DNA of 64,000 nucleotides, from NCBI GenBank assembly GCA_021787475.1, contig JAJYLW010000010.1, positions 1-64,000 on the forward strand. Direction: 5' to 3'. Position 1 is the first letter of the stretch, and every line of letters begins with the position of its first letter. Source of the stretch: Actinomycetes bacterium (GTDB lineage Bacteria; Actinomycetota; Thermoleophilia; BMS3ABIN01). A program made the position numbers and the translations under genes. Below are positions 1 through 64,000 of the stretch, one piece after another. A model generated the notes under the pieces. That model made no database searches and had not been told where the DNA came from. It worked only from the letters and a program-made list of their open reading frames with translations.

Positions 1-353
1 CGGGCAATCGGATAAATTGGCGCGACGCCGACGCCGCCGCCGGCCATGACAACGGTGCCAAATTTTTCGATCTCGCTCGGCAGGCCGAGGGGACCGATGA
101 AATTCGCCAGGGAGTCGCCCGCACTCAGCGTCTGCAGATGGCGGGTGGATTTGCCGACCGCCTGGACAACAATGGTGATTGTTCCCTTGTCACGGTCAAA
201 ATCAGCGATCGTCAGCGGAATCCTTTCGCCCTCCTCGTGAATCCTTAAAATGGCGAACTGCCCCGCCCGGGCGGCGCCCGCAACCGCCGGCGCCTCGATA
301 ACCTGCATGTACACATCGTCAGAATAGTCAACTTTCTCCAGAATCTTGTACAT
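1..353 (-). CDS. NfnA/dihydroorotate-dehydrogenase-electron-transfer-like flavoprotein, partial (C-terminus outside window)
   Basis: The first 117 codons of a gene running off the left edge. It begins at ATG 353-351 after AGGAGATAT. The N-terminal part has a ferredoxin-reductase-type FAD barrel (RAGQFAILRI, RIPLTIADFD) and then the start of the NAD(P)-binding domain (GTVVMAGGGVGVAPIYPIA). This is the pattern of PyrK/NfnA/sulfide-dehydrogenase alpha subunits, which carry FAD and usually a C-terminal 2Fe-2S cluster; that cluster would lie beyond the window. It is the last gene seen of the acs/met run on this strand, 146 bp after acsE. NfnA normally pairs with a GltD-like NfnB, and such a protein is encoded upstream at 3058-5058, so the two may form one complex. 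Family assignment is secure; the partner and substrate are inferred. Confidence 0.85.
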   Translation of the reverse strand, partial: MYKILEKVDYSDDVYMQVIEAPAVAGAARAGQFAILRIHEEGERIPLTIADFDRDKGTITIVVQAVGKSTRHLQTLSAGDSLANFIGPLGLPSEIEKFGTVVMAGGGVGVAPIYPIA

Positions 354-407
354 ATATCTCCTAATTATTAATCAGGCCATCATCCAACCGGATCATTAAT
401 TATTTAA

Positions 408-480
408 TTCATTCTGAGGGAAGCGAAGAATCTGCTTTAAGACAAAACGGGTTCCTCGGCCACTTTACTCCCGGAATGAC
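408..480. repeat. Interspersed TCATTCTGAG...GAAGAATCT-type intergenic element
   Basis: Non-coding stretch between acsE and the NfnA-like gene. It starts with TTCTGAGGGAAGCGAAGAAT and ends with CCCGGAATGAC. Related, shorter and more decayed copies are seen at 20661-20692 (reverse orientation) and 31561-31620. Similar sequences are scattered between genes in other bacteria. No function can be assigned. Confidence 0.5.
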
Positions 481-499
481 AGCCAATCGTTGATACGCC

Positions 500-1288
500 T
501 TATTTTAACTCCGCGTCCGAGACCGAATAAAGCGCTTCATTTTTCAAATCCTTGATCAGCCTGATCGTGCGCATCATCTCCGGATCCTTGACATTGCAGA
601 TTGCGGAAGTCATCCCGGCGCTGGCAAGCAACGGCAGAAAGACGCGCTCGATCGGCCCGCGCAACTCGTCCGGCGCCCCGTTGGAGACATTGGAAAGCCC
701 GCAGGTGGTCTGCACCGGTTCCTCAAACAGGTCGGCGAGCGATTTTAGCACATTTTGCACGGCCACCGCATGCGCCTGGCCCACTTCAACGCCGATTGGA
801 AGGATGATCGGGTCAATCCAGATGCGCTCGTTGGGGATGCCAAGAGCATTGGCCGCCGCCACCAGCTCGTAGGCGAGGCCAATGCGCTCATCGGCGTCGA
901 CGGGGATGTGGGTGGACATCGTCAGGCCGATGATCTCGCAATCGTACTTAGCCGCCAGCGGCAAGATGTTCTCCATCTTGTCCGGCTGGGCGCTGAAGGA
1001 ATTGACCAGCGGCGGCTTGCTGCATGTCTTGATGCCGGCTTCCATCGCTTCATGATTGCTGGTGTCAAGGCAGAGCTGCAGGTCGGAAACTTCCTGAATT
1101 GTTTTCACCATCCACTCCATCAGCGCCGGGCCGTCCTTGCGCGCCGGCCCCAGGTTGACGTCAAGCAGATCGGCGCCGGCCTCGGTGCACTCGCGCGCCA
1201 GCTGCTGCACCGGTCCCGGGTCGCGCGCCTGCATCGCCTCGCCGATCTTCTTGTTCATCACGTTGATGTTCTCAGCGATTGCCTTCAT
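500..1288 (-). CDS. acsE: Methyltetrahydrofolate:corrinoid/iron-sulfur protein methyltransferase
   Basis: Transfers the methyl group of CH3-THF to the cobalt of the corrinoid iron-sulfur protein (AcsCD), the link between the folate branch and acetyl-CoA synthase. The protein is 262 aa, the usual AcsE length, and is a single pterin-binding TIM barrel: DLLDVNLGPARKDG near residue 40, CLDTSNHEAM near 73 and a C-terminal ICNVKDPEM segment. ATG at 1288 follows a strong AGGAGG. It lies downstream of metF in the same orientation, separated by about 130 bp that hold two palindromes. All genes of AcsE's reaction partners (acsC, acsD, metF) are in the same locus. Confidence 0.95.
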   Translation of the reverse strand: MKAIAENINVMNKKIGEAMQARDPGPVQQLARECTEAGADLLDVNLGPARKDGPALMEWMVKTIQEVSDLQLCLDTSNHEAMEAGIKTCSKPPLVNSFSAQPDKMENILPLAAKYDCEIIGLTMSTHIPVDADERIGLAYELVAAANALGIPNERIWIDPIILPIGVEVGQAHAVAVQNVLKSLADLFEEPVQTTCGLSNVSNGAPDELRGPIERVFLPLLASAGMTSAICNVKDPEMMRTIRLIKDLKNEALYSVSDAELK

Positions 1289-1330
1289 CTAGCCTCCTAG
1301 TTCAGTTATTACGCATCCAAGTCCGCTGGG

Positions 1331-1392
1331 CACAGGCCTCCGGGCCTGTGTAACCGCAAACCGCCGTTATTACACAGACTTGGAAGCCTGTG
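1331..1392. repeat. Two REP-like palindromes (CACAGGCC..GGCCTGTG)
   Basis: Between metF and acsE lie two dyads: CACAGGCC/GGCCTGTG at 1331-1350 (8-bp perfect stem, 4-nt loop) and CACAG/CTGTG at 1373-1392. They resemble palindromes at 13153-13173, 25141-25159 and 25196-25216. They could act as weak terminators or mRNA-stabilising hairpins; this is inference. Confidence 0.6.
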
Positions 1393-1419
1393 CCTCCTGT
1401 TTGCAGTTAATGCCTCCCG

Positions 1420-2328
1420 TTATGGTTTTAGTCCTGCCCTTTTCACGATTTCCGGCACCGCTTTTTCCCACTCGACCGCCATGATATGGACGCCGGCCAC
1501 GCCCTCGATCTCGCGGACGCGGTTGATGACGTCGACGCATACCTCGATCCCCTCATCCTGGGCGTCCCCAGCCGCGCTCATGCGTTCGATAACCTCATCG
1601 GGCACGTCCATGCCGGCCACCCTGTTCTTCATGTATTTTGCCATGCCGGCGCTTTTAAGCGGAGCGACGCCGGCGAGAATACGGCAGCGCTCGCTGACCC
1701 CCAGCTCGCGGCACTGATGCATAAATTCTTCAAACTTGCCAACGTTGAAGACAATCTGGGTCTGGACAAAATCTATCCCGGCGTCAACCTTCTTCGCCAG
1801 CCTGAGCACCCGGTAAGGGAACGGGTCGGCATAAGGATTGGCGGCGGCGCCGATAAAGAGCCGCGGCGACTTTCCGGTCATCTCTTCGCCGTTTTGAAAG
1901 ACGGGGCCGTCGCGCATTTCCCTGACCATTTTGATAAGAGTTATCGAATCCAGATCAAAGACGCCCAGCGCCTCCGGATGATTGCCGAAGCACTGGTGGT
2001 CGCCGGTGAGGCAGAGGAGGTTCCTGACCCCAAGCGCCGCCGCCCCGAGGATGTCGGCCTGGATCGCGAGGCGGTTGCGGTCGCGGCAGGTCATCTGCAT
2101 CACCGGCTCCAAGCCCTGCTCGACGCAGATCCTGGCGGCGGCTGCGCTTGACATGCGCACGATGGCCGTCTGGTTGTCGGTGATGTTGACCGCATCGACA
2201 TGGCCCTTAAGAATGCCGGCCTTGTCAATTATTACCTGGGGATCAGCCGACTTGGGCGGACCGAGCTCCGCCGTGACGGCAAAAACGCCCGACTCCAGCA
2301 CTTTCTCCAGATTTGAACCAGCTTTCAA
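1420..2328 (-). CDS. metF: Methylenetetrahydrofolate reductase, catalytic subunit
   Basis: Reduces CH2-THF to CH3-THF. The 302-aa protein is a short MetF barrel: FAVTAELGPPKSADPQ at the N-terminus (conserved Glu), DAVNITDNQTA, LCLTGDHQ (FAD/folate region) and FVQTQIVFN. An open frame continues to 2784 but overlaps metV in another frame. The chosen start is TTG 2328-2326, preceded by GGAAGGG at good spacing and lying 2 nt after the metV stop, giving MKAGSNLEKVLESG. MetF of this short type is usually found with the zinc/FeS partner MetV, present immediately upstream. No NAD(P)H-binding domain is visible, so reducing power must come from partners, perhaps the fused oxidoreductase at 3058-5058. 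Confidence 0.93.
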   Translation of the reverse strand: MKAGSNLEKVLESGVFAVTAELGPPKSADPQVIIDKAGILKGHVDAVNITDNQTAIVRMSSAAAARICVEQGLEPVMQMTCRDRNRLAIQADILGAAALGVRNLLCLTGDHQCFGNHPEALGVFDLDSITLIKMVREMRDGPVFQNGEEMTGKSPRLFIGAAANPYADPFPYRVLRLAKKVDAGIDFVQTQIVFNVGKFEEFMHQCRELGVSERCRILAGVAPLKSAGMAKYMKNRVAGMDVPDEVIERMSAAGDAQDEGIEVCVDVINRVREIEGVAGVHIMAVEWEKAVPEIVKRAGLKP

Positions 2329-2330
2329 GG

Positions 2331-2993
2331 CTAAAACCCTTCCTTTTTCATCGTGCGCGGCCCGCCGGAGTTGGACAGGTTCCACTTCTTCGGCCCGATG
2401 ATCCTTTTCAGCGTATCCAGATCGCCCAGCGCCGCCAGGCGGTCGTAGATTTCCTGCCAGGCGCAGGGTACTTCCGGGGAAATCTCGCAGCGGCCGTTTT
2501 GTGAACCGCCGCAGGGGCCGTTCAGCAGCGTCTTGGCACAGCGAGCCACCGGGCAGATGCCGCCGGTGGCGGCAATCATGCAGGAACCGCAGGCGGCGCA
2601 GTACTCGGTCCAGACGTGATGCTGCTTGACATAACCCAGCATGTTGGTGTTCATCGCCGGCACAACCCGCTTGGCCGGATAACGGAACACCAGCCCCTGG
2701 GGCCCGATGCTGCAGGCGGTGGACAGGATGATATCCGCCTTCTCCACCTGATCGGCAATCGCATCCAGGTATTCGTTTTCGCACTGGCGCAAAACAGTGA
2801 CACTATCAACACCGCCCTGGATGCCGTCCCGGCGGCGGGCGATTTGAAGCTGCTGGGCCATCTGCTCGGCCTCCTTTTCACCGCCGGTCAGGCAGACCGC
2901 GACGCACGTGTTGCAGCCGGCGACAAGCACATTGGCGTACGGGTCGGTCATCTTCCTGATCTCGTCAAAATTTTTGCGCTCAGCTGTAATCAT
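2331..2993 (-). CDS. metV: MetV, iron-sulfur/zinc partner subunit of methylenetetrahydrofolate reductase
   Basis: A 220-aa cysteine-rich protein of the MTHFR C-terminal-domain family. It has an N-terminal Rossmann-like part (NVLVAGCNTCVAVCLTGGEK) and a C-terminal cluster-binding region with CAACGSC, GGICPVARCAK and LNGPCGG motifs. In acetogens MetV is needed for stable, active MetF and carries electrons to it. Its stop lies 2 nt before the metF start, so translation is probably coupled. The ATG at 2993 has only a weak ribosome site. The gene follows the fused oxidoreductase by about 65 bp in the same direction. Confidence 0.92.
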   Translation of the reverse strand: MITAERKNFDEIRKMTDPYANVLVAGCNTCVAVCLTGGEKEAEQMAQQLQIARRRDGIQGGVDSVTVLRQCENEYLDAIADQVEKADIILSTACSIGPQGLVFRYPAKRVVPAMNTNMLGYVKQHHVWTEYCAACGSCMIAATGGICPVARCAKTLLNGPCGGSQNGRCEISPEVPCAWQEIYDRLAALGDLDTLKRIIGPKKWNLSNSGGPRTMKKEGF

Positions 2994-3057
2994 TTAACAA
3001 ATAGTTTCCGAGTTCCGAGTTCCGGTTTTACCTCGAAGAACAATCACCTGCACGAAC

Positions 3058-5058
3058 TTATTCTTTCTTGCATTTCAGCTCCGGCTCGATCCGGATTTCG
3101 ATTGCGCCGGGATCGAGCCCCGCATCCTCGATCAATCTCTGCGCTTCGGCAACGGCCGCTCTCGCCTGCCGGTGACCATGGATGAAGTGGCCGTCGTCGC
3201 TCTCGCTGCAGACAGCCAGATAGACCTTTTCAAAGCCCGTCGCAAACGCATGCAGCAGCAGGCGAACGCTTAGCCGTCCCGTGCAAGGCAGAATTACGGT
3301 TGCAGCCTCCGGCGCCACCCGCGACTGGGAGTACCAGCAGCCAAACTCCAGCTCGCCGCCACCGCCCGCAAGCGTCGCCTCGATCTCGGCCGCGATCTGA
3401 TCTTCCGGCTTGGCTGTTATGTCGATGGCTTTTGTCGGACATTGGGTAAAGCAGATGCCGCACACCTGGCAGCGCTCCGGCGAGATGCCGCCGAGCCCGT
3501 CTCTGTCGGGCCAGGGCGCCCCGTAGGGGCAGACGCGCACGCAGGTAAGACAGGCAATGCATTTAAGCTCGGAGTAGCGCGCGCCGGCGGCGCAAAGCAG
3601 GCAGCGCGACGCCTCACAGCGGGCCTCCGCTTCCGGCATGCCCGTCTCCACCTCCACAAAATCCTGGATGCGCTCCCCGGCCGGGCGCGCCGGCATCTTT
3701 CTTCGCGGCGCCGGCTTTACTTTGGCGGCCACGTCGGCCGGCACTTCGCCAATTGCAACCGGATCGTGCGGAAAGTCAACATCCACCCCCAGGTGGCGCG
3801 CCACGGCGATCGCCGCCCGCTTGCCGCTCGCGAGCGCGTTCACCGCCGCGCCGGGGCCTGTGACCACCTCGCCGCTGGCAAAGACGCCGCTCCGGGTGGT
3901 CGTCATCTGCTTGCGGTCGAAAACAAGGATGCCGTTCTCATTGACTTCTGGTCCGTTATTCGGTAAAAAAGAAAGGTTTGACATCTGGCCAATGGCGATT
4001 ATGACCGTATCGCCCGGCACCACGGAAAGATCAGTCTCGCAGAATCTGGGCGCGAACCGGCCTCGCTCATCAAAGACCGACTCGCATTTTTTCACTTCGA
4101 GCCCTTCAACCCTGTCATCGCCGATGATTGCGTTCGGGCCATGGCTGCAGATGATCTCAATGCCCTCCGACTTTGCATCTTCGATCTCCCAGCTGTGTGC
4201 CGGCATCTCGTAATCGGCCTCGAGGCAGACCATCGTCAGCTTGCCGCCGGAGAGGCGCCTGGCGGAGCGGGCCACGTCGATGGCGACGTTGCCGCCGCCG
4301 ATGACGATGATCTCCTTGCCCAGGTCCGGCGCGGCGCGGCCGGCGTTAACCGCCTCCAGGAACGGCACCGCCAGGAGCACCTGCGGCAGGTCAACTCCGG
4401 GAACCGGCAGCGTGCGGCTGTCGGAGAGGCCGGCGGCAATTAGCACGGCGTCAAACTCGCGCGCCAGACTGTCAAACTGAACGTCCTCACCGACGCCGAC
4501 ACCGGTTCTGATCTCAACCCCCATGCCGCGGATGTAATCGATGTCCTCGTCAAGAATGTTTTTTGGCAGGCGGTAGCTGAGGATGCCGGTGCGCAGGAAG
4601 CCGCCGGCTTCGGGCTGCCGCTCGAAGACGACCGGCTTAACACCCATGAGCGCCAGATCATGCGCCGCCCCCAGTCCGGACGGACCGGAGCCGACAATGG
4701 CAACTTTCTTGCCTGTCGTAAATTCCGGCCGTGGCGGCCTGTATCCCAATCCGGCCGCCTTGGCGCCGTCGGAAGCGACCCGCTTCAGGCTGCAGATGGC
4801 GATCGGCTCATCCACCTGGCCGCGACGGCAAGCATCCTCGCACGGATGCGGGCAGATGCGGCCGATCACCTGCGGGAGCGGATTGGTCTCCCTGACCACC
4901 GCCAGCGCTTCAGCCGGCTTGCCCTCGGCAACAAATTGAATATACCGCTGCGCGTCCGTATGAATCGGGCAGGCTGCCTCGCAGGGAGGACGTTTAAGTT
5001 TATCGCCCGAGACGGGGCGGGAAAAAGAACGCTCGATTTTCCGCTGGCCGTTGCTCAT
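3058..5058 (-). CDS. Fused GltD/NfnB-like flavoprotein + 2x[4Fe-4S] ferredoxin + MvhD-like domain
   Basis: A 666-aa multidomain oxidoreductase. Residues 20-90 form the cysteine domain of glutamate-synthase small subunits (CEAACP, RICPHPCEDACRRG). Residues 117-425 form the two-dinucleotide-fold flavoprotein (GSGPSGLGAA at 123 for FAD, VIGGGNVAIDVARSA at 252 for NAD(P)H). Residues 481-545 hold extra cysteines and two 4Fe-4S motifs (CIACLTCVRVCP, CQVCGICFTQCP). The C-terminal 90 residues resemble MvhD, the hydrogenase/heterodisulfide-reductase iron-sulfur subunit (FGCWYS, PCTGR, FATGFEKVYLAVC, HFIHG). It sits directly upstream of metV-metF, so it probably feeds electrons to MetFV, possibly with the NfnA-like protein at 1-353. 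The reaction and any flavin-based bifurcation are inferred. ATG 5058 has no clear Shine-Dalgarno site. Confidence 0.85.
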   Translation of the reverse strand: MSNGQRKIERSFSRPVSGDKLKRPPCEAACPIHTDAQRYIQFVAEGKPAEALAVVRETNPLPQVIGRICPHPCEDACRRGQVDEPIAICSLKRVASDGAKAAGLGYRPPRPEFTTGKKVAIVGSGPSGLGAAHDLALMGVKPVVFERQPEAGGFLRTGILSYRLPKNILDEDIDYIRGMGVEIRTGVGVGEDVQFDSLAREFDAVLIAAGLSDSRTLPVPGVDLPQVLLAVPFLEAVNAGRAAPDLGKEIIVIGGGNVAIDVARSARRLSGGKLTMVCLEADYEMPAHSWEIEDAKSEGIEIICSHGPNAIIGDDRVEGLEVKKCESVFDERGRFAPRFCETDLSVVPGDTVIIAIGQMSNLSFLPNNGPEVNENGILVFDRKQMTTTRSGVFASGEVVTGPGAAVNALASGKRAAIAVARHLGVDVDFPHDPVAIGEVPADVAAKVKPAPRRKMPARPAGERIQDFVEVETGMPEAEARCEASRCLLCAAGARYSELKCIACLTCVRVCPYGAPWPDRDGLGGISPERCQVCGICFTQCPTKAIDITAKPEDQIAAEIEATLAGGGGELEFGCWYSQSRVAPEAATVILPCTGRLSVRLLLHAFATGFEKVYLAVCSESDDGHFIHGHRQARAAVAEAQRLIEDAGLDPGAIEIRIEPELKCKKE

Positions 5059-5189
5059 AACAAGAAAGTTTCGTGTTTGGCGTTAAACCTCATTTCAAAT
5101 AGAACGCGAAACGCAAAACACGAAAGGCGAAACGAGGACCCCTCTGGCGTGACGACCCCGCAGGCAGCCTTCCAACTCAATCATTTAGT

Positions 5190-6536
5190 TTAGGCCGCTG
5201 TCCACTGCCTGAGAAACTTGGGGATGTCGGCCGCCTCGCGCACCCCCACCTGCACCTGCCAGCCTTCGCCCAACTCCTCCTCCAGCTCACCGGATATCTG
5301 GGCGACGTAGCCGGGAATGACAACCTTCTTATGTGGCGCCTTCTCCTCGATGCCGCTTTTTTTCAGGAACGGCGCGATGGCGTCGGCGACGAACTTGCCC
5401 GCCGCCCAGGCTGTCAGGACCGACTGGCCTTCAACGTCCATAATGCAGAGCCAGGCGGGAACCTTGCTCGCTTCCACCTCCGATGAGACGGTGAAGTACG
5501 TCAACGAAAAATTGGTCGTCACCAGAATCGGCGCCTCGGGGCCGGGCTCGTTTACCGGGTAGACGCCCTCCTCCATCTGCATCGGCTTCTGCGGGTCGGT
5601 GTAGATGTTCTGGCCCAGGTACAGCAGCGGCAGCGTCCGCGCCGGCTCCAGGTCCGAAAGGATGACTATGCCCGCGTACTTGGCCACAAACACGGCCGCA
5701 TAGACGGCTTCCAGCATCCTGTCATCGGTCATTTGACAAGGAAAGCCTATCGTCGGAAATCCCAGCGCCCTGAAAGTCTTCTTGATGGCGGCGCGGCGGA
5801 TGATCGTCTGGTCCAGCAGCACGTCGCCGAGGCTGCTTGACGCCGGATCGAGCACCACTTCCTTGAAATCGCCGTCCAGCGCTTTTTGGCCCAGCTCGGC
5901 CAGCTTGTCAAGGCTAGAAGCCTTGATGGCAAATGGGACGTCCAGCTCCCTGGCAACGGCGGCAACCGCGTCAAAGTTCTCTTCCGAGGCCGCGTACAGG
6001 AGCGGCTTTTTTCCCTTCAGCGCCCCGGCGGCTGTTTTCAGCGCCCCGGCGTCTTCATGCATCAGCACCAGCGCCGCGCCCGAGCCTGTATCAACCTTGG
6101 CCGCCAGCGCCGCCAGCGTCGCGCCGTCGGAGGCTTTAACCGCCGCCACCCGCGGCCTCAACGTCCTGCCGACATAATTGAACTGCTGCTCCTTGAGCTG
6201 GCCGATCAGGCTGGCGACGGCGGCCTCCTCCATCTCATCGGTGATCAGCACGCCTATGCCCGGCATGTTCTCAAACCGCTTCTCGTGCCGGTACATAACG
6301 GTTTCCTCGCCAACGGTAACAGCCAGATCGCCGGCGCCGATGGTAACCTTGCGCACCGGCGGCGCCGATGCCTCGCCGAGGGCAGCCTTGGCCTCATCGG
6401 AGACGTAAGGGCACTTGTCAAGCTCCGCCTTGCCGGCGGCAAGCTGCATCGCGAACGCCATGCAGGTTGGGAAACCACATTCCTTGCAATTGGTCTTTGC
6501 CAGCAGCTTGAAAATTTGCAGACCGCTTAAAGCCAC
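5190..6536 (-). CDS. acsC: Corrinoid/iron-sulfur protein large subunit (CODH/ACS gamma)
   Basis: Carries a cobamide cofactor and one low-potential 4Fe-4S cluster; it accepts methyl from AcsE and gives it to acetyl-CoA synthase. The 448-aa protein has the N-terminal cluster motif KTNCKECGFPTC followed by DKCP near residue 41, then a TIM barrel and a C-terminal cobamide-binding region. The start is GTG 6536 after AAGGGAG. It is 267 bp downstream of acsB, a gap filled partly by a long hairpin at 6661-6773, and 131 bp upstream of the fused oxidoreductase. Confidence 0.96.
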   Translation of the reverse strand: MALSGLQIFKLLAKTNCKECGFPTCMAFAMQLAAGKAELDKCPYVSDEAKAALGEASAPPVRKVTIGAGDLAVTVGEETVMYRHEKRFENMPGIGVLITDEMEEAAVASLIGQLKEQQFNYVGRTLRPRVAAVKASDGATLAALAAKVDTGSGAALVLMHEDAGALKTAAGALKGKKPLLYAASEENFDAVAAVARELDVPFAIKASSLDKLAELGQKALDGDFKEVVLDPASSSLGDVLLDQTIIRRAAIKKTFRALGFPTIGFPCQMTDDRMLEAVYAAVFVAKYAGIVILSDLEPARTLPLLYLGQNIYTDPQKPMQMEEGVYPVNEPGPEAPILVTTNFSLTYFTVSSEVEASKVPAWLCIMDVEGQSVLTAWAAGKFVADAIAPFLKKSGIEEKAPHKKVVIPGYVAQISGELEEELGEGWQVQVGVREAADIPKFLRQWTAA

Positions 6537-6660
6537 GTGTCACACTCCCTTCTGATAGCTCGGGTCATTTACAACTGCAATCACTTTACGGGCGCCCGTC
6601 GGGCTGCCGGCGGCCTTTAAAAAGAGCGCCGGTGATTATTTATTGATGCGAGCCAATTCA

Positions 6661-6773
6661 GGAGCCGGACGGGAAAGACCCCGAGCGACTTCGAAATCGC
6701 GCCATCTGGCTCAATCTTTGCATTAACCCTGCACGCGATGAACGGAGCGAGCGGGTTTTCTCCGTCCGGCTCC
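6661..6773 (-). other. 113-nt structured element between acsB and acsC (12-bp perfect terminal stem)
   Basis: GGAGCCGGACGG at one end is exactly complementary to CCGTCCGGCTCC at the other. The pairing can continue inward through AGAAA/TTTC and CCCG/CGGG segments. Inside are smaller dyads: GCGATTTC/GAAGTCGC (one G.U pair), TGCA..TGCA, and ATCGCG/CGCGAT. No T-tract follows and no tRNA T-loop motif is present, so it is neither a plain terminator nor a tRNA. As it lies in the transcribed spacer of the acs operon it may be an RNA processing or stability element that sets AcsB:AcsC ratios. That role is inference. Confidence 0.55.
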
Positions 6774-6803
6774 AAAAGCTGAGGGAAACATCCGCCGCCG
6801 CAT

Positions 6804-9002
6804 TTAGAACAGGGGCTCCATTTCCAATGCCGGATGCCCGACCTTCTGGAGATATTCGAAGACTTCCGCCTCCTCTGTGCCGTTCTCCTCTGTGGCGATC
6901 TTGTCAACCAGATCAGGGGCGCCAGCGCGTTCCGCCGCCTTCTCAAGCACCTCCCTGATCTCTTCCTTGAGCTCCTTGGGCATCCATACCAGCCGCTTGA
7001 TGCCGCCGTCAGCGGCAATGAACTTCGGTGAACCCATGTAAAACTTGGAATGGCCGAGGAAGCCCGGAGTCTGGACGCCGCCGCCGACCGAGCCGGCCAG
7101 GGTCGAGAATTTCATCCCTGAAGGCGTGTCGCCCTTGAACTCGCGGTTGACGGTCATGATGCCGTTGCACATCGGCAGCACGCAGCTGATCACCTCGAAG
7201 CAGCCGCAGGAAGTCATCGGATTTTCCATCATTGAATACGTGTTGAAGGCCTCGACTTTACCTTGCGAATGTTCCTTGACATATTCGTTGACGCCGTTCC
7301 ATTGGCCGCGCTCATTATCGATGGTCTCGCCCTTGGGCACCGGCTGATTGCCGCCGGTCGGATTCATCTCGTAGGCGGCCTTGCCGTCCAGCCAGTTGTA
7401 GGAGCCGCACAGCCCCGGGCGCTCCGGCGTGATCACGCAAACGTGCGTGGGCGCAAAACTCTGGCAGAGGATGCAGGAGTAAAAGGTGTCGACGCTCTCG
7501 TCGGTGAGGCTGCCCAGGCGCTCGTCCCGCTCGTGGTACGCCTTGCGGGCCCGCTCCAGGATCCTCTCCACGTCTTCCTGTTTCGTATAGACAGTTACCT
7601 GCACCTTGTCAACTACCTCGGCGAAATCGGCGTGATAGCGGGCGTGGATGATCTTGCCAAGGTGCTCGAAGGTAAGTCCGGCAGCATGGGCGCGCTTGCT
7701 GATCCGCATCCAGACAGTGTCGCGCTGGCCCATGTGCAAAAGCCCTTCGGCCTCGTTGAAGAACGTATGCCCCTGGCGCTCCAGGATGGGCTCGAAGTCT
7801 TTCTGCATCTTGCGTCCCTGCACCTCGACGTGAACGGCAATCGGGATGGTCGAGCCCTCTTCCACTTCGTCAATTTCGGGGCCGACAACGGTCACCTTGC
7901 CGTCCTCGACGTCCTCGGCAATCTCGGTAAACTCGCAGCCGAGCGACTTGGGGCCGCCCATCTCCACCCGGTACTCGCCCCGGCGGATGCGCTCTCCCTC
8001 AAAGGCGGGGCCGTAGGAGACCGGCACCGGCACCTCTGTGACCACAACCTTGAGACCGCGGACGTCGATGGCGCGGCTGACGATCTCCTCGCAGGCGACG
8101 TTGCTGACAACGTGCTCGTAAGTGCAGACTCCGGTGGGCAGGATCTCGGGAATATCACTGGTGGCGACTGTCGGGAAGCCGTAGGAAATAGCGCCGGCAG
8201 CGGCGGCGTACTTTCTGTCCGTGACCTCGCCAAAGGCGAGCACAAAGGCAAAGATGCGCTCCTTGTTGTATTTCAGCACCCGACGGTAATCGCCCGGTTC
8301 AACGCCGCCAAACGAAAGCGCCGCCCGGGTGGCGAAACCAAGTGACCAGATATGCCCGGAGACGTAGGGACTGAACGGCACCAGGCGGGTATTCCAGCCC
8401 AGGTCCACGCCGCCCTCGACCAACTGCTCGGCAAAGCTGACGCCGCCGTCCTTGCCGGCGATAAACACGTAAAGCATCTTCTGCTTTAGTTCGTTGGCGA
8501 TCTTGACGGCCGTCTCCACGTCCGGGGCCGCTCCGGTGATGGCGGCAAACCCTGGCGCGGTGCCGTCCACGAACTCAACGCCGCGCTCGCGCATGATGAC
8601 GTCGTCGGCGGCGCCCAGCCAGAGGTTGTCGTCCGTGGGCGCGTCGGTAGCCGTGTAAAAGCCCGGCTCGAGCAGATAGCGCAGCGACTCGATGATCTCG
8701 CAGGAAAACAGGGTGGCGACGCCGGCGTCAAGCGCCGTGCCCAGATACGGAGTCCAGAGCCGCTCGGCCGGGCCCTCTGGCAGCAACTCGCGGGCGTGCC
8801 CAAGCACCTGCTCGATGTCCTTGATCTTCTCTACCTTGATGCCGGTAAGCCCGTAGATCACCGGCAGGTAATATCCGGTATTGGGAAGCTCGATCGCAGC
8901 TTCCGAGCCGGCCGCGTCCATTGCCTTCTCAAAAGCCTCTTCGGCCTCGGAGACGAACTGGTGCGCCCCGGCGATAACCGATGTGGCGATAACTTTGCTC
9001 AT
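6804..9002 (-). CDS. acsB: Acetyl-CoA synthase (CODH/ACS beta/alpha subunit)
   Basis: Builds acetyl-CoA from the methyl group on CFeSP, CO from CODH and CoA, at the nickel-containing A-cluster. The 732-aa length matches bacterial AcsB (about 729). A-cluster ligands are visible: CILCQSFAPTHVC and PGLCGSYNW supply the 4Fe-4S cysteines, and SCGCFEVISC supplies the Cys-Gly-Cys that binds the distal nickel. The C-terminal third (GGGVQTPGFLGHSKFYMGSP) is typical. ATG at 9002 follows GAAGGAAG. It is 101 bp downstream of acsA on the same strand. Confidence 0.97.
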   Translation of the reverse strand: MSKVIATSVIAGAHQFVSEAEEAFEKAMDAAGSEAAIELPNTGYYLPVIYGLTGIKVEKIKDIEQVLGHARELLPEGPAERLWTPYLGTALDAGVATLFSCEIIESLRYLLEPGFYTATDAPTDDNLWLGAADDVIMRERGVEFVDGTAPGFAAITGAAPDVETAVKIANELKQKMLYVFIAGKDGGVSFAEQLVEGGVDLGWNTRLVPFSPYVSGHIWSLGFATRAALSFGGVEPGDYRRVLKYNKERIFAFVLAFGEVTDRKYAAAAGAISYGFPTVATSDIPEILPTGVCTYEHVVSNVACEEIVSRAIDVRGLKVVVTEVPVPVSYGPAFEGERIRRGEYRVEMGGPKSLGCEFTEIAEDVEDGKVTVVGPEIDEVEEGSTIPIAVHVEVQGRKMQKDFEPILERQGHTFFNEAEGLLHMGQRDTVWMRISKRAHAAGLTFEHLGKIIHARYHADFAEVVDKVQVTVYTKQEDVERILERARKAYHERDERLGSLTDESVDTFYSCILCQSFAPTHVCVITPERPGLCGSYNWLDGKAAYEMNPTGGNQPVPKGETIDNERGQWNGVNEYVKEHSQGKVEAFNTYSMMENPMTSCGCFEVISCVLPMCNGIMTVNREFKGDTPSGMKFSTLAGSVGGGVQTPGFLGHSKFYMGSPKFIAADGGIKRLVWMPKELKEEIREVLEKAAERAGAPDLVDKIATEENGTEEAEVFEYLQKVGHPALEMEPLF

Positions 9003-9103
9003 TTATCTTCCTTCTTTCGCTTCACCCCAAAGTCAAGCTGCTTTGCTAAAATCCGGGTTTCGGGTTTTTCCAAAATCCAATGTACAGCATCCAGCATCTG
9101 CTT

Positions 9104-11062
9104 TTACAGTTCCCTCCGTGCGGCCATGTCAAAGAGCACCCTCTCTTTTTCTTCATGGATCCCCAGCGCCTGGCGCTTCGCCTGAATGCGGCCGGTGACC
9201 ATCTCCAGGATTTTTTCGTAATCCGGCTCGAAGACCAACTGGCCGCCGACCTTTTGCTCCCAGCCGTTTGACATGATGTCAACTACTTCGGTGCAGTCGG
9301 CGACGGGGTTGCGGACACCAAAGACCACGAAAACGCCGGAGGCGGCGGCGTAGGTGCCGATTGCCAGCGCCTTCTCGCAGTAGTACTCGGGGCAGATGGC
9401 GGCCACGGGCAGATCGGAGATGTCGTCGCCGAGTCCGCCTTCCTCCACCACCTGGCTGAGTATGGTCATGATACGCGAGTTGTCAACGCAGCTGCCCAGG
9501 TGCAACACCGGCGGCATGCCGACCGCCTCGCAGACCTCGCGCAGGCCGTCGCCGGCAATCTGCATTGTCTCCGGCGTCAACAGGCCATGCTTGCCGGACG
9601 CGTGCGCGGCACAGCCGGTCTGGACGACGAGGATGTCGCGCTTGATCAGCTCATGCACCAGGTAAACGATGCCCTCGTCCTGCGTCACCCGGGGATTGTT
9701 ACAGCCAACAATGGCGACGGCCCCCTGGATGCGGCCGTTGATGATGTTGTCGTTAAGCGGCCTAAACGACGCCCGGTAGCGCCCGCCCAGCATGTAGTTG
9801 ATGTACTCGTGGGAGAAGCCCGCCACCAGGTCGCCGGTATAATCGGGAATGGCGACGTCTCCGCGGTTCTGAAAATTGTCAATGCACATCCTGACGATCT
9901 CTTTGGCGGTCTCCAGGGCGCGCGTCTCATCAAATTCCAGATGCGTCGCCCCCGGGATCTTCGCCTTGGGAGAAGTGGTGATCAATTTGGTGTGGAACTT
10001 TTGCGCCAGCGGCGAGAGCGCCTGCAGCACGCACTGCACGTCCACGATCATGCCTTCGACAGCGCCGGTGATGATTGCCAGTTCCTGGTGCAGGAAATTG
10101 CCTGCCGGCGGAATGCCGTGGCGCATCAGCACCTCGTTGGCGGTGCAGCAGATGCCGGCCAGGTTGATGCCGGCTGCGCCCTTGCTCTTGGCGTACTCGA
10201 CCAGCTCCGGATCCTGGGCTGCGGCGACGATCATCTCCGACAGCGTCGGCTCGTGCCCGTGGACGATAATGTTGACTTCATCCTTCTTTAGGACGCCCAG
10301 GTTCGCCTGGGAAACCAGCGGCTTCGGAGTGCCAAAGAGAATGTCGGAAAGATCGGTCGCCAGCATGGCCCCTCCCCAGCCGTCGGCCAGCGAAGTGCGC
10401 ATGCCCTGATCGAGCAGGTGCTCCGCGTCCTGGTCCACCCCGACGTTGGTTCGGTGCATGCTCTCCACCACCTCGCGGTCCACGCCGCGGGGAACCAGCC
10501 CGTATTTGCGCCAGATCGCCTGCCGCTTGGCCGGCGCCCGGCTCACGTAAGAAAGCTCGTCGCCGGCGGTGCCGTTGAAGTTGTCAAGCGCCCTTTGGGC
10601 CACCTCGGCGGCAACGTCGTTGACATCACGGCCTTCCGTGGCAATATGCATGATCGCCGCCACCCGGTAAAGCTTGTCGGTGTCCTTCACCTGGTAGCTG
10701 CCGGCATGGCCTTTCGCCACCGCCAGCAGCGTGCGGGCGATGTCGCGGCCATGATCGGAATGGGCAGCCACGCCGCCGGCAATGGCGCGGGTCATGTAAC
10801 GAGCGCCAATTGTGGCGTGGGTGGCGCCGCAGATGCCGGTCTTCTCCGCCGCGCCCTTCCCCACCAGGCGGCAGGGGCCCATCGCGCAAAGCTGGCAGCA
10901 GGAGCCGGACGCTCCAATCGGGCACGGTTTCATCTCATCGACGCGGGAAAAAACGGTGCCGATGCCGGCGGCTTCCGCCCTGCCCAGCATTTCCAGCGCC
11001 GCCGGATCAATGGTTTTCTTGCGGGGCTCCGCTTTCTTTTTTGTCTCGTCAGAGTCGCTCAT
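9104..11062 (-). CDS. acsA: Anaerobic carbon-monoxide dehydrogenase catalytic subunit
   Basis: Ni-Fe CODH that interconverts CO2 and CO and passes CO to AcsB. It has 652 residues. B/D-cluster cysteines are in CPIGASGSCCQLC and MGPCRL with TGICGA; C-cluster ligands are in the HGHEPTLSEM, GICCTANEV, VGCNNP, TGCAAHASGK, LGSCVDNSR and CPEYYCEKALAIG motifs, the last including the catalytic lysine. ATG 11062 overlaps the acsD stop by 4 nt (ATGA), so the two are translationally coupled. Synonym cooS. All catalytic ligands appear intact. Confidence 0.97.
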   Translation of the reverse strand: MSDSDETKKKAEPRKKTIDPAALEMLGRAEAAGIGTVFSRVDEMKPCPIGASGSCCQLCAMGPCRLVGKGAAEKTGICGATHATIGARYMTRAIAGGVAAHSDHGRDIARTLLAVAKGHAGSYQVKDTDKLYRVAAIMHIATEGRDVNDVAAEVAQRALDNFNGTAGDELSYVSRAPAKRQAIWRKYGLVPRGVDREVVESMHRTNVGVDQDAEHLLDQGMRTSLADGWGGAMLATDLSDILFGTPKPLVSQANLGVLKKDEVNIIVHGHEPTLSEMIVAAAQDPELVEYAKSKGAAGINLAGICCTANEVLMRHGIPPAGNFLHQELAIITGAVEGMIVDVQCVLQALSPLAQKFHTKLITTSPKAKIPGATHLEFDETRALETAKEIVRMCIDNFQNRGDVAIPDYTGDLVAGFSHEYINYMLGGRYRASFRPLNDNIINGRIQGAVAIVGCNNPRVTQDEGIVYLVHELIKRDILVVQTGCAAHASGKHGLLTPETMQIAGDGLREVCEAVGMPPVLHLGSCVDNSRIMTILSQVVEEGGLGDDISDLPVAAICPEYYCEKALAIGTYAAASGVFVVFGVRNPVADCTEVVDIMSNGWEQKVGGQLVFEPDYEKILEMVTGRIQAKRQALGIHEEKERVLFDMAARREL

Positions 11063-12018
11063 GATGCAATTATCTCCTTGGCCTGCTCCTGAAGACCTTC
11101 GATGGCCTGCCGCACCAGTTTCACCGCCTCGGGATGGCGCATGACAAGCAGGTCAGAACCGCAGAGAAGCAGGGAAGTAGCAGTGACGGCCTCCCACAGG
11201 ATCCCTCTGGTCCCAACGTCACCGAAGGTAGGTTCTTCTTCTTCACTAACCTTGGCTTCTTTGGCCTTCCAGGCCTCCGGAGCCACATTATTAAATATCG
11301 GCATCTGCATCTTGCCGTCGTTCTGGGCAAGCGCAGCCAATCTGTCTCTTTCCATAATAGAATAGCAATAATCAAGTCCATATCCCAGGGCGCCCGTCGT
11401 GGGATCGATGATGATTTTGTCCTCCGGCACACCCAGCTGGGTGAGGAGCACGTTCAGTTGCTTGGCCAGGTTCACGTCCATGGAAGTAAAGGCGATAACC
11501 GGCTTCTTATAGCCCATCGCGGCGGCACCGATCTGGCGGTGGTTAGACTCCTCCACCGGACCAATGGGAATATTGGCGTCCGCCAACGACTCGGCAATCT
11601 TCTTCAGGACCTCGGTGTCTTTTTCCGGCGAGCCCGTGCCATAAACAATCAGAGGAATGTCAATGGCGCTGTTGACTTTCTTGACTGTTTCTGCTGCTGC
11701 CTCGGCGGAAGCGTCGCTGCCGTTGGGGTCGGTGCTCCCGAGCTTCAGGGCAATTGCGTCGGCGCCAAACTCATCCTGGCACTTTTTTGCCCATGCCACC
11801 GGGTCGTCCATTACATCCCCGTAAACCTTGCGGACGGTCTCCGGCCATTCCCGCTGGGGCTCGTCGTAAACTTCCAAAGCAATAACCGGCAGGTTGGGCA
11901 TATCGCCTTCCCAAAGATGAAACGGGTAAGTCGACTCGCCGCCAATTTTGGTGGCTTCGCCGATCACCACTTCGCGGATCTTCCCTTTAATCTGTTCAAT
12001 TGGCGATTCGAAAGACAA
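11059..12018 (-). CDS. acsD: Corrinoid/iron-sulfur protein small subunit (CODH/ACS delta)
   Basis: Heterodimer partner of AcsC that helps bind the cobamide. It is a 319-aa TIM-barrel protein with the family's FHLWEGDMPN, LGSTDPNG, IVYGTGSPEKD and DPTTGALGYGLDYCYS motifs. The start is TTG 12018 after GGAAGGAG. It is the first gene of the acs operon, about 230 nt downstream of a good promoter, and overlaps acsA by 4 nt. Confidence 0.96.
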   Translation of the reverse strand: MSFESPIEQIKGKIREVVIGEATKIGGESTYPFHLWEGDMPNLPVIALEVYDEPQREWPETVRKVYGDVMDDPVAWAKKCQDEFGADAIALKLGSTDPNGSDASAEAAAETVKKVNSAIDIPLIVYGTGSPEKDTEVLKKIAESLADANIPIGPVEESNHRQIGAAAMGYKKPVIAFTSMDVNLAKQLNVLLTQLGVPEDKIIIDPTTGALGYGLDYCYSIMERDRLAALAQNDGKMQMPIFNNVAPEAWKAKEAKVSEEEEPTFGDVGTRGILWEAVTATSLLLCGSDLLVMRHPEAVKLVRQAIEGLQEQAKEIIAS

Positions 12019-12287
12019 ATCAACTCACTCCTTCCAATTTATCACCGGGTCCGGAAGCAGCCATCAAAAAACACTAAAGGCTCGAGTTGCAGCCAGCCGG
12101 CGCCCAGGATATTTTCCCGAACCCCACACCGGCGCGACCCGGACCTCTCTCAAGATTCACCAGCGACCCTGGCCCGGCGCTTCCGAGCCCTCATAGCTCA
12201 AGTGCGCCAGGAGGCTGAATCTCCGACATACTGACTCTTATTTCACGGTAATGGGGGATAATATCACCGTTTTGCCGGAAGCGTCAA
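12019..12287 (-). promoter_or_regulatory. acs operon promoter and ~230-nt leader
   Basis: Reading the minus strand, TTGACG (12287-12282), an 18-bp spacer and TATTAT (12263-12258) make a good sigma70-type promoter. Transcription would start near 12250 and leave a leader of about 230 nt before acsD. I see no known riboswitch consensus (cobalamin, SAM, THF or glycine) in it. A 12-codon reading frame starting at ATG near 12230 has no ribosome site. The leader is GC-rich and may fold, but no specific structure is claimed. Confidence 0.6.
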
Positions 12288-12471
12288 TAAGATTTGCAAA
12301 TCAGATGAATAGCTAAAAGCGGATAATGAATTCTGGATTCTGGACGCTGGATTCTGATTCACAAAATAATTCATAGCGGCGAATGCTTAAATTTCTTGCC
12401 CAGTGGATATTAAATGGTTAACCTTCTGCTTCCATGTGGCAGATATCCTGTAACGGTCACAAGGAGAAATC

Positions 12472-12744
12472 ATGGGCTATACACAAGTGGCGCTGGAAGA
12501 CAAGCTGCTGGAGCTGTACCCGGAGATCCGCAAACACAAGATCGCGCTCAGTTTATCTTTCGATGCAGAAAGAAACGCTTGGGTTGTGCGCTTCCGCAAA
12601 GACGCCCACAGCCGCTATGCCTTCCTGGATAAAAAGGCCGCCGATGCCTGCATGGACGGCCAGGAGTGCCTTTACCTGGGCGTTTTAATCGGCCAGTACG
12701 TGCGCGACCTGGAGAATGACCTGACCCAGATGGGCGAGCTTTAA
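12472..12744 (+). CDS. Hypothetical protein, 90 aa, divergent from acs operon
   Basis: ATG at 12472 after a clear AAGGAG (7-nt spacing). The protein is small, soluble and mixed alpha/beta with a single cysteine pair region (DACMDGQEC) and no membrane segment or known motif that I recognise. It is followed after 46 bp by the DsrC/TusE-like gene on the same strand, probably as a two-gene operon. Both are transcribed away from acsD and sit between acs and folD, which suggests a link to C1 or redox metabolism. No function is assigned. Confidence 0.8.
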   Translation: MGYTQVALEDKLLELYPEIRKHKIALSLSFDAERNAWVVRFRKDAHSRYAFLDKKAADACMDGQECLYLGVLIGQYVRDLENDLTQMGEL

Positions 12745-12790
12745 TCCAGGGGCCGGGGCTCACCGGCTACCCTCAACTGAAAGGAAGATC

Positions 12791-13126
12791 ATGCCACAGC
12801 TTGTTTGCGGAAATGAAAGAGTCGAAGTGGACGAAAACGGCTATCTGGCCAATGCGGAGGAGTGGAATGAAAACGTGGCTCAGGCGCTTGCCGACCAGGA
12901 GGGGGTCGGCGAGCTGAAGCCGGAGCAACTCGATGTGCTCAAGTTCATGAGGTCCTATTACCAAAACTATAGGTCATTTCCCATCCTGGGCTCGGTCTGC
13001 CGGAATGTCCACCAGCCTAGCGAATGCGTCAACGAGGAATTCATTGATCCGCTGAAGGCCTGGAAGATCGCCGGGCTGCCGGAGCCCGTCGATGAAGTAG
13101 TTTCGTATTTGAAGCGGCCGGTGTAA
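12791..13126 (+). CDS. TusE/DsrC/DsvC-family protein lacking the C-terminal cysteines
   Basis: A 111-aa protein with the DsrC fold: VDENGYLANAEEWNENVAQALA at the N-terminus (split here as GYLANAEEW and NVAQALA), a QLDVLKFMRSYYQNY helix and a C-terminal KIAGLPEPVDE arm. DsrC and TusE carry one or two redox cysteines in this arm (CxxxGxPxPxxCV pattern). Here the positions are Trp and Glu/Val and the tail is extended (VSYLKRPV), so sulfur-carrier chemistry is unlikely. DsrC-like proteins without either cysteine are known and considered regulatory. AAAGGAAG precedes the ATG. It shares a strand and probable operon with the 90-aa gene upstream. Confidence 0.85.
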   Translation: MPQLVCGNERVEVDENGYLANAEEWNENVAQALADQEGVGELKPEQLDVLKFMRSYYQNYRSFPILGSVCRNVHQPSECVNEEFIDPLKAWKIAGLPEPVDEVVSYLKRPV

Positions 13127-13152
13127 AAAGATTAGTTTCGAGTTTCTGGTTT

Positions 13153-13173
13153 GCACAGGCTAAAAGCCTGTGC
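13153..13173. repeat. REP-like palindrome GCACAGGCT-AAA-AGCCTGTGC
   Basis: A perfect 9-bp dyad with a 3-nt loop, exactly abutting the folD stop codon and lying between the convergent DsrC-like gene and folD. It belongs to the same family as the dyads at 1331, 25141 and 25196. A bidirectional terminator-like role is possible, though no T-tract follows. Confidence 0.65.
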
Positions 13174-14037
13174 CTACCGGTCCTGTGCCGGCAACGCCAT
13201 CTGCGCAGCTTTTAACGTGTTTTTCATCAACATGGCGATGGTCATCGGGCCGACGCCGCCGGGTACGGGCGTAATCGCCCGCGCTTTCTCCTTGGCGGCC
13301 TCAAAGTCCACGTCCCCGACCAGCCCCTCGTCGGTGCGGTTGATGCCAACGTCAATCACAGTAGCGCCCTCTTTCACCATATCGCCAGTGATCATTTTAG
13401 GCACTCCCACAGCCGCCACCAGAACATCAGCGGCGCGGCAGACCGTTGCCAGGTCGCGGGTCTTTGAATGGGCGATTGTGACCGTTGAGTTCTCAGCCAG
13501 AAGCAGCAGCGCCGCCGGCTTACCGACAATGTTGCTGCGGCCCACCACGACGGCGTTGGCCCCTTCCAGCTCGACGCCGCTCCTTTTGAGAAGCTCGATG
13601 CAGCCGGCCGGAGTGCAGGGCGCCAGCGTCGTTTGACCCACTACCAGTTTTCCCATATTAACCGGATGGAAGCCATCGACATCCTTTTCCGGTTCAATGG
13701 CCAGCAGCACTTCGGCTGAATCCAGATGTTTGGGCAGTGGCAACTGGACGAGGATGCCATGCACATCATCGCTGCGATTTAATTCAAACACCAGGTTCAT
13801 CAACTTTTCCTGCGTGGTGTTTTTGGGAAGCTCATGCTTGAATGAATGAAAACCGGCCTCCGCACAGGCATTCTCCTTGTTGCGAACGTAAACCTGTGAA
13901 GCGGGATCCTCTCCCACCAGCACAACGGCGAGACCCGGAGTCGGTCCCTGTTCCTCTTTGAGCTTCTTTGCCGAGGCTGCCACTTCCGCGCGGATGTCGG
14001 CTGACATCTGTTTGCCGTCAATTATTTCTGCCGTCAT
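13174..14037 (-). CDS. folD: Methylenetetrahydrofolate dehydrogenase/methenyltetrahydrofolate cyclohydrolase
   Basis: Bifunctional enzyme for the CH=THF and CH2-THF steps of the methyl branch. It has 287 residues. Motifs: [14 protein letters not shown] (with the catalytic-lysine region), [43 protein letters not shown] in the Rossmann NAD(P) site, and [12 protein letters not shown] near the end. ATG 14037 follows GGAGG. It is 122 bp downstream of cooC on the same strand. Confidence 0.96.
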
Positions 14038-14159
14038 TTTGACCTCCGTTATTCAAGTCGTTATGACTCAAGCTGCCAGCGGTTTTTCATAATGCCAGAT
14101 GCGATAAAAAAGACACGAAAACCGCATCAATCACCATAGAGGCTCGGCATGCCGTACCA

Positions 14160-14915
14160 CTAAAAAGAATATATTTTGTCAAAAAGATGATCCGTTGCCG
14201 CGACCGCCGGCGCATCATCGTCCAGTTCCATCAACGGCCTGCCCGAGACTTCGAGCTCAAACAAGCTGTTGTCTTCGGGGATGACAGCTGCAAGCGGCAA
14301 CTTCAGGCGCTCGATCTCCGGCATCAGGGCGGCGGCGGCGTTTTCGCCTGCCCGGTTAAGCACAAATATGCTCTCTCCCACCTCAATTTTCATCTCTACC
14401 GCCAAGTCAAGTACGCGCCGGGCCGCCTGGATACCGCGCACGCCGGCGTCGGCGACCAGCAGCAGCACATCGGTCTGGCGGGTGGTACGCCGGGAGATAT
14501 GCTCCAGCCCGGCCTCGTTGTCCATCACCACATGCCGGTAGCCGCCGGCAAGCTCGTCCATAAACCGGCGGATAAGATTATTGGCAAAACAGTAACAGCC
14601 GGCGCCCTCGGGACGGCCCATGGTGAGCAGGTCGAAACTGTCGCTCTCCGCCAGGGCCTCGCTCATCTTGTACTCCACAAACTGGTCTTTGGTCATGCCG
14701 CCGGGGATGTCCCGCTCACCGGCAAATCCCTGCTCGCGCATAGAGCCCACCGTCAGGCCGACTTCAACCCCCAGCGTTTGGCCCAGGTTGGAATTGGGGT
14801 CGGCGTCCACCGCCAGCACCGGTGTCTCTCCTTTGTTGAGTAGATATCGCACCGCCAGGGCGGCTATGGTTGTCTTGCCCGTGCCGCCCTTACCGGCGAC
14901 TGCCAGTGTTCCCAT
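14160..14915 (-). CDS. cooC: CooC/AcsF-type nickel-insertion ATPase for CODH/ACS maturation
   Basis: SIMIBI-class ATPase of 251 residues with a deviant Walker A (AGKGGTGKTT), the switch DADPNSNLGQTLG, and a CxC motif (GCYCFANNL) that binds metal at the dimer interface in characterised CooC. Its role is to deliver Ni to the C- or A-cluster. The start codon lies inside the end of the small membrane-protein gene (26-nt overlap), so translation is probably coupled. The gene lies between acsV and folD. Confidence 0.94.
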   Translation of the reverse strand: MGTLAVAGKGGTGKTTIAALAVRYLLNKGETPVLAVDADPNSNLGQTLGVEVGLTVGSMREQGFAGERDIPGGMTKDQFVEYKMSEALAESDSFDLLTMGRPEGAGCYCFANNLIRRFMDELAGGYRHVVMDNEAGLEHISRRTTRQTDVLLLVADAGVRGIQAARRVLDLAVEMKIEVGESIFVLNRAGENAAAALMPEIERLKLPLAAVIPEDNSLFELEVSGRPLMELDDDAPAVAATDHLFDKIYSF

Positions 14916-15114
14916 TATCGATTGCCCAACTCATTTTATAAAGATGCACGGCGATATACATTGCAAACATTCCCAACAGGAAGCCGCCGGAAAAGATGGC
15001 TACGCTCCTCGCGCGCAGGCCGCCGTTGGCAAACCAATTGATGACGTTAATGATCGCAAGGACAATGACGACGCCCGCTACATAAAGACTGAGTGGAAAA
15101 CGGTTCCTCATCAT
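14890..15114 (-). CDS. Small two-helix membrane protein between acsV and cooC
   Basis: 74 residues with two predicted transmembrane segments (about 8-28, LYVAGVVIVLAIINVINWF; and 40-60, VAIFSGGFLLGMFAMYIAV) joined by a basic loop. The start follows the acsV stop by 2 nt and its end overlaps cooC by 26 nt, so it is embedded in the maturation operon and likely translated. I do not recognise the family. A role as membrane anchor or metal-supply accessory for CODH/ACS maturation is speculation from position only. Confidence 0.65.
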   Translation of the reverse strand: MMRNRFPLSLYVAGVVIVLAIINVINWFANGGLRARSVAIFSGGFLLGMFAMYIAVHLYKMSWAIDNGNTGSRR

Positions 15115-15116
15115 GG

Positions 15117-17069
15117 CTAGTCCAAATTTCCCAGTATTTTCGCCATTCTCGGAAAATATTTCATATCTGTATGCGGGAAGAACAGCGCCGCCATGTATTC
15201 ATCCATGAAGGCCTGGTTGTCAGAAAGCTCTATATTCGTCATCAGGCGGGCGACGCGCTCGGCCTCCGCCAGCATGTCCTTCGAGAAGGAAACCAGGCGC
15301 GCCCCCAGCAGCGAGCCGTTGCCGACAAAGGTAAACTTTACCGGCTCCATCTCCGGGAAGAGGCCGATGGCGGCGGCGCGGTCCACCTGCAGATATTTGC
15401 CAAAGCCGCCGGCAATGATCACCTGCTCGACGGCGTCCATGTCCATGCCGACGCTGGCCAGCAGGGTGGCGATGCCGGCGAAGATAGCCCCCTTGGCCCG
15501 CATCAGGTTGTCGATGTCCGGTTCGGTGATGACGATGTCCTGCCCGCCGGCCGTGTACTCGCCAGAGGCCAGCACGTATTCCCATTGGCCATCCTCGTTC
15601 TTGCGCAGCCACCCGCCGGCGGCGGCATCCTTGAACTTGCCGTTCTGGCCCAGGATGCCGGCTTCCAGTAGTTCGGCGACCGCGTCGATGATGCCCGAGC
15701 CGCAGATGCCGATCGGCTTCTTGCCGCCAATGGTGAGGATATGCGGCTCGCCGGTGGACGGCTCTATCTGCACCGCCTCGATGGCGCCGCGGGTGGCGCG
15801 CATGCCATGTTTGATGCCGCCGCCCTCAAAGGCCGGCCCGGCCGAGCAGGAGGTGGCCACTAGCCATTCCTTGTTTCCCACCACAGCCTCGCCGTTGGTG
15901 CCAATGTCAACATAGAGGGTGATCTTGTCGGTCTGGAACACGCCGGAGCCGATAATTCCGCTGACGATGTCGCCGCCGACGTAACTTGACACGCAAGGAA
16001 AAGTATATAGATGGACATGATCGCAAAGGTCGATGCCCAGGTTTGTCGCCCGCACCGGCGGCAGGAAAGCGGCCGCCGGCACATAGGGGGCAATCCGGAT
16101 ATATTTCGGATTTACGCCCAGCAATAAATGCGTCATCGTGGTGTTGCCGCCCGCGACCATGTGCGATACCTGGCAGCGGTCGACGCCCGCCTTTTCCAGC
16201 ACCTGCTCTATGACAGCGCCAACGGTGCCGACTACCGCCTGCTGCAGTTTCTTCCTGCCGCCGACTTTCTGCGAGTAAACGATGCGGGTAATTACATCCT
16301 CGCCAAAGCTGATCTGGCCGTTGTATTCCGAAGCCTGGGCGGCGGTCACGCCGGCGTTCAAGTCAAGCAGTTGCGCGTAAATGCTGGTTGTACCAATATC
16401 AAGCACGATTGAGTAATCCTTGCCGGTCATGTCATCCGGAGTCACCTGGATCACTTTCGGCCCCCGGGAAGTCTCCACCACGCTCGCCGTGACCAGCCAA
16501 TCCTGCATGCGCATGTTTTCCGGCAGGTCACGAATAACATGAAAGTCCACCGAAGCACTCTCGATGCCGTGCTGAGCTTTTAAGCCAAGCTTTACCCGGT
16601 CGAGATCATCAATGTTGTTGGCCTGGTCCGGTGCTTCCAGCTTCAGGGCATACTTCTTGACCACCGGATTGACGCTCCAGTTGCTAACGAGATTCTCCAG
16701 GTCCTGAGGCGTCAGCACCCTGCCAGGACCGGGCCGGCGCTCATGCGTCAGCGCCGCGGAGTCGCCCATGCGCGACTCCTCCGGAATAGTGACGGTCAGG
16801 TCGCCCATTACCTTGACGCGGCACGCCAGGCGCAGGCCGGCCCGGTAATCTTCGTCCGGGAGCTTCGCAGACTTGCCGCCTTCATAATTGCCTTCAACGG
16901 CGATGCGGCACTTGCCGCAGGCGCCGGTGCCGCCGCAGGAAGCATTGATATGCACCCCCTCAAGCAGAGCCACCCTGAGCAGGTTGGCCCCGTGCTCAAC
17001 GCCTTCGCAGACGATATCGCCCGGCTGAAATGTAACCGTATGTTCCGGTGATGGAGCTGTCATGCGCAT
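15117..17069 (-). CDS. acsV: AcsV/RACE-type reductive activator of corrinoid iron-sulfur protein
   Basis: 650 residues. N-terminal 2Fe-2S ferredoxin domain (NASCGGTGACGKCR and a later ACRV cysteine), a linker, then an ASKHA-fold ATPase domain (SIVLDIGTTSIYAQL, TLYVDIGTNGEAVVG, GGGIKHGMRATRGAI, IGGKKPIGICGSGI). This family uses ATP to reduce Co(II) to Co(I) on the CFeSP after accidental oxidation. The first ATG at 17069 and another at 17063 are both possible; neither has a strong ribosome site, and a TATAAT lies almost against the first. It heads the run acsV - membrane protein - cooC - folD. Confidence 0.93.
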   Translation of the reverse strand: MRMTAPSPEHTVTFQPGDIVCEGVEHGANLLRVALLEGVHINASCGGTGACGKCRIAVEGNYEGGKSAKLPDEDYRAGLRLACRVKVMGDLTVTIPEESRMGDSAALTHERRPGPGRVLTPQDLENLVSNWSVNPVVKKYALKLEAPDQANNIDDLDRVKLGLKAQHGIESASVDFHVIRDLPENMRMQDWLVTASVVETSRGPKVIQVTPDDMTGKDYSIVLDIGTTSIYAQLLDLNAGVTAAQASEYNGQISFGEDVITRIVYSQKVGGRKKLQQAVVGTVGAVIEQVLEKAGVDRCQVSHMVAGGNTTMTHLLLGVNPKYIRIAPYVPAAAFLPPVRATNLGIDLCDHVHLYTFPCVSSYVGGDIVSGIIGSGVFQTDKITLYVDIGTNGEAVVGNKEWLVATSCSAGPAFEGGGIKHGMRATRGAIEAVQIEPSTGEPHILTIGGKKPIGICGSGIIDAVAELLEAGILGQNGKFKDAAAGGWLRKNEDGQWEYVLASGEYTAGGQDIVITEPDIDNLMRAKGAIFAGIATLLASVGMDMDAVEQVIIAGGFGKYLQVDRAAAIGLFPEMEPVKFTFVGNGSLLGARLVSFSKDMLAEAERVARLMTNIELSDNQAFMDEYMAALFFPHTDMKYFPRMAKILGNLD

Positions 17070-17187
17070 GATTATATTAGATAACGAAGCCTGATGAAGA
17101 GCTCTTTCTTGCTATAAGATGCAGGCCAAATAACTGCCTCGACGAACAATTCAACGAGATATGGCACAAACTGACAGGAAACAAAAC

Positions 17188-18891
17188 ATGAGTGACGGCG
17201 TTTACGCGGGGCGGCGGAGCAAGATCAGCCCTTACCTTGCCATCGCTGGTTGGCTGCCGCGATATAAACGCTCCTGGCTGCCGGTGGACATCCTGGCGGG
17301 AATTGCCTTGGCGGGGCTGCTCATTCCGGAGGGGATGGGCTACGCCGGCATTGCCGGCGTGCCGCCCCAGGCCGGCCTCTACGCCGCCCTTGCCGGCCTT
17401 TTTATATATGCCCTGTTTGGCACCAGCCGCCAGGTCGCCGTCTCCGCTACTTCTTCCACGGCGGTAATCGTGGCGGCGACGATCGGCCCCATGGCGGGCG
17501 CAAATTTTTCCCGCTACGCCGAGCTTACTTCGGCAATAGTGCTCCTGGCCGGGGTGATCTTTCTCGTAGCGTGGGTGGCGCGCCTTGGTTTTGTCTCCGA
17601 CTTTATCGCCCGGCCGGTAGTCTTGGGCTTTGTCTTCGGGCTGGCGCTTATCATCATCGTCCGTCAAGCGTCAAAACTGCTGGGCGTCCATATAGACGAA
17701 GGCAATTTTTTCCGGATGGCGTGGGATGCAGCTTCCAAACTCGGTCACACAAACTTGCCAACGTTGGCGATAACCATAACTGGCCTGGCGATCCTGGTCA
17801 TCTTCGGGCGCTACGGCAAGAAGGTCCCCGCGGCGCTGTTGCTTCTGGCCGGCGGCATTGTGACGTCCTATGCGCTGGACTTGGGCGCACATGGCGTCGC
17901 CCTGGTCGGCGCCGTGCCGTCCGGTTTGCCGGCCCCCTCGCTGCCAAGCCTTTCCTTGAGCGATCTGGGATCGCTTCTTCCTGGCGCGGCCGGAATCGTT
18001 CTGGTTGCCTACGCCGAAGGTCTGGGCTCGGCCAGGGTGCTGGCGGACAGGCACAAATACGATATTGACCCCGGCGGCGAACTGCGGGCGACCGGCCTGG
18101 CAAATCTCGGCTCCAGCCTCCTGGGGGGCATCCCCGTTGCCGGCGGCCTCTCAGGATCATCGGCCAATGACAGCAACGGGGCCAGAAGCGAGGTCTCCTC
18201 AATGGCCGCATCCGCTTTTCTGCTGCTCACCCTGTTGCTGCTTACACCACTGTTTCATCAACTGCCGGAGGCGGTACTCGGAGCGATTGTCGTCTATGCC
18301 GTCAGACATATGATGAACTTCAAGGAAATTATGCGCTTCGCCCGCATCCGTCGCGACAGCCTGGGCGTGATCCTGCCAGCACTTTTTGGCGTGCTGCTTC
18401 TTGGGGTCCTGCCGGGTCTGGCCCTGGCCGTGGCGATGTCGCTGGCAATCACCGCCAGCGAGCTGAGCCGCCCCCGTGTGGTCATGTTGGGCAAAATGAA
18501 AAAAACAGGCGCCTGGGTAGACGCTGACAGGCACCCGGAGGCGCAGCAATTTCCCGGCCTGGCTATTTACCGCATCCAAGGCGTGCTCTTTTTTGCCAGC
18601 GCCGACGTTGTTCGCGACGCCATCCGTAAGTCCGTCCAAAAAACCGAACCCCGGCCGGAGACAGTAGCGATTGACCTGGAGGCGCTCTATGACATCGACG
18701 CGACCTCTGTTATCATGCTGGATGATCTTTGTCAGGATCTGCAAAGCGCCGACATCGAGGTTGTCTTTACCAACGTGCACCGCCCGGTGCGGCAAGTCCT
18801 GACACGCGAAGGCCTGATTAAACGGCTGGGATTGCAAAGATTTTACGGCAGCGTCGACGCAGCGGTGTCGCACCTGGCAGGAACAAAATGA
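17188..18891 (+). CDS. SulP-family inorganic anion transporter with STAS domain
   Basis: A membrane transporter of about 567 aa: 10-12 hydrophobic segments, the SulP signature region (LAGLLIPEGMGYAGIAGVPP, split here as LLIPEGMGYA), SATSSTAVIVAA, and a cytoplasmic STAS domain from about residue 440 to the end (VAIDLEALYDIDATSVIML). An ATG at 17161 is in frame, but the ATG at 17188 has AGGAAAC at proper spacing and is preferred. SulP proteins carry sulfate, bicarbonate or organic anions; the substrate cannot be told from sequence. It is the only plus-strand gene between fhs and acsV, and ends in a strong hairpin. Confidence 0.9.
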   Translation: MSDGVYAGRRSKISPYLAIAGWLPRYKRSWLPVDILAGIALAGLLIPEGMGYAGIAGVPPQAGLYAALAGLFIYALFGTSRQVAVSATSSTAVIVAATIGPMAGANFSRYAELTSAIVLLAGVIFLVAWVARLGFVSDFIARPVVLGFVFGLALIIIVRQASKLLGVHIDEGNFFRMAWDAASKLGHTNLPTLAITITGLAILVIFGRYGKKVPAALLLLAGGIVTSYALDLGAHGVALVGAVPSGLPAPSLPSLSLSDLGSLLPGAAGIVLVAYAEGLGSARVLADRHKYDIDPGGELRATGLANLGSSLLGGIPVAGGLSGSSANDSNGARSEVSSMAASAFLLLTLLLLTPLFHQLPEAVLGAIVVYAVRHMMNFKEIMRFARIRRDSLGVILPALFGVLLLGVLPGLALAVAMSLAITASELSRPRVVMLGKMKKTGAWVDADRHPEAQQFPGLAIYRIQGVLFFASADVVRDAIRKSVQKTEPRPETVAIDLEALYDIDATSVIMLDDLCQDLQSADIEVVFTNVHRPVRQVLTREGLIKRLGLQRFYGSVDAAVSHLAGTK

Positions 18892-18898
18892 ACAATAT

Positions 18899-18927
18899 GG
18901 GGCGCGGCGTCTTTGGCGCCGCGCCCC
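18899..18927. terminator. GC-rich 11-bp hairpin between SulP gene and fhs
   Basis: GGGGCGCGGCG and CGCCGCGCCCC are perfectly complementary around a short loop, 8 nt after the SulP stop and 8 nt before the fhs stop. There is no T-tract on either side, so it is an imperfect intrinsic terminator or an mRNA end-protecting hairpin shared by the two convergent genes. Confidence 0.55.
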
Positions 18928-18934
18928 TCAAACG

Positions 18935-20641
18935 CTAGAACAGCCCCTTGATCCTTCCCGTCTCCACATCAATGTCAACGTCCACCGCCGCCGGGCGGAC
19001 GGGCAGGCCTGGCATTGTTGACATCGTGCCCAGGAGCGGGTAAAGAAAGCCGGCGCCAATGCTGGGACGGATGTCACGAATGGGCACCCGGAAGCCCGCG
19101 GGCCGGTTCTTCAGATTCGGGTCGTGCGACAATGACAGGTGTGTTTTGGCCATGCAGATTGGCAGTTTGTCCCAGCCGGCTTCGGTAAACAGCTTGATCT
19201 TCTGCTCGGCTTCCGGCATGTAGTCGACACCGTCGGCGCCGTACACCCTGGTAGCGATCGTCTCGATCTTCTCCCTGATGGAGGCGTCGTCCGGATAGAG
19301 GAACCGGAAGTTGCTGGGCCGCTCACATGCCTCGACGACTGCCCGGGCCGCATCAATGCCACCCTCGCCACCGTCGCGGTGAACGGTGATCGGATTGCAG
19401 GCCTCGGCGCCAAATTCAAGCGCCTTCCTTCGCACCAACTCAACCTCGGCGTCGGTGTCGGCGGCAAACCGGTTCACAGCCACGACAACAGGGATGCCGA
19501 ACAGCTTCATGTTCTCGATCTGCTTGGCCAGATTCTGGCAACCATCTTCCAGTTTGCCAAGATCTTCCCTCTCCAGTTCGGCCCGATCAACCATGCGGCC
19601 GAAGCCATGCATTTTCAGCGCCCGGATAGTGCAGGTGATGTTGACCGCGCTGGCGGAGAAGCCGCCGTAGCGGCAGGTGATGTCCATGAACTTCTCCGCG
19701 CCCAGGTCGGCGCCAAAACCTGATTCGGTCACGACGTAGTCAGCCAGTTTCAAAGCTACCTTGGTGGCCAGCACCGAGTTGTTGCCGTGCGCAATGTTGG
19801 CGAACGGGCCGGCGTGCATGAAGACAGGCCCGTGCTCGAGCGTCTGGATCAGGTTCGGCTTCAGGGCATCCTTCATCAGCACCGTCATCGCCCCGGCCGC
19901 GCCGATGTCCTCGGCGGTCAGCGGCTTGCCTTCCCAGTCATAGGCAAAGACGATGCGGCCCATCCGCTCGCGCAAATCCTTGAGGTCGGTTGCCAGGGCC
20001 AGAATCGCCATCACCTCAGAAGCTACGGAAATGTCAAAACCGGTCTCGCGGGGCGTACCGTTCAGGTAGCCGCCCAAGCCGATGACCGTATGCCTGAGCG
20101 CCCGGTCGTTCATGTCGATGACCCGGCGCCAGCTGATGGTGAGCGGGTTGATATTCAGCTTATTCCTGCCCTCCATCAGGTCGGTGTCGATCATTGCCGC
20201 CAGAAGGTTATTGGCTGCCGATACCGCATGAATGTCGCCGGTGAAGTGCAGGTTGAGATCCTCCATCGGCACCGCCTGGGAATAACCGCCGCCGGCGGCG
20301 CCGCCCTTGATACCGAAAACCGGCCCCAGAGAGGGCTCGCGAATACAGAGAAAAACCTTCTTGCCGATTTTCTTGAGCGCCTGCGCCAGGCCCAGGGAGG
20401 TAACGGTCTTGCCCTCACCCCACGGCGTCGGGGTGATGGCGGTCACGTCAATCAGTTTGCCGTCCGGCTCGTCCTTGAGCCGATCCAGGATCGACGCATA
20501 ATCGACTTTGGCCTTGTGCTTGCCGTAAAGCTCCAGCTCCTCCTCGAGGATGCCTGCTTCGGCGGCAATCTCGCCGATCGGCCTCATCTGAGCCGCCTGC
20601 GCAATTTCTATATCGGATGGGACAACTGTTCCGGGCGCCAA
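18935..20641 (-). CDS. fhs: Formate-tetrahydrofolate ligase
   Basis: ATP-dependent ligase making 10-formyl-THF from formate, the first folate step of the methyl branch. 568 residues, the normal family size. Motifs: TPTPWGEGKTVTSLGLAQAL (P-loop), REPSLGPVFGIKGGAAGGG, EKFMDITCR, VVVAVNRFAADT and IDVETGRIKGLF at the C-terminus. The start is TTG 20641 after GGAAAGGAG. It has its own promoter at 20748-20777. Confidence 0.97.
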   Translation of the reverse strand: MAPGTVVPSDIEIAQAAQMRPIGEIAAEAGILEEELELYGKHKAKVDYASILDRLKDEPDGKLIDVTAITPTPWGEGKTVTSLGLAQALKKIGKKVFLCIREPSLGPVFGIKGGAAGGGYSQAVPMEDLNLHFTGDIHAVSAANNLLAAMIDTDLMEGRNKLNINPLTISWRRVIDMNDRALRHTVIGLGGYLNGTPRETGFDISVASEVMAILALATDLKDLRERMGRIVFAYDWEGKPLTAEDIGAAGAMTVLMKDALKPNLIQTLEHGPVFMHAGPFANIAHGNNSVLATKVALKLADYVVTESGFGADLGAEKFMDITCRYGGFSASAVNITCTIRALKMHGFGRMVDRAELEREDLGKLEDGCQNLAKQIENMKLFGIPVVVAVNRFAADTDAEVELVRRKALEFGAEACNPITVHRDGGEGGIDAARAVVEACERPSNFRFLYPDDASIREKIETIATRVYGADGVDYMPEAEQKIKLFTEAGWDKLPICMAKTHLSLSHDPNLKNRPAGFRVPIRDIRPSIGAGFLYPLLGTMSTMPGLPVRPAAVDVDIDVETGRIKGLF

Positions 20642-20660
20642 ATCGTGCTCCTTTCCGCTC

Positions 20661-20692
20661 TAAGATCCTTCGGCTTCGCCTCAGGATGACAT
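20661..20692. repeat. Interspersed AAGATCCTTCGGC..CTCAGGATGAC element in fhs leader
   Basis: Reverse-complement relative of the element at 408-480 (GTCATCCTGAGGCGAAG..AAGGATCTT). It lies in the fhs 5' untranslated region, between promoter and ribosome site. Confidence 0.45.
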
Positions 20693-20747
20693 GTTTCCTG
20701 AGTGGGCTGTATGATCAGTTAGTTAAATGCTGCGTGGCAAGGTAGGA

Positions 20748-20777
20748 ATTATATTCGCTATCCCGGCCAACGGTCAA
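20748..20777 (-). promoter_or_regulatory. fhs: fhs promoter
   Basis: On the minus strand TTGACC (20777-20772), 18-bp spacer, TATAAT (20753-20748). The near-consensus match and position about 105 bp upstream of the fhs TTG start support it. Confidence 0.65.
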
Positions 20778-20799
20778 TAAGAATCCGAGACGACGGCTA

Positions 20800-20830
20800 A
20801 CGTTTCACGTTTGACGTTTACGTTTCACGG
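20800..20830. repeat. Iterated phrase AACGTTTCACGTTTGACG...
   Basis: Degenerate tandem copies of CGTTTcACG/CGTTTgACG between larC and the fhs promoter. The same start (AACGTTTCACGTT) recurs at 63906. It is one of several iterated intergenic phrases; see findings. Confidence 0.5.
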
Positions 20831-20847
20831 CGACAAACAATTTTTTT

Positions 20848-22068
20848 TTAAGGTTCTTGCTCCAGCTTCGCCGCTGTTTCCCGGGCGACCTCATATACGG
20901 CCGCCAGCGGCACATTTGTTTCCGAAGACACCCTGCGGCAGTCCTCGTATTCCGGCGAAATTGTCACGACCCGTCCCCGCCAGGAGCCAACTTTGACCCG
21001 TACGGCTCCAAAGCGGGTCTCGACCGTCTCCTCCCGCCGGCGCAAGCAGTGCCGCTCGACGGTCGTAACCCGCACGCCGAACGTGGATGATTCCAAGAAA
21101 ATCAAATCAAGATGCTTTGCCTCATCTCCAGGAGGGCACAGGACCGATAGAACAACGCCCGGTCTGCCCTTTTTCATCAACACCGGCGTTAGCCAGGCGT
21201 CGGCGGCGCCAGCCTCAAGCAGCCGCTCTGCAAGATCGGCCAACTGCTCGGGCGTGCTGTCATCGATGTTGGTTTCAAGCAGCGTCTGCCGCTCGACCTG
21301 TTCATCGGCCACCACATCAGTGCGCTCTCCCAGGACCAGTCGCAGTAGGCTTCTTTCCCCGCCAGCGTCCTGAACCGTTGCCGAGCCGGCGCCGTAACCG
21401 ATCCGGCTGATCCTGATTTCCGGCAACTGTCCAAAGGAATCAGCAAAGTAAGACACCAGCGCCGCCCCCGTCGGCGTCGTCAGCTCCGTTCCTCCCCGCC
21501 ACTGAAAAACAGGAACCCCCTTTAGCAGGATAGCTGTCGCCGGCGCCGGTACAGGCATGCGCCCGTGCCTGGTTTTCACCATCCCCGAGCCGAGCGCTAG
21601 CGGCGAAGCGATAATTTCCCTTGGCGACAGCTGCTCGATCAGAATGCAGGCGCTGACAATATCGATGATGCTGTCAACCATTCCCAACTCATGAAAGTGC
21701 ACCGTCTCCAGCATCTCTCCATGCGCCTCGGCCTCGGCGCGGGCGACGCGGCCAAAAATTGCGAGGCAATGAGAGCGTACAGCCGGTTTCAGCCTGCTTT
21801 CAGCAAGAATCTCTTCGATTGCCGCCAGGCTGCGGGGTTCCTGTTCCTCCTGTTCCAGCGTGACGGCGAACCTCCGGGCCGCGACCCCGGAAACATTGAC
21901 CTTCTCAAGAGAAACTGACCACCCCTCGAGGCCAAGCTTGGCCAGTTCTGCCCGCAGCAACTGCAGGGATCCCGTCCCCAAATCTAGCAGAGCGGCGACA
22001 AACATGTCGCCGGCGATCCCTGAAAAACAGTCTAAAAATAAAGTCCGGCCAGCCAAATTTTTTTTCAT
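20848..22068 (-). CDS. larC: LarC-family nickel insertion protein (nickel-pincer cofactor synthesis)
   Basis: 406-aa full-length LarC: FLDCFSGIAGDMFVAALLDLG at the N-terminus (split here as DCFSGIAGDMF), EVH-type HFHELGMVDSIIDIV, LTTPTGAAL, ETNIDDSTPEQ and LMKKGRPGVVLSVL. In lactate-racemase maturation LarC is the CTP-dependent nickel inserter making the NPN cofactor. LarA, LarB and LarE are not in the window. It is a single frame, without the LarC1/LarC2 frameshift seen in lactobacilli. It lies upstream of fhs, 206 bp away and with a separate fhs promoter. Its position beside a nickel-enzyme locus may be coincidence. Confidence 0.9.
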   Translation of the reverse strand: MKKNLAGRTLFLDCFSGIAGDMFVAALLDLGTGSLQLLRAELAKLGLEGWSVSLEKVNVSGVAARRFAVTLEQEEQEPRSLAAIEEILAESRLKPAVRSHCLAIFGRVARAEAEAHGEMLETVHFHELGMVDSIIDIVSACILIEQLSPREIIASPLALGSGMVKTRHGRMPVPAPATAILLKGVPVFQWRGGTELTTPTGAALVSYFADSFGQLPEIRISRIGYGAGSATVQDAGGERSLLRLVLGERTDVVADEQVERQTLLETNIDDSTPEQLADLAERLLEAGAADAWLTPVLMKKGRPGVVLSVLCPPGDEAKHLDLIFLESSTFGVRVTTVERHCLRRREETVETRFGAVRVKVGSWRGRVVTISPEYEDCRRVSSETNVPLAAVYEVARETAAKLEQEP

Positions 22069-22316
22069 ACAGGCATTTTATTCCGCAAGGCAGTTGGTAC
22101 TCAACCGCAGCTACGAAAAAACTCACGGAAGCTCACGATTCTTACCGTTTTCATGAGGCCGCCGTCTCATATCCGCCAATATCAGCCAATACCCCCCTCC
22201 CTATTTCCTACATAACCAATAAAGTTTCTTTTAAAGTCGACATTCGTATTTGCCGATAATGCAGGCGCTCCACAAGGCAGCACCCAACGGGTGGGGGGAC
22301 ACCCAAAAGAGGGCCA

Positions 22317-25121
22317 ATGGGGAACAAATTGCGCCACGCCTTTCCGGGCGGCATCGGCGTCAAGATCATTTTGCCGACCCTGCTTGTCGTTATATTGCTC
22401 GTGTTCCCTGCCGTGCTGGCGATGCGGGACATGGAACACGGCAAGCCCATTTTTCTGGGCGCGATCCTGCTGGCGTCTTTTGCGGGTCTGGCGGTCGCGC
22501 TTGTGCTCGCCCGGAAAATGACAATGGCAACCGCCGGCCTTTGGCGCGCCTCTTCCGAACTTTCACGTGGCAATCTGGCCGGGCGCGTCAACCTCAAGGG
22601 CGGCGGCGAGCTCGACAAGCTGGGGGAGGCAATTAATGACATGGCCTCTTCCCTGGAGATCAGAACGGAAGCGTTGCTGATCGAGCAGAGCAAGCTCCGC
22701 TCAATCCACCAGAGCATCACCGACGGCATCATCGTGATGGGCAGCAGCAACTTCCTCATCTCCGCCAACCCGGCGGCCGAAGCAATTCTGCGGCGGGCGG
22801 AATCGTCACTGGCCGGATCGCGTGAAACAGGCATCAGAGAGCTGGACGAGATTCTGAAAAAATGGGAACTGGTCGAGCCGGGTCAAATGGTGCGCTGCTG
22901 GGAGCAAAAATCATGTCTGCATTCTGACTGTCCGTCTTACAAAAGCGGCGACCTCCGTTGCTGGCTTCAGTGCGGCACGCATTGCCATGATGAGATCCAG
23001 GGGACCTTTTCCAAGAAACGTGACGCCTGCGAGCGTTGTGATGTTTATCGCCAAAACAGCTGCGTCTCAACGGAAGCGGAGCTAAATAACAGGGTTTTCA
23101 CCATGACCGTCGCCCCGATTCTCAACGATGAGGGACAGCTTGAAGGCCGCCTCGCCGTGCTGCACGACATGACGGAGGAGCGCTATCATTCCCGCCAGCA
23201 GAAACTGCTTTTCGAAATCGCTAATTCCATCGCAATTACAACGCAAATCAACGACTCGCTTAAGGATTGCCTCACACTGTGCATTGAGGCAATGAAGGCG
23301 ACCAGCGGCTCGATCATGCTGCTTGACGACGGCGACCTTGTTATGGTTGCGCACATGGGGCTGCCCGCCGAGACCGTATCCGGCTTTCGCCAGAAGGCGG
23401 GCGAGGGTATTGCCGGTTGGGTAGCCCAGACCGGCGAACCGCTCCTGCTAACCGAGAAAGATCATGACCGGCGCTTTTCAAAGATAAAAGGGATCAAGGA
23501 TGCTGTTTGCCTGCCCATTCGCGATGAACAAAAGGTCGTTGGCGTGCTCAGCCTTAACGAACGCAAGACGGACGAAGGCTTCACTCGCGACAGTCTCGAT
23601 TTTCTTGCCCCCGTAAGCGTCCAGATCGGTATGGCTATCTCGCGGGCGCGCCTGCATGCAAATATCATCGAAGAAAAAGAAAAACAGGCTGCCATCGTGG
23701 AGAGCATGGGAGAAAGCCTTTACGTTAGAGACGCGGACCATACGATCCTTTTCGCCAACACCGTCCACAAGCAGATCTATGGCGATGATTGCGTTGGCAA
23801 AAAATGTTATCAAGTTTATCTCGGCCGTGACAAAGCCTGTCCGAGCTGCCCGCTCGAGCTTTGTTTCACGACCGGCGAGACCGTGCGCCGGTCGCGTTTT
23901 GTCCTCGACCGGCTGGGAAACCGCCGTCAGCTGGAAGCCACGGCCTCTCCGGTCAGGGACGCCGACGGCATCACCAGCTGTATCGAGATCAGCCGTGATG
24001 TTACGGAAATGCTCACGATCAGAGACCAGGCCAAAAGCCGGCTTGATTCGCTGACGGCGTTGTTTAAGGTCTCCAATTCGCTTAGCACCGGGCTGGAGAC
24101 GGACAGCATTATTGACAATCTCGCTCAGTCGACACTTTCAGCGCTGAAAGCGTCTGCCGTGGCGGTAATGACTTTTGAGGAACGGGACCGCCGCCTTGTG
24201 TTGCGCTCGGTTACCGGTGAGGCAAGCAGTTGGCCGCAAAAAATCGGCGACGCGATTGGCCTTGACGAAAGCGTTCTGAACGGGCTGGTGTCCGGCGCCG
24301 GGCCGTTTTGCGCCGCTCATCCGGAACAGATGACCCCGGCTTCCAGCTTGCTGGCGCCGCCGGCCTCGCAATCGGTTCTTGTCGGCCGCCTCGCGTCGCG
24401 AGGCAGACTGCTGGGCCTCATCTCGGTTTCGAGTCCAAGGAAAAACTCCTTTTCCGAGCCGGGCCAACTGGAGCTGTTTACCGATATAACAAACCAGGGT
24501 GCGGTCGCGATTGACAACGCCCAGACTTATAACCGCCTCGAGGCCGCTTTCTGGAGCACAATCCGCTCACTGGCAGAAGCAATTGACGCCAAGGACTCTT
24601 ATACGCGCGGGCACTCCGATCGCGTCGCCGAGTACGCCGATGCGCTGGCCAGCCGCCTGAACCTGGGCGAAAACGAGCTAAGCGCTATCCGCTGCGCCGG
24701 CTACCTGCATGACACGGGCAAGATCGGCATTCCTGACGCAATCCTGCTGAAGCCGGGAAGACTCACGGATGAGGAATATGACATCATCAGGAATCATCCC
24801 GTCCTCAGCCACAAGATTATCGAGCCAGTTGATTTCCCGTATGATGTCAAACCAATTGTACGCCACCATCATGAGAGGATCGACGGCTCCGGCTATCCGG
24901 ATGGCCTCGCAGGCGAGGAGATCCCTCTGGGGGCCCGTATCATCGGTATCGCCGACGCCTTCGAAGCGATGACATCCGACCGTCCCTACCGCAAAGCGCT
25001 GGCCCGGACCGCTGCCGTCTCTGAACTGAAGCGCTGTGCCGGCACGCAGTTTGACGCCGGTCTGGTGCAGACCTTTATTGAGGTTCTGGGTAATCAGAGC
25101 CGTCATTCAGCGGTGACATGA
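22317..25121 (+). CDS. Membrane HD-GYP phosphodiesterase with HAMP, two Cys-rich PAS regions and two GAF domains
   Basis: 934 residues. Two N-terminal transmembrane helices (about 16-36 and 46-64), a HAMP-like linker, PAS-1 (about 125-290) carrying a cysteine-rich insert at 193-249 with CWEQKSC, CPSY, RCW and CERCDVY motifs, GAF-1 (about 300-455), PAS-2 (about 460-585) with CVGKKCYQVY and CPSCPLELC, GAF-2 (about 595-755), and a C-terminal HD-GYP domain with LHDTGKIG near 797 and HHHERIDGSGYPDG near 848. HD-GYP domains hydrolyse cyclic di-GMP; all metal-ligand and GYP residues are present. The cysteine sets suggest metal, FeS or redox sensing. GAGG precedes the ATG. It is divergent from larC. 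Confidence 0.92.
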   Translation: MGNKLRHAFPGGIGVKIILPTLLVVILLVFPAVLAMRDMEHGKPIFLGAILLASFAGLAVALVLARKMTMATAGLWRASSELSRGNLAGRVNLKGGGELDKLGEAINDMASSLEIRTEALLIEQSKLRSIHQSITDGIIVMGSSNFLISANPAAEAILRRAESSLAGSRETGIRELDEILKKWELVEPGQMVRCWEQKSCLHSDCPSYKSGDLRCWLQCGTHCHDEIQGTFSKKRDACERCDVYRQNSCVSTEAELNNRVFTMTVAPILNDEGQLEGRLAVLHDMTEERYHSRQQKLLFEIANSIAITTQINDSLKDCLTLCIEAMKATSGSIMLLDDGDLVMVAHMGLPAETVSGFRQKAGEGIAGWVAQTGEPLLLTEKDHDRRFSKIKGIKDAVCLPIRDEQKVVGVLSLNERKTDEGFTRDSLDFLAPVSVQIGMAISRARLHANIIEEKEKQAAIVESMGESLYVRDADHTILFANTVHKQIYGDDCVGKKCYQVYLGRDKACPSCPLELCFTTGETVRRSRFVLDRLGNRRQLEATASPVRDADGITSCIEISRDVTEMLTIRDQAKSRLDSLTALFKVSNSLSTGLETDSIIDNLAQSTLSALKASAVAVMTFEERDRRLVLRSVTGEASSWPQKIGDAIGLDESVLNGLVSGAGPFCAAHPEQMTPASSLLAPPASQSVLVGRLASRGRLLGLISVSSPRKNSFSEPGQLELFTDITNQGAVAIDNAQTYNRLEAAFWSTIRSLAEAIDAKDSYTRGHSDRVAEYADALASRLNLGENELSAIRCAGYLHDTGKIGIPDAILLKPGRLTDEEYDIIRNHPVLSHKIIEPVDFPYDVKPIVRHHHERIDGSGYPDGLAGEEIPLGARIIGIADAFEAMTSDRPYRKALARTAAVSELKRCAGTQFDAGLVQTFIEVLGNQSRHSAVT

Positions 25122-25140
25122 TGTCAGGCTTTCGGTAGAT

Positions 25141-25216
25141 GGCAGGCTTTCAGCCTGCCTTTGGGAGAGTTTATCTACGCACAACGCCCTCATCCGCACA
25201 GGCTAAAAGTCTGTGC
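25141..25216. repeat. Two REP-like palindromes downstream of the HD-GYP gene
   Basis: GGCAGGCT-TTC-AGCCTGCC at 25141-25159 and GCACAGGCT-AAA-AGTCTGTGC at 25196-25216. They lie in the 209-bp gap before the OYE-family gene. The second is nearly identical to the dyad at 13153. Confidence 0.65.
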
Positions 25217-25330
25217 CCGCCAATCCGGAATATTGCCGGCTTTTTTCCTGCAAATCAAGAGCTTCACCTTTTCAGGCGTCCCGTATTCAGATAGTATTAC
25301 GCCATTGCCATCCGAAGAGAGGAGCAGCAC

Positions 25331-26326
25331 ATGCCAACACTTTCCGATCCCCTCGTTATCGGAAAATTCGCGCTTAAAAACAGGATCATCATGCCCCCCA
25401 TGGCGAACGACATGTCAAGCGAAGCGGGCGAAGTCAACAATCGCCACCTCGATCACTACCGCGTCCCCGCTGAAGCCGGCGTCGGGCTCGTCATCGTCGA
25501 GCACAGCTACATCATGCCCTCCGGGAAAATGACAAGGAAGCAGCTGGGAATATATGAGAATGGGCTCATTGATGGTCTGCGGTCGCTGGCCGACACCATC
25601 CGCACCGCTGGCGCCAGCAGCGCGATTCAGCTTACCCATGCCGGCGCCAACACAACCTCTGACGTGTGCGGATGTCAACCTACAGGCCCGTCGGATGTTC
25701 CACCGCCAAAAAGGAAGGAAACGCCCCGCCCCCTGGAAGTGCAAGAAATCGAAGAAATCGTCGCCGCTTATGCGCAGGCAGCGCGCCGGGCCCAGGCAGC
25801 CGGCTTCGACTCGATCGAGATCCACGGCGCCCACGGTTTCCTGCTGAATGAATTCGTGTCCCCTTATACCAACCACAGGACCGACCGGTACGGAGGCAGT
25901 ACGGAAAATCGCCTGCGGCTGCCGCTGGAAGTGATCGCGGCCGTGCGTGCGCAGGTCGGCCCTGAGCTTCCGCTCCTTTACCGTTTCGGCGCCAGCGATT
26001 TCATGCAGGAAGGGCTGGCCCTTGATGAAGCACGGGAAATTGCTCCCAAGCTGGTTGAGGCCGGCATCGACATGCTTGACATTTCCGGCGGCTTGTGTGG
26101 ATCACGCCCCAAGGACCTGACCGACACTCAGGGTTACTTTGTGCCCCTTGCCTCCAGCATCAAGGCCGTTGTTGAAGTTCCTGTGATCGCAGTGGGCGGA
26201 ATTACGGACCCGATTTACGCCAACAGCGTTGTCGCCGAAGAAAAAGCCGACCTGGTGGCGGTCGGAAGGGCGATGCTGAAAAATCCAGCCTGGGCCGGGG
26301 AGGCGCTGGCGCAGCTTGAAAGCTGA
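25331..26326 (+). CDS. NADH:flavin oxidoreductase, Old Yellow Enzyme family (single-domain)
   Basis: 331-aa FMN barrel of the OYE/YqjM class: SDPLVIGKFALKNRIIMPPM at the start, QLTHAGANT, the EIHGAHGFLLNEFVSP and TDRYGGSTENR signatures, and VGRAMLKNPAW at the end. It lacks the C-terminal 4Fe-4S and FAD/NAD domains of 2,4-dienoyl-CoA and trimethylamine dehydrogenases, so it is a short ene-reductase-like form. The substrate is unknown. GAGAGGAG precedes the ATG. Monocistronic by appearance. Confidence 0.9.
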   Translation: MPTLSDPLVIGKFALKNRIIMPPMANDMSSEAGEVNNRHLDHYRVPAEAGVGLVIVEHSYIMPSGKMTRKQLGIYENGLIDGLRSLADTIRTAGASSAIQLTHAGANTTSDVCGCQPTGPSDVPPPKRKETPRPLEVQEIEEIVAAYAQAARRAQAAGFDSIEIHGAHGFLLNEFVSPYTNHRTDRYGGSTENRLRLPLEVIAAVRAQVGPELPLLYRFGASDFMQEGLALDEAREIAPKLVEAGIDMLDISGGLCGSRPKDLTDTQGYFVPLASSIKAVVEVPVIAVGGITDPIYANSVVAEEKADLVAVGRAMLKNPAWAGEALAQLES

Positions 26327-26341
26327 GCGCTTGCCCGGATT

Positions 26342-27958
26342 TCAGGATCTGACAAATAGCCCCACATCCAGTGGCGGCAGATCCCAGTTTCCGGCCTGCT
26401 TCCAGTTCCTTGCCATTATCCCGCTTATCAGCGGCGAACCGGGATAATTGCCCAGGGTCCCGTCCCCGATTATCAGCCAGACGCGGCCTTTGCCGGCAAG
26501 ATCGCGCCTGATTTTGTCTTCTACCGCGGCGCCGCTGAATGGTTTAAAAGCATACGAACCAGACCACCCTCCCCAAGTTCTATCTGACATGTCAGCGCCG
26601 TAGCTTTCGATATTGCCCCCGTGAATGGAAGTCAATCCGGGCTGGTAAAAAGCAGCCGCAACGACGCAATGCACCTCGGGAAAACATAAAATCTCGTCGC
26701 TTGCCTGCTTGTTGGACGCAATAACCGACATGGCGGCGCGCCAATCTTCATTACGCCTGACTTTTATCTCGGTTCCCGAATAAAAAAGCATCGCAGCAAG
26801 CAAAGGTATCCCGCCGAGAAAGGCAAACCGGCCCGGGACGCTTGTTACCAGCATGGCAAGCAATAATGCAAACGCGGGCGCGGCCCAGGCGTAGTAGCGG
26901 CTGGCGAACGAAGCTCCCGGCGCCGCAAGCTGGACGGCCACCGGAGCCGCTACCAGAATGAAGACGTAAATGCCAACGGCAACATTGTCGCGCCCAAGGA
27001 AAAGATTACGCAACAGCTTAACGGCAAACAAAGAGATCAGGATGACTGCCACGGCCGCGGAGAAAATGATCGCCTCCCGGTATGAGACATTAGCCCCCTG
27101 AACGCCGCTGCCGATGCTTTCATTAGCATAACCCCGAACAAAGGCAACCGGCCAGTTAATGATGCCCTGCATCAAATGAATCATTGATGGAATTGTAAAT
27201 CCGGAACGGCCGGAAGTCGCTGAGCGCGTCAGCAGAAAAAAAACAGCAAGCGCGCCAGCTAACAAAGCGTGGCTGACCGCCCAGATTCGCGCCCTGCTCC
27301 TGCGCCGGTCGCGCAGAAACGGATATGCGGCGAGGCCGGCGAGCACAAGGATGAACGCCAGGAAGAAAGTGAAAATGACCAAAAGCGTGCAGAGAGTGTA
27401 CAGCGCCCAGTTCACCCACCCCCCTCTCCTGCTGCTTCTTGCCAAAAAATAAAACGAAAGCAGGGAGGCAAACATCAGCCAGCCGTATGAAGATGCATCA
27501 CGGGAATACCAAATCATCAACGGGCAAAAGGCGGTAAGGGCGGCCGCCCAAAGACCCGCCCACCGGGACCTGACCTCCTTGCCGGCAAGGTACGCCAACG
27601 GGATGATTAAGGCCCCGAAAAAAGCGGACGGCGCCCTCGCCCAGACTTCGCTTCCCGCCGGCAATGGCCAAAAATGGGCGACAAGATTAAAAGCAGGCGG
27701 GTGGCCGGCGGCAATCCCCTGCGAGATGAGCTGGCTGACCGGCAGGCGGCTGACCCAGATGTTCGCCAGCTCATCATAATTGAGGCTTTCATGGTCAAGC
27801 TTGAAAAACCGGAGGGCGATGCCGGCAAGGATCAGCAGCTCGAGCATCATTAACGGCAGCCGCTGACGCCAGGCCGGGTTTATTCTCAATTTCAAACTGG
27901 CTTCCCTCCAGTAAGTTTCTTTCAATTTCCTGGCTGCCGCCCCGGAATCCTGACCCAA
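26342..27958 (-). CDS. GT-C fold membrane glycosyltransferase (ArnT/PMT-like)
   Basis: 538-aa polytopic protein with about 11-12 hydrophobic helices. The first periplasmic loop has NYDELANIW (acidic catalytic position of GT-C enzymes) and AGHPPAFN, followed by RAPSAFFGALIIPLAY as in the glycosyltransferase-39/83 families. A soluble C-terminal domain follows the last helix. It probably moves a sugar from a polyprenyl-phosphate donor onto a lipid or protein; donor and acceptor are unknown. The start is TTG 27958 with GGGAG inside the downstream arm of a 9-bp hairpin (27961-27989). Confidence 0.85.
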   Translation of the reverse strand: MGQDSGAAARKLKETYWREASLKLRINPAWRQRLPLMMLELLILAGIALRFFKLDHESLNYDELANIWVSRLPVSQLISQGIAAGHPPAFNLVAHFWPLPAGSEVWARAPSAFFGALIIPLAYLAGKEVRSRWAGLWAAALTAFCPLMIWYSRDASSYGWLMFASLLSFYFLARSSRRGGWVNWALYTLCTLLVIFTFFLAFILVLAGLAAYPFLRDRRRSRARIWAVSHALLAGALAVFFLLTRSATSGRSGFTIPSMIHLMQGIINWPVAFVRGYANESIGSGVQGANVSYREAIIFSAAVAVILISLFAVKLLRNLFLGRDNVAVGIYVFILVAAPVAVQLAAPGASFASRYYAWAAPAFALLLAMLVTSVPGRFAFLGGIPLLAAMLFYSGTEIKVRRNEDWRAAMSVIASNKQASDEILCFPEVHCVVAAAFYQPGLTSIHGGNIESYGADMSDRTWGGWSGSYAFKPFSGAAVEDKIRRDLAGKGRVWLIIGDGTLGNYPGSPLISGIMARNWKQAGNWDLPPLDVGLFVRS

Positions 27959-27960
27959 AC

Positions 27961-27989
27961 TCGGCTCCCGGCCTTCAAAAGGGAGCCGA
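27961..27989 (-). promoter_or_regulatory. 9-bp hairpin covering the ribosome site of the GT-C gene
   Basis: TCGGCTCCC and GGGAGCCGA are perfect complements separated by 11 nt. On the minus strand the 3' arm includes the GGGAG proposed as the ribosome site for TTG 27958, so folding could block translation. On the plus strand the hairpin is followed by TATTAATTTT, so an alternative reading is a weak plus-strand terminator. Confidence 0.45.
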
Positions 27990-28024
27990 TATTAATTTTA
28001 AGAAGGAAGCGCGGGAGGTCGCAA

Positions 28025-28945
28025 GTGGGCGGTTGCCAGAATCATACTCAATCCAGCCGGGCTGCCGGCGGCCGCTGTCCCGTGCACCCGAGCGAGCCGC
28101 TGACGGGGCTGTGCAGTTGCGGCACCTTTTTTTGCCGCCGCTGCTCGCCTTCTGCTGTATTCTGCGCCAGTTGCTACCATATTCGGCTGCACTCTGGCAG
28201 CGCCAGGTTTGCGGGCGCGCAACCAGCAATTGCCGGCGCTTTTACCGGCCAGGGGCAAACGATCGGCCACAGGCAGCCGCGGCCGCTGACGCAAAGAATT
28301 GTGATTGAGGCGCTCCTGCTCACGTTAGCCACCATTCTGATTATGGCAAGTCTTATGCTCCAGCAAAGCCGCTCACTGATGGCCGACACGGACGGCCAGG
28401 TCTTTGGCTTCGGCATCAATGCTGGCGCAAACCCTTTGCAAAAAAGCGCTCCCTATCTTACCGCCAGCATCGACTCTGGCGGCGCCACCGTCCAGTTCAC
28501 CAGTGACACCTCCTACTCAATCAGCGCCAGGGTTGACAGCATGCGTGCTTATGATGACATGATCAGCCCGGCCATTCCATACGACCTGTTGCTTTCATGG
28601 GGGAAGCTGGCCGATCCGGACACCGCCGCTCAATACAGCTGGAAACAATCTAACCGCGAAGGCACGGTTTCCGGCCCCTTGGACGACGACTTGACATCCA
28701 GTTATGTAATTGGTCATGTCAGCAACAACCATATCATTCCGGCAAATGACGGCATCCGTCAGGCGTTGGGCATGATAAAACTGGGCGATCTTGTCCGCAT
28801 TGACGGCCGCCTCGTCGACGTAAAAATTAATATCGGCAATGCTTCATTTTCCGCGCATACCAGTAAAAGCCGCACGGATACGGGCGACGGCGCCTGCGAG
28901 ATAATCTTCGCCGAGCACCTGCGCATAAACGGCCAATCATATTAA
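28025..28945 (+). CDS. Zinc-ribbon/B-box-like membrane protein of unknown function
   Basis: 306 residues, GTG start after GGGAGG. The N-terminus (about 18-52) has CPVHPSEPLTGLC, CRRCSP and CASCYH, a B-box-like arrangement that probably binds zinc. One transmembrane helix at about 98-118 (EALLLTLATILIMASLML) separates it from an extracytoplasmic C-terminal half of about 190 residues without a recognised domain. This topology (cytoplasmic zinc finger, single helix, external domain) is seen in uncharacterised actinobacterial and firmicute proteins. Function unknown. Confidence 0.75.
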   Translation: MGGCQNHTQSSRAAGGRCPVHPSEPLTGLCSCGTFFCRRCSPSAVFCASCYHIRLHSGSARFAGAQPAIAGAFTGQGQTIGHRQPRPLTQRIVIEALLLTLATILIMASLMLQQSRSLMADTDGQVFGFGINAGANPLQKSAPYLTASIDSGGATVQFTSDTSYSISARVDSMRAYDDMISPAIPYDLLLSWGKLADPDTAAQYSWKQSNREGTVSGPLDDDLTSSYVIGHVSNNHIIPANDGIRQALGMIKLGDLVRIDGRLVDVKINIGNASFSAHTSKSRTDTGDGACEIIFAEHLRINGQSY

Positions 28946-29124
28946 CAAACTAAACTGGACAGCCTGTTCGCCGCCCCTAGGCTCTGGACATTTCCGTTGC
29001 TTTTCGCTTAAATTCAGTACTTAGTTTACTCATTATCCAGCTCGCTTTAGGATAACCAGAGAAGAAAAATGCGGGACTTGACAAGGTCTGATACGTTTCA
29101 GTTTTTTAAACTTCGGGGCAGGGC

Positions 29125-29379
29125 ATGCAGATAACGATAGACTCCATTTGTAAGGAATTCGACATCAGGGCGGAAGAAATCTTTGCCTTCATGGATGAGG
29201 AGCATATTCACCTCGGCGGCAGCCTGATGCATGACATCTCCATCGACATCCCTGATTTTCGTAAATTTATTGAATACCGGCGGCGGCAGCTGAGACAGCG
29301 AATCACGATTGCGGAACAGGACCTCGCCCAGCTTGACACGAAGGCTGAGAACTTTCTCAGAGCTCTTAAAAGCTGGTAG
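29125..29379 (+). CDS. Small hypothetical protein with MerR/IF2-N-like helical start
   Basis: 84 residues. ITIDSICKEFDIRAEEIFAF resembles a short helix-turn-helix as in MerR or IF2 N-terminal domains, and the last 35 residues form a charged coiled helix (YRRRQLRQRITIAEQDLAQL). GGGGCAGGGC precedes the ATG, a moderate ribosome site. It converges on transaldolase with 1-2 bp between stops. No function assigned. Confidence 0.6.
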   Translation: MQITIDSICKEFDIRAEEIFAFMDEEHIHLGGSLMHDISIDIPDFRKFIEYRRRQLRQRITIAEQDLAQLDTKAENFLRALKSW

Positions 29380-29380
29380 G

Positions 29381-30496
29381 TCAGGCCGCCAGCAGCCTTT
29401 GTTTTTCCGCAATGCCGGCGAGCAGCTTGTCAAGCGACTCGCCAAACAGGCGAACTCCTTCGACCTGAAGGTCCTCAGTTAACTTATTCATGTCAATTCC
29501 GGACTCCCCAAGCGCTTCTATCGTCCGCTCGGCCTCGTCCAGGCCTTCCCTAAGCGACGGCGCCACCAATCCATGATCAAGAAAAGCATTCAAGGTCTCG
29601 GCAGGCATCGTGTTTATCGTATCAGGACCGGCAAGCGCCTCAACATACATGACATCACTATAGGCGGGGTTCTTGGCGCTCGTGCTGGCCCAGAGCACCC
29701 GCTGAACGCGGGCGCCCTTGGCCTTCAACGCCATAAACCGGTCACCTCGAACGACCTCTTCAAAACGGCGGTAGGCCAGCTTGGCGTTGGCGATTCCAGC
29801 TTTGCCCAACAAACTTACGAGATCGTTGCGGCCGCCGTCAATAATTTCCTGCAACTGACGGTCAACGGCTGTATCGACCCGGCTGACAAAAAAGGAAGCC
29901 ACAGAAGAAACCCGGCTCAAGTCGCCTCCAGCGGCAAGCAAGCGTTCGAGGCCGGAAATGTATGCCTCAGACACAGCTTCATAGTGACCCACTGAAAACA
30001 TCAGTGTGATGTTGATATTGATCCCTTGACTGATAAGTGCCTCTACCGCCGGAATTCCGGCCGGCGTGCCCGGCACTTTCAGCATAACGTTAGGCCGCTT
30101 CCCCAGCGCGTCGTTGAGATGGCGTATTTCCTTGATTGTGCCATCGGTATCGTAAGCCAGCGCCGGGCGGGGCTCCAAGGAGACGTAGCCATCCGCGGCT
30201 TCGGTTCGATTGTAAACAGGCAGGAGCTTGTCGGCCGCGTCGCTGATGTCTCGCAATATCAATCTCTCATAAACCGCGGCGGCATCCATTCCCTTGGCCG
30301 AAAGGGCCTTTAAATCATCATCATAATCTCCGCTGCCGCTGATTGCTTTTTCAAAAATGGATGGGTTTGAAGTTACCCCGGTGACCCCAAGGTCAATTAG
30401 CCTTTGCAGCTCACCGGTTGTAAGCAGCCGCCGGGCGATATTGTCATACCAGACCGACTGGCCCATTTTTTGCAGATCTTGAATAGTATTGGTCAT
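29381..30496 (-). CDS. tal: Transaldolase (long, actinobacterial type)
   Basis: Moves a dihydroxyacetone unit between sugar phosphates in the non-oxidative pentose-phosphate pathway. 371 residues with TSNPSIFEKAISGSGDYD, RPNVMLKVPGTPAGIPAVE (Schiff-base lysine in MLKVPGT) and LWASTSAKNPAYSD. The open frame extends 22 codons upstream, but ATG 30496 has GGGAG at good spacing and starts with the family N-terminus (MTNTIQDLQ). The length and the LWASTxxKNPxY motif match the longer transaldolases of actinobacteria and cyanobacteria. Confidence 0.95.
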   Translation of the reverse strand: MTNTIQDLQKMGQSVWYDNIARRLLTTGELQRLIDLGVTGVTSNPSIFEKAISGSGDYDDDLKALSAKGMDAAAVYERLILRDISDAADKLLPVYNRTEAADGYVSLEPRPALAYDTDGTIKEIRHLNDALGKRPNVMLKVPGTPAGIPAVEALISQGININITLMFSVGHYEAVSEAYISGLERLLAAGGDLSRVSSVASFFVSRVDTAVDRQLQEIIDGGRNDLVSLLGKAGIANAKLAYRRFEEVVRGDRFMALKAKGARVQRVLWASTSAKNPAYSDVMYVEALAGPDTINTMPAETLNAFLDHGLVAPSLREGLDEAERTIEALGESGIDMNKLTEDLQVEGVRLFGESLDKLLAGIAEKQRLLAA

Positions 30497-30635
30497 TATC
30501 TTCTCCCTAAGCTCGGATTTTGTTATTTTCATACCCGATAAAATGTAAAACTGCACTTCCAAAAACGGGTAGGAAATTGTCTTTTCGGGGAAAAATATTT
30601 ATAAGACAATCTCATCGCAAATCAATGGAGGCGCC

Positions 30636-30833
30636 ATGAGCGGAAAAGGAGAAGGGAAGAAACGAAACCGGGCGGCCCAAAGCGAGCAGCATGGATTTCA
30701 GGAACGCCCTTTGGAGAAAGCTGAAAAACCAGTCCGGGAAGAAGGGAACCCGGGTGAAAATCAGGAAAAACCGAGGGTGGTGGAAAAGCTGCGCAACCTG
30801 GAGAAGCGCCGCCGCCAGCAGGAGAAAGGCTAA
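30636..30833 (+). CDS. Small highly charged protein, 65 aa
   Basis: ATG 30636 after GGAGG. It is very rich in Lys, Arg, Glu and Gln with almost no hydrophobic residues, so it is likely disordered. It overlaps the convergent uracil-DNA glycosylase gene by 4 nt. A 9-bp inverted repeat (ATTGTCTT..AAGACAAT) lies 30-60 bp upstream, between it and the divergent transaldolase gene. No family recognised; the good ribosome site is the main support. Confidence 0.5.
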   Translation: MSGKGEGKKRNRAAQSEQHGFQERPLEKAEKPVREEGNPGENQEKPRVVEKLRNLEKRRRQQEKG

Positions 30834-31504
30834 GAGCCGGCCTCAAGCAGATAATTCTTGATCAATTTCATATCCTCCCAAACGAGTTTCTTCAGATCGC
30901 GGGCGCCTGATCCGGCGCCGCCGCGCCTAAGGATAAAGGCGGGATGAAAAGTTGCAATTATCCGGGACCCAAAAGGTCCTTCAAACCATTTGCCGCGCTG
31001 CTCGGTGATGCTGAAGCCTGGATCAATCACACCCTTGCCTGCCGGCGATCCCAGGCAAAGAATTACTTTCGGCTGGATAATCTCTACCTGCCTCACCAGG
31101 TAAGGCCGGCAGGCCGCTACATCCGGCGCCATGGGCGCGCGGTTCTGCATGCGGCCCTCCACCATGTCAGCGGCCCGGCATTTGACGATGTTTGTAATAA
31201 AAATCGTGGAACGCGGAAATTCAGCGGCTTCCAGAATCTTGTCCAGCAACTCCCCGGCCCTGCCGACAAAAGGCCTCCCTTGAGCGTCTTCGTTTTCCCC
31301 CGGTCCTTCCCCAACGACCATTACGGCAGCTTCAGCGTCGCCTTCTCCGGGAACGGCGTTACGGCGGTTGCGGCATAACGGACAGAGCACGCATTCGCGT
31401 ACAAACCGGGCGACCGCCTCCAGCTGGCCTTCACGCGAAGATTGCTCGCTTACGACGGCATCAATGGGGTCAAACAAATCCAGATTTCGCGACAGCAATG
31501 ACAT
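30830..31504 (-). CDS. Family-4 uracil-DNA glycosylase (4Fe-4S)
   Basis: Removes uracil from DNA at the start of base-excision repair. 224 residues. CVLCPLC near residue 38 and later cysteines (VKCRAADM, AACRPYL) are the four FeS ligands of family 4. Active-site motif GEGPGENEDAQGRPFVGRAG is intact, as is ATFHPAFILRR near the C-terminus. It lacks a strong ribosome site at ATG 31504. Confidence 0.93.
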   Translation of the reverse strand: MSLLSRNLDLFDPIDAVVSEQSSREGQLEAVARFVRECVLCPLCRNRRNAVPGEGDAEAAVMVVGEGPGENEDAQGRPFVGRAGELLDKILEAAEFPRSTIFITNIVKCRAADMVEGRMQNRAPMAPDVAACRPYLVRQVEIIQPKVILCLGSPAGKGVIDPGFSITEQRGKWFEGPFGSRIIATFHPAFILRRGGAGSGARDLKKLVWEDMKLIKNYLLEAGS

Positions 31505-31560
31505 ACATCAAAAAAGAAGCAATTTGTAATAAAACTGCTCATCACATTAGCTCAGGAATA

Positions 31561-31620
31561 CTGTCATCCAGATTCTTCGCCGCCTTCGGCGGCTCAGAAA
31601 GACCGCTCCTGAGGGATTGG
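31561..31620. repeat. Interspersed element with AGATTCTTCGCCGCC..GGCGGC hairpin
   Basis: Relative of the elements at 408 and 20661: GTCATCCAGATTCTTCG then a GCCGCC/GGCGGC dyad and CTCAG. It lies between two minus-strand genes in a region with no coding potential. Confidence 0.45.
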
Positions 31621-31650
31621 ATGATCAACTAAGTAAATCTATCACACAAC

Positions 31651-31929
31651 TCATCCCTCCGGCTCGACCAGCCGCTTCAGCCTGCCGATCCCCTTATCCC
31701 AAAACTGTCCATAAAAGGCAAGCCATTCCTTCACTTCGACCAGCGGCTCCGGCCGCAGCCGGTAGGGCTGCTGGCGGCAGCGCCGCTGCCGTTCCACCAG
31801 TCCCGCCCCCGCGAGCACGCACAGATGCTTGGAGACAGCCGTCCTGCTTATAGGAAATTGCCGCTCGGGACGTTGACAGATTTCTCTTTCTTTGACACTT
31901 TCCGTTGAGGCAGTCGTGCCTAATTTCAA
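31651..31929 (-). pseudogene. ArsR-family regulator remnant, N-terminus missing
   Basis: The last 65 or so residues (FPISRTAVSKHLCVLAGAGL, then VERQRRCRQQPYRLRPEPLV and a KEWLAFYGQFW tail) are the recognition helix, wing and C-terminal helix of an ArsR-type repressor of the kind paired with SRPBCC proteins. The preceding 27 residues do not resemble the helical N-terminal half of the fold and no such sequence appears in the other frames nearby. The gene is therefore probably a 5'-truncated relic. An SRPBCC gene exists at 61673 but is far away. Confidence 0.6.
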
Positions 31930-32056
31930 AAACGTAAAGGGTCATATAGGCGGGATACAGATAAATATCAACCGAAATCCAGGGCAAACCGGCACTCAGC
32001 CGGTTAATTTGATGGATTGTTCAGAGGTTCTCTAAAAGTGTTCATCCGCCATCATC

Positions 32057-33877
32057 TTACTGCCCCAGCACTTCGTTGAAGTAACCATTGTAGAGCACCC
32101 GCTGGGAGGCAATCACGTAATCTGTGGCGCTAACCTCAACCGGCCCCCCCATGGTGCCCGGGAAAACAGGGGTGACGTTTCTTCCCGGGGCGATGCTGTG
32201 GGCGCCCATCGTTTTGCCGCCCACCTTGATTGTTGCTGTAACCGGACTTGCGCTGGGGTTGGCGACAAACACCCAGTTTGTCATGCCGGGACTCTCCTGG
32301 TCGTACCAGGTCCAGTTGTAATCCTTGGCCAGGGCCGAGTAGCCGCCTGTCTGCGATGCCGCCAGACCGGGCACTTCCTCAAAGGATGGGCCAAAGATGC
32401 TTCTTTGCGTGGCGATCACGTCCCCGGTCGCGGTGACCTTTACCGGGCCGCCCATCAGGCCGGGTAACATGGGAGTAAGCGACCTTCCCGGGGGCACCAC
32501 CCCCGTGCCCGCCCCGAGATTGCCCGGGTTCTGGCTCCTTCCGGCGATGCTAAGGCTAAACTCAAGGCCAGTGGCGGAAGAAGCCCGGTTTGCCATAAGC
32601 ACCCAGTTCTTCATGCTTACATTGTCGTACCAGGTCCAGAAATAGTTGATCACCCACCCGTTTTGCCGAGCCCAGGGGTAACTGTCCTGGCCGCCGTTAA
32701 ATACAAATGGATTGTCGACTATGCCATCATGGTCGGTATCAGGGCCCGTCCAGTTGCTCCAGTAGTTCCCGCCCGTCGGCATCGCCAGGCTAAAAACATT
32801 GTTGCTTCCAGATTCATCCTTTGCTTGGGTTGTGTCATTTACGAAATTGTTGTGGTAGATCTGGTTGTTGCCGGAAGATAACAGATGGACGCCAAAACCA
32901 TTGGAGCCGGAAGTGTTCCCCAACAGGGAATTGCCGCTCGAAGAGTTGAGCTCAACCCCAGCAACCGGGTTTGAAGTCGTGGCGTTGGACCAGAGCGTGT
33001 TGCTGTTGGAGCCGGAAAGGTGGATTCCTTCGTAAACGCTGGCGCTGGCGCATGTGTTTCCGGAGAGAGTATTGCCGCTGTCGGAAGCAAGTATGATTCC
33101 ATCCCAACCGTCGGCAGTGACGTCATTATTAGCCAGATTGTTGTTGCTTGAGGACATAACTGAAATTCCATAATTAGTGTCTGAGCCCGTTTGATTGCCT
33201 GTAATAACGTTGCTGTCGCTGCTGTAATTGAACTCGATTCTGGCGACGTTGTTTGAGCTGGCTGTATTACCTGTAAGGGAATTGCCGGAGGAGCTGTTGA
33301 GAAAGATGCCGTCATAAGTGCCGTTATTTGAGCAGATGTTTCCGGTAATTAAATTGTCTGTGGAATTAAAAAGATAGATCCCAATCAGCGTGTCGCTGCT
33401 GGCATTGTTGCCCGACAAGGTGTTGTTGTTGCTGGACGCGAGCAGAATGATGCCATAGTTGACGTTCATGCTTGTTGTATTATTATCGACAGAATTGTTG
33501 CCGCTGGCGTTGTTCAGAGCAATTCCGTAGGACTGATTGGAATTGGCGGTATTCCCCAGAATGGAATTGTTGCCGCTTGAATTGAGATCGACGCCATCCT
33601 GGCTGTTTCCGTTGGCGCTGTTGCCCAATATTGAGTTTTCATTACTGTTCCTACCGAGAAAGATTCCGTCGTAGTCAGCGCCCAACGTATTGTTGACCAC
33701 GGAGTTTTTGTTGCTGGTTGTGACCAGCTCGATCCCGTTGGTTTTGTTGCTGCCAGCCGTATTCCCGTTAATCGTGTTGCCCGTGGAGGGATAAAGATAG
33801 GCCATCATAACTGGCGCTCCCGGAACAGACGTTGCCGGAAATGGTATTATTGGCGGCGCCATTGAGGGCGATGCCAT
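32057..33877 (-). CDS. Main part of secreted right-handed beta-helix protein with two C-terminal WYD repeats (after frameshift)
   Basis: This frame continues the protein begun at 34277. A single missing base near 33800 separates them; homology resumes at YLYPSTGNTINGN. About 400 residues of NosD/pectate-lyase-like beta-helix coils follow, rich in the N..I.GN..S.N pattern. The last 190 or so residues contain two copies of a repeat with WTWYD, NWVxxAN, GGPV[KE]V and then QRSIFGPSFEEV or QRVLYNGYFNEV. The same repeat occurs four times in the M4 protease at 43388-46609. The protein is probably exported and surface-bound. The ATG in this open frame (33877) is an artefact of the shift and not a real start. 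Confidence 0.75.
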   Translation of the reverse strand: MASPSMAPPIIPFPATSVPGAPVMMAYLYPSTGNTINGNTAGSNKTNGIELVTTSNKNSVVNNTLGADYDGIFLGRNSNENSILGNSANGNSQDGVDLNSSGNNSILGNTANSNQSYGIALNNASGNNSVDNNTTSMNVNYGIILLASSNNNTLSGNNASSDTLIGIYLFNSTDNLITGNICSNNGTYDGIFLNSSSGNSLTGNTASSNNVARIEFNYSSDSNVITGNQTGSDTNYGISVMSSSNNNLANNDVTADGWDGIILASDSGNTLSGNTCASASVYEGIHLSGSNSNTLWSNATTSNPVAGVELNSSSGNSLLGNTSGSNGFGVHLLSSGNNQIYHNNFVNDTTQAKDESGSNNVFSLAMPTGGNYWSNWTGPDTDHDGIVDNPFVFNGGQDSYPWARQNGWVINYFWTWYDNVSMKNWVLMANRASSATGLEFSLSIAGRSQNPGNLGAGTGVVPPGRSLTPMLPGLMGGPVKVTATGDVIATQRSIFGPSFEEVPGLAASQTGGYSALAKDYNWTWYDQESPGMTNWVFVANPSASPVTATIKVGGKTMGAHSIAPGRNVTPVFPGTMGGPVEVSATDYVIASQRVLYNGYFNEVLGQ

Positions 33878-34277
33878 CCCAGTCGTTCGAACTAGCGTTA
33901 TTGTTTGTCAGGGTATTGCTGTCGGAATCGTAAAGGTAAATGCCGTACCTGAACTGGCTGATGTGCAGGTTCTTGACCGTGACGCCGGTCCTTCCCGATA
34001 GATAAACTCCATGCGTGTCCCGGGTAGGATCGCCAGTCAGCGCATAACCGTTTCCATCAAGGGTGATACCGTCACTGTCAATATAGATGCCGTCCGTACC
34101 GCTGCCGAAGGATATATCCGAACCCAGGGTGCAGGTCAGCGTGACCGGGTCCCAATAGCCGATCAGAGTGCAATCCCCGCCGCCGGCAGCGTTGCTAATA
34201 TTGTAAACATAATCTGAGCTGATGGCCGCTCCGGCCGGTGACGCGGGCTGGCACAGAAAAATTGCCGCCACAGCCAT
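33768..34277 (-). CDS. N-terminal part of the same secreted beta-helix protein (before frameshift)
   Basis: ATG 34277 gives a hydrophobic signal sequence (AVAAIFLCQPASPAGA) followed by beta-helix coils (DGIYIDSDGITLDGNGYAL). The reading frame breaks after SGSASYDGL near 33800 and ends at 33768. Upstream in frame, WRKRYLFFLI would make a more typical signal-peptide n-region if translation began at a CTG at 34316, but that codon has no ribosome site. One inserted base in the GATGGCCTATCTTT region joins this frame to the 606-codon frame downstream. Either the gene is recently broken or the base is a sequencing error. Confidence 0.7.
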   Translation of the reverse strand: MAVAAIFLCQPASPAGAAISSDYVYNISNAAGGGDCTLIGYWDPVTLTCTLGSDISFGSGTDGIYIDSDGITLDGNGYALTGDPTRDTHGVYLSGRTGVTVKNLHISQFRYGIYLYDSDSNTLTNNNASSNDWDGIALNGAANNTISGNVCSGSASYDGLSLSLHGQHD

Positions 34278-34542
34278 GATTAAAAAGAAAAGGTATCTCT
34301 TGCGCCATGCCCCCAGAGGTCAAAATATGAAAGCAGATTGATCATGATCAACCCCTTTGGCACCCCGGTAATTTGCCGGTTTTCCCGCGAATAAATAAAA
34401 AAAAATAACGCTTGCCCATCTGATGGAAAAATCGGTTTCATCATTAGATTCTTGACCGCCAGTAGCCAAAGCCCTGGCCTCATACCCGTTTGGTTACGTT
34501 TGCGGCTCGGCCCGGAAAGAGATTTTACAGCAGAAACAGGAC
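34278..34542. other. Divergent intergenic region, beta-helix gene / arsR
   Basis: 318 bp separate the two start codons. On the minus side it has a T-rich tract, a CCGG-CAAATTA-CCGG dyad and a 14-bp palindrome TTGATCATGATCAA (34338-34351 region). On the plus side lies the arsR promoter and operator, listed separately. No convincing promoter was found for the beta-helix gene, and no ORF here has coding character. Confidence 0.4.
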
Positions 34543-34587
34543 TTGAACACCGGGAAAAGCTTGATTATATCCGTGTACACGGATATA
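34543..34587 (+). promoter_or_regulatory. ars operon promoter with 22-bp perfect palindromic ArsR operator
   Basis: TTGAAC at 34543-34548, 17-bp spacer, TATATC at 34566-34571. The -10 box is the first part of a perfect 22-bp palindrome at 34566-34587 centred on the GTGTACAC core (half-site TATATCCGTGT). It ends 8 bp before the arsR start codon. The layout, an operator laid over the -10 box, fits ArsR autorepression released by As(III). A partial half-site (TATATATCCGGATA) recurs between arsR and arsC near 34955. Confidence 0.8.
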
Positions 34588-34595
34588 TTGTGAAT

Positions 34596-34934
34596 ATGAA
34601 ACAGGTCACACAGATGTTCAAGGCTCTCTCCAACGAAACCCGGCTAAGAATTCTGGGGCTGTTGCTGCAAGGCGAGCTCTGCGTCTGCGATTTGGTGGCA
34701 GTTTTGAATCTTCCTCAGTCAACTATTTCCCGTCATCTGGCATATCTCAAGAACTCAGGACTTGTGGAGGATCGTCGTGAGGGAGTGTGGATGCATTACC
34801 GGCTGAAACAAACTGCCCGTACGGACCTGGCCAATCTTCTCAGTGCCGCCGTCGTGCAGCTTTCGCAGATTAAAAAGGACCGCGAAAGGTTGTGCAAACA
34901 CCTGGCAAGGAAGCAGAGTACAGTCTGCAGCTAA
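34596..34934 (+). CDS. arsR: ArsR-family arsenic-responsive repressor
   Basis: 112-aa winged-helix repressor: FKALSNETRLRILGLLLQGE, then CVCDL in the alpha-3 metalloid-binding position (ELCVCDLVAVL), recognition helix QSTISRHLAYLKNSGLV and the WMHYRL wing. The open frame extends upstream to 34452 but that part crosses the promoter and operator, so ATG 34596 is chosen. A C-terminal extension carries two more cysteines. It is the first gene of arsR-arsC-acr3. Confidence 0.93.
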   Translation: MKQVTQMFKALSNETRLRILGLLLQGELCVCDLVAVLNLPQSTISRHLAYLKNSGLVEDRREGVWMHYRLKQTARTDLANLLSAAVVQLSQIKKDRERLCKHLARKQSTVCS

Positions 34935-34978
34935 ATTTTTTTAAAAGGTTTATCTATATATCCGGATAAAGGCAATTA

Positions 34979-35428
34979 TTGGAGATTCCCTCGAAGAAGA
35001 AGGTGCTGATCCTCTGCACCGGCAATTCTGCCCGAAGCCAGACGGCAGAAGGTTTGGTGAATCATTACTTCGCTGAAGAACTGGAAGCTCATTCAGCGGG
35101 CACCGATCCTCAAGGCTTGAATCATTATGCCGCTCACGTAATGGCTGAGCTTGGCATCGATATAAGCAAAGCCACTCCCAAGCACGTAAGTAATTTTGCG
35201 GGTCAGGTTTTCGATTACGTCATAACACTCTGCGATGACGCGAATACCAATTGCCCCATCTTTCCGGGAGCCGGAAAACGTCTTCATATGGGATTCCGCG
35301 ATCCCGCCAGGGCAACTGGCGGCGAAGATCAGATTCTCGCTGTGTTCCGAGATGTCCGCGACGAAATCCTTTGCCGGATCAGCAAGTATTTCAGAAAGGA
35401 ATTAAAACCGAATGGAAAGAAGGCATGA
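34979..35428 (+). CDS. arsC: Arsenate reductase, low-molecular-weight phosphatase type (thioredoxin-linked)
   Basis: 149 residues with the P-loop [13 protein letters not shown] (catalytic Cys near residue 13), the second and third redox cysteines in [11 protein letters not shown], and [10 protein letters not shown]. Reduces As(V) to As(III), which the next gene exports. The start is TTG 34979 after AAAGG. The stop overlaps the region just before the acr3 start (2 nt apart), so translation is coupled. Confidence 0.94.
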
Positions 35429-35429
35429 A

Positions 35430-36494
35430 ATGGCAAGCGTAAGCAAAAGGCTTTCCTTTCTCGATACCTATTTAACGGTATGGATTTTTACAGCCATCGC
35501 AATCGGCGTCGCCGCCGGATATTTCATTCCCGGCGTTGAAGACTTCATCAATTCCTTCTCGGTCGGAACTACTAACATTCCGATTGCCATCGGCCTTATT
35601 TTGATGATGTACCCTCCTTTTGCCAAAGTCAGGTATGAAGAGATGGGTGACGTCTTCAGGAACAAGAAAGTCCTCGGGCTCTCGCTCCTTCAGAACTGGC
35701 TCGTTGGTCCTGTTCTCATGTTTGCCTTGGCTCTTATCTTTCTCCACAACTACCCTGAGTACATGGCGGGCGTCATCATGATCGGGCTGGCACGCTGTAT
35801 TGCCATGGTCATCGTCTGGAATGAACTGGCCAACGGAGATGCGGAGTACGCAGCGGGGCTGGTTGCCTTAAACAGTGTATTCCAAGTGCTGTTTTACAGC
35901 GTCTATGCTTGGATCTTCATTACCATCCTGCCACCGCTGTTCGGGCTCAGCGGGGCAGTAGTGGATGTTGGAATCGGGCAGATCGCAAGAAGTGTTCTTG
36001 TCTACCTCGGCTTTCCTTTCGCCGCCGGTGCGGTTACTCGTCTGATTGGCGTCAGATTGATGGGCAGAGAACGCTATCACGCAACTGTCGTGCCAAAGAT
36101 CAGCCCCATTACCCTAATGGCCCTGCTGTTTACTATCGTTGTTATGTTTAGCTTAAAAGGGAATCTGATAGTTCAGATCCCGCTTGATGTCTTGCTTATC
36201 GCTGTGCCGCTCGCTATCTATTTCATGCTTATGTTCGTTGTCTCATTCTTCATGGGTAAGAAGGTTGGTGCGGATTACAGCAAATCAACAGCGCTCGCGT
36301 TTACGGCGGCGAGTAACAATTTCGAGTTGGCTATCGCTGTTTCCGTCGCGGTCTTCGGATTGAACTCGGGAGCCGCTTTTGCTGGTGTCGTAGGGCCGTT
36401 GGTGGAAGTGCCGGTGATGATCGGGTTGGTGAATGTAGCCTTCTGGTTTCAACGGCGGTATTTTCTTAATGCGCACACGGCAGCTATAGAATAA
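35430..36494 (+). CDS. acr3: Arsenite efflux permease, ACR3 family
   Basis: 354 residues and ten hydrophobic helices. ACR3 motifs: [18 protein letters not shown] (with the essential cysteine), GPVLMFALA, and [19 protein letters not shown]. The ATG at 35430 (AGAAGG, 6 nt spacing) is preferred over the in-frame ATG at 35412, which lies inside arsC. Exports As(III) using the proton-motive force. Last gene of the ars operon. Confidence 0.94.
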
Positions 36495-36584
36495 GAGGAG
36501 GATTAACAAAATACGGCTCTTTGAAACCATAAGTCGCTATCCTTCCAGGAGGCCTGGAGCTACACGTCCAGCACCTTCCTTGCG

Positions 36585-37823
36585 TTAAACGCTCGTGCCA
36601 ACCGGGGTTCGGCGTCGCCGGCGCCTCCTGCCTGAAAGGGCGCCTCCGTTATAAACCAGCCGTCTGATTTTTTTGGCCTGTCGCTTGGGATTAGACAGGA
36701 GTCTCTGTGTGTAGTTGAATCCCTCAAGATCATTGCATTTAAGCGTGAAGCCAATCATGGCCTCGATATTCCGCAATTCCGCAGTCTCTTCAGCGGCCAG
36801 AAAACTTATGGCCGTGCCGCTGGAGCCGGCGCGTGCAGTGCGCCCGATGCGGTGCACGTAGTCCTCCCGTCTGTAGGGCATGTCGAAGTTGATCACGTGT
36901 GAAATATTGTCAACATCAATTCCTCGGGAAACAATGTCGGTTGCAACCAGCACTCTGTACTTGCCATTTTTGAAACCTTCCAGCGCAGTTCGCCGCTGAG
37001 CCTGCGTGCGATTGGAGTGTATGGGAACCGCCCCAATTCCATTGCACACCAGGTCGCGACAGACATTGTCGGCTCGACGCTTGGTACGGGTAAACACCAG
37101 CACACGATCAAGGCCGCGCTTTTCCAGCAATGCCGCGAGAAGCTCTGATTTCTGACGGCTGTCAACTGGGTAAACCGCCTGATCGATAGCTTCGACCGGA
37201 ACCGCGCTGCGCCCGATTTCAACACGACAGGGCTGGTTCAGCTCAGTACCAATCACGGCCATAACTTGCGGGGGCATGGTTGCGGAAAATAACAGGTTCT
37301 GCCGTTTTTTAGGTAGAACCCTTATTATGCGCCTAACATCCGGCCAGAAACCCATATCCAACATGCGGTCGGCTTCGTCGAGAACCAGCATCTCTATGCT
37401 GCCAAGATCGACATCTCCCCGGCGATGGAGGTCCAGCAGTCTTCCCGGAGTGGCTACCAGCAGATCAATACCCCGCCGCAGCCTAGCAGCCTGAGGATTG
37501 TAATTTACGCCGCCATAGACAGCCATAACTTTATGGCCGGTGAAACGGGCGCAATGCCGGGCCACCTCCTCGATCTGCTGCGCCAGCTCGCGCGTTGGGG
37601 TCACCACCAGGACGCCAACCTTTCGTCTGTGCCCAAGCAGTTGTAACGCCGGCAGAACAAAGGCAGCGGTTTTTCCAGTGCCGGTTTGCGCGCAACCTAC
37701 AACATCTCTTCCCATTAGCGCTGGAGGAATAGCGTCCTGTTGAACCGGGGTGGGTTTCTGGTAACCCATCGACTTGACGCCTTTTAACAAGCGTGGCGCA
37801 AGGCCAAATTTTTCAAATGACAT
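36585..37823 (-). CDS. DEAD-box ATP-dependent RNA helicase (RhlE/CshA-like)
   Basis: 412 residues: Q motif (FGLAPRLLKGVKSMGYQKPT then PVQQDAIP), AQTGTGKTAAF (I), PTRELAQQ (Ia), VLDEADRMLDMGF (II, DEAD), FSATMP (III), VATDIVSRGIDVDNISHVIN (V) and HRIGRTARAG (VI). A short basic C-terminal tail (SGRRRRRRR) follows. ATG 37823 has AAGGAG. A TATAAT at 37962-37957 about 135 bp upstream could be its -10 box, giving a long leader as in cold-shock helicases; the -35 match is poor. Confidence 0.94.
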   Translation of the reverse strand: MSFEKFGLAPRLLKGVKSMGYQKPTPVQQDAIPPALMGRDVVGCAQTGTGKTAAFVLPALQLLGHRRKVGVLVVTPTRELAQQIEEVARHCARFTGHKVMAVYGGVNYNPQAARLRRGIDLLVATPGRLLDLHRRGDVDLGSIEMLVLDEADRMLDMGFWPDVRRIIRVLPKKRQNLLFSATMPPQVMAVIGTELNQPCRVEIGRSAVPVEAIDQAVYPVDSRQKSELLAALLEKRGLDRVLVFTRTKRRADNVCRDLVCNGIGAVPIHSNRTQAQRRTALEGFKNGKYRVLVATDIVSRGIDVDNISHVINFDMPYRREDYVHRIGRTARAGSSGTAISFLAAEETAELRNIEAMIGFTLKCNDLEGFNYTQRLLSNPKRQAKKIRRLVYNGGALSGRRRRRRRTPVGTSV

Positions 37824-38004
37824 TTAACTCCTTTATTGAACACCTTTTACAGATCACGTGGTTATGCAGACACAGTTGATCCAAAAGGCCCAACGCGGGA
37901 TTAAGCGAGGGTGAGCAAACGAAAAGAACAACCGGGTCACCGTAAATAGGCGATTCATTATACCCTAAAAAAGGATTGTATGGTTAACCGTAGATATGCC
38001 GCTC

Positions 38005-39819
38005 TTACTTCTTCGCCCTTATCCTATCTGTCTTGCTGAGCAACCTCTTCCTCAGCCGCAGCGACTTGGGCGTCACTTCCAGCAGTTCGTCGTCCTCCAA
38101 AAAGTCCAGGCACTGCTCGAGGCTCAGGATCGTTGGGGGCGTGAGCACAATGGCGTCGTCCGCTCCGGCCGCGCGCATGTTTGTGAGCTTCTTTTCCTTA
38201 CAGACGTTGATCTCCAGGTCGTCCTCGCGAGAGTTAAGGCCCACGATCATGCCGGTGTAAACCTGCGTCTGCACTGGGATAAAGACGGTGCCTCTCGCCT
38301 GGGCGTTGTTGAGGCCGTTGGGAACGGCCTTGCCGGATTCGCTAGCGATCAAAGCGCCGTTCCGCATCCGGGGGATCGAGCCGCGCACGGGCTGGTACTT
38401 AATGAAGATTGAATTCATGATAGCAGTACCGCGTGAAAGCATGAGCAGTTGGTTTCTGAGGCCCAGCAGGCCGCGGGTGGCGATCTCGAACACTAGCCTT
38501 GTACTAGCATCCTCGTTCTCCTCCTGGCTGAGCAGGAATCCCTTCCTGCGGCCGATCTCGCCGGTCACCGCTCCCACGTACTCGGTATCAACATCAACGG
38601 TGAGCTCCTCAAGCGGCTCGTGCAGCTTGCCGCCCACCTCTTTCATAATCACCTGAGGCTTGCCTACCTGCAACTCGTAGCCCTCGCGCCTGAACGTCTC
38701 AATAAATACCGAGAGATGCAGTTCGCCGCGGCCCGAGAGCACACAATCGCCGCGCTCGCCGATCTCCATTTTCAGCGAGACATTGGTTTCCAGTTCCCTC
38801 ATGATCCGCTCGAGGATCTGGCGGCCGGTGACATACTGGCCCTCCCGACCGGCAAGTGGCGAGGTGTTGGCCGCCACAGCCATCTTCAGGGTCGGCTCTT
38901 CGATCTCGATGGTAGGCAGCGCTTCAGGGTTCAACCGGTCCGCAATGGTGTCGCCGATGCCGGCGTTCGTGATACCGGTAAGCGAAACGATATCGCCCGC
39001 GTGGGCTTCCTCGACCTCGATCTTTTTTAGGCCCTGGGATACATAAACCTTGTCGACGCGGGCCTGCTCCTGGCTGCCGTACCTTTTCATCAGCGTGATG
39101 GTTGTGCCCGGAGCGATGGTGCCGCGCCTGATCCTGCCGATCACATGCTTCCCCTGGTAGCTGTCGGGCTCAAGCGAGGTGACCAGCATTTGGAACGGCT
39201 GGTCCACGTCAGCGACGTCCGGCGCTGGCACATGGTTCATGATCGCTTCAAATACTGGGGTCAGGTCGGCCGTGCCCTCGCAGTCGGCCGGCATTTCGTC
39301 CCACGCCTTGCCACCGCGCGCGATCGAATAGCAGACGGGAAAGTCGAGCTGATCCTCATGCGTGGCCAGATCGAGAAACAGGTCGTGGGTGCGCTCGATC
39401 ACTTCGCCGATGCGGGCGCTCGGCTTGTCGATCTTGTTGATGATCACGATCGGCTTAAGTCCCAGCTCGAGGGCCTTCTTGAGCACGAACTTGGTCTGAG
39501 GCATTGGCCCCTCCTGGGCGTCGACCACCAGCAGGGCGCCGTCGGCCATGTTGAGCGTCCGCTCCACCTCGCCTCCGAAGTCGGCGTGGCCGGGAGTGTC
39601 GATGATGTTAATCTTGACGTCGCCGTATTTGACCGCCGTGTTCTTGGCCAGGATGGTGATGCCGCGCTCGCGCTCCTGGTCCTGAGAATCCATGATCAGG
39701 TTCTGGGTGAAGGCGGCCTCGTTCTCCCTGAAGGTCTTGGCCTGCTTCAAGAGGCCGTCTACCAGCGTGGTCTTGCCATGGTCGACATGGGCGATCACGG
39801 CTATGTTTCTCAGTTTCAT
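38005..39819 (-). CDS. typA: Ribosome-associated GTPase TypA/BipA
   Basis: Translational GTPase of about 604 aa: [15 protein letters not shown] (G1), RERGITI (G2), [14 protein letters not shown] (G3), [10 protein letters not shown] (G4), then EF-G-like beta-barrel, EF-G domain-V-like and the TypA C-terminal domain. ATG 39819 is preferred because it has AGGAAAGAGAT upstream and the family N-terminus MKLRNIAVI; a GTG ten codons earlier lies in a GGCC-T6-GGCC hairpin. Confidence 0.95.
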
Positions 39820-39891
39820 CTTGATATCTCTTTCCTGTTTCCGGGCCACAAAAAAGGCCCACGGGCGAGCCTTGTTGTACTACATTCTACC

Positions 39892-40497
39892 TCATTTCGA
39901 GGGAGTATCTTCGCCACTCCAATGAAGCGGCCAACTCCAACAGCTTTTTTTACCGTCTTCAGCTGCCCTGTTCTTCCCCTCCTCTTCGATTTGCGCGCAG
40001 TGTAATTGGAGTTTGGAGCTGACCCGCTTCACGCGATCTTCGTCCCATCCAACTGGAAATTTATTTTGAGATTGAGCAGCCTTGTTCTTCCTGGCCAGCT
40101 TCCACACCCGTTCTTGCTGTGCCCGCATCTCCGGGCTGATTTCAACACCCATAGCCTCAAGTTCAGCAATCGGGCGGATTTCCACTTCCGCGCCTTCGCC
40201 AAAAGGCGCCTGCTTGAGCCAGTGGACGGCCTCGTCCATCGAGTCCACTCGCCAGATCCAATAGCCAGCGATCAGGTCTTTCGTTTCGGGAAAAGGTCCG
40301 TTGATGACCTTCCTTTGATCGCCATCGAAGCGCACACGCTTGCCGTTCGAGCTTGGGAAAAGCCCATCAGCCTCGAGCAGGACACCCGCTTTTGCCAGCT
40401 CCTCATTGAAACTCCCCATTTCCGAGATGTCCTGCGGGTCAGGCATTTTGCCCGACTCGGAATCTTTACTAGCTTTTACTAACACCATGACTCGCAT
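39892..40497 (-). CDS. YCII/DGPF-domain protein with C-terminal extension
   Basis: 201 residues from ATG 40497 (GGAGG, 5 nt). Residues 1-145 are the DGPF/YciI-like ferredoxin fold (MRVMVLVKASKDSESGKMPD, FNEELAKAGVLLEADGL, INGPFPETKDLIAGYWIW). The final 55 residues are basic and Trp-rich, and the paralogue at 61234-61672 ends where they begin (RKNKAA..), so they may result from loss of a stop codon. Family members often accompany sigma factors or SRPBCC proteins; exact role unknown. Confidence 0.8.
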   Translation of the reverse strand: MRVMVLVKASKDSESGKMPDPQDISEMGSFNEELAKAGVLLEADGLFPSSNGKRVRFDGDQRKVINGPFPETKDLIAGYWIWRVDSMDEAVHWLKQAPFGEGAEVEIRPIAELEAMGVEISPEMRAQQERVWKLARKNKAAQSQNKFPVGWDEDRVKRVSSKLQLHCAQIEEEGKNRAAEDGKKSCWSWPLHWSGEDTPSK

Positions 40498-40631
40498 TTT
40501 TACCTCCAAAAGTGGCTTTTCTCGGAAGCACGATTGCTTGCCTTGAACACGATATAACTGTTCTACCCCATACCTGGGAAAGAAACGTGAAAGAAAAATT
40601 CGAACCCGGTTTGGTGCCATAATTTCGGGCA

Positions 40632-40657
40632 CAAAAAAAATGGCTTAACAAAGCCAT
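40632..40657 (-). terminator. Intrinsic terminator (minus strand)
   Basis: On the minus strand ATGGCTT-TGTT-AAGCCAT is followed by eight T residues. It follows a decayed tRNA-like segment at 40677-40705, the same order as the terminator after tRNA-Val at 42487-42515. Confidence 0.7.
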
Positions 40658-40676
40658 CTGCGAGGGGTAGGAAAGT

Positions 40677-40705
40677 GGTGGGCGTAATCGGCAACTATTC
40701 GAACC
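40677..40705 (-). other. Possible decayed tRNA 3' end
   Basis: On the plus strand GGTGGGCG (40677-40684) and TTCGAACC (40698-40705) match the 3' end and T-loop of tRNA-Val at 42528-42603 (GGTGGGCG, TTCGAACC) with similar spacing. No D-arm or anticodon arm is visible. With the terminator beside it and the AbiE module between the two, it may be an att-like remnant of integration at tRNA-Val. The match is short and could be chance. Confidence 0.35.
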
Positions 40706-40757
40706 TGTATTACCTCAATAAACTCGTGAAAGTCGTGGAACAGCTGGTTGCTTGATC

Positions 40758-40778
40758 GGAAAAAAGCCTGCAAAGAGA
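40758..40778 (+). repeat. Direct repeat flanking the abiE module (mate at 42425-42443)
   Basis: GGAAAAAAGCCTGCAAAGAG here and GGAAAAGCCTGCAAATAGAG at 42425 differ only by two inserted A residues and one substitution. They lie just outside abiEii and abiEi respectively, so they could be a target-site or att duplication around the module. Confidence 0.5.
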
Positions 40779-40844
40779 TCAATCACGCTATTTATTGGGG
40801 TAACTCATATAAAAGTGTACTGATCAGTACAAAAATGTATCAGT

Positions 40845-41600
40845 TCAAAGATTGGCAAGAATACCCTTGAGATTTTCTCTCAACTCCGTATCGCTAATTT
40901 CTTCCCTGTAATACAGACTTTCGGCTCCTGTTTCTTTTGCTTCTTCGGCAATTTCTAAATTCTCGAGGATAGATTCTTTGCTGAGCGGCTTTCGAAGTTC
41001 TTTCTTTTCAAGAATTTCCAAGATTTCGTTTGGATCAAAGCCATTGGCTTTCACGACCATTGCCAGATCGTAGAAATCACGATATCTGGCCCTTTCATTC
41101 ACGGCTCTGACCTTCTCGGCGCATATTTCTTTGGCTGCCATTGCGGAAACAGTTACCGGCACCCCATATTCATTAGTGTACGTCGCCTTTTCTGCCGGAA
41201 GGATCAGCGCCTGGGTCAGATCGACATCGAGTTTGATGGAGTTTGGCTGCTGCAAAGGACCTGTGAACTTCAACCTTTGAATCTTGAGAGTGAAATCAGA
41301 CTGATAGCTTTTTAGGATTTCAAGATAATCGTATGGCTCGAAAACTTCCCGCAAGTCATCTTCGGTAATTTTGCCCGTGGTCTGGAAATCCAGGTCCTCT
41401 GAAAATCTCAGCTGATCGAGATAAATATGATGGATGGCGGTGCCGCCTTTGAAAACCAGCGTATCTTTCAATTTTGAGCTGTAGATAATTTGTAGGACGA
41501 CTGCCAGGAAATAGTCTTTCTCGGCAATAGCCAAAGGATAGCGAATGCTGTTTTTATTGAGGATGGAGAGCTGGGCTCTACTTAGTAAATCGATCTTCAT
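40845..41600 (-). CDS. abiEii: AbiEii-type nucleotidyltransferase toxin
   Basis: 251 residues. The nucleotidyltransferase signature is present: LVFKGGTAIHHIYLDQLRFS then EDLDFQTTG (G-T plus D-x-D), SIKLDVDL, and EICAEKVRAVNERARYRDFYDL. In characterised AbiE systems the toxin modifies tRNA acceptor ends or otherwise blocks growth and gives phage resistance. ATG 41600 has GGAGG and lies inside the antitoxin gene (23-nt overlap), so they are coupled. The gene is AT-richer than its surroundings, suggesting transfer. Confidence 0.9.
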   Translation of the reverse strand: MKIDLLSRAQLSILNKNSIRYPLAIAEKDYFLAVVLQIIYSSKLKDTLVFKGGTAIHHIYLDQLRFSEDLDFQTTGKITEDDLREVFEPYDYLEILKSYQSDFTLKIQRLKFTGPLQQPNSIKLDVDLTQALILPAEKATYTNEYGVPVTVSAMAAKEICAEKVRAVNERARYRDFYDLAMVVKANGFDPNEILEILEKKELRKPLSKESILENLEIAEEAKETGAESLYYREEISDTELRENLKGILANL

Positions 41601-42348
41601 AGTAGAGCCTCCACTGGGCATTAAATAGATTTGATTTTTTCGTCAGCTTGGCAAATCCGGGTGTTCCTTTGAGATTCTGGTGAAGCCTCCCGGAATCGAT
41701 CCCCGCAAGATCAAAGAGGAACCCCAGACGCCGCCTTAGCGTTATGGGATAGGCACTTGATAGATCGGTCATTTTAAATAAGTCGATTTCATTTTTGGTT
41801 TCTTTTAGCTTCTCGATTAATAGATCGACAGTGTAGCTATCTCTTCGAAAATGAAGGAAATCGAGCAAAGCTTTTTCAAGTTCAGCTACTCGTCCGTGCT
41901 GCCCCTCAATCGTGATCTCCTCAAAGCCCTTCATCATCTCAGACTTAGCTTTGACAAAAAGATATTCTGTGTTCTGAAATTCGTAACGCTTAGTATTTGA
42001 AGCTGCGACTGAAATGACCTTTGCGGGCAGCTGGTCAAAGTACCCGTGGTAATTCAAAGCGTATTCGAAAGAGACGTAAGAGTTCGGAACCAGAACCTGC
42101 GCGATAGCTAGAGGGGAAATGTTAGAAAAGCTGTGAGACTCAAGATTGGCAATAGCAAAATAGCCCTTTTTAATCCTTACCAGCCAGCCGTTCCTAACCA
42201 TTTTGCCGACCAGGTTTCTGACCGCTTGCTGGCTGATGCCAAGCTTGGCTTCTATTTGCCTGGAAGTAACAATGTAGCCGTGGTCGGAAATAAGGCTTTC
42301 CAGCAGGTAAAGCTCTTTTTCTGACAAAATTGTCTTTTTCATATCCAT
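41578..42348 (-). CDS. abiEi: AbiEi-type antitoxin/transcriptional regulator
   Basis: 256 residues: winged helix-turn-helix at the N-terminus (SDHGYIVTSRQIEAKLGISQ, then QAVRNLVGKMVRNGWLVRIKKG), followed by the AbiEi antitoxin domain (YVSFEYALNYHGYFDQLP, VAELEKALLDFLHF). AbiEi represses its own promoter and neutralises AbiEii by an indirect (type IV) mechanism. The start (ATG 42348 or 42342) has a weak ribosome site. Together with abiEii it forms an AT-rich two-gene defence module next to tRNA-Val. Confidence 0.88.
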   Translation of the reverse strand: MDMKKTILSEKELYLLESLISDHGYIVTSRQIEAKLGISQQAVRNLVGKMVRNGWLVRIKKGYFAIANLESHSFSNISPLAIAQVLVPNSYVSFEYALNYHGYFDQLPAKVISVAASNTKRYEFQNTEYLFVKAKSEMMKGFEEITIEGQHGRVAELEKALLDFLHFRRDSYTVDLLIEKLKETKNEIDLFKMTDLSSAYPITLRRRLGFLFDLAGIDSGRLHQNLKGTPGFAKLTKKSNLFNAQWRLYYEDRFTK

Positions 42349-42486
42349 ATAATACTCTACTTGGGGTTATTATCCTGCAACAATTAAGACAGATTAGACT
42401 TAGTCATGCAAGGGTTTTTTCTGTGGAAAAGCCTGCAAATAGAGGTAAAAGTTCGAACCCGAACCGCTGTTTACGTTACTTTAAAT

Positions 42487-42515
42487 AAAAAAATGCCTCT
42501 GTGCAGGCATTTTTT
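42487..42515. terminator. Bidirectional intrinsic terminator downstream of tRNA-Val
   Basis: AAAAAATGCCT-CTGTGC-AGGCATTTTTT: an 11-bp stem with A- and T-tracts, 13 nt beyond the encoded CCA of tRNA-Val. It can end transcription from both strands. Confidence 0.85.
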
Positions 42516-42527
42516 AAGTTCAGATCT

Positions 42528-42603
42528 TGGTGGGCGATAGCGGGTTCGAACCACTGACCCCCAGCTTGTCGAGCTGGTGCTCTCCCAACTGAGCTAATCG
42601 CCC
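42528..42603 (-). tRNA. tRNA-Val(GAC), CCA encoded, C at position 33
   Basis: Full cloverleaf: acceptor GGGCGAT/ATCGCCC, D-arm GCTC-AGTTGGGA-GAGC, anticodon arm CCAGC-TCGACAA-GCTGG, variable GGGTC, T-arm AGTGG-TTCGAAC-CCGCT, discriminator A and encoded CCA. The anticodon by position is GAC (Val). Position 33, almost always U, is C here. Everything else looks functional. Confidence 0.92.
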
Positions 42604-42724
42604 ATGCGATGATGTGTAATTATGTGGACTTTGGGAATGTTTGGCTGGTAGCGTAATCATTTTAGCTACCGCGCTTTATCAAGGCAAGGTCGCATTGATA
42701 GCCTTTGGCCAGCCGGAGGATGTC

Positions 42725-43009
42725 ATGGAAGAAGTCCACGTCAATTTGCATAATGTTCACAGCTGCATCTGCGGCAAGTGTCCTAGCTTTCCGGGCAAAT
42801 GGCGGGAACTGGCGCATGCCGACATGCCGGGTCTTTTTTGTGCCCACGGTAAATCCAAGCTTGCGATAACCACCAAAGGGTGCATCTGCGCGGATTGCCT
42901 CGTTTACCAGCAATACGCACTCGGCGAGGGCGGCAGCAATAAACAGGCGTATTACTGTATCTATGGCAAGGTCGGCCAGGAATACAAGAAGCAGGAGCTC
43001 GCCGCCTGA
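42725..43009 (+). CDS. DUF2769-like cysteine-rich small protein
   Basis: 94 residues from ATG 42725 (GGAGG upstream); the longer frame to 42641 crosses the tRNA flank. Cysteines: CICGKCPSF, LFCAHGKS, GCICADCLVY and YYCIYGK, the DUF2769 pattern found in anaerobic archaea and bacteria, probably binding a metal or FeS cluster. A second family member is at 60658-60963. Function unknown. Confidence 0.8.
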   Translation: MEEVHVNLHNVHSCICGKCPSFPGKWRELAHADMPGLFCAHGKSKLAITTKGCICADCLVYQQYALGEGGSNKQAYYCIYGKVGQEYKKQELAA

Positions 43010-43058
43010 CTTCGAGCGATTATTGTCTGGCGGCTTTTCTTTGATCCCGGGAAGGCCG

Positions 43059-43280
43059 CTAACGGGAAGCCCAGCTAACAAACCACTCTTTTAAACGATG
43101 GTTCAAAGAGTCGGCCAGCCTTTGCAGTGGTCGAAAATCCATGCCGGCAATGGCCTGCTTCTCCTCGCCGGTTAGCTCATACCCTTCCATGGCATCGTGG
43201 GGGTTGGACTCAAGCAAATGACGGAAGTTTTGATCGACGGCCGCGAGGCCAATAACAACCGCGACTCCTTTTTTTGACAT
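43059..43280 (-). CDS. RiPP-leader-like small protein (Nif11/Franean1_4349-type)
   Basis: 73 residues from ATG 43280 after GAAGGAAGG. GVAVVIGLAAVDQNFRHLL, then NPHDAMEGYELTGEEKQAI, follows the 'x-x-IGxLxxDxxFRxxLxxxPxxAL..L-T-EE' pattern of RiPP leader-like proteins. After the leader there is only a short C-terminal part (LNHRLKEWFVSWASR) with no obvious GG cleavage site. No modifying enzyme or transporter is adjacent, so it may be a stand-alone homologue. The gene follows the M4 protease gene on the same strand after about 108 bp. Confidence 0.65.
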   Translation of the reverse strand: MSKKGVAVVIGLAAVDQNFRHLLESNPHDAMEGYELTGEEKQAIAGMDFRPLQRLADSLNHRLKEWFVSWASR

Positions 43281-43387
43281 ATTAACCTTCCTTCTATATA
43301 AACACCTTAAATTGCGCAAACACCCAATCTCAGAGTTGCATATCTCATCGGGTCCATTTGCGCAATGAATCTCGTGATTATATTCCG

Positions 43388-46300
43388 TCAGGAAAGCACC
43401 ATTCCTTCGATTTCATTAAAATGACCGTTCCACATGACACGCTGGCTTGTAAATATTTTTTCATTTGGCTGGCCTGGATTGCCGGGATTATATGTGGCTG
43501 CGTCGTAGCCGCGAACTTCAACCGGCCCGCTCATCGCCCCAGGGAAGGTAGGCGCCTGGCTTGTCCCGGCCGGCAACGTCAGAATGGCTTTCCGGGCTCC
43601 ACCAATCCAGACCTCGGCTTTCATCTCGCTATTGCCTGGGTTGGAAACCAGGACCCAGTCCGTAAACCCGGCGGAACGCTGATCATACCAGGAAAAATAA
43701 TAGTCTGGCGCAAGTGAGTTGTCCCCATACCCAGTCACCTCTTCAAAAGAAGAGCCGTACAACGACCGTTGGGTTGATAAGAAATTCATATTTGGTACTC
43801 TATGATTCCCTCGGTTGAATGTCGATGCCCGGTAACCTTTCACCTCCACCGGTCCACCTATCAATCCCGGAAAAGACGGTGCAATCGTTCCATCAGCGGG
43901 CACATAAAAATATAAATCACCGGAGTCGGGATTCTTTATCTTCTTGCCGCCAACGGAAATTTCGGCCACCATGTCTACGCTGTTAGGGTTGGAAATCAAA
44001 AGCCAGTCGCGGGCGCCGGGGGACTTTGAGTCATACCAGGCATAATGATAATCATCTGTCAGCCGCGAGGCGGGTATACCCCACGCCTCGTTGAAATATC
44101 CGGACCAATTTACTCTCTGGGAAACGATCACATTCTCCGCATTTGAAGAATCACCCTGTTCGTTCGCAATAACCTCGACCGGCCCTCCCATCACTCCGGG
44201 GAACTCAGGTGTTACGCATCCCCCCCCGGCAATGTGATATGGAGAGGAATTCATCTTTCTGCCGGTAATGAAGATATTTGCGTCTACTGCCGCCGAGCCC
44301 GGGTTGGAAATCAAAATCCAGTCGCGAGCGCCGGCAGACTTTCCGTCATACCAGGTGAAGTAATAATTGCTGTCAAGTTGATGATCATCCAATCCATCAA
44401 CTTCCTCAAAGGAACTGCCGTAAAGAGTGCGCTGACTGATAACCTCGGGCTCTCCTCCCAGAGAAGTGACCCGCACCGGCCCGCCGATTAACCCAGCATA
44501 GCTTGCCGGCTGCGTTTGGCCGGGGCCAGTTACAAGCGGAGCGCCACTCGCCATTTTGCCGCCGATGACGACGTTGTAGCCTGCCTGGCTGCTGCTCTGA
44601 GGGTTGCCCATCACCAGCCAGTCGCGCATTCCCGGGCTTGCCATGTCATACCAGGAAAAATAATACGATTTTGGAGAAGGAGCAGTTGTAAAACTCCAGG
44701 TATAATCCTGTGCCAGCCGGCTCCCGTTTGCGCCCATTACCGCAGTTGTCACCGCCGCATCATATTCTGTCTCGGGATCAAGGTTGTTAACCGGCGTTAA
44801 CGTAGCTGTGTGCGACGTGGCATTGTAGCTGATTTGATCGCTGACGGCCGCTCCGTCCGAGCGCCGCGTCACCTTAAAACTGGAATGATTTACAGAAGCA
44901 GGAGCGATTGCGCTGGAGAAAGACACTGATACCTTACCATTGTCAAAGACCCCCGTAGCGCCCGGAGACGGCGTCGATGAGATGACGCTGATGACGTTGC
45001 CATTGACCGGTACTGGTTGACCTCCGCCGCTGCCAATGCCAACGGCGGCAAACGCGTCTTCAACAGCCTTGACTTCGGCGCTGCCGGTGCCGTAAAGGTC
45101 AGTGGCCGCCTGGACGCTGGCGTCGCGGGCATCAGTGAACTGTGAATCCGAAGTGAGATATTCCGTAAGCGTCCTGTACCAGATCTGGCCCATCTTGTCT
45201 TTGCCGATGCTCATGGCGACGTCGTAAGCGGCTTTATTGGTGATCCCTTCATTCAGGTGAACGCCGCCATTGTCTGCGCTTGTGTTGACATATTCACTCA
45301 TGTTGTCAGGCTGGCCGTAAAGCGGCGGGTCCGACAGGCTGCGGAGCGCGTCCCCGGGAATAGCAGGGGTGTAAACTGCTTCACCAATCTGCCAATCAGG
45401 GTTGGGCTCGGCCAGCTCGCCGAGTACGTCTGAATATGATTCATTCAAGGCGCCGCTCTGACCGGAATATATGAGGCCGGCAGTGTGCTGGGTCACCCCG
45501 TGGGTTATCTCATGGGCGACAACGTCAAGTCCTTCCCCCAAAGGCACGAAGACATTGCCGTCGCCGTCGCCAAACACGACCTGGTAGCCATTCCAGAACG
45601 AATTGTTGTAATTGGCGCCATAATGAACAGTTGAAACGATGGACATTCCCTCATTGTCAATACTGTCACGGCCATAATCATTTAGATAATAATTATAGGT
45701 TAGGCCAACATTGTTATAGGTAGCTTTGGCAACGTCATCGCTGGATGATCCCCCTTCCGATATCATCAACGTGCCAGGCAGATTGTAACCTCCGCCGGCA
45801 GAGTATGTGAGGCGGTTCTCGGCCGCCTGCAAATTGTCATAACTGGCGGCGATATTGCCATTGTGAGCATCAATGAAGTAAACCATCCGCATCGGGGGAT
45901 CGTCGCGGGCAAGGGTGACCTTCCAGGCGAGGATTGCCTGTTTGCCAGCAGGTGCCAAAACAACTAATTGCGGCGGCTCAAGCTTTGAGCTTGGCACGGG
46001 TAAACCGAGGCAGGCCTGAGCCGCGGCCACAGCTTTATCTCTGCCAACATTCGCATCAACTGAAAGTTTTAACCCTGGCACGTACCTGCCGTTGACGGCA
46101 GCAATCTTTCCATTGGCTGAAAAATGGACAGCCAGGTCTGCCCCGAACACAGGCACGCCGTGGTAAATCTGCCTCAGGTAAACATGAGCCATGCCGAGGG
46201 CATCCGTTTTCTGCCTGCTTACAGAAAGCTCCGATTTAGGATCACTCATCCGGTACAAGCTTTTGTTTGCCTGAAAGAAATTGATCGCTGAATCTGCCGG

Positions 46301-46609
46301 TCCCGTCCCGGCCGGCGCAGTAATTGAACCGCTCAGAAAGGCGGGTGCGCCCGTGTCTTGGTCGAGGCGGACATCGGCATTCTGGTCGCCGGCCAACTGC
46401 ATATCGACGTTTGTTTCCTTGCCTGGGACCGCAGAGTTGAGATCCAATGGGCTGCTGGCGCTATTGCCTGTGCTGTGGCCCGGCAGGGAAAATGAAGCAG
46501 TCTGGGAGGCTGCGTCCGCGGCAAGCGGCGCGATGCCCGTGGTCGTAAAAAAAACAAAGGAGACTGAAACCCCTGCGATGACGGTGATTATTAAAAAAGC
46601 GAGTTTCAG
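43388..46609 (-). CDS. Secreted M4 (thermolysin-like) metalloprotease with four C-terminal WYD repeats
   Basis: About 1,073 residues if translation begins at CTG 46609. That codon has AAGGGGG at ideal spacing and gives a full signal peptide (KLAFLIITVIAGVSVSFVFF then TTTGIAPLAADA). The first standard in-frame start, TTG 46447, would omit the signal peptide. Then come an FTP propeptide domain, the M4 catalytic domain (VVAHEITHGVTQH, with zinc ligand Glu in ALNESYSDVLGE), a Big_5-like Ig domain (STPSPGATGVFDNG...), and four ~95-110-aa repeats with [SAT]WYD, RDW, GGPVEV and QRxLYGSSFEEV/FNE motifs. It is probably an extracellular protease held at the surface. Catalytic residues are intact. Confidence 0.9.
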   Translation of the reverse strand: MKLAFLIITVIAGVSVSFVFFTTTGIAPLAADAASQTASFSLPGHSTGNSASSPLDLNSAVPGKETNVDMQLAGDQNADVRLDQDTGAPAFLSGSITAPAGTGPADSAINFFQANKSLYRMSDPKSELSVSRQKTDALGMAHVYLRQIYHGVPVFGADLAVHFSANGKIAAVNGRYVPGLKLSVDANVGRDKAVAAAQACLGLPVPSSKLEPPQLVVLAPAGKQAILAWKVTLARDDPPMRMVYFIDAHNGNIAASYDNLQAAENRLTYSAGGGYNLPGTLMISEGGSSSDDVAKATYNNVGLTYNYYLNDYGRDSIDNEGMSIVSTVHYGANYNNSFWNGYQVVFGDGDGNVFVPLGEGLDVVAHEITHGVTQHTAGLIYSGQSGALNESYSDVLGELAEPNPDWQIGEAVYTPAIPGDALRSLSDPPLYGQPDNMSEYVNTSADNGGVHLNEGITNKAAYDVAMSIGKDKMGQIWYRTLTEYLTSDSQFTDARDASVQAATDLYGTGSAEVKAVEDAFAAVGIGSGGGQPVPVNGNVISVISSTPSPGATGVFDNGKVSVSFSSAIAPASVNHSSFKVTRRSDGAAVSDQISYNATSHTATLTPVNNLDPETEYDAAVTTAVMGANGSRLAQDYTWSFTTAPSPKSYYFSWYDMASPGMRDWLVMGNPQSSSQAGYNVVIGGKMASGAPLVTGPGQTQPASYAGLIGGPVRVTSLGGEPEVISQRTLYGSSFEEVDGLDDHQLDSNYYFTWYDGKSAGARDWILISNPGSAAVDANIFITGRKMNSSPYHIAGGGCVTPEFPGVMGGPVEVIANEQGDSSNAENVIVSQRVNWSGYFNEAWGIPASRLTDDYHYAWYDSKSPGARDWLLISNPNSVDMVAEISVGGKKIKNPDSGDLYFYVPADGTIAPSFPGLIGGPVEVKGYRASTFNRGNHRVPNMNFLSTQRSLYGSSFEEVTGYGDNSLAPDYYFSWYDQRSAGFTDWVLVSNPGNSEMKAEVWIGGARKAILTLPAGTSQAPTFPGAMSGPVEVRGYDAATYNPGNPGQPNEKIFTSQRVMWNGHFNEIEGMVLS

Positions 46610-46880
46610 CGCCTTCCCCCTTGTTGCCCTGTTTCGGTTGCTCTGGCAGCCGCTTGATTGCTGAGAAAGCTTTTGTTCCTTTATTAAGGTCGATGCTCAC
46701 ACTGGAACCAAGAACCTTGCCCTCCCAACCTTTCTTAATTAATTCGGCAATAATAGCCAGGAATAAATGCCTGAAATAAGAATCGGCAGACGGGGGAAAA
46801 CAGCCTCTAGAAGTCTAGAAGGAATGAATTACCAAATCAGACGGAGAAATAATTTGGCGAGAGCCGGGATGTTCCGGCGG

Positions 46881-47909
46881 CTACTTCTGCGGCTCGATTA
46901 TGACCTTGAGGGATTCCTGCGGATTTGCAACCAGATCGAAACCACGGCCGGTTTCAACCAGCGACAGGCGGTGCGTGATTGTTTCGACGACCGGGAGCCG
47001 GCCGGCCCGGATAAGTTCAAGCGCGGCCCTTAAATCCCTGGGACCACCGGCGTAACTGCTGGTAAGGGTGACCTCGTTTCGCCAGAAAAATTTGTTGATT
47101 GCCAGGGGAATTGATACTTCCGGCCTCGTGGTTGCGAAAAAGAGGACGGTTCCGGAGCGTGCTACAGATGCAAGCGCCTGGTCAATGGCCGCTGGCGCTC
47201 CGGCGCAGACGATGACCAAATCCGCTCCCCTGCCATCATTTAACTGTCTAAAGCTGGCGGGCACGTCATCCAATCCGCCAATTGCTGCCTCGGCGCCCAA
47301 CTGCAAGGCAGTTTCCAACCGAAAGTCAACGACGTCGGTCGCGACGATGCGGCCAGCTCCCAGCGCTTTGGCAACCATGATGTGCAGGATGCCGGAGATG
47401 CCGCTGCCAATAACCAGCACCGACGCTGCCGGGCGGAGATTTGCCTGCCGCTGGCCCCGGAGCACGCATGCGACCGGCTCCACAAACGACCCCTCTTCAT
47501 AAGAGACGGAATCCGGCAGATACAAAGTGCCGCGCTCAACATTGATTGCCGGTACGCGCACGAATTCGGAGAAGCCGCCAGGGTCAAAGCTGGTGCTTCT
47601 TAAAGTGTCACAGGCAGTCTCATGGCCGGTTTCACAATAATGGCAGGCCATGCAGGGAACGTGGTGCGTTACCACGACCCGGTCGCCCTCCTTGAACCTG
47701 CTGGCGCCCTCCCCGGCCTTGACGACCTGGCCGGCAATTTCATGACCGAGCACCAGCGGCACCTTGTCGGCCCGGTACCACTCCATCACGTCGCTGCCGC
47801 AAATGCCGCTGGCCTCGACGCGGACCAGCAGCTCGCCCGGCCCAATTCCGGGAACCGGCATTTCTTCCAGTCGCAGGTCGCTGTTGCTGTAGTAGACCGC
47901 TACGCGCAT
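46881..47909 (-). CDS. Zinc-dependent MDR-family alcohol/polyol dehydrogenase
   Basis: 342 residues. Catalytic zinc ligands: Cys in ASGICGSDVMEWY and the LGHEIAG His-Glu. Structural zinc cysteines are in CMACHYCETGHETAC. Rossmann motif VIGSGISGILHIMVAKALGA. Closest in look to threonine/sorbitol-type dehydrogenases acting on NAD(P). It is followed on the same strand, about 90 bp upstream in transcription, by the aldolase at 47994-48794, so the pair may act on one sugar or polyol. Substrate unknown. Confidence 0.9.
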   Translation of the reverse strand: MRVAVYYSNSDLRLEEMPVPGIGPGELLVRVEASGICGSDVMEWYRADKVPLVLGHEIAGQVVKAGEGASRFKEGDRVVVTHHVPCMACHYCETGHETACDTLRSTSFDPGGFSEFVRVPAINVERGTLYLPDSVSYEEGSFVEPVACVLRGQRQANLRPAASVLVIGSGISGILHIMVAKALGAGRIVATDVVDFRLETALQLGAEAAIGGLDDVPASFRQLNDGRGADLVIVCAGAPAAIDQALASVARSGTVLFFATTRPEVSIPLAINKFFWRNEVTLTSSYAGGPRDLRAALELIRAGRLPVVETITHRLSLVETGRGFDLVANPQESLKVIIEPQK

Positions 47910-47993
47910 GAATAAAGCTGATGCTGGATGCTGGATTCCGGATGCCAGATAAAATCCAAAACCATCGTTAAAACCGAATCAAGAACAAAATAA

Positions 47994-48794
47994 TTAAGCG
48001 TGGGCGGCGATTTCAGCCTTCAGGCTCTCGTAATGATTGAAAGCGTCGTCGGCTGAAACATTATCATGGACAACCGCCCGCACGGCCTGGATCATGGCGA
48101 CCGGGTTCTCGGCCTGGAAGATGTTCCGGCCCATGTCCACGCCCACAGCCCCGGCCGCGATGGCGTCGTGAGCCATTTTCAGGGCGTCGCGCTCGGGAAT
48201 CTTCTTGCCGCCGGCAATCACCACCGGCACTGGGCAAGTTTCAACCACCTTCTCAAAGCCTTCAACGAAATATGTCTTGATAATATCGGCGCCCAGCTCG
48301 GCCCCCATCCTCGAGGCCAGGGCCATATAGCGCGCATCGCGAACCATGTCTCTTCCGACCGCTGTCACGCACAGGCTTGGAATGCCAAAACTGCGGGCCT
48401 GGTCAACGACGCGGGTGAACTCAAGAATCGTGTCGCGCTCATACTCAGCGCCGACCAGAATTGAGAAAGCAACGCAGGAGGCGTTCAGCCGGATCGCGTC
48501 CTCAATGCTGCAAATGTTTCCTTCATGCAGGAGCTGCGGGTTGAGGATGCTGGTGCCGCCCGAGACCCTCAGTGTGATCGGAATATCAACGGCAGGGTCG
48601 ATAAAATAGCGCAGTGCCCCCCGGGTTAGCATGAGCGTATCGGCGTAGGGAAGCAGCGGGCTGACAGCGTCGCCCAATTGTTCCAGGCCGGTCGTAGGTC
48701 CCATAAAGTAGCCGTGGTCAACGGCGAGCATCACGGCCCTGCCGCTGGCCGGCTTGATAATCCTCGAAATGCGGTTTTTTATCCCCCAATCCAT
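47994..48794 (-). CDS. DhnA/LsrF-type class I aldolase
   Basis: 266-aa TIM barrel: AVMLAVDHGYFMGPTTGLE at the start, LRVSGGTSIL, KTYFVEGFEKVV (Schiff-base lysine) and VVIAGGKKIPERDAL. This family includes archaeal class I fructose-bisphosphate aldolase, LsrF and ADH-synthase; LsrF-like proteins share the GPTTGLE motif. The reaction cannot be fixed from sequence. ATG 48794 has GGAGG. It lies upstream of and probably in one operon with the MDR dehydrogenase. Confidence 0.85.
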   Translation of the reverse strand: MDWGIKNRISRIIKPASGRAVMLAVDHGYFMGPTTGLEQLGDAVSPLLPYADTLMLTRGALRYFIDPAVDIPITLRVSGGTSILNPQLLHEGNICSIEDAIRLNASCVAFSILVGAEYERDTILEFTRVVDQARSFGIPSLCVTAVGRDMVRDARYMALASRMGAELGADIIKTYFVEGFEKVVETCPVPVVIAGGKKIPERDALKMAHDAIAAGAVGVDMGRNIFQAENPVAMIQAVRAVVHDNVSADDAFNHYESLKAEIAAHA

Positions 48795-48910
48795 TTGCGT
48801 CCTCCGTTATTGTTAAATCTGCAGGCCAGGCTGCTTTCTACCAGCCCTTTGGAAAATTTGCTGGAAACAAAACCATATCACGCCGCCTCCCCTGCCCGCT
48901 ACATCCGGCG

Positions 48911-49110
48911 CCGGCCTCCCCGCTGGAGCCGCAGGGCGGCGTCAGAGTCGTGGGAGAGGCAGGCACTGCGGCCGAGGCGCGGCCAGGGTTGCCCGCGCCA
49001 CCCGCCCGGACCTGGTGCTGATGGATGTGCGCCTGCCCGACAAAAGCGGCGTGGAAGCTCGCCGTAAGATCCGCGCCAAAAGCACCCCCCACACAAAAAT
49101 TATCTCGTAA
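48911..49110 (+). pseudogene. Response-regulator receiver-domain relic
   Basis: In the plus strand GVRVVGEAGTAAEA is followed, after a one-base frame change, by RATRPDLVLMDVRLPDKSG (phospho-acceptor Asp in LMDV), then KIRAKSTPHTKIIS and a stop. These are the middle of a NarL-type receiver domain. The start, the end of the receiver and the DNA-binding domain are missing. It is flanked by unrelated genes on the opposite strand. Confidence 0.65.
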
Positions 49111-49170
49111 AAGTCATATTCAGATGATGATGCCATCTTTGCTTTCGTCATGGCCGGAGCTTCCGGAGTT

Positions 49171-49653
49171 TTAGACCCCGAGCCTTTCTCGCAGCTTTAC
49201 CAGATTCATGACATCGTCTTCGTTGTAAGCCAGCAGGCGCCGCAAAGCTTCCTCATCCTGGTAATGCTTCCAGCGGCTCCAGCAATTCTGGATCTCGTAA
49301 TTGGAGAGCGGCTCGTGAGCGCGGCCGATGCCCAGGCGCCGCTCAACTGCCTTCAAGCCGCCCTTCAACCCCTTTGACCAACAATCGTACATTAGATCAC
49401 AACTCTTGTACCTATCCAGTAAATTTAGGCCCAGCTGACTGCGAATGATTTTCAGATCAAAACCGTTGCCGTTGTAGGTAAAGATTCGCTCGGCCGCCGG
49501 CAGCTCGGCTACCAGAGTTTCCCGGCTCAGGTCCGGCCAGATCATCTGTCTCAGGCCTGTATCCTGATGGAAAAAACCGACGACGGTGATATATTGCCTG
49601 TCCCAGCTGAGGCCAGGCACAGCGCGGGTCTCTATGTCAAGGTAGATTGAAAT
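49171..49653 (-). CDS. RNase H-fold exonuclease-like protein (YprB type), apparent ATT start
   Basis: DEDD-type nuclease fold of about 160 residues: SIYLDIETRAV (motif I, catalytic Asp and Glu), FTYNGNGFDLKIIRSQLG (motif II), then EIQNCWSRW and LAYNEDDVMNLVKLRERL (motif III). The first standard start, GTG 49620, falls after motif I and would remove catalytic residues. In frame upstream, ATT 49653 gives MSIYLDIET and lies near a GGGG; there is no ATG, GTG or TTG further up before coding character ends. So the gene either uses ATT or has a damaged start. Role probably in DNA or RNA processing. Confidence 0.75.
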   Translation of the reverse strand: MSIYLDIETRAVPGLSWDRQYITVVGFFHQDTGLRQMIWPDLSRETLVAELPAAERIFTYNGNGFDLKIIRSQLGLNLLDRYKSCDLMYDCWSKGLKGGLKAVERRLGIGRAHEPLSNYEIQNCWSRWKHYQDEEALRRLLAYNEDDVMNLVKLRERLGV

Positions 49654-49719
49654 GACCCCGAGGCGATATGGTGAAGGATTTTGTCCACGATCTACAATTC
49701 ACTATCTGCCATCCGTTTT

Positions 49720-49793
49720 TGGAGGCGACGAGCGGAATCGAACCGCTGTACGAGGTTTTGCAGACCTCTGCCTAGCCACTCGGCCACGTCGCC
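49720..49793 (-). tRNA. tRNA-Cys(GCA), CCA encoded
   Basis: Cloverleaf with acceptor GGCGACG/CGTCGCC, anticodon arm GAGGT-CTGCAAA-ACCTC (anticodon GCA), T-arm GCGG-TTCGATT-CCGC, discriminator T and CCA. All arms pair well. Confidence 0.95.
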
Positions 49794-49795
49794 AA

Positions 49796-49890
49796 CCGGA
49801 TAGTGGACGGTTGAAAAAACAAATAGCGGATGGATGATGACAGCTGTTTTCCACATCTACCATCAACCATCCACCATCTACCATCTGCTT
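49796..49890. repeat. Iterated ACCATC(T/C)ACC phrases between tRNA-Cys and tRNA-Gly
   Basis: ACATCTACCATCAACCATCC is followed by further CACCATCTACCATCT copies; the mirrored form GGATGGATGATG lies just before, and a related CACTATCTGCCATCC lies on the other side of tRNA-Cys (near 49697). The tract has no coding potential. Confidence 0.6.
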
Positions 49891-49891
49891 T

Positions 49892-49968
49892 TGGAGCGGA
49901 TGAAGGGATTTGAACCCTCGACCTTCTGCATGGCAAGCAGACGCTCTAGCCAACTGAGCTACATCCGC
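49892..49968 (-). tRNA. tRNA-Gly(GCC), CCA encoded
   Basis: Acceptor GCGGATG/CATCCGC, D-arm GCTC-AGTTGGCTA-GAGC, anticodon arm TCTGC-TTGCCAT-GCAGA (anticodon GCC), T-arm GAGGG-TTCAAAT-CCCTT, discriminator T and CCA. All arms intact. Confidence 0.95.
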
Positions 49969-50046
49969 TTATTGCGCAGAGAAATTATAGGGAAAAGCTT
50001 TCGCTCTTTCCAGTTTTACCGCATCGGGAATTGCGGGGGCGTTAAC

Positions 50047-51267
50047 CTAGTCGCTGCCTGTCTCCGGCGACCAGATGTGAATTTCCGGCAGAAGCTGCAC
50101 AAACTCCGCCCACTTCCGCTGATAAGCAATGTATCCTTCCAGAGGGTTGCCGCCGGCATGGGTTCCAGCCTTGCTGATGGCGATATTTAACATGCACTCG
50201 TTTGCCTCTGCTTCCATACCCCGGGCCAGATATTCGGACGCCATCTCCATGCTCGACTCAACGACGATGTCATGAAAATTCCCTCGCAGGAACCGGCCCG
50301 GATATGGGCCAAGCGACTCGATATCAACCTTATGCAGGCCAGGATCGGTTGGCTTGGCCAGCAGCTTGGCTCGCTCTTTGCCAAAACCGATAATGCCCTG
50401 GCGAAACTGATACCACTCCGGGGCGCACTCCTGCGAAGGCAACCGCCTCACCCAAAGCTCATTGTCAAGAAAAAAATCGTAGCCGAAAAAACGAGAGTTG
50501 ATAAGATAATCAATATCCTCGCCCCGGGGAAGCTGCGGATCAAACGGCACCGCCTGAAATATGCTCCGGTGCAGGACCAGGTTGCCCCCGAACAGGACGC
50601 TGGCCGGTTTCAGCCGCGGCGCCTTACTGCCGGCGCTGATTGCTTCATTTATCGCCTCGCGGCCTCCCCATTTCTTTTGCCAGGGAGATTCGTTCAGCGG
50701 CAACAGGTAGCTCCCGTCAGGCTGCAGGCAGAAGCCGCCGACTCCGGCTACCAAGCGTCCGCCTTGCCGGCCGCCGATAAACTGCTTGGCTTTGTTAAGA
50801 TATTCAGCGTCCTCGAAAACCTGGTCGTCATCAGTCATGATGACTGCTTCAGCCTCTGTAAGCACCCCGGCCAGAAGGCACATATTGCGAATATTCGCAT
50901 ACCCGTCCAGGCTCAGGAATTCATCATATTGAGGAAACCCCGCCGCGGTCAGCCGGCGCCTCCATAATACAAGTTCATCAGGGCCAATCATCAGAAACGG
51001 AAAGTCGTAATCAAACTGGGCCATGATTGATTCGACTTTCAGCTCAACGGCCTGTTTGATCTCCGGCCTGGTGGAGACAGCGACGATGGCTACCGTAAAC
51101 TCTTCGCTGCTCTCAAGGATGGACAGGCTTTGAAGGGCGCTGACAAGAGTGCCTTCGCCATCGAGCGGAGCAGCGTGGTCATAGAGGACATCCAATTCCG
51201 GATGGCAGCGCATTCCCTCTTCTTCCGGACCCCGCCAATAAGTAGGAATAACGATTGTGACTCTCAT
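50047..51267 (-). CDS. Family-2-like glycosyltransferase
   Basis: 406 residues from ATG 51267 (MRVTIVIPTYWRG); an in-frame GTG at 51309 also lacks a ribosome site. A GT-A fold is indicated by VTIVIPTYWRG, YANIRNMCLLAGVL and the metal-binding AVIMTDDDQVF. Further on GEDIDYLINSRFFGYDFFLD resembles the acceptor/catalytic region of GT2 enzymes. The C-terminal 120 residues are helical. Probably cytoplasmic, acting in polysaccharide or compatible-solute glycoside synthesis; substrates unknown. Confidence 0.8.
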   Translation of the reverse strand: MRVTIVIPTYWRGPEEEGMRCHPELDVLYDHAAPLDGEGTLVSALQSLSILESSEEFTVAIVAVSTRPEIKQAVELKVESIMAQFDYDFPFLMIGPDELVLWRRRLTAAGFPQYDEFLSLDGYANIRNMCLLAGVLTEAEAVIMTDDDQVFEDAEYLNKAKQFIGGRQGGRLVAGVGGFCLQPDGSYLLPLNESPWQKKWGGREAINEAISAGSKAPRLKPASVLFGGNLVLHRSIFQAVPFDPQLPRGEDIDYLINSRFFGYDFFLDNELWVRRLPSQECAPEWYQFRQGIIGFGKERAKLLAKPTDPGLHKVDIESLGPYPGRFLRGNFHDIVVESSMEMASEYLARGMEAEANECMLNIAISKAGTHAGGNPLEGYIAYQRKWAEFVQLLPEIHIWSPETGSD

Positions 51268-51372
51268 GGGCAGTTCTTGATTCTCACCGTTTACACGTAT
51301 TGCTTCCACAATTTAGCATTACGGTAAACTTCCCTCCGGCCGGCTGGACACAGAATGCCAATGCCGGGGCGG

Positions 51373-52926
51373 TTATTCCGACTCGTCCAGGGCCCGGTTC
51401 ACCAACCTGTCAGCCTCCTGATTGGACTGGCGGGGTATGCTGATCAGTTCAAATCCTTCAAGTCGCGCAAGCGCTGACCTCGCCTGCCGGTAAAACGCTT
51501 GCAGCCCCTCATTTTTCACCTTGTACTCGCCCTTTAACTGACGCACAATCAACTCGCTGTCAGAATAAATGGCGATGCGCATTATGCCACGATCAATTGC
51601 CATCTCAACCCCGGCAATAAGCGCCTGATATTCAGCGGCGTTATTGGTTGTTTCACCGATGTAGCTGGCAAGCGCCTCCACCTGTTTTCCCTCCGGGCTG
51701 ACCAGGACGGCACCGATTGCCGCCGGGCCGGGATTGCCGCGTGAGCCGCCATCGACATGAAGCTGAAACAATGATTGCCTCGATTCGTCAGTCAGGCTTC
51801 GCTGTTGCTTTCCCGTCCGTCGCCAGATTTTTAACCTGTTGGCACAAATCACATCAATATCGGGGGGCAGCTCTTTTCTCAACCGCTCCATCCAGTTTTC
51901 CATGGCCACTTGTTCGCTGACATCGTGGGGAATATCCACAAGTGCAACATCTGACGCAAGCGCCTGCTGGGCCTGGTGGTAGCGGATGTCCCCGGTTACA
52001 AGAACGTCGACGCCGCGGGCGGCGCAGAGCCCAATGTAACCGGCGCCGCTTCCCGGCACAACCGCCGCTTTTAAAACCGTCTTTTCCGGATCGCCCAGGA
52101 ATGCTGTTTCCTTTTGATCAAATACCCCGGCCGCCCTGGCGGCAAAACCTGCCAAGGTGGCAGGGGAAAGATCCCCCAGGCGTCCCTGGCCAGCATCATG
52201 CCTGATGGTCCCCAGCGGATAGATATCATAGGCAGGCTCCTCATAAGGATGGGCGGCTTTCAAGGCCGGGACTATATCAGCTGCCTTCCCTGCCGGGAAA
52301 ACCATCTCCAGGCGCTGCTCGGTTGCTTTTTCATCGCGGCCCACCCGGCCCAGCGCCGGCTGCGCCCTCTCCAGCGGCCGGAACGTTCCCTTGCCTTCAA
52401 GCACGTATGAGCAATGATCGTAATTTCCGATAATCCCGGCGCCGGCCTGGAATAGTGCGGCGCTTACCCTGTCGAGATCGGCGGGAGGGACAAAGGTGAC
52501 CAGCTTCAGGTTGCCGGCGCCCGCGACTTCAATCGGCACCGCGTTCACAATTCCGAGTAGACCCGCCAGTGCGTCGGCAAACCCGCCGGGGGCAGAATCA
52601 AGATTTGTGTGCGCGGCAAAGATGGCAATGCCGGCAGCGTGGGCTGCGCAAATCAGGCGTCCTGTTTCCGTGTCGGAGCTCAAGGAAGCAAGCGGCTCGA
52701 ATATCAGCGGATGATGAACCAGCACCAATCCGCAGCCAGCCGACTGCGCCTGCGCCAAAACGCTGTCATTAAAATCAAGAGCGATTAGTACCGAGGCAAA
52801 CTTGTCCGCGCGGCTGCCCACCTGCAGGCCGACGTTGTCCCATTCAGCCGCCAGCGCCGCCGGCGCCAGGCGCTCCATCACATTGACAAACTCGTCAACT
52901 AAAATTTTCTCCCTCCCGGAGGACAA
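51373..52926 (-). CDS. Fusion of Nif3-like dinuclear-metal protein and ribonuclease HI domain
   Basis: 517 residues. Residues 1-365 are a full NIF3/YqfO-type protein: AAEWDNVGLQVG, VHHPLIFEP, AAHTNLDSAPGG, and the second metal half with VTGDIRYHQAQQAL, plus the inserted PII-like dimerisation segment (HPYEEPAYDIYPL). Residues 385-517 are an RNase HI domain with its catalytic acids in FQLHVDGGSRGNPGPAAIGA, TTNNAAEYQAL, IYSDSELIVRQL and NQEADRLVNRAL. Both halves look active, so this joins a conserved metal-binding hexamer protein of uncertain role to RNA:DNA-hybrid cleavage. TTG 52926 is the likely start. Confidence 0.92.
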   Translation of the reverse strand: MSSGREKILVDEFVNVMERLAPAALAAEWDNVGLQVGSRADKFASVLIALDFNDSVLAQAQSAGCGLVLVHHPLIFEPLASLSSDTETGRLICAAHAAGIAIFAAHTNLDSAPGGFADALAGLLGIVNAVPIEVAGAGNLKLVTFVPPADLDRVSAALFQAGAGIIGNYDHCSYVLEGKGTFRPLERAQPALGRVGRDEKATEQRLEMVFPAGKAADIVPALKAAHPYEEPAYDIYPLGTIRHDAGQGRLGDLSPATLAGFAARAAGVFDQKETAFLGDPEKTVLKAAVVPGSGAGYIGLCAARGVDVLVTGDIRYHQAQQALASDVALVDIPHDVSEQVAMENWMERLRKELPPDIDVICANRLKIWRRTGKQQRSLTDESRQSLFQLHVDGGSRGNPGPAAIGAVLVSPEGKQVEALASYIGETTNNAAEYQALIAGVEMAIDRGIMRIAIYSDSELIVRQLKGEYKVKNEGLQAFYRQARSALARLEGFELISIPRQSNQEADRLVNRALDESE

Positions 52927-52948
52927 TCATCCTGCTCTTCCACCGCTG

Positions 52949-53992
52949 TCAAGTTTCCGCCAACACAATGCCGCAAACCAACGGCGCCGGGATGGCTGGT
53001 ATGCGGGCCACCACCTCGTCTTTCTTCACGTCGTAAACAAAAACGCTGCTTTCATTGTCGACCGGCTCGTGACAGACGGCGATGTAGGCAAGCCTGCCGT
53101 CGGCGCTGAAGACAATCGAACGCGGCTCTTTCCCCGCGGGAACCGACTTGATAATCTGGTCGTTTGTAGTGTCAATTTTTACCAGCTTGCCATCAATGCT
53201 GTCGGCGACATAAAGATATTTTCCATCAGGAGTGGCCGCCATCTGGTGCGACAAGGACTCGCCGCCGGGAGCAGGCCTGGTCACGTCCTCAACCTTCTTT
53301 ATCAGCCTGCCGCCGGGCCACTGAATTTTGGCCAGGTAACCTGCCGTCTCCGGGTGGTCCGGATCAAACATGTTGTCAATGTAAGCTGCCTTGCCGCCGT
53401 TCACCCAGACAATGCTGCAGATGCTGGATGAGACCCCGTCGCCGCCGGCGACGGGTGCGCCAATGCGGCCGGCCTTGAAATCAAGGGGGTAAACCATGCC
53501 ATCAGCCATGCTGGAGAGGTAAATCGTGCCATCGGTGAAAGTATCCATCCCGCAGATAGACAGTTTCGCATTCGGCGGCGGCTTGATGGTTCTGGTGACG
53601 CTCCTGCTGGCAAGATCAACCTGAAGAACGCGGCCGTCCTGAGCATCGCCAAGCAGGACGCCGGCCGGCGCTTCCAGGGCGGTCCTTCCCTGGCTGCCGG
53701 GAGCCGTCCGCGTGCCCGGGGTGAAAGCAATTCCGTGCGGAGCTTTCGCGGCCGGCAGATTGACCATCTCAACGTGCCTGGTAGCTATGTCAACAATGGC
53801 CAGGCCCATGTTGCCGCTGCCGGCCTGGAGATCAGACGTTCCTGTAACAGCAACATAAAGCTTGCCCTTTCCCGGCACCGGCGGAATCGGCGAGGTAATT
53901 GAGGCGACCGACGTTGGATTGGCGGAGCCGCAGCCAGCCGCCAGCAATAAAACCGCCCCCAGCGCCGCGGCAATAATCGCAAAATATTTTAT
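52949..53992 (-). CDS. Lipoprotein beta-propeller (YncE-like), apparent ATA start
   Basis: About 347 residues. Lipoprotein signal [20 protein letters not shown] with the lipobox AAGC, then seven-blade-type repeats ([70 protein letters not shown]). A perfect GAGGAGGGG ends 3 nt before an ATA codon at 53992 that gives a compact signal peptide; the ATA overlaps the TAA stop of the desulforedoxin gene. The nearest standard starts, TTG at 54031 or 54028, have no ribosome site and add an odd acidic n-region. So ATA is likely but not proved. Probably membrane-anchored outside the cell. Confidence 0.8.
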
Positions 53993-54120
53993 ATCCCCTC
54001 CTCTGTTCTTTCCATCTCCCTGTTGCAACAAAAAAGCGTGCCGCCGCCAGCGACAATTACTTCAACTTCATTGCCGCATAAATTGCAACGGTAAATTTCA
54101 CCCTCCAGCTCGACGACCAT
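53989..54120 (-). CDS. Desulforedoxin-like 43-aa rubredoxin-type protein
   Basis: ATG 54120 after GGGAGGG. The iron-binding cysteines fall at residues 12, 15, 31 and 32 ([12 protein letters not shown] and [12 protein letters not shown]), the exact spacing of Desulfovibrio desulforedoxin and of the N-terminal domain of desulfoferrodoxin. Such proteins bind one Fe(Cys)4 and carry electrons, often in oxygen defence. The stop overlaps the proposed ATA start of the lipoprotein propeller, and the ribosome site of that gene lies inside this one, so the two are coupled. Confidence 0.88.
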
Positions 54121-54225
54121 TACATCCCTCCCTGTTGTTTGGCAGCTTTAGCTCCCTTATATTCCCGCACGTTGTTTTGCCTAACTAAAAAGCCAGAGCC
54201 TGAGGACCTTCTGATGCAGCATACT

Positions 54226-54254
54226 AAAAAAAGAGCGGCCCTTTAAGACCGCTC
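54226..54254 (-). terminator. Intrinsic terminator downstream of secreted-protein gene
   Basis: On the minus strand GAGCGG-TCTTAAAGGG-CCGCTC followed by TTTTTTT. It ends the transcript of the 54403-55506 gene after the two-copy element at 54282-54383. Confidence 0.8.
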
Positions 54255-54281
54255 CATTATTTTAGAGCCTTATGTGAGAAG

Positions 54282-54383
54282 GTAATTCGTGGCGAGGCCA
54301 GCGAAAAGGCCATGTGCAAGGACGCAGGCGGAAAACTTTTGCAGCCGGCCGCAGCAGGATGCGCCTGCCGGGATAGGTTCTAA
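54282..54383 (-). repeat. Copy 1 of a two-copy 3'-UTR element (37-nt longer than copy 2)
   Basis: Reverse-complement match to 59241-59305. Shared blocks on the plus strand: GTAATTCGTGGCGAGGCC (identical, 54282-54299), TTTGCAGCCGGCCGC then CAGGAT, and CCTGCCGGGA with AGGTTCT. A 37-nt stretch (54300-54336) is present only here. It starts 20 bp after the stop of a gene for a secreted protein and lies in the sense orientation between that stop and the terminator. Confidence 0.7.
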
Positions 54384-54402
54384 GCGGCTTGAGCCGGGAT
54401 AT

Positions 54403-55506
54403 TCAGGACCGGGCTCCATGACGGAAATGGCCCCGGCCCGGTCTCACCCAGGCGCGGCTGCCGCCCCTGGCCGGTTTTCTGATGCCGGCCAGTCCGAACA
54501 GATCGCCAAGTTGCTTGACATCCCCTCCGGGCGCCGCCACCTGAAAGTCTTGGCCAAACCGTGAGAACTTGACGGCTGCGTCGAGCTTCACCGAGGTAAC
54601 GTCTTTCAGCAGCGTTGCCGCCTTGCCGTCCTTGTTGCCAGCCAGGGAGGCCAGCGCCGCCGGGACGACTTCAACGACCAGCTTTGTCTGACGGATATGA
54701 TGATCGCCATCCACCCACCACTCCAGGTCCAGTTGTCTGAAGGCGCCTGTGATCTGGCCCCTGGCTGCTTCGAGACGGTTTGCCTGAGCCGTCCTGCCAG
54801 ATTTGTTCAGCGCTGCCACTTCTTCCGAAATAGCCTTGTCGAGATCCAGCGTGGCGGTGTAATGCGTTGTGTCGATTCCATCGACGTTTTCCTGACCGAC
54901 CTGCTTGACATTCTTAAGCAGGGCCTGGGCGCCGCCCGGGAAGACGCTCTTAACACCGGGAAGGCTCCGCTGCGCATCCGGATGATGGTTGACGGCTTGC
55001 GTGCCTGCCGGCCCGGGGCCATGGCATCCGCCCAGCCCGCCGGCTTCGTACCAAGTCCCCGCCAGTTTCAGGTAGAGTTCCTGGTTGACCTCAGTAAACT
55101 GGACGTCGGAAAGTGCGCCGCTGGCAAGGCTGCCCAGGGCCGCCGCGCCGGGGGCGGTGCCGCCGCTGCCGTGCGTGGCGGTTATTTTCTGAATCAGGCT
55201 GTCAAGCCCTGAAATCCGGATGCTGCCTTGGGCTGCCGGCCCGCCCGCGTCCTTCTTGACGTCAGTCCCGCCATTCACGCTCAAATTGAGCGGCAGAACG
55301 CCTTTTAGCTTTGGACTGACGCTTGACAGATCTCCATTTACCTGGAGTGATATATTATAGTCAATATGCCGTGCAACGATATTCTTCGATGCGGTCGGGT
55401 GTGTGGGCTGCGCCGGACCGCCCGATGCCGCCAGGGCATAACTACCTGCCGCGGCGACGGCAAACGCCAGAACGCCAGCAAGAAGAATCCTGTGTTTCTT
55501 AAACAT
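54403..55506 (-). CDS. Secreted protein, LppX/LolA-like fold suspected
   Basis: 367 residues; ATG 55506 with AAGGAG at 6 nt. Signal peptide FKKHRILLAGVLAFAVAAAG then SYALA. The mature part has alternating strands and a middle GIDTTHYTATLDLDKAI segment typical of LppX/LprG/LolA-like lipid-carrier folds (also EWWVDGDHHIRQTKLVV). A His/Gly linker (GGCHGPGPAG) interrupts the fold. There is no lipobox. The last 25 residues are Arg/Gly-rich (KPARGGSRAWVRPGRGHFRH) and look unlike the rest. It ends close to the two-copy element and terminator. Confidence 0.75.
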   Translation of the reverse strand: MFKKHRILLAGVLAFAVAAAGSYALAASGGPAQPTHPTASKNIVARHIDYNISLQVNGDLSSVSPKLKGVLPLNLSVNGGTDVKKDAGGPAAQGSIRISGLDSLIQKITATHGSGGTAPGAAALGSLASGALSDVQFTEVNQELYLKLAGTWYEAGGLGGCHGPGPAGTQAVNHHPDAQRSLPGVKSVFPGGAQALLKNVKQVGQENVDGIDTTHYTATLDLDKAISEEVAALNKSGRTAQANRLEAARGQITGAFRQLDLEWWVDGDHHIRQTKLVVEVVPAALASLAGNKDGKAATLLKDVTSVKLDAAVKFSRFGQDFQVAAPGGDVKQLGDLFGLAGIRKPARGGSRAWVRPGRGHFRHGARS

Positions 55507-55664
55507 CACCTACTCCTTAGCTCTCAGAGAAGCATACTTATGAAAAAGATTAACAAAAGAAAGAATAAGCCGGGTTAAGTTTCTGTAAGAAATCTGTAAA
55601 AACGCAGCCGCTATTCGACTCAGGATTAAATTACCTGACTGGGTTCAGCTTTCAGCGTCCGCTT

Positions 55665-56429
55665 TTAACTGTAAGCCCTTTTAATAAATCCGCGAAGTCC
55701 GACGCCGCTCAGGATGACAACGGCCACCAGCAGGCCAAGAACGACATAGAACTGGCTGATGTGCTGAACCTGGGGCGTCAGCACGCTGCGGAACCCTTCG
55801 GCCGCATAAACCATCGGGTTGATGAGAATTATCTTCTGCAGCCAGGAGACATTTGTCAGCGCGTGCCAGGGATAGTACGCCGCCCCCAGGAAGATCATCG
55901 GGATAATAATCGTGGCGAACATCAGCGGAATCTTGAAGGGGGAGATGCTGGTGCCCAGCGTTATCCCAGTCGCAGCCGATGCAATCCCCACCAAAAATAA
56001 GAGCACAAATAAAGTGAGGAAGCTTTGCACATGGATGGAGAGATTATTTCTCATGATGATCCAGGCGAGCGGGAAAACCAGGCCGCCGGCGATCCAGGAC
56101 TGCAATGTTCCCATGACGATCTTCTCCAGGACGACCATGCTGATCCGGATCGGCGCCATCAACCTGTCCTCGATCTCCTTGATGGCGCCAAAATCCTGCG
56201 ACAGGGGAATGGCTGTCCCCTGCACCCCTGCCATCATCATCGAAGCCGCCAGGATGCCCGGCAGGAGTTGATTGGCATAGGAGGACTGCACCTGTCCCGT
56301 ATTCGGCAGAACGTATCCAAAGACAAACACAAACAGAAACGGCTGCATCGCAATTCTGACGACAAATTCGGGCAAGTCACGGACGAGCACGGTTATGTCA
56401 CGCTCAAGGAGGGCAAAGAATGTTTTCAA
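55665..56429 (-). CDS. ABC-2 type exporter permease
   Basis: 254 residues with six hydrophobic helices, DrrB/NodJ-like (RDLPEFVVRIAMQPFLFVFV, then NTGQVQSSYANQLLPGI and PLMFATIIIPMIFLGAAYYP). The start is TTG 56429 after AAGGGAG and lies 1 nt from the end of the ATPase gene. It forms the membrane half of an exporter for drugs, lipids or polysaccharide; substrate unknown. Confidence 0.92.
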   Translation of the reverse strand: MKTFFALLERDITVLVRDLPEFVVRIAMQPFLFVFVFGYVLPNTGQVQSSYANQLLPGILAASMMMAGVQGTAIPLSQDFGAIKEIEDRLMAPIRISMVVLEKIVMGTLQSWIAGGLVFPLAWIIMRNNLSIHVQSFLTLFVLLFLVGIASAATGITLGTSISPFKIPLMFATIIIPMIFLGAAYYPWHALTNVSWLQKIILINPMVYAAEGFRSVLTPQVQHISQFYVVLGLLVAVVILSGVGLRGFIKRAYS

Positions 56430-56430
56430 T

Positions 56431-57393
56431 TTACTCCCTTAAACGCCTCCCCGTTAAATGAATGAACAAGTCTTCCAGGGTAACCTGGTGCAGCCGGACG
56501 CCGAAAATATCTGCGCTCTCTGCCTGGATTACCCTCATGATGCCGGCTATCAGCGATTGATCGCCCTGGATTGACAATATGACCTTGTCAGCTTCGTCAT
56601 GGCGCGAGACTTCTCCGCTAATGTCAAGTTCTTTAAGCGCCTCGACAAGGCCGTCTGACGCTTCGCCCAGCTCCAGCTCGATTCGGTTGCCGCCCGGAAC
56701 CATCTTCTTCAGATTTGTTGGTGTGTCCATTACCAGGACCTTGCCGTGATCCATGATGGCGATGCAATGGCAAAGTTCGTCAGCTTCATCCATATAATGA
56801 GTGGTCAGAAAGATTGTCTGCCCGCCGGCGTTAAGCTCCCGCACTTTGTCCCAAAGCAGCCTTCTTGACTGAGGGTCAAGGCCAGTTGTCGCTTCATCCA
56901 GAAACAGGATTTCGGGCGCGTGCATCAGCGCCCTGGCAATCATCAGGCGCTGCGCCATGCCGCCGGAAAAAGCGCGGACATAGTCATTCTGCCGTTGACC
57001 CAGGCCCATCATCTCCAGTAGCTCATCCGCCTTCTGCTCGCGCTCCCGTTTGGGGACGCCGAAGTACTTTGCGTGAAAAACAAGGTTTTCCCTGGCGGTC
57101 AGGCTCCTGTCCAGGTTGTTTTGCTGGGGAACGACCGCAATCAGCTTCTTGACGGCAACCTCGTCCTTGATGCTGACGCCAGCGATATGGCCATCGCCGG
57201 AAGTCACCCTGACGCGCGTGGTCAACATGCCGATGGTGGTCGTCTTGCCGGCGCCGTTCGGCCCCAGCAGCCCGAAAATCTCTCCCTGCTTGACCGAAAA
57301 ACTGATGCCCTTGACAGCCTCGACGCGGCGGCGGGAATCGGAAGAGTATATTTTGGTCAGTCTGTTAATCTCAATTACTGATTTTTCCAACAA
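56431..57393 (-). CDS. ABC-2 exporter ATPase (DrrA-like)
   Basis: 320 residues: Walker A LLGPNGAGKTTTIGML, Q-loop VVPQQNNLDRSLT, signature FSGGMAQRLMIARALMH, Walker B EILFLDEATTGLD and H-loop FLTTHYMDEADEL; a C-terminal extension of about 90 residues is typical of DrrA-type ATPases. Start TTG 57393 with AGGA, just after the MBL hydrolase stop, so mbl-ATPase-permease form one operon. Confidence 0.93.
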   Translation of the reverse strand: MLEKSVIEINRLTKIYSSDSRRRVEAVKGISFSVKQGEIFGLLGPNGAGKTTTIGMLTTRVRVTSGDGHIAGVSIKDEVAVKKLIAVVPQQNNLDRSLTARENLVFHAKYFGVPKREREQKADELLEMMGLGQRQNDYVRAFSGGMAQRLMIARALMHAPEILFLDEATTGLDPQSRRLLWDKVRELNAGGQTIFLTTHYMDEADELCHCIAIMDHGKVLVMDTPTNLKKMVPGGNRIELELGEASDGLVEALKELDISGEVSRHDEADKVILSIQGDQSLIAGIMRVIQAESADIFGVRLHQVTLEDLFIHLTGRRLRE

Positions 57394-57402
57394 TATTTCA
57401 TC

Positions 57403-58173
57403 CTAGGAGATGGGGCTGAGACCGCCTGCCGCCAGCGTGGCGATGCGCTCGTTTGCGCCGCCCTCGTAAAGACCGCCATGATAGCAAATAACTTTTTCAA
57501 TGTCATAACCGGCCAGTTTCCTAAGTGACTCTGTGGCCTGCCTAATATCGTAGGCAACCTGCTCGTTGGGGCCCATCAGCTGGCCATCATCACTAACAAC
57601 CATTGCGTCCCCGGCCACCAGGATCCTTGCCTCCTGTAAATAAAGGCAGATGTGCCCGGGAGTATGGCCCGGTACGGCAATGACGGTAATGCCCCCACAG
57701 CAGTCAATTATCTCGGCGTCCGCGACCGTCCTGTCTACATTTGCCCGGGGCGGATTTTCAGTAACCGCCCGCAGCGCCCGGCGCCGCCCTTCGGCCACCT
57801 CCGGCGGCAGCATCGATTCGATTCTGGCAATCACCTCGGGCTTCATCTTTACGAGAGGCTTCTCGCCTTCGATATAAGGCTTTTCTCCGGCGCTGGCCAG
57901 AACTTCAACTTTTTGGGGCGCCGCTTTCACAAGGTCCGCCAGCCCGCCGATGTGATCAATATCCTGATGGGTAATGATAACCCTGCTCAGTCTGTCAAAC
58001 GGGGCAACGGCTCTCTCGATCGCCTTGCGGACAGCCTCCGCCTGGCCGGGAAAGCCTGCGTCGACAAGGATCGCCTCCTGATCATTAAAAATCAGTGTCG
58101 GATTATAGGCGCTCGCTCGCCCCATCACGTTTGCGGAAATCTCCAGCATTTCCACACCGTTGGCAACTTTCAT
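57403..58173 (-). CDS. MBL-fold metallo-hydrolase
   Basis: 256 residues from ATG 58173 (GGGAGG). Metal ligands: THQDIDHIGG in place of HxHxDH (first His is replaced: Q-D-I-D-H pattern with THQDIDH), GHTPGHICLY and VAGDAMVV, and a late YHGGLYEGG. It resembles the glyoxalase-II-like MBL proteins commonly seen in actinobacteria and firmicutes. First gene of the operon with the ABC exporter; a link between the two activities is unknown. Confidence 0.88.
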   Translation of the reverse strand: MKVANGVEMLEISANVMGRASAYNPTLIFNDQEAILVDAGFPGQAEAVRKAIERAVAPFDRLSRVIITHQDIDHIGGLADLVKAAPQKVEVLASAGEKPYIEGEKPLVKMKPEVIARIESMLPPEVAEGRRRALRAVTENPPRANVDRTVADAEIIDCCGGITVIAVPGHTPGHICLYLQEARILVAGDAMVVSDDGQLMGPNEQVAYDIRQATESLRKLAGYDIEKVICYHGGLYEGGANERIATLAAGGLSPIS

Positions 58174-58680
58174 CGTAACCTCCCTGGTCCGCATGCTTCC
58201 AGCCATTTTAGCTACTTTTCGAAGCAGCGGCTTGATTTTTTTCCATCCTGAAGCATTTATCGCCTAAGCTTGTCGATGGCAACCGGTATGATTTCGAAAA
58301 ACTCTATTCCGCCGCCAGCGGAGAGGCATGCTGATCACGCCGTTTACCAACGGAACTCTTGTGGATGAAGACCCGGCTGAGTTCCTGGAACGCATGAGGA
58401 TGAGCACGATTTATTTTTTTCTTGCTGTTGCAATATTATTGAAACAGGGGTATTATTATTTACCACTTTGCCTGGCGTCAAAGGCGGTGTTTGACGCTGG
58501 CAACAGCATCTGGGCTTGCAATAATCCTGACAGCTGAGATAAAGAAAGCTAGTGCGTCGATCTGGTCGACGCGTTCCTTACTGGTTTGTATGCCTGTTCA
58601 GGCAAGCTTTCGAATTTACTCTTTTCCGTGCCGGCTTCAAACTACGGGAAGAAATCTCTTTAAGTAACAGAGAAGAAAGC
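58174..58680. other. Gap of ~500 bp without a convincing gene
   Basis: Divergent spacer between the MBL hydrolase and the thioredoxin-like lipoprotein. An open frame at 58328-58537 lacks a ribosome site and its first part (LVDEDPAEFLERMR) might be a gene relic. A 7-bp dyad GCGTCGA/TCGACGC lies at about 58553-58571. No clear promoter was identified. Confidence 0.4.
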
Positions 58681-59244
58681 ATGTCAAAACGCCTTCGATT
58701 TGTGCTCATCCCTTTGCCGGCTGTTCTTGTCCTCATGTATTTGGCTGCCATTGTTGCCGGCTGCGGCAGTGGGTCAGCAGGCGCCGCCAGCACTGGCAAA
58801 ACCAGCCAATCCCTGGGCAGTGCTCCCGATTTTAACGTTGAATCGCTTTCCGGCGGCAGGATCTCGTTGAAAGGAGAGCAGGGCAATGGCAAACCCCTGG
58901 TCCTCAATTTCGGCGGCTCATGGTGCGGCAGCTGCAAGCAGGAGGCGCCGACGCTTGCGGCGGCCGGCAAAAAATACAAGAACAGCGTCGATTTTCTTTT
59001 CCTGGCAGTCAAGGACAAGCCAGCCAACGCCATGGCCTTTGTCAAAAATTACGGGTTTACTTTTCCCGCTGGCCTGGACCCCAACCAGGACGTCTTCCAT
59101 GATTACCAGCAGGCAGCCGGCGTTCGGGCAAGCGGAACGCCAACAACCTTTTTTATAAACAAGAGCGGCGCCATCATCAAATATTATGTAGGTCCGCTCG
59201 ACCCGCAGCAACTGGACGCCGAGATCGGAAAGATCTTGCATTAA
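58681..59244 (+). CDS. TlpA/ResA-like thioredoxin-fold lipoprotein
   Basis: 187 residues from ATG 58681 (GAGAAGAAAG upstream); the open frame to 58552 lacks a signal. Lipoprotein signal RLRFVLIPLPAVLVLMYLAA then IVAGCG. Thioredoxin fold with the active site FGGSWCGSCKQEAPTLAA, and the cis-Pro region ASGTPTTFFINKSG. Such proteins reduce or isomerise disulfides or assist haem-protein maturation outside the membrane. Its stop lies inside copy 2 of the two-copy element. Confidence 0.92.
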   Translation: MSKRLRFVLIPLPAVLVLMYLAAIVAGCGSGSAGAASTGKTSQSLGSAPDFNVESLSGGRISLKGEQGNGKPLVLNFGGSWCGSCKQEAPTLAAAGKKYKNSVDFLFLAVKDKPANAMAFVKNYGFTFPAGLDPNQDVFHDYQQAAGVRASGTPTTFFINKSGAIIKYYVGPLDPQQLDAEIGKILH

Positions 59245-59305
59245 GAACCTGTCCCGGCAGGTATATCCTGTTGCGGCCGGCTGCAAAGGCCTCGCCACGA
59301 ATTAC
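59241..59305 (+). repeat. Copy 2 of the two-copy 3'-UTR element
   Basis: Begins at the stop codon of the thioredoxin-like gene (TTAAGAACCTGTCCCGGCAG...) and ends with GGCCTCGCCACGAATTAC. Same orientation relative to its upstream gene as copy 1. It lacks the 37-nt insert of copy 1. Outside the shared blocks the flanks differ except for a short CTCTAAA match beyond the end. Confidence 0.7.
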
Positions 59306-59375
59306 ATACCGGGACAAACTCTAAAGCATTTCGTCTTCCTTAATCTGCCTTATAAGTATGCAGCTGTGTCAACTT

Positions 59376-60035
59376 TCAGGCGTGTGAGATCAACCGCGAA
59401 TTAAGTTCGCCACCGAAAGGTTTGATCATCCCCTTCAGCCGGCTGAGTTCCTGAAAACCGGGGTCAAGCCACCTTCCCACGTCCTTAACGGCAATCATCA
59501 ACGGCATGCGGTTGTGGACTTCTGCTACAGTTTCGTTGGGCTCAACGGTGATGATGCCGCAGGATAAACGCCTGTCGGTATCATCATTCGGGTTTCTCCA
59601 GGCAAAATAAATTCCGCCCAGGGACATGAGGTTGCGACCTGGAAGTGAAAATTCAAAGACTTGACGCGGTTTTACAGGCCGGCCATTCATCTTTCGGCTT
59701 TCAAAGAAGCCTGCCACTGGAAAAACGCAGCGCCGCCGCATTAGCAGCGCCTCATTGTGGGGTTTGCCCAGAGATTCAGCCCTGACGTTAAAACAGCTGT
59801 ATTTGGACTTAAATTCCTTCTCCCAGTAATGGATGAGCTGCCAGTACATGGGCGCCAGTTTAAGCTGGCCGTCCTTGCCTGCAAATATAACGAGGACTTC
59901 GTTATAAGGCCTTTGGGTACGCTCGCCTTGCTCCGGAACCCCTGCTGCTGATTGGTCCAGGACTTGCAGGCCGGTTTGACGCGTAATTTCTTCCAGGATT
60001 CTGATGCTGCCAGTTTGACTGAAACTGCTACACAT
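59376..60035 (-). CDS. SOS response-associated peptidase (YedK/HMCES, SRAP family)
   Basis: 219 residues from ATG 60035 giving MCSS with the catalytic Cys2. Other active-site residues: FNVRAESL (Asn), FPVAGFFES (Glu) and EVHNRMPLM (His). SRAP proteins form a covalent shield on abasic sites in single-stranded DNA. The open frame runs 23 codons upstream but Cys2 must be exposed at the N-terminus, which fixes the start. Ribosome site weak. Confidence 0.93.
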   Translation of the reverse strand: MCSSFSQTGSIRILEEITRQTGLQVLDQSAAGVPEQGERTQRPYNEVLVIFAGKDGQLKLAPMYWQLIHYWEKEFKSKYSCFNVRAESLGKPHNEALLMRRRCVFPVAGFFESRKMNGRPVKPRQVFEFSLPGRNLMSLGGIYFAWRNPNDDTDRRLSCGIITVEPNETVAEVHNRMPLMIAVKDVGRWLDPGFQELSRLKGMIKPFGGELNSRLISHA

Positions 60036-60061
60036 GCCCGAAGTGTAGCAGGTCCCGCGGA

Positions 60062-60495
60062 TTATTGGGTTGGTGCAACATTTACCATCCACTGGATTCC
60101 ACATTTGTCGGTCAGAGCCCCGTAGTAACCTCCCCAGAACATGTCCGCCAGGGGCGTCTGAATGGTTCCTCCTTCCGAAAGAGCAGCAAAAGCCTGTCGG
60201 CTTCTTCCTTTGTGTCAGGCTCTAGGGTGATCTGGATGTTGTTACCAGGGGTAAGATTTGCCCGCATCGATTCCGGAGTGTCGGCGCCCATAAGGACGTG
60301 CCCGCCCAGAATCGGGAGCTCGGTGTGCATAATCTTGTTTTTGTCTTCATCGTTTGCGGTCGGGGCGCCTGGCATTTCAGGCATCTGGGACCAACGCAAG
60401 AGCGAAGTGAAATCGCCGCCAAAGACGCTTTTATAGAAATTAAATGCCTCTTCAGTTCCACTAACGAAGTTTATGTTTGTGCTTACCTTTGACAT
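60062..60495 (-). pseudogene. VOC-family (PhnB-like) protein with one-base frameshift
   Basis: Begins at ATG 60495 (AGGGAGC upstream). MSKVSTNINFVSGTEEAFNF, FGGDFTSLLRW and MGADTPESMRANL follow the PhnB/DUF1428-like glyoxalase fold. At about 60187-60190, in a run of T on the coding strand (CTTTTGCTGCT), one base is missing; beyond it the correct frame continues LSEGGTIQTPLADMFWGGYY to GIQWMVNVAPTQ and TAA at 60062. Only one base is needed to restore the gene, so a sequencing error is as likely as true decay. Confidence 0.8.
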
Positions 60496-60657
60496 AATAA
60501 GCTCCCTTGTTTAGTCGTTGACAAGCATGTTTGGCAAGAAGAATTGACGAAATAGGAGACTTTCATTCTCCATCGGCAGGGAAATCCGGCCGACCTGGGT
60601 CAGCTGAAAAACTTTCTGGAAAATGCATGAATGAGCCAAACGTTCTAGGCTGCCGGT

Positions 60658-60963
60658 TTAGCCGGCAGCGCCATTCTTGCAGAAATACCCCCCGGACAAT
60701 ACATAATCGTTAAACAGGTCACAGGTGGGGCACACGCATCCTTCGCTGAAACTCAGATCGCCACATGCTGCCGTTCCCTGGGCACAGTACTCGCCAGGAA
60801 TCTCCTCTTTCTGCAAGGGGTTTTCCTTAAGAACCTCTTCGAGGCCGCCGGCGAGGCCCACTACACAACTGCTGCCACCCTGGACGGGACACTGCCCGCA
60901 TTGGCATTTTTGCGTGATATTCTCAACAGTAAATGGAACCATGCTTTTAGCAACTTTTGTCAT
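60658..60963 (-). CDS. DUF2769-like cysteine-rich small protein (second copy)
   Basis: 101 residues from ATG 60963 (AAAGGGG). Cysteines in CQCGQCPVQ, YCAQGTAACG, GCVCPTCDLF and YFCKNG give the DUF2769 metal-binding pattern shared with 42725-43009. It differs from that copy by an inserted SSCVVGLAGG segment. Function unknown. Confidence 0.8.
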   Translation of the reverse strand: MTKVAKSMVPFTVENITQKCQCGQCPVQGGSSCVVGLAGGLEEVLKENPLQKEEIPGEYCAQGTAACGDLSFSEGCVCPTCDLFNDYVLSGGYFCKNGAAG

Positions 60964-61233
60964 GTCTTTTCCCCTTTCTTCTTTCGCCTCACGATTTATT
61001 TTTCCAGCTTCATATTCAGCTGATACCACTTCTGTAACTTCCTAAACCGGCGGTCTGACGACTGCTGCTCAGAGAGTATGCCTACGGTTTTTGGCTTACT
61101 TTCGCCAGGCTGCAAAACATTCGCAAGGGCATTTGACATCGCGCTTCCGCACTGTGTGCTTGGATGAACCAGCAGTAGTCAATAAGAAGATATGGCCGCC
61201 GCGGACGGCATAAATCATTTGATGGGGGTTAAA

Positions 61234-61672
61234 ATGCGAGTAATGGAAATTGTAAAAGCCAATGATGATTCCGCGTCGGGCAAGATGCCAGACCTAGGGA
61301 GTATCGCTGAAATGGGGAACTTCAATGAGGAGCTGGCGATGGCGGGCGTTCTGCTCGAGGCGGACGGACTCTACCCAAGCTCGTGCGGCAAGCGTGTCCG
61401 TTTCGGTGGCGATGAGCGGATGGCCATTGACGGGCCCTTTCCCGAAACGAAAGATTTGATCGCCGGCTTACTGGATCTGGAGTGTGGACTCTGTAGAAGA
61501 AGCTGTCGATTGGCTCAAGAAGGCGCCTTTTGGCGGAGGTTTGGATGTGGGGATCCGCCCAATTGCAAGTCTTGAGGATATGGGTGTTAAACTCACCCCG
61601 GAGATGCAGGCCCAGGAAGAAAGAATGTGGGAGTTGGTCCGGAAGAACAAGGCTGCCAAAAAGGAGGAATAA
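61234..61672 (+). pseudogene. YCII/DGPF-domain protein with one-base insertion
   Basis: ATG 61234 gives MRVMEIVKANDDSASGKMPD, nearly the same as the paralogue at 39892-40497. Frame is lost at 61468-61469 (an extra T in GGCTTACTGG); the other frame continues SVDSVEEAVDWLKKAPFGG to RKNKAAKKEE and a stop at 61672. The homology on both sides is unbroken, so this is either a fresh frameshift or a sequencing error. The SRPBCC gene follows immediately. Confidence 0.8.
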
Positions 61673-62116
61673 TTGGCGCCTATCGTTTCGATAATCGAGA
61701 TCAACCGCTCAGCGAAGGCGGTGTTTGAGTGCGTCACCGATCCCTCCCGGTTTTCCGAGTGGCAAAAAGACGTTGTCTCAGGTCAGATGAAGGATCCGGG
61801 GCCGCCGAGGGTGGGATCTCGCTTTACAACCACACGGCAGATCGGGCGCAGCAAGAGGACAACAACGCAAGAGATAACAGAGATTGACCCGCCCCGGTCG
61901 TGGGCCGTTCGCGGCATCGACGGGCCGGTCAGGGCATCGGCAAAAGTTAGAGTTGAGCCGCTTGAAGGCAATGAGAAGTCCCGTCTTACCGTTGAGCTTG
62001 ACTTTGAAGGCCACGGAATCGGCAAAATGCTTGTGCCGCTGGTGGTCCGGCGGCAGGTCGAGAAGATAAGTCCGAAAAGCTACAAAAACCTGAAGGAACT
62101 GCTGGAGAACAGATAA
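61673..62116 (+). CDS. SRPBCC (START-like) family protein
   Basis: 147 residues. Start is TTG 61673 after a perfect AAGGAGG, which overlaps the end of the YCII gene. IVSIIEINRSAKAVFECVTD, PSRFSEWQKDV and VELDFEGHGIGKMLVPLVVR are typical of polyketide-cyclase/Coq10-like SRPBCC proteins that bind hydrophobic ligands. It forms a two-gene unit with the broken YCII gene. Ligand unknown. Confidence 0.88.
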   Translation: MAPIVSIIEINRSAKAVFECVTDPSRFSEWQKDVVSGQMKDPGPPRVGSRFTTTRQIGRSKRTTTQEITEIDPPRSWAVRGIDGPVRASAKVRVEPLEGNEKSRLTVELDFEGHGIGKMLVPLVVRRQVEKISPKSYKNLKELLENR

Positions 62117-62557
62117 AGCTCCTGATTCCGATGGCGGGATGTTACAGGTCGGCAAATTTAGAACCGGCCCCGCCCCAACTGATCAATCGAGTAATAATTA
62201 CCTGGTTTCAAACTCCAGCAGATATGGAACTGCTGAATTGCCATTGCTATCTTTAAACTTGGAGAATTTGTCGGAGTTAATCGATATATAGGAATTAGTT
62301 TTTGGCTGAAGGAAGTGGACCCCCGAAACGAGACAGTCGGGTAAAACAGAAACCTGCTCCCTAAGAAGTTGCTGAAGCAATTGGAGCACCGGCAACGAAA
62401 CCGGGATAAGTTCCCTCTCGTCTCCGATTCCATTAAGATCCAAACCTCCAATATTTACTTTCCTCTTGGCTGTCAGCGTGGTTGTCACAAGGCCGGAATA
62501 GCCCTTTGGGGAGGGGCTGGCGGGGAAACAATGTGCCCATTTGCAGGCTGTCAGGAA
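62117..62557. other. Gap of ~440 bp; possible gene relic on minus strand
   Basis: No ORF with a ribosome site. On the minus strand an open frame reads through the tRNA into VNIGGLDLNGIG...SGVHFLQPKTNSYISINSD and ends at 62198. The part after the tRNA might be the end of an unknown gene, but its start is missing. Nothing else seen. Confidence 0.35.
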
Positions 62558-62631
62558 TGGGCCCAGCTGGACTCGAACCAGCGACCGGCCGATTATGAGT
62601 CGGCTGCTCTGACCGACTGAGCTATGGGCCC
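62558..62631 (-). tRNA. tRNA with CAU anticodon, probably tRNA-Ile2 (lysidine)
   Basis: Acceptor GGGCCCA/TGGGCCC, D-arm GCTC-AGTCGGTCA-GAGC, anticodon arm GCCGA-CTCATAA-TCGGC (anticodon CAT), T-arm GCTGG-TTCGAGT-CCAGC, discriminator A. CCA is not encoded. GACTCATAATCGG and GGTCGCTGGTTC match the tRNA-Ile2 pattern (Escherichia GCGACTCATAATCGC) better than elongator Met, so Ile (AUA-reading after lysidine) is favoured but not certain. Confidence 0.85.
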
Positions 62632-62838
62632 AAGAAGAGGACGATGGATGGTGGAAACGCCTCTTTATTTCAACTAAATCCTTGGGCAAGTATAACAAGG
62701 GAACAGGCTGCCCGCATGATCGCTGGCTCTGGCAAGGCTGTGGCGCCACTGCTATACTTCCTCCTAGTTTTAAAGGGCGCATGACACTGCGTTTGCTGTT
62801 GGCAAACTCAAATTCTGCCATAAGGTGCGACAATTACA

Positions 62839-63906
62839 ATGAAGCTAAAGGGTCTCATACTCAGTGGCGGCACCGGGACGAGGCTGCGGCCAATCACGCA
62901 CACGAGCGCCAAGCAGCTAGTACCGGTGGCGAACAAGCCGGTCCTTTTTTACGGTATCGAGGCGCTTCGCGATGCCGGCATCAAGGACATTGGCGTCATT
63001 GTCGGTGACACCGCGACGGAGATCGAGGAGGCGGCCGGCGACGGCAGCCGCTGGGGAGTGAAAATCACATACATTCCCCAGGAGGCCCCCCTGGGGTTGG
63101 CTCACGCTGTTTTGACAGCTGAGGAGTATCTTGGTAATGACAGCTTCATTATGTACCTGGGGGACAACCTGCTCCGGGATGGCATCAGCGGCCTGGTGGA
63201 ATCTTTCGTCAAGAATAGCCCCGAGGCCCTTATTCTGCTCCAGGAGGTGCCGAACCCGGAGGCTTATGGCGTGGCCGAGTGCCGCGACGGCGCCGTCGTT
63301 CAGTTGGTGGAAAAACCAAAGGAGCCGAAAAGCAACCTGGCGCTAGTCGGTATATACATGTTCACGCCTGCCATTCATGCATGCACCCGGTCGATCAAGC
63401 CGTCAGCGCGCGGGGAGCTGGAGATCACCGACGCCATTCAGTGCCTGATAGACAAGGGCAAGCGGGTCGAGCCGCATATCGTCCATGGCTGGTGGAAAGA
63501 TACCGGAAAGCTGGAAGATATGCTTGAGGCCAACCGCCTCATTCTTGACTCGCTTGATGGGGATATCCAAGGCACTGTGCTTGAATCCGAGATTCATGGC
63601 CGCGTAATTATTGAAGAGGGAGCATCCGTAAGCAGTTGCACCGTGCGCGGGCCCGTTATCATTGGCAAGCGGGCGGTGATTCACGATTCATATATTGGCC
63701 CCTACACCTCGATTGACTGCGAGGTTGAGATCCGCAATTCCGAGATCGAGCACTCGATCATCCTGGCGCAAAGCAAGGTGATCGACCTGCGCGGGCGCAT
63801 AGAGGGCAGCCTGATTGGCAAAAACGTGCGCATTCTCAGGCTTGACCATAAGCCCAAGGCGTACAGGTTCATGGTGGGCGATAATTCGTGGATCGGGATA
63901 GTGTGA
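62839..63906 (+). CDS. rmlA: Glucose-1-phosphate thymidylyltransferase, long form
   Basis: 355 residues. Makes dTDP-glucose, first step of dTDP-rhamnose synthesis. Nucleotidyltransferase domain 1-235: LILSGGTGTRLRPITH, then SAKQLVPVANKPVLFYGIE (split here), YLGDNLL and WWKDTGK. A C-terminal left-handed beta-helix (VRGPVIIGKRAVIHDSYIG) marks the long actinobacterial/archaeal form. The ribosome site is weak. It is followed after 65 bp by rmlC. Confidence 0.95.
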   Translation: MKLKGLILSGGTGTRLRPITHTSAKQLVPVANKPVLFYGIEALRDAGIKDIGVIVGDTATEIEEAAGDGSRWGVKITYIPQEAPLGLAHAVLTAEEYLGNDSFIMYLGDNLLRDGISGLVESFVKNSPEALILLQEVPNPEAYGVAECRDGAVVQLVEKPKEPKSNLALVGIYMFTPAIHACTRSIKPSARGELEITDAIQCLIDKGKRVEPHIVHGWWKDTGKLEDMLEANRLILDSLDGDIQGTVLESEIHGRVIIEEGASVSSCTVRGPVIIGKRAVIHDSYIGPYTSIDCEVEIRNSEIEHSIILAQSKVIDLRGRIEGSLIGKNVRILRLDHKPKAYRFMVGDNSWIGIV

Positions 63907-63962
63907 ACGTTTCACGTTCCATGTTTAACGCCCTCCCGACCGGGCCGTGAAACGTAAAACGG
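63906..63962. repeat. Iterated AACGTTTCACGTT phrase with hairpin between rmlA and rmlC
   Basis: AACGTTTCACGTTCCATG and the complementary GTGAAACGTAAAACG flank a CCC..GGG core. It matches the tract at 20800-20830. Confidence 0.5.
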
Positions 63963-63971
63963 AGGATTTAG

Positions 63972-64000
63972 ATGATTGATGGCGTTAAGACGAAGGCGCT
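63972..64000 (+). CDS. rmlC: dTDP-4-dehydrorhamnose 3,5-epimerase, N-terminus only
   Basis: ATG 63972 after GGAGG gives MIDGVKTKA, then the window ends. This start is like that of RmlC proteins (MIDGVxxxxL...DERG), and the position right after rmlA supports it. Ten codons are too few for certainty. Confidence 0.6.

What the first reader, a model, noticed from the sequence alone, without database searches (positions are those of the whole stretch)
54282..59305. Two-copy element located just after the stop codons of two exported-protein genes
Copy 1 (54282-54383) and copy 2 (59241-59305) share blocks such as GTAATTCGTGGCGAGGCC and TGCAGCCGGCCGC in opposite chromosomal but equal transcriptional orientation. 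Each sits 3' of a gene for an exported protein (LppX-like; TlpA-like). Copy 1 carries a 37-nt insert. It could be a 3'-UTR regulatory RNA, a mobile mini-element, or an mRNA localisation signal.
Basis: seen in the sequence. Interest (0 to 1): 0.56.

Follow-up and report, generated by a model that had tools for sequence, protein, structure and literature searches.

The report
Miniature transposon at gene stop codons
The two similar stretches are worn copies of a small jumping DNA element that has spread through this uncultured actinobacterium and its relatives and often lands exactly on a gene's stop codon without damaging the gene; the kind of element is ordinary, though this family appears to be new.

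Summary
The two copies belong to a genome-wide family: about 52 places in the 1.84-Mb genome. Relatives carry well-preserved copies of about 179 bp that show what it is: a palindromic, non-coding element with ~17-bp terminal inverted repeats (TIRs) and a 3-bp TNA target duplication (identical on both sides in 34 of 52 distinct copies). It is a MITE (miniature inverted-repeat transposable element). IS5-family transposases in the same class have matching ends and TNA duplications; the window's own genome has none found, so these copies look like fossils. Copy 1 has an empty orthologous site in a relative with the same gene and terminator. Elements are never inside predicted genes (0 of 60) and sit exactly on a stop codon more often than available target sites predict: 8 of 21 and 10 of 39, against 8-14%. 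The duplicated TAA, or TTA plus the element's G, restores the stop. There is no orientation preference, no sign of an exported-protein preference, and the hairpin has decayed in copy 1. A conserved 3'-UTR RNA is not supported; 'mobile mini-element' is.

The parts
54262..54264 (.). TTA at the left border of copy 1 (target duplication, imperfect: TTA against TAA)
   Evidence: read; borders defined from full-length relatives
54265..54380 (+). Copy 1: MITE, 116 bp, internal deletion relative to the full-length element of about 179 bp
54381..54383 (.). TAA at the right border of copy 1
54232..54255 (-). Intrinsic-terminator-like hairpin of the gene upstream of copy 1, conserved in the element-free orthologous locus; copy 1 was inserted between the gene and this terminator
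54403..55509 (-). Gene 5' of copy 1 (exported or lipoprotein-like, no Pfam match); its stop codon lies 22 bp from the element
58702..59244 (+). TlpA-like thioredoxin-fold gene (AhpC-TSA/Redoxin); its TAA stop codon is the left target duplication of copy 2
59242..59244 (.). TAA: left target duplication of copy 2 and stop codon of the TlpA-like gene
59245..59321 (-). Copy 2: MITE, 77 bp, larger internal deletion, terminal inverted repeats still paired
59322..59324 (.). TAA: right target duplication of copy 2 (identical to the left one)

Best explanation
The two copies are decayed members of a MITE family: a non-coding palindromic element of about 179 bp with ~17-bp terminal inverted repeats, moved in trans by an IS5-family (NF033580-type) DDE transposase that inserts at (C/T)T(A/T)A(A/G) and duplicates the central TNA. 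Shown: copies, ends, duplications, target consensus, an empty site for copy 1, and IS5-family elements with matching ends in the same class. Inferred: that such a transposase did the moving, and that the window's genome has since lost it. When the target is a stop codon the gene survives, because the stop is restored either as the duplicated TAA or as TAG made from TTA plus the element's first G. This, with loss of insertions inside genes, explains why copies sit just after stop codons. No host function need be assumed; in copy 1 the element merely lengthens the stretch between the gene and an older terminator.
For: About 52 clusters of matches in G000. Full-length copies of uniform length: 39 of the 51 core-pattern occurrences had both ends in view, and 24 of those 39 have identical TNA on both sides; 34 of 52 distinct copies in the larger set. 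Target preference C/T before TNA: C 40, T 22, A 12, G 2 of 76 flanks. Two identical 178-bp copies at different sites in G011, each between TTA and TTA, show recent movement. Empty site in G002: same gene (73% identical), same terminator, same next gene, no element. IS5-family transposase at a G011 contig end whose right end, read inwards, is TTA|GGACCTATCCCGGTAGG; homologous IS copies of about 940-970 bp in G185, G060 and G159 with TIRs GGACCTATCCCGGTAGG, GGGCCTATCCCTGTAGG and GAGCCTGTCTCAG and identical TTA or TAA on both sides. Type-B ends occur in 6 of 299 class genomes, with zero reversed-pattern controls. None of 60 copies inside a predicted gene, while 68-75% of TWA sites are. Stop-codon junction 8 of 21 and 10 of 39 against nulls of 8.0-14.0% and 7.9-9.6%.
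Against: No autonomous element with the type-A or type-B ends was found, and G000, G001, G002, G003 and G005 gave no match to the G011-type transposase. The IS interiors share nothing convincing with the MITE body beyond the ends, so it is not a simple deletion derivative. An IS1182-like element in G001 has ends beginning GAGCCTGTCC and could be another mobiliser. Copy 1's target duplication is imperfect (TTA/TAA). Of seven IS copies tabulated, four (L145, L146, L149, L168) lack an identical TNA on both sides.
Confidence: 0.93

Rival explanations
1. A conserved 3'-UTR regulatory RNA (stability hairpin, sRNA or terminator) retained for the host.
For: Full-length copies fold into one long hairpin (-106 kcal/mol, z -12), 10 of 65 pairs show two-sided changes, and copies favour gene 3' ends. 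MITE-derived sRNAs and 3'-UTR MITEs are known in Coxiella (PMC10969869, passages).
Against: Two-sided changes lie almost only in the TIRs, where matched ends are expected for DNA transposition. Copy 1 does not fold better than shuffles. No orientation preference. The 3' enrichment is at the stop codon itself, not in the following 4-30 nt (5 of 60 against about 4 expected). The empty-site ortholog keeps its own terminator without the element.
Confidence: 0.05
2. A REP/REPIN-type palindrome moved by a RAYT (Y1) transposase.
For: Short, palindromic, extragenic, many copies.
Against: It has TIRs with TNA target duplications and IS5-like ends, which REPs lack (recalled). RAYT genes were not searched for.
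Confidence: 0.02

Closest known systems
MITEPsy1 of Pseudomonas syringae (PMC3189936, passages read)
   Same: 100-bp IS5-related MITE with 18-bp TIRs, inserting at CTAG or YTAA; shown to move in the laboratory.
   Different: 4-bp duplication there, 3-bp TNA here; here a long palindromic body and stop-codon enrichment. Sequences were not aligned with each other.
QMITE2 of Coxiella burnetii and Chunjie of Geobacter (review PMC10969869, passages read; the host of Chunjie is recalled)
   Same: QMITE2 lies mainly in 3' untranslated regions; Chunjie is 178-235 bp, multi-copy, intergenic, with direct repeats and many partial copies.
   Different: Sequences not compared here; the review holds no mention of 'stop codon'.
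IS5-family insertion sequences (NCBIfam NF033580)
   Same: Ends GRRCCTATCCCGGTAGG and TNA duplication match type-C MITE ends.
   Different: The MITE carries no gene, and its interior is unrelated to the IS copies examined.

Membership tests
MITE | Short, non-coding, terminal inverted repeats | tested here: met
   176-181 bp full length, about 17-bp TIRs
MITE | Target-site duplication | tested here: met
   Identical TNA on both sides in 34 of 52 distinct copies
MITE | Interspersed multi-copy with filled and empty sites | tested here: met
   About 52 places in G000; empty site for copy 1 in G002
MITE | Ends shared with an autonomous element able to move it | tested here: inconclusive
   Matching IS5-family ends in G011 (one end, contig edge) and other class members, none found in G000 itself; the assemblies are draft MAGs and types A and B have no partner
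MITE | Transposition in trans demonstrated | not testable with these tools
   needs a bench assay
IS5-derived MITE | TIR and duplication length of an IS5-family element | tested here: met
   Type C only: 15 of 17 identical to the L144 end, TNA duplication
IS5-derived MITE | Interior derived from the IS by deletion | tested here: not met
   No convincing similarity between MITE body and eight transposase loci
3'-UTR structured RNA family | Structure kept in all members, fixed orientation to the gene | tested here: not met
   no Rfam match

The most novel reading that the evidence does not exclude
The two ends of the element are replaced as a unit. One body carries at least three different TIR types that match at both ends (51 of 52 copies), yet TIR type is nearly independent of the middle of the body (r2 at most 0.19 at the tested columns 89-135, with all four combinations present at each two-allele site), and association follows distance along the hairpin stem (Spearman -0.73) rather than along the sequence (-0.26, not significant). 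This suggests an end-joined circle or a hairpin copying step that renews both ends together, letting one passenger body follow changing transposases.
Probability: 0.25. Interest if true: 0.5.

Novelty: new member of a known kind. Interest (0 to 1): 0.33.

Why it matters
It removes a candidate regulatory RNA and replaces it with a documented mobile-element family in a poorly known actinobacterial lineage. Two points have wider use: a simple, testable account of why small transposons collect at gene ends (the target motif contains the stop codon and insertion restores it), and a family in which both ends appear to change together while the body is shared.

Tried and rejected
Rfam on seven loci and on the window: no family overlies the element. 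Plasmid records: no match. IMG/VR viral contigs: no exact match to a 20-base core. PF01609 and PF13340 searches of seven genomes: none in G000. Ends of six further transposase loci (L086-L089, L091, L092): only the IS1182-like L089 showed related ends, over 10 bases. Empty site for copy 2: not found, because the sequence downstream of the TlpA-like gene differs in the relatives shown; there only the C-terminus could be compared, and it ends at the homologous position. Compensatory changes as evidence for RNA: rejected, because they sit almost only in the TIRs. A replicate of the end-swap pattern in G011 was too small (9 copies). Paper searches listed no paper on this element, and the passages read showed no stop-codon restoration by an IS5-type MITE; that is no proof of absence.

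Limits: the gene caller is a home-made codon-usage script. Context counts use only elements with both ends recognised: 21 of 52 clusters in G000 (the left border of copy 1 was set by hand) and 39 of 51 in the second set, which is mostly G001 with some G011, G091 and JAMDEO. Each of the two G000 searches scored only 40 candidates, so 52 is a lower bound. The 52 distinct copies are those with ends within 5 edits of a known type and a length of 165-195. Alignment A1 has 38 rows: one of the 39 both-ended copies (L125, identical to L105) was left out.

Full report
What was claimed. Two sequences, each behind the stop codon of an exported-protein gene, share blocks in opposite chromosomal orientation. 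This is true and not chance.

What it is. The shared sequence occurs in about 52 places of the 1.84-Mb genome. Among 99 genomes drawn as relatives, own included, 7 had a match, and an exact-core scan of the GTDB species collection found it in four actinobacterial MAGs only (DBS2-1.bin122, DBS2-1.bin123, SKS1.bin6, FK_Sedi_B_Bin.10; that scan may leave out the window's own genome). I equate the first three with G001, G011 and G091 from equal contig lengths. Copies there are far better preserved: 39 of 51 core occurrences had both ends in view, with lengths of 176-181 bp. They start GAATCTATCTCAAAAGG (type B), GAGCCTATTTCGATAGG (type A) or GGGCCTATGCCGGTAGG / GAGCCTATCCCGGYAGG (type C), end with the reverse complement, and are bordered by TNA direct repeats (24 of 39 identical TNA; 34 of 52 in the larger set). 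The base before TNA is mostly C or T (62 of 76 flanks). Full-length copies fold as one hairpin (z -12).

The window copies. With borders set from these relatives, copy 1 is 54265-54380 and copy 2 is 59245-59321. Copy 2 keeps an exact TAA/TAA duplication, and its left TAA is the stop codon of the TlpA-like gene; orthologs of that protein end at the homologous residue, so the insertion sits on the native stop position. Copy 1 lies between a gene and its intrinsic terminator. In G002 the ortholog (73% identical) has the same terminator sequence and the same next gene, with no element in between: an empty site. Copy 1 has lost the hairpin (z -0.27 and -0.45) and copy 2 keeps a terminal stem (z -3.3 and -3.9).

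Who moved it. An IS5-family transposase (NF033580, split over two frames, each part below the curated cut-off on its own; PF13340 and PF01609 above theirs) lies at a contig start in G011 and its end, read inwards, is TTA|GGACCTATCCCGGTAGG. Homologs occur in 25 of 299 class genomes. Of seven IS copies tabulated, L144, L150 and L154 have matched TIRs and identical TTA or TAA on both sides; L145, L146, L149 and L168 do not. The best end (L144) matches the type-C MITE end at 15 of 17 positions. The MITE interior is unrelated to these IS copies. G000 itself gave no match. Type-B ends were seen in 6 of 299 class genomes, 130 ends in G001 alone and zero in reversed controls, but no transposase with type-A or type-B ends was found.

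Why gene ends. None of 60 both-ended copies lies inside a predicted gene, although 2577 of 3777 and 2851 of 3778 TWA sites do. Exactly at the stop codon lie 8 of 21 in G000 and 10 of 39 in the second set; available intergenic or stop sites predict 8.0-14.0% and 7.9-9.6% depending on how strict the target motif is (binomial p 0.0001-0.005 and 0.0007-0.003). In the next 4-30 nt there is no excess (5 of 60 against about 4). The junction sequences show how the gene survives: stop = duplicated TAA, or stop = TAG from TTA plus the element's G, and in a few cases (d -16 or -20) the frame runs about 20 nt into the element and stops at a TAA or TAG inside it. NCBIfam matches reach or nearly reach the C-terminus in dTDP-glucose dehydratase and the 16S rRNA methyltransferase; in phosphopentomutase and the GalT-like protein they stop 49 and 27 residues short of it, and a fifth protein had no match, so insertion at the native stop is supported for some genes only. 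Orientation to the gene is even: 10 right-end against 9 left-end in G000, 14 against 14 in the second set.

A further pattern. In 38 aligned full-length copies, 37 have the same TIR type at both ends; in 52 distinct copies from several genomes, 51 do. Yet TIR type is almost independent of sites in the middle of the body and re-associates towards the far end; r2 falls with stem distance (Spearman -0.73, p 0.0004) and not with linear position (-0.26, p 0.27), also after collapsing near-identical copies to 26 representatives. Against it: column 164, close to the right end, shows no association (r2 0.02), copies share ancestry so these p-values are optimistic, body sites near the loop may be hypermutable, and G011 was too small to repeat it. 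Selection for matched ends plus recombination could give the same picture.

Comparison. The element works like, and meets the structural features of, a MITE. MITEPsy1 is the nearest described IS5-type case (PMC3189936, passages), and QMITE2 is a precedent for 3'-UTR location (PMC10969869, passages). It is a new family of a known kind.

Noticed in passing
window 40076-40508 and 61223-61656: Two paralogous small genes on opposite strands, 79% identical over 434 bp; the copy at 61192 appears to go out of frame after ETKDLIAG, so it may be a broken remnant.
   Followed up: partly
window 43986-44040 and 44301-44355: 55-bp direct repeat (89%) inside one predicted gene (43388-46447, minus), probably an internal protein repeat.
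   Followed up: partly
L089 1411-2787 (G001:C44): IS1182-like transposase gene (label from recall) whose flanking inverted repeats begin GAGCCTGTCC, the same first ten bases as some MITE ends.
   Followed up: partly
G000:C33:66688 (L237): A UvrA-like gene (label from recall) whose last residues and stop codon appear to be supplied by the element.
   Followed up: no
G000 C13:70088, C16:17864, C16:88136, C29:10213, C19:53830, C15:20488: Six places where the ends found are exactly 64 bp apart, suggesting a minimal sub-family that may itself have moved.
   Followed up: no
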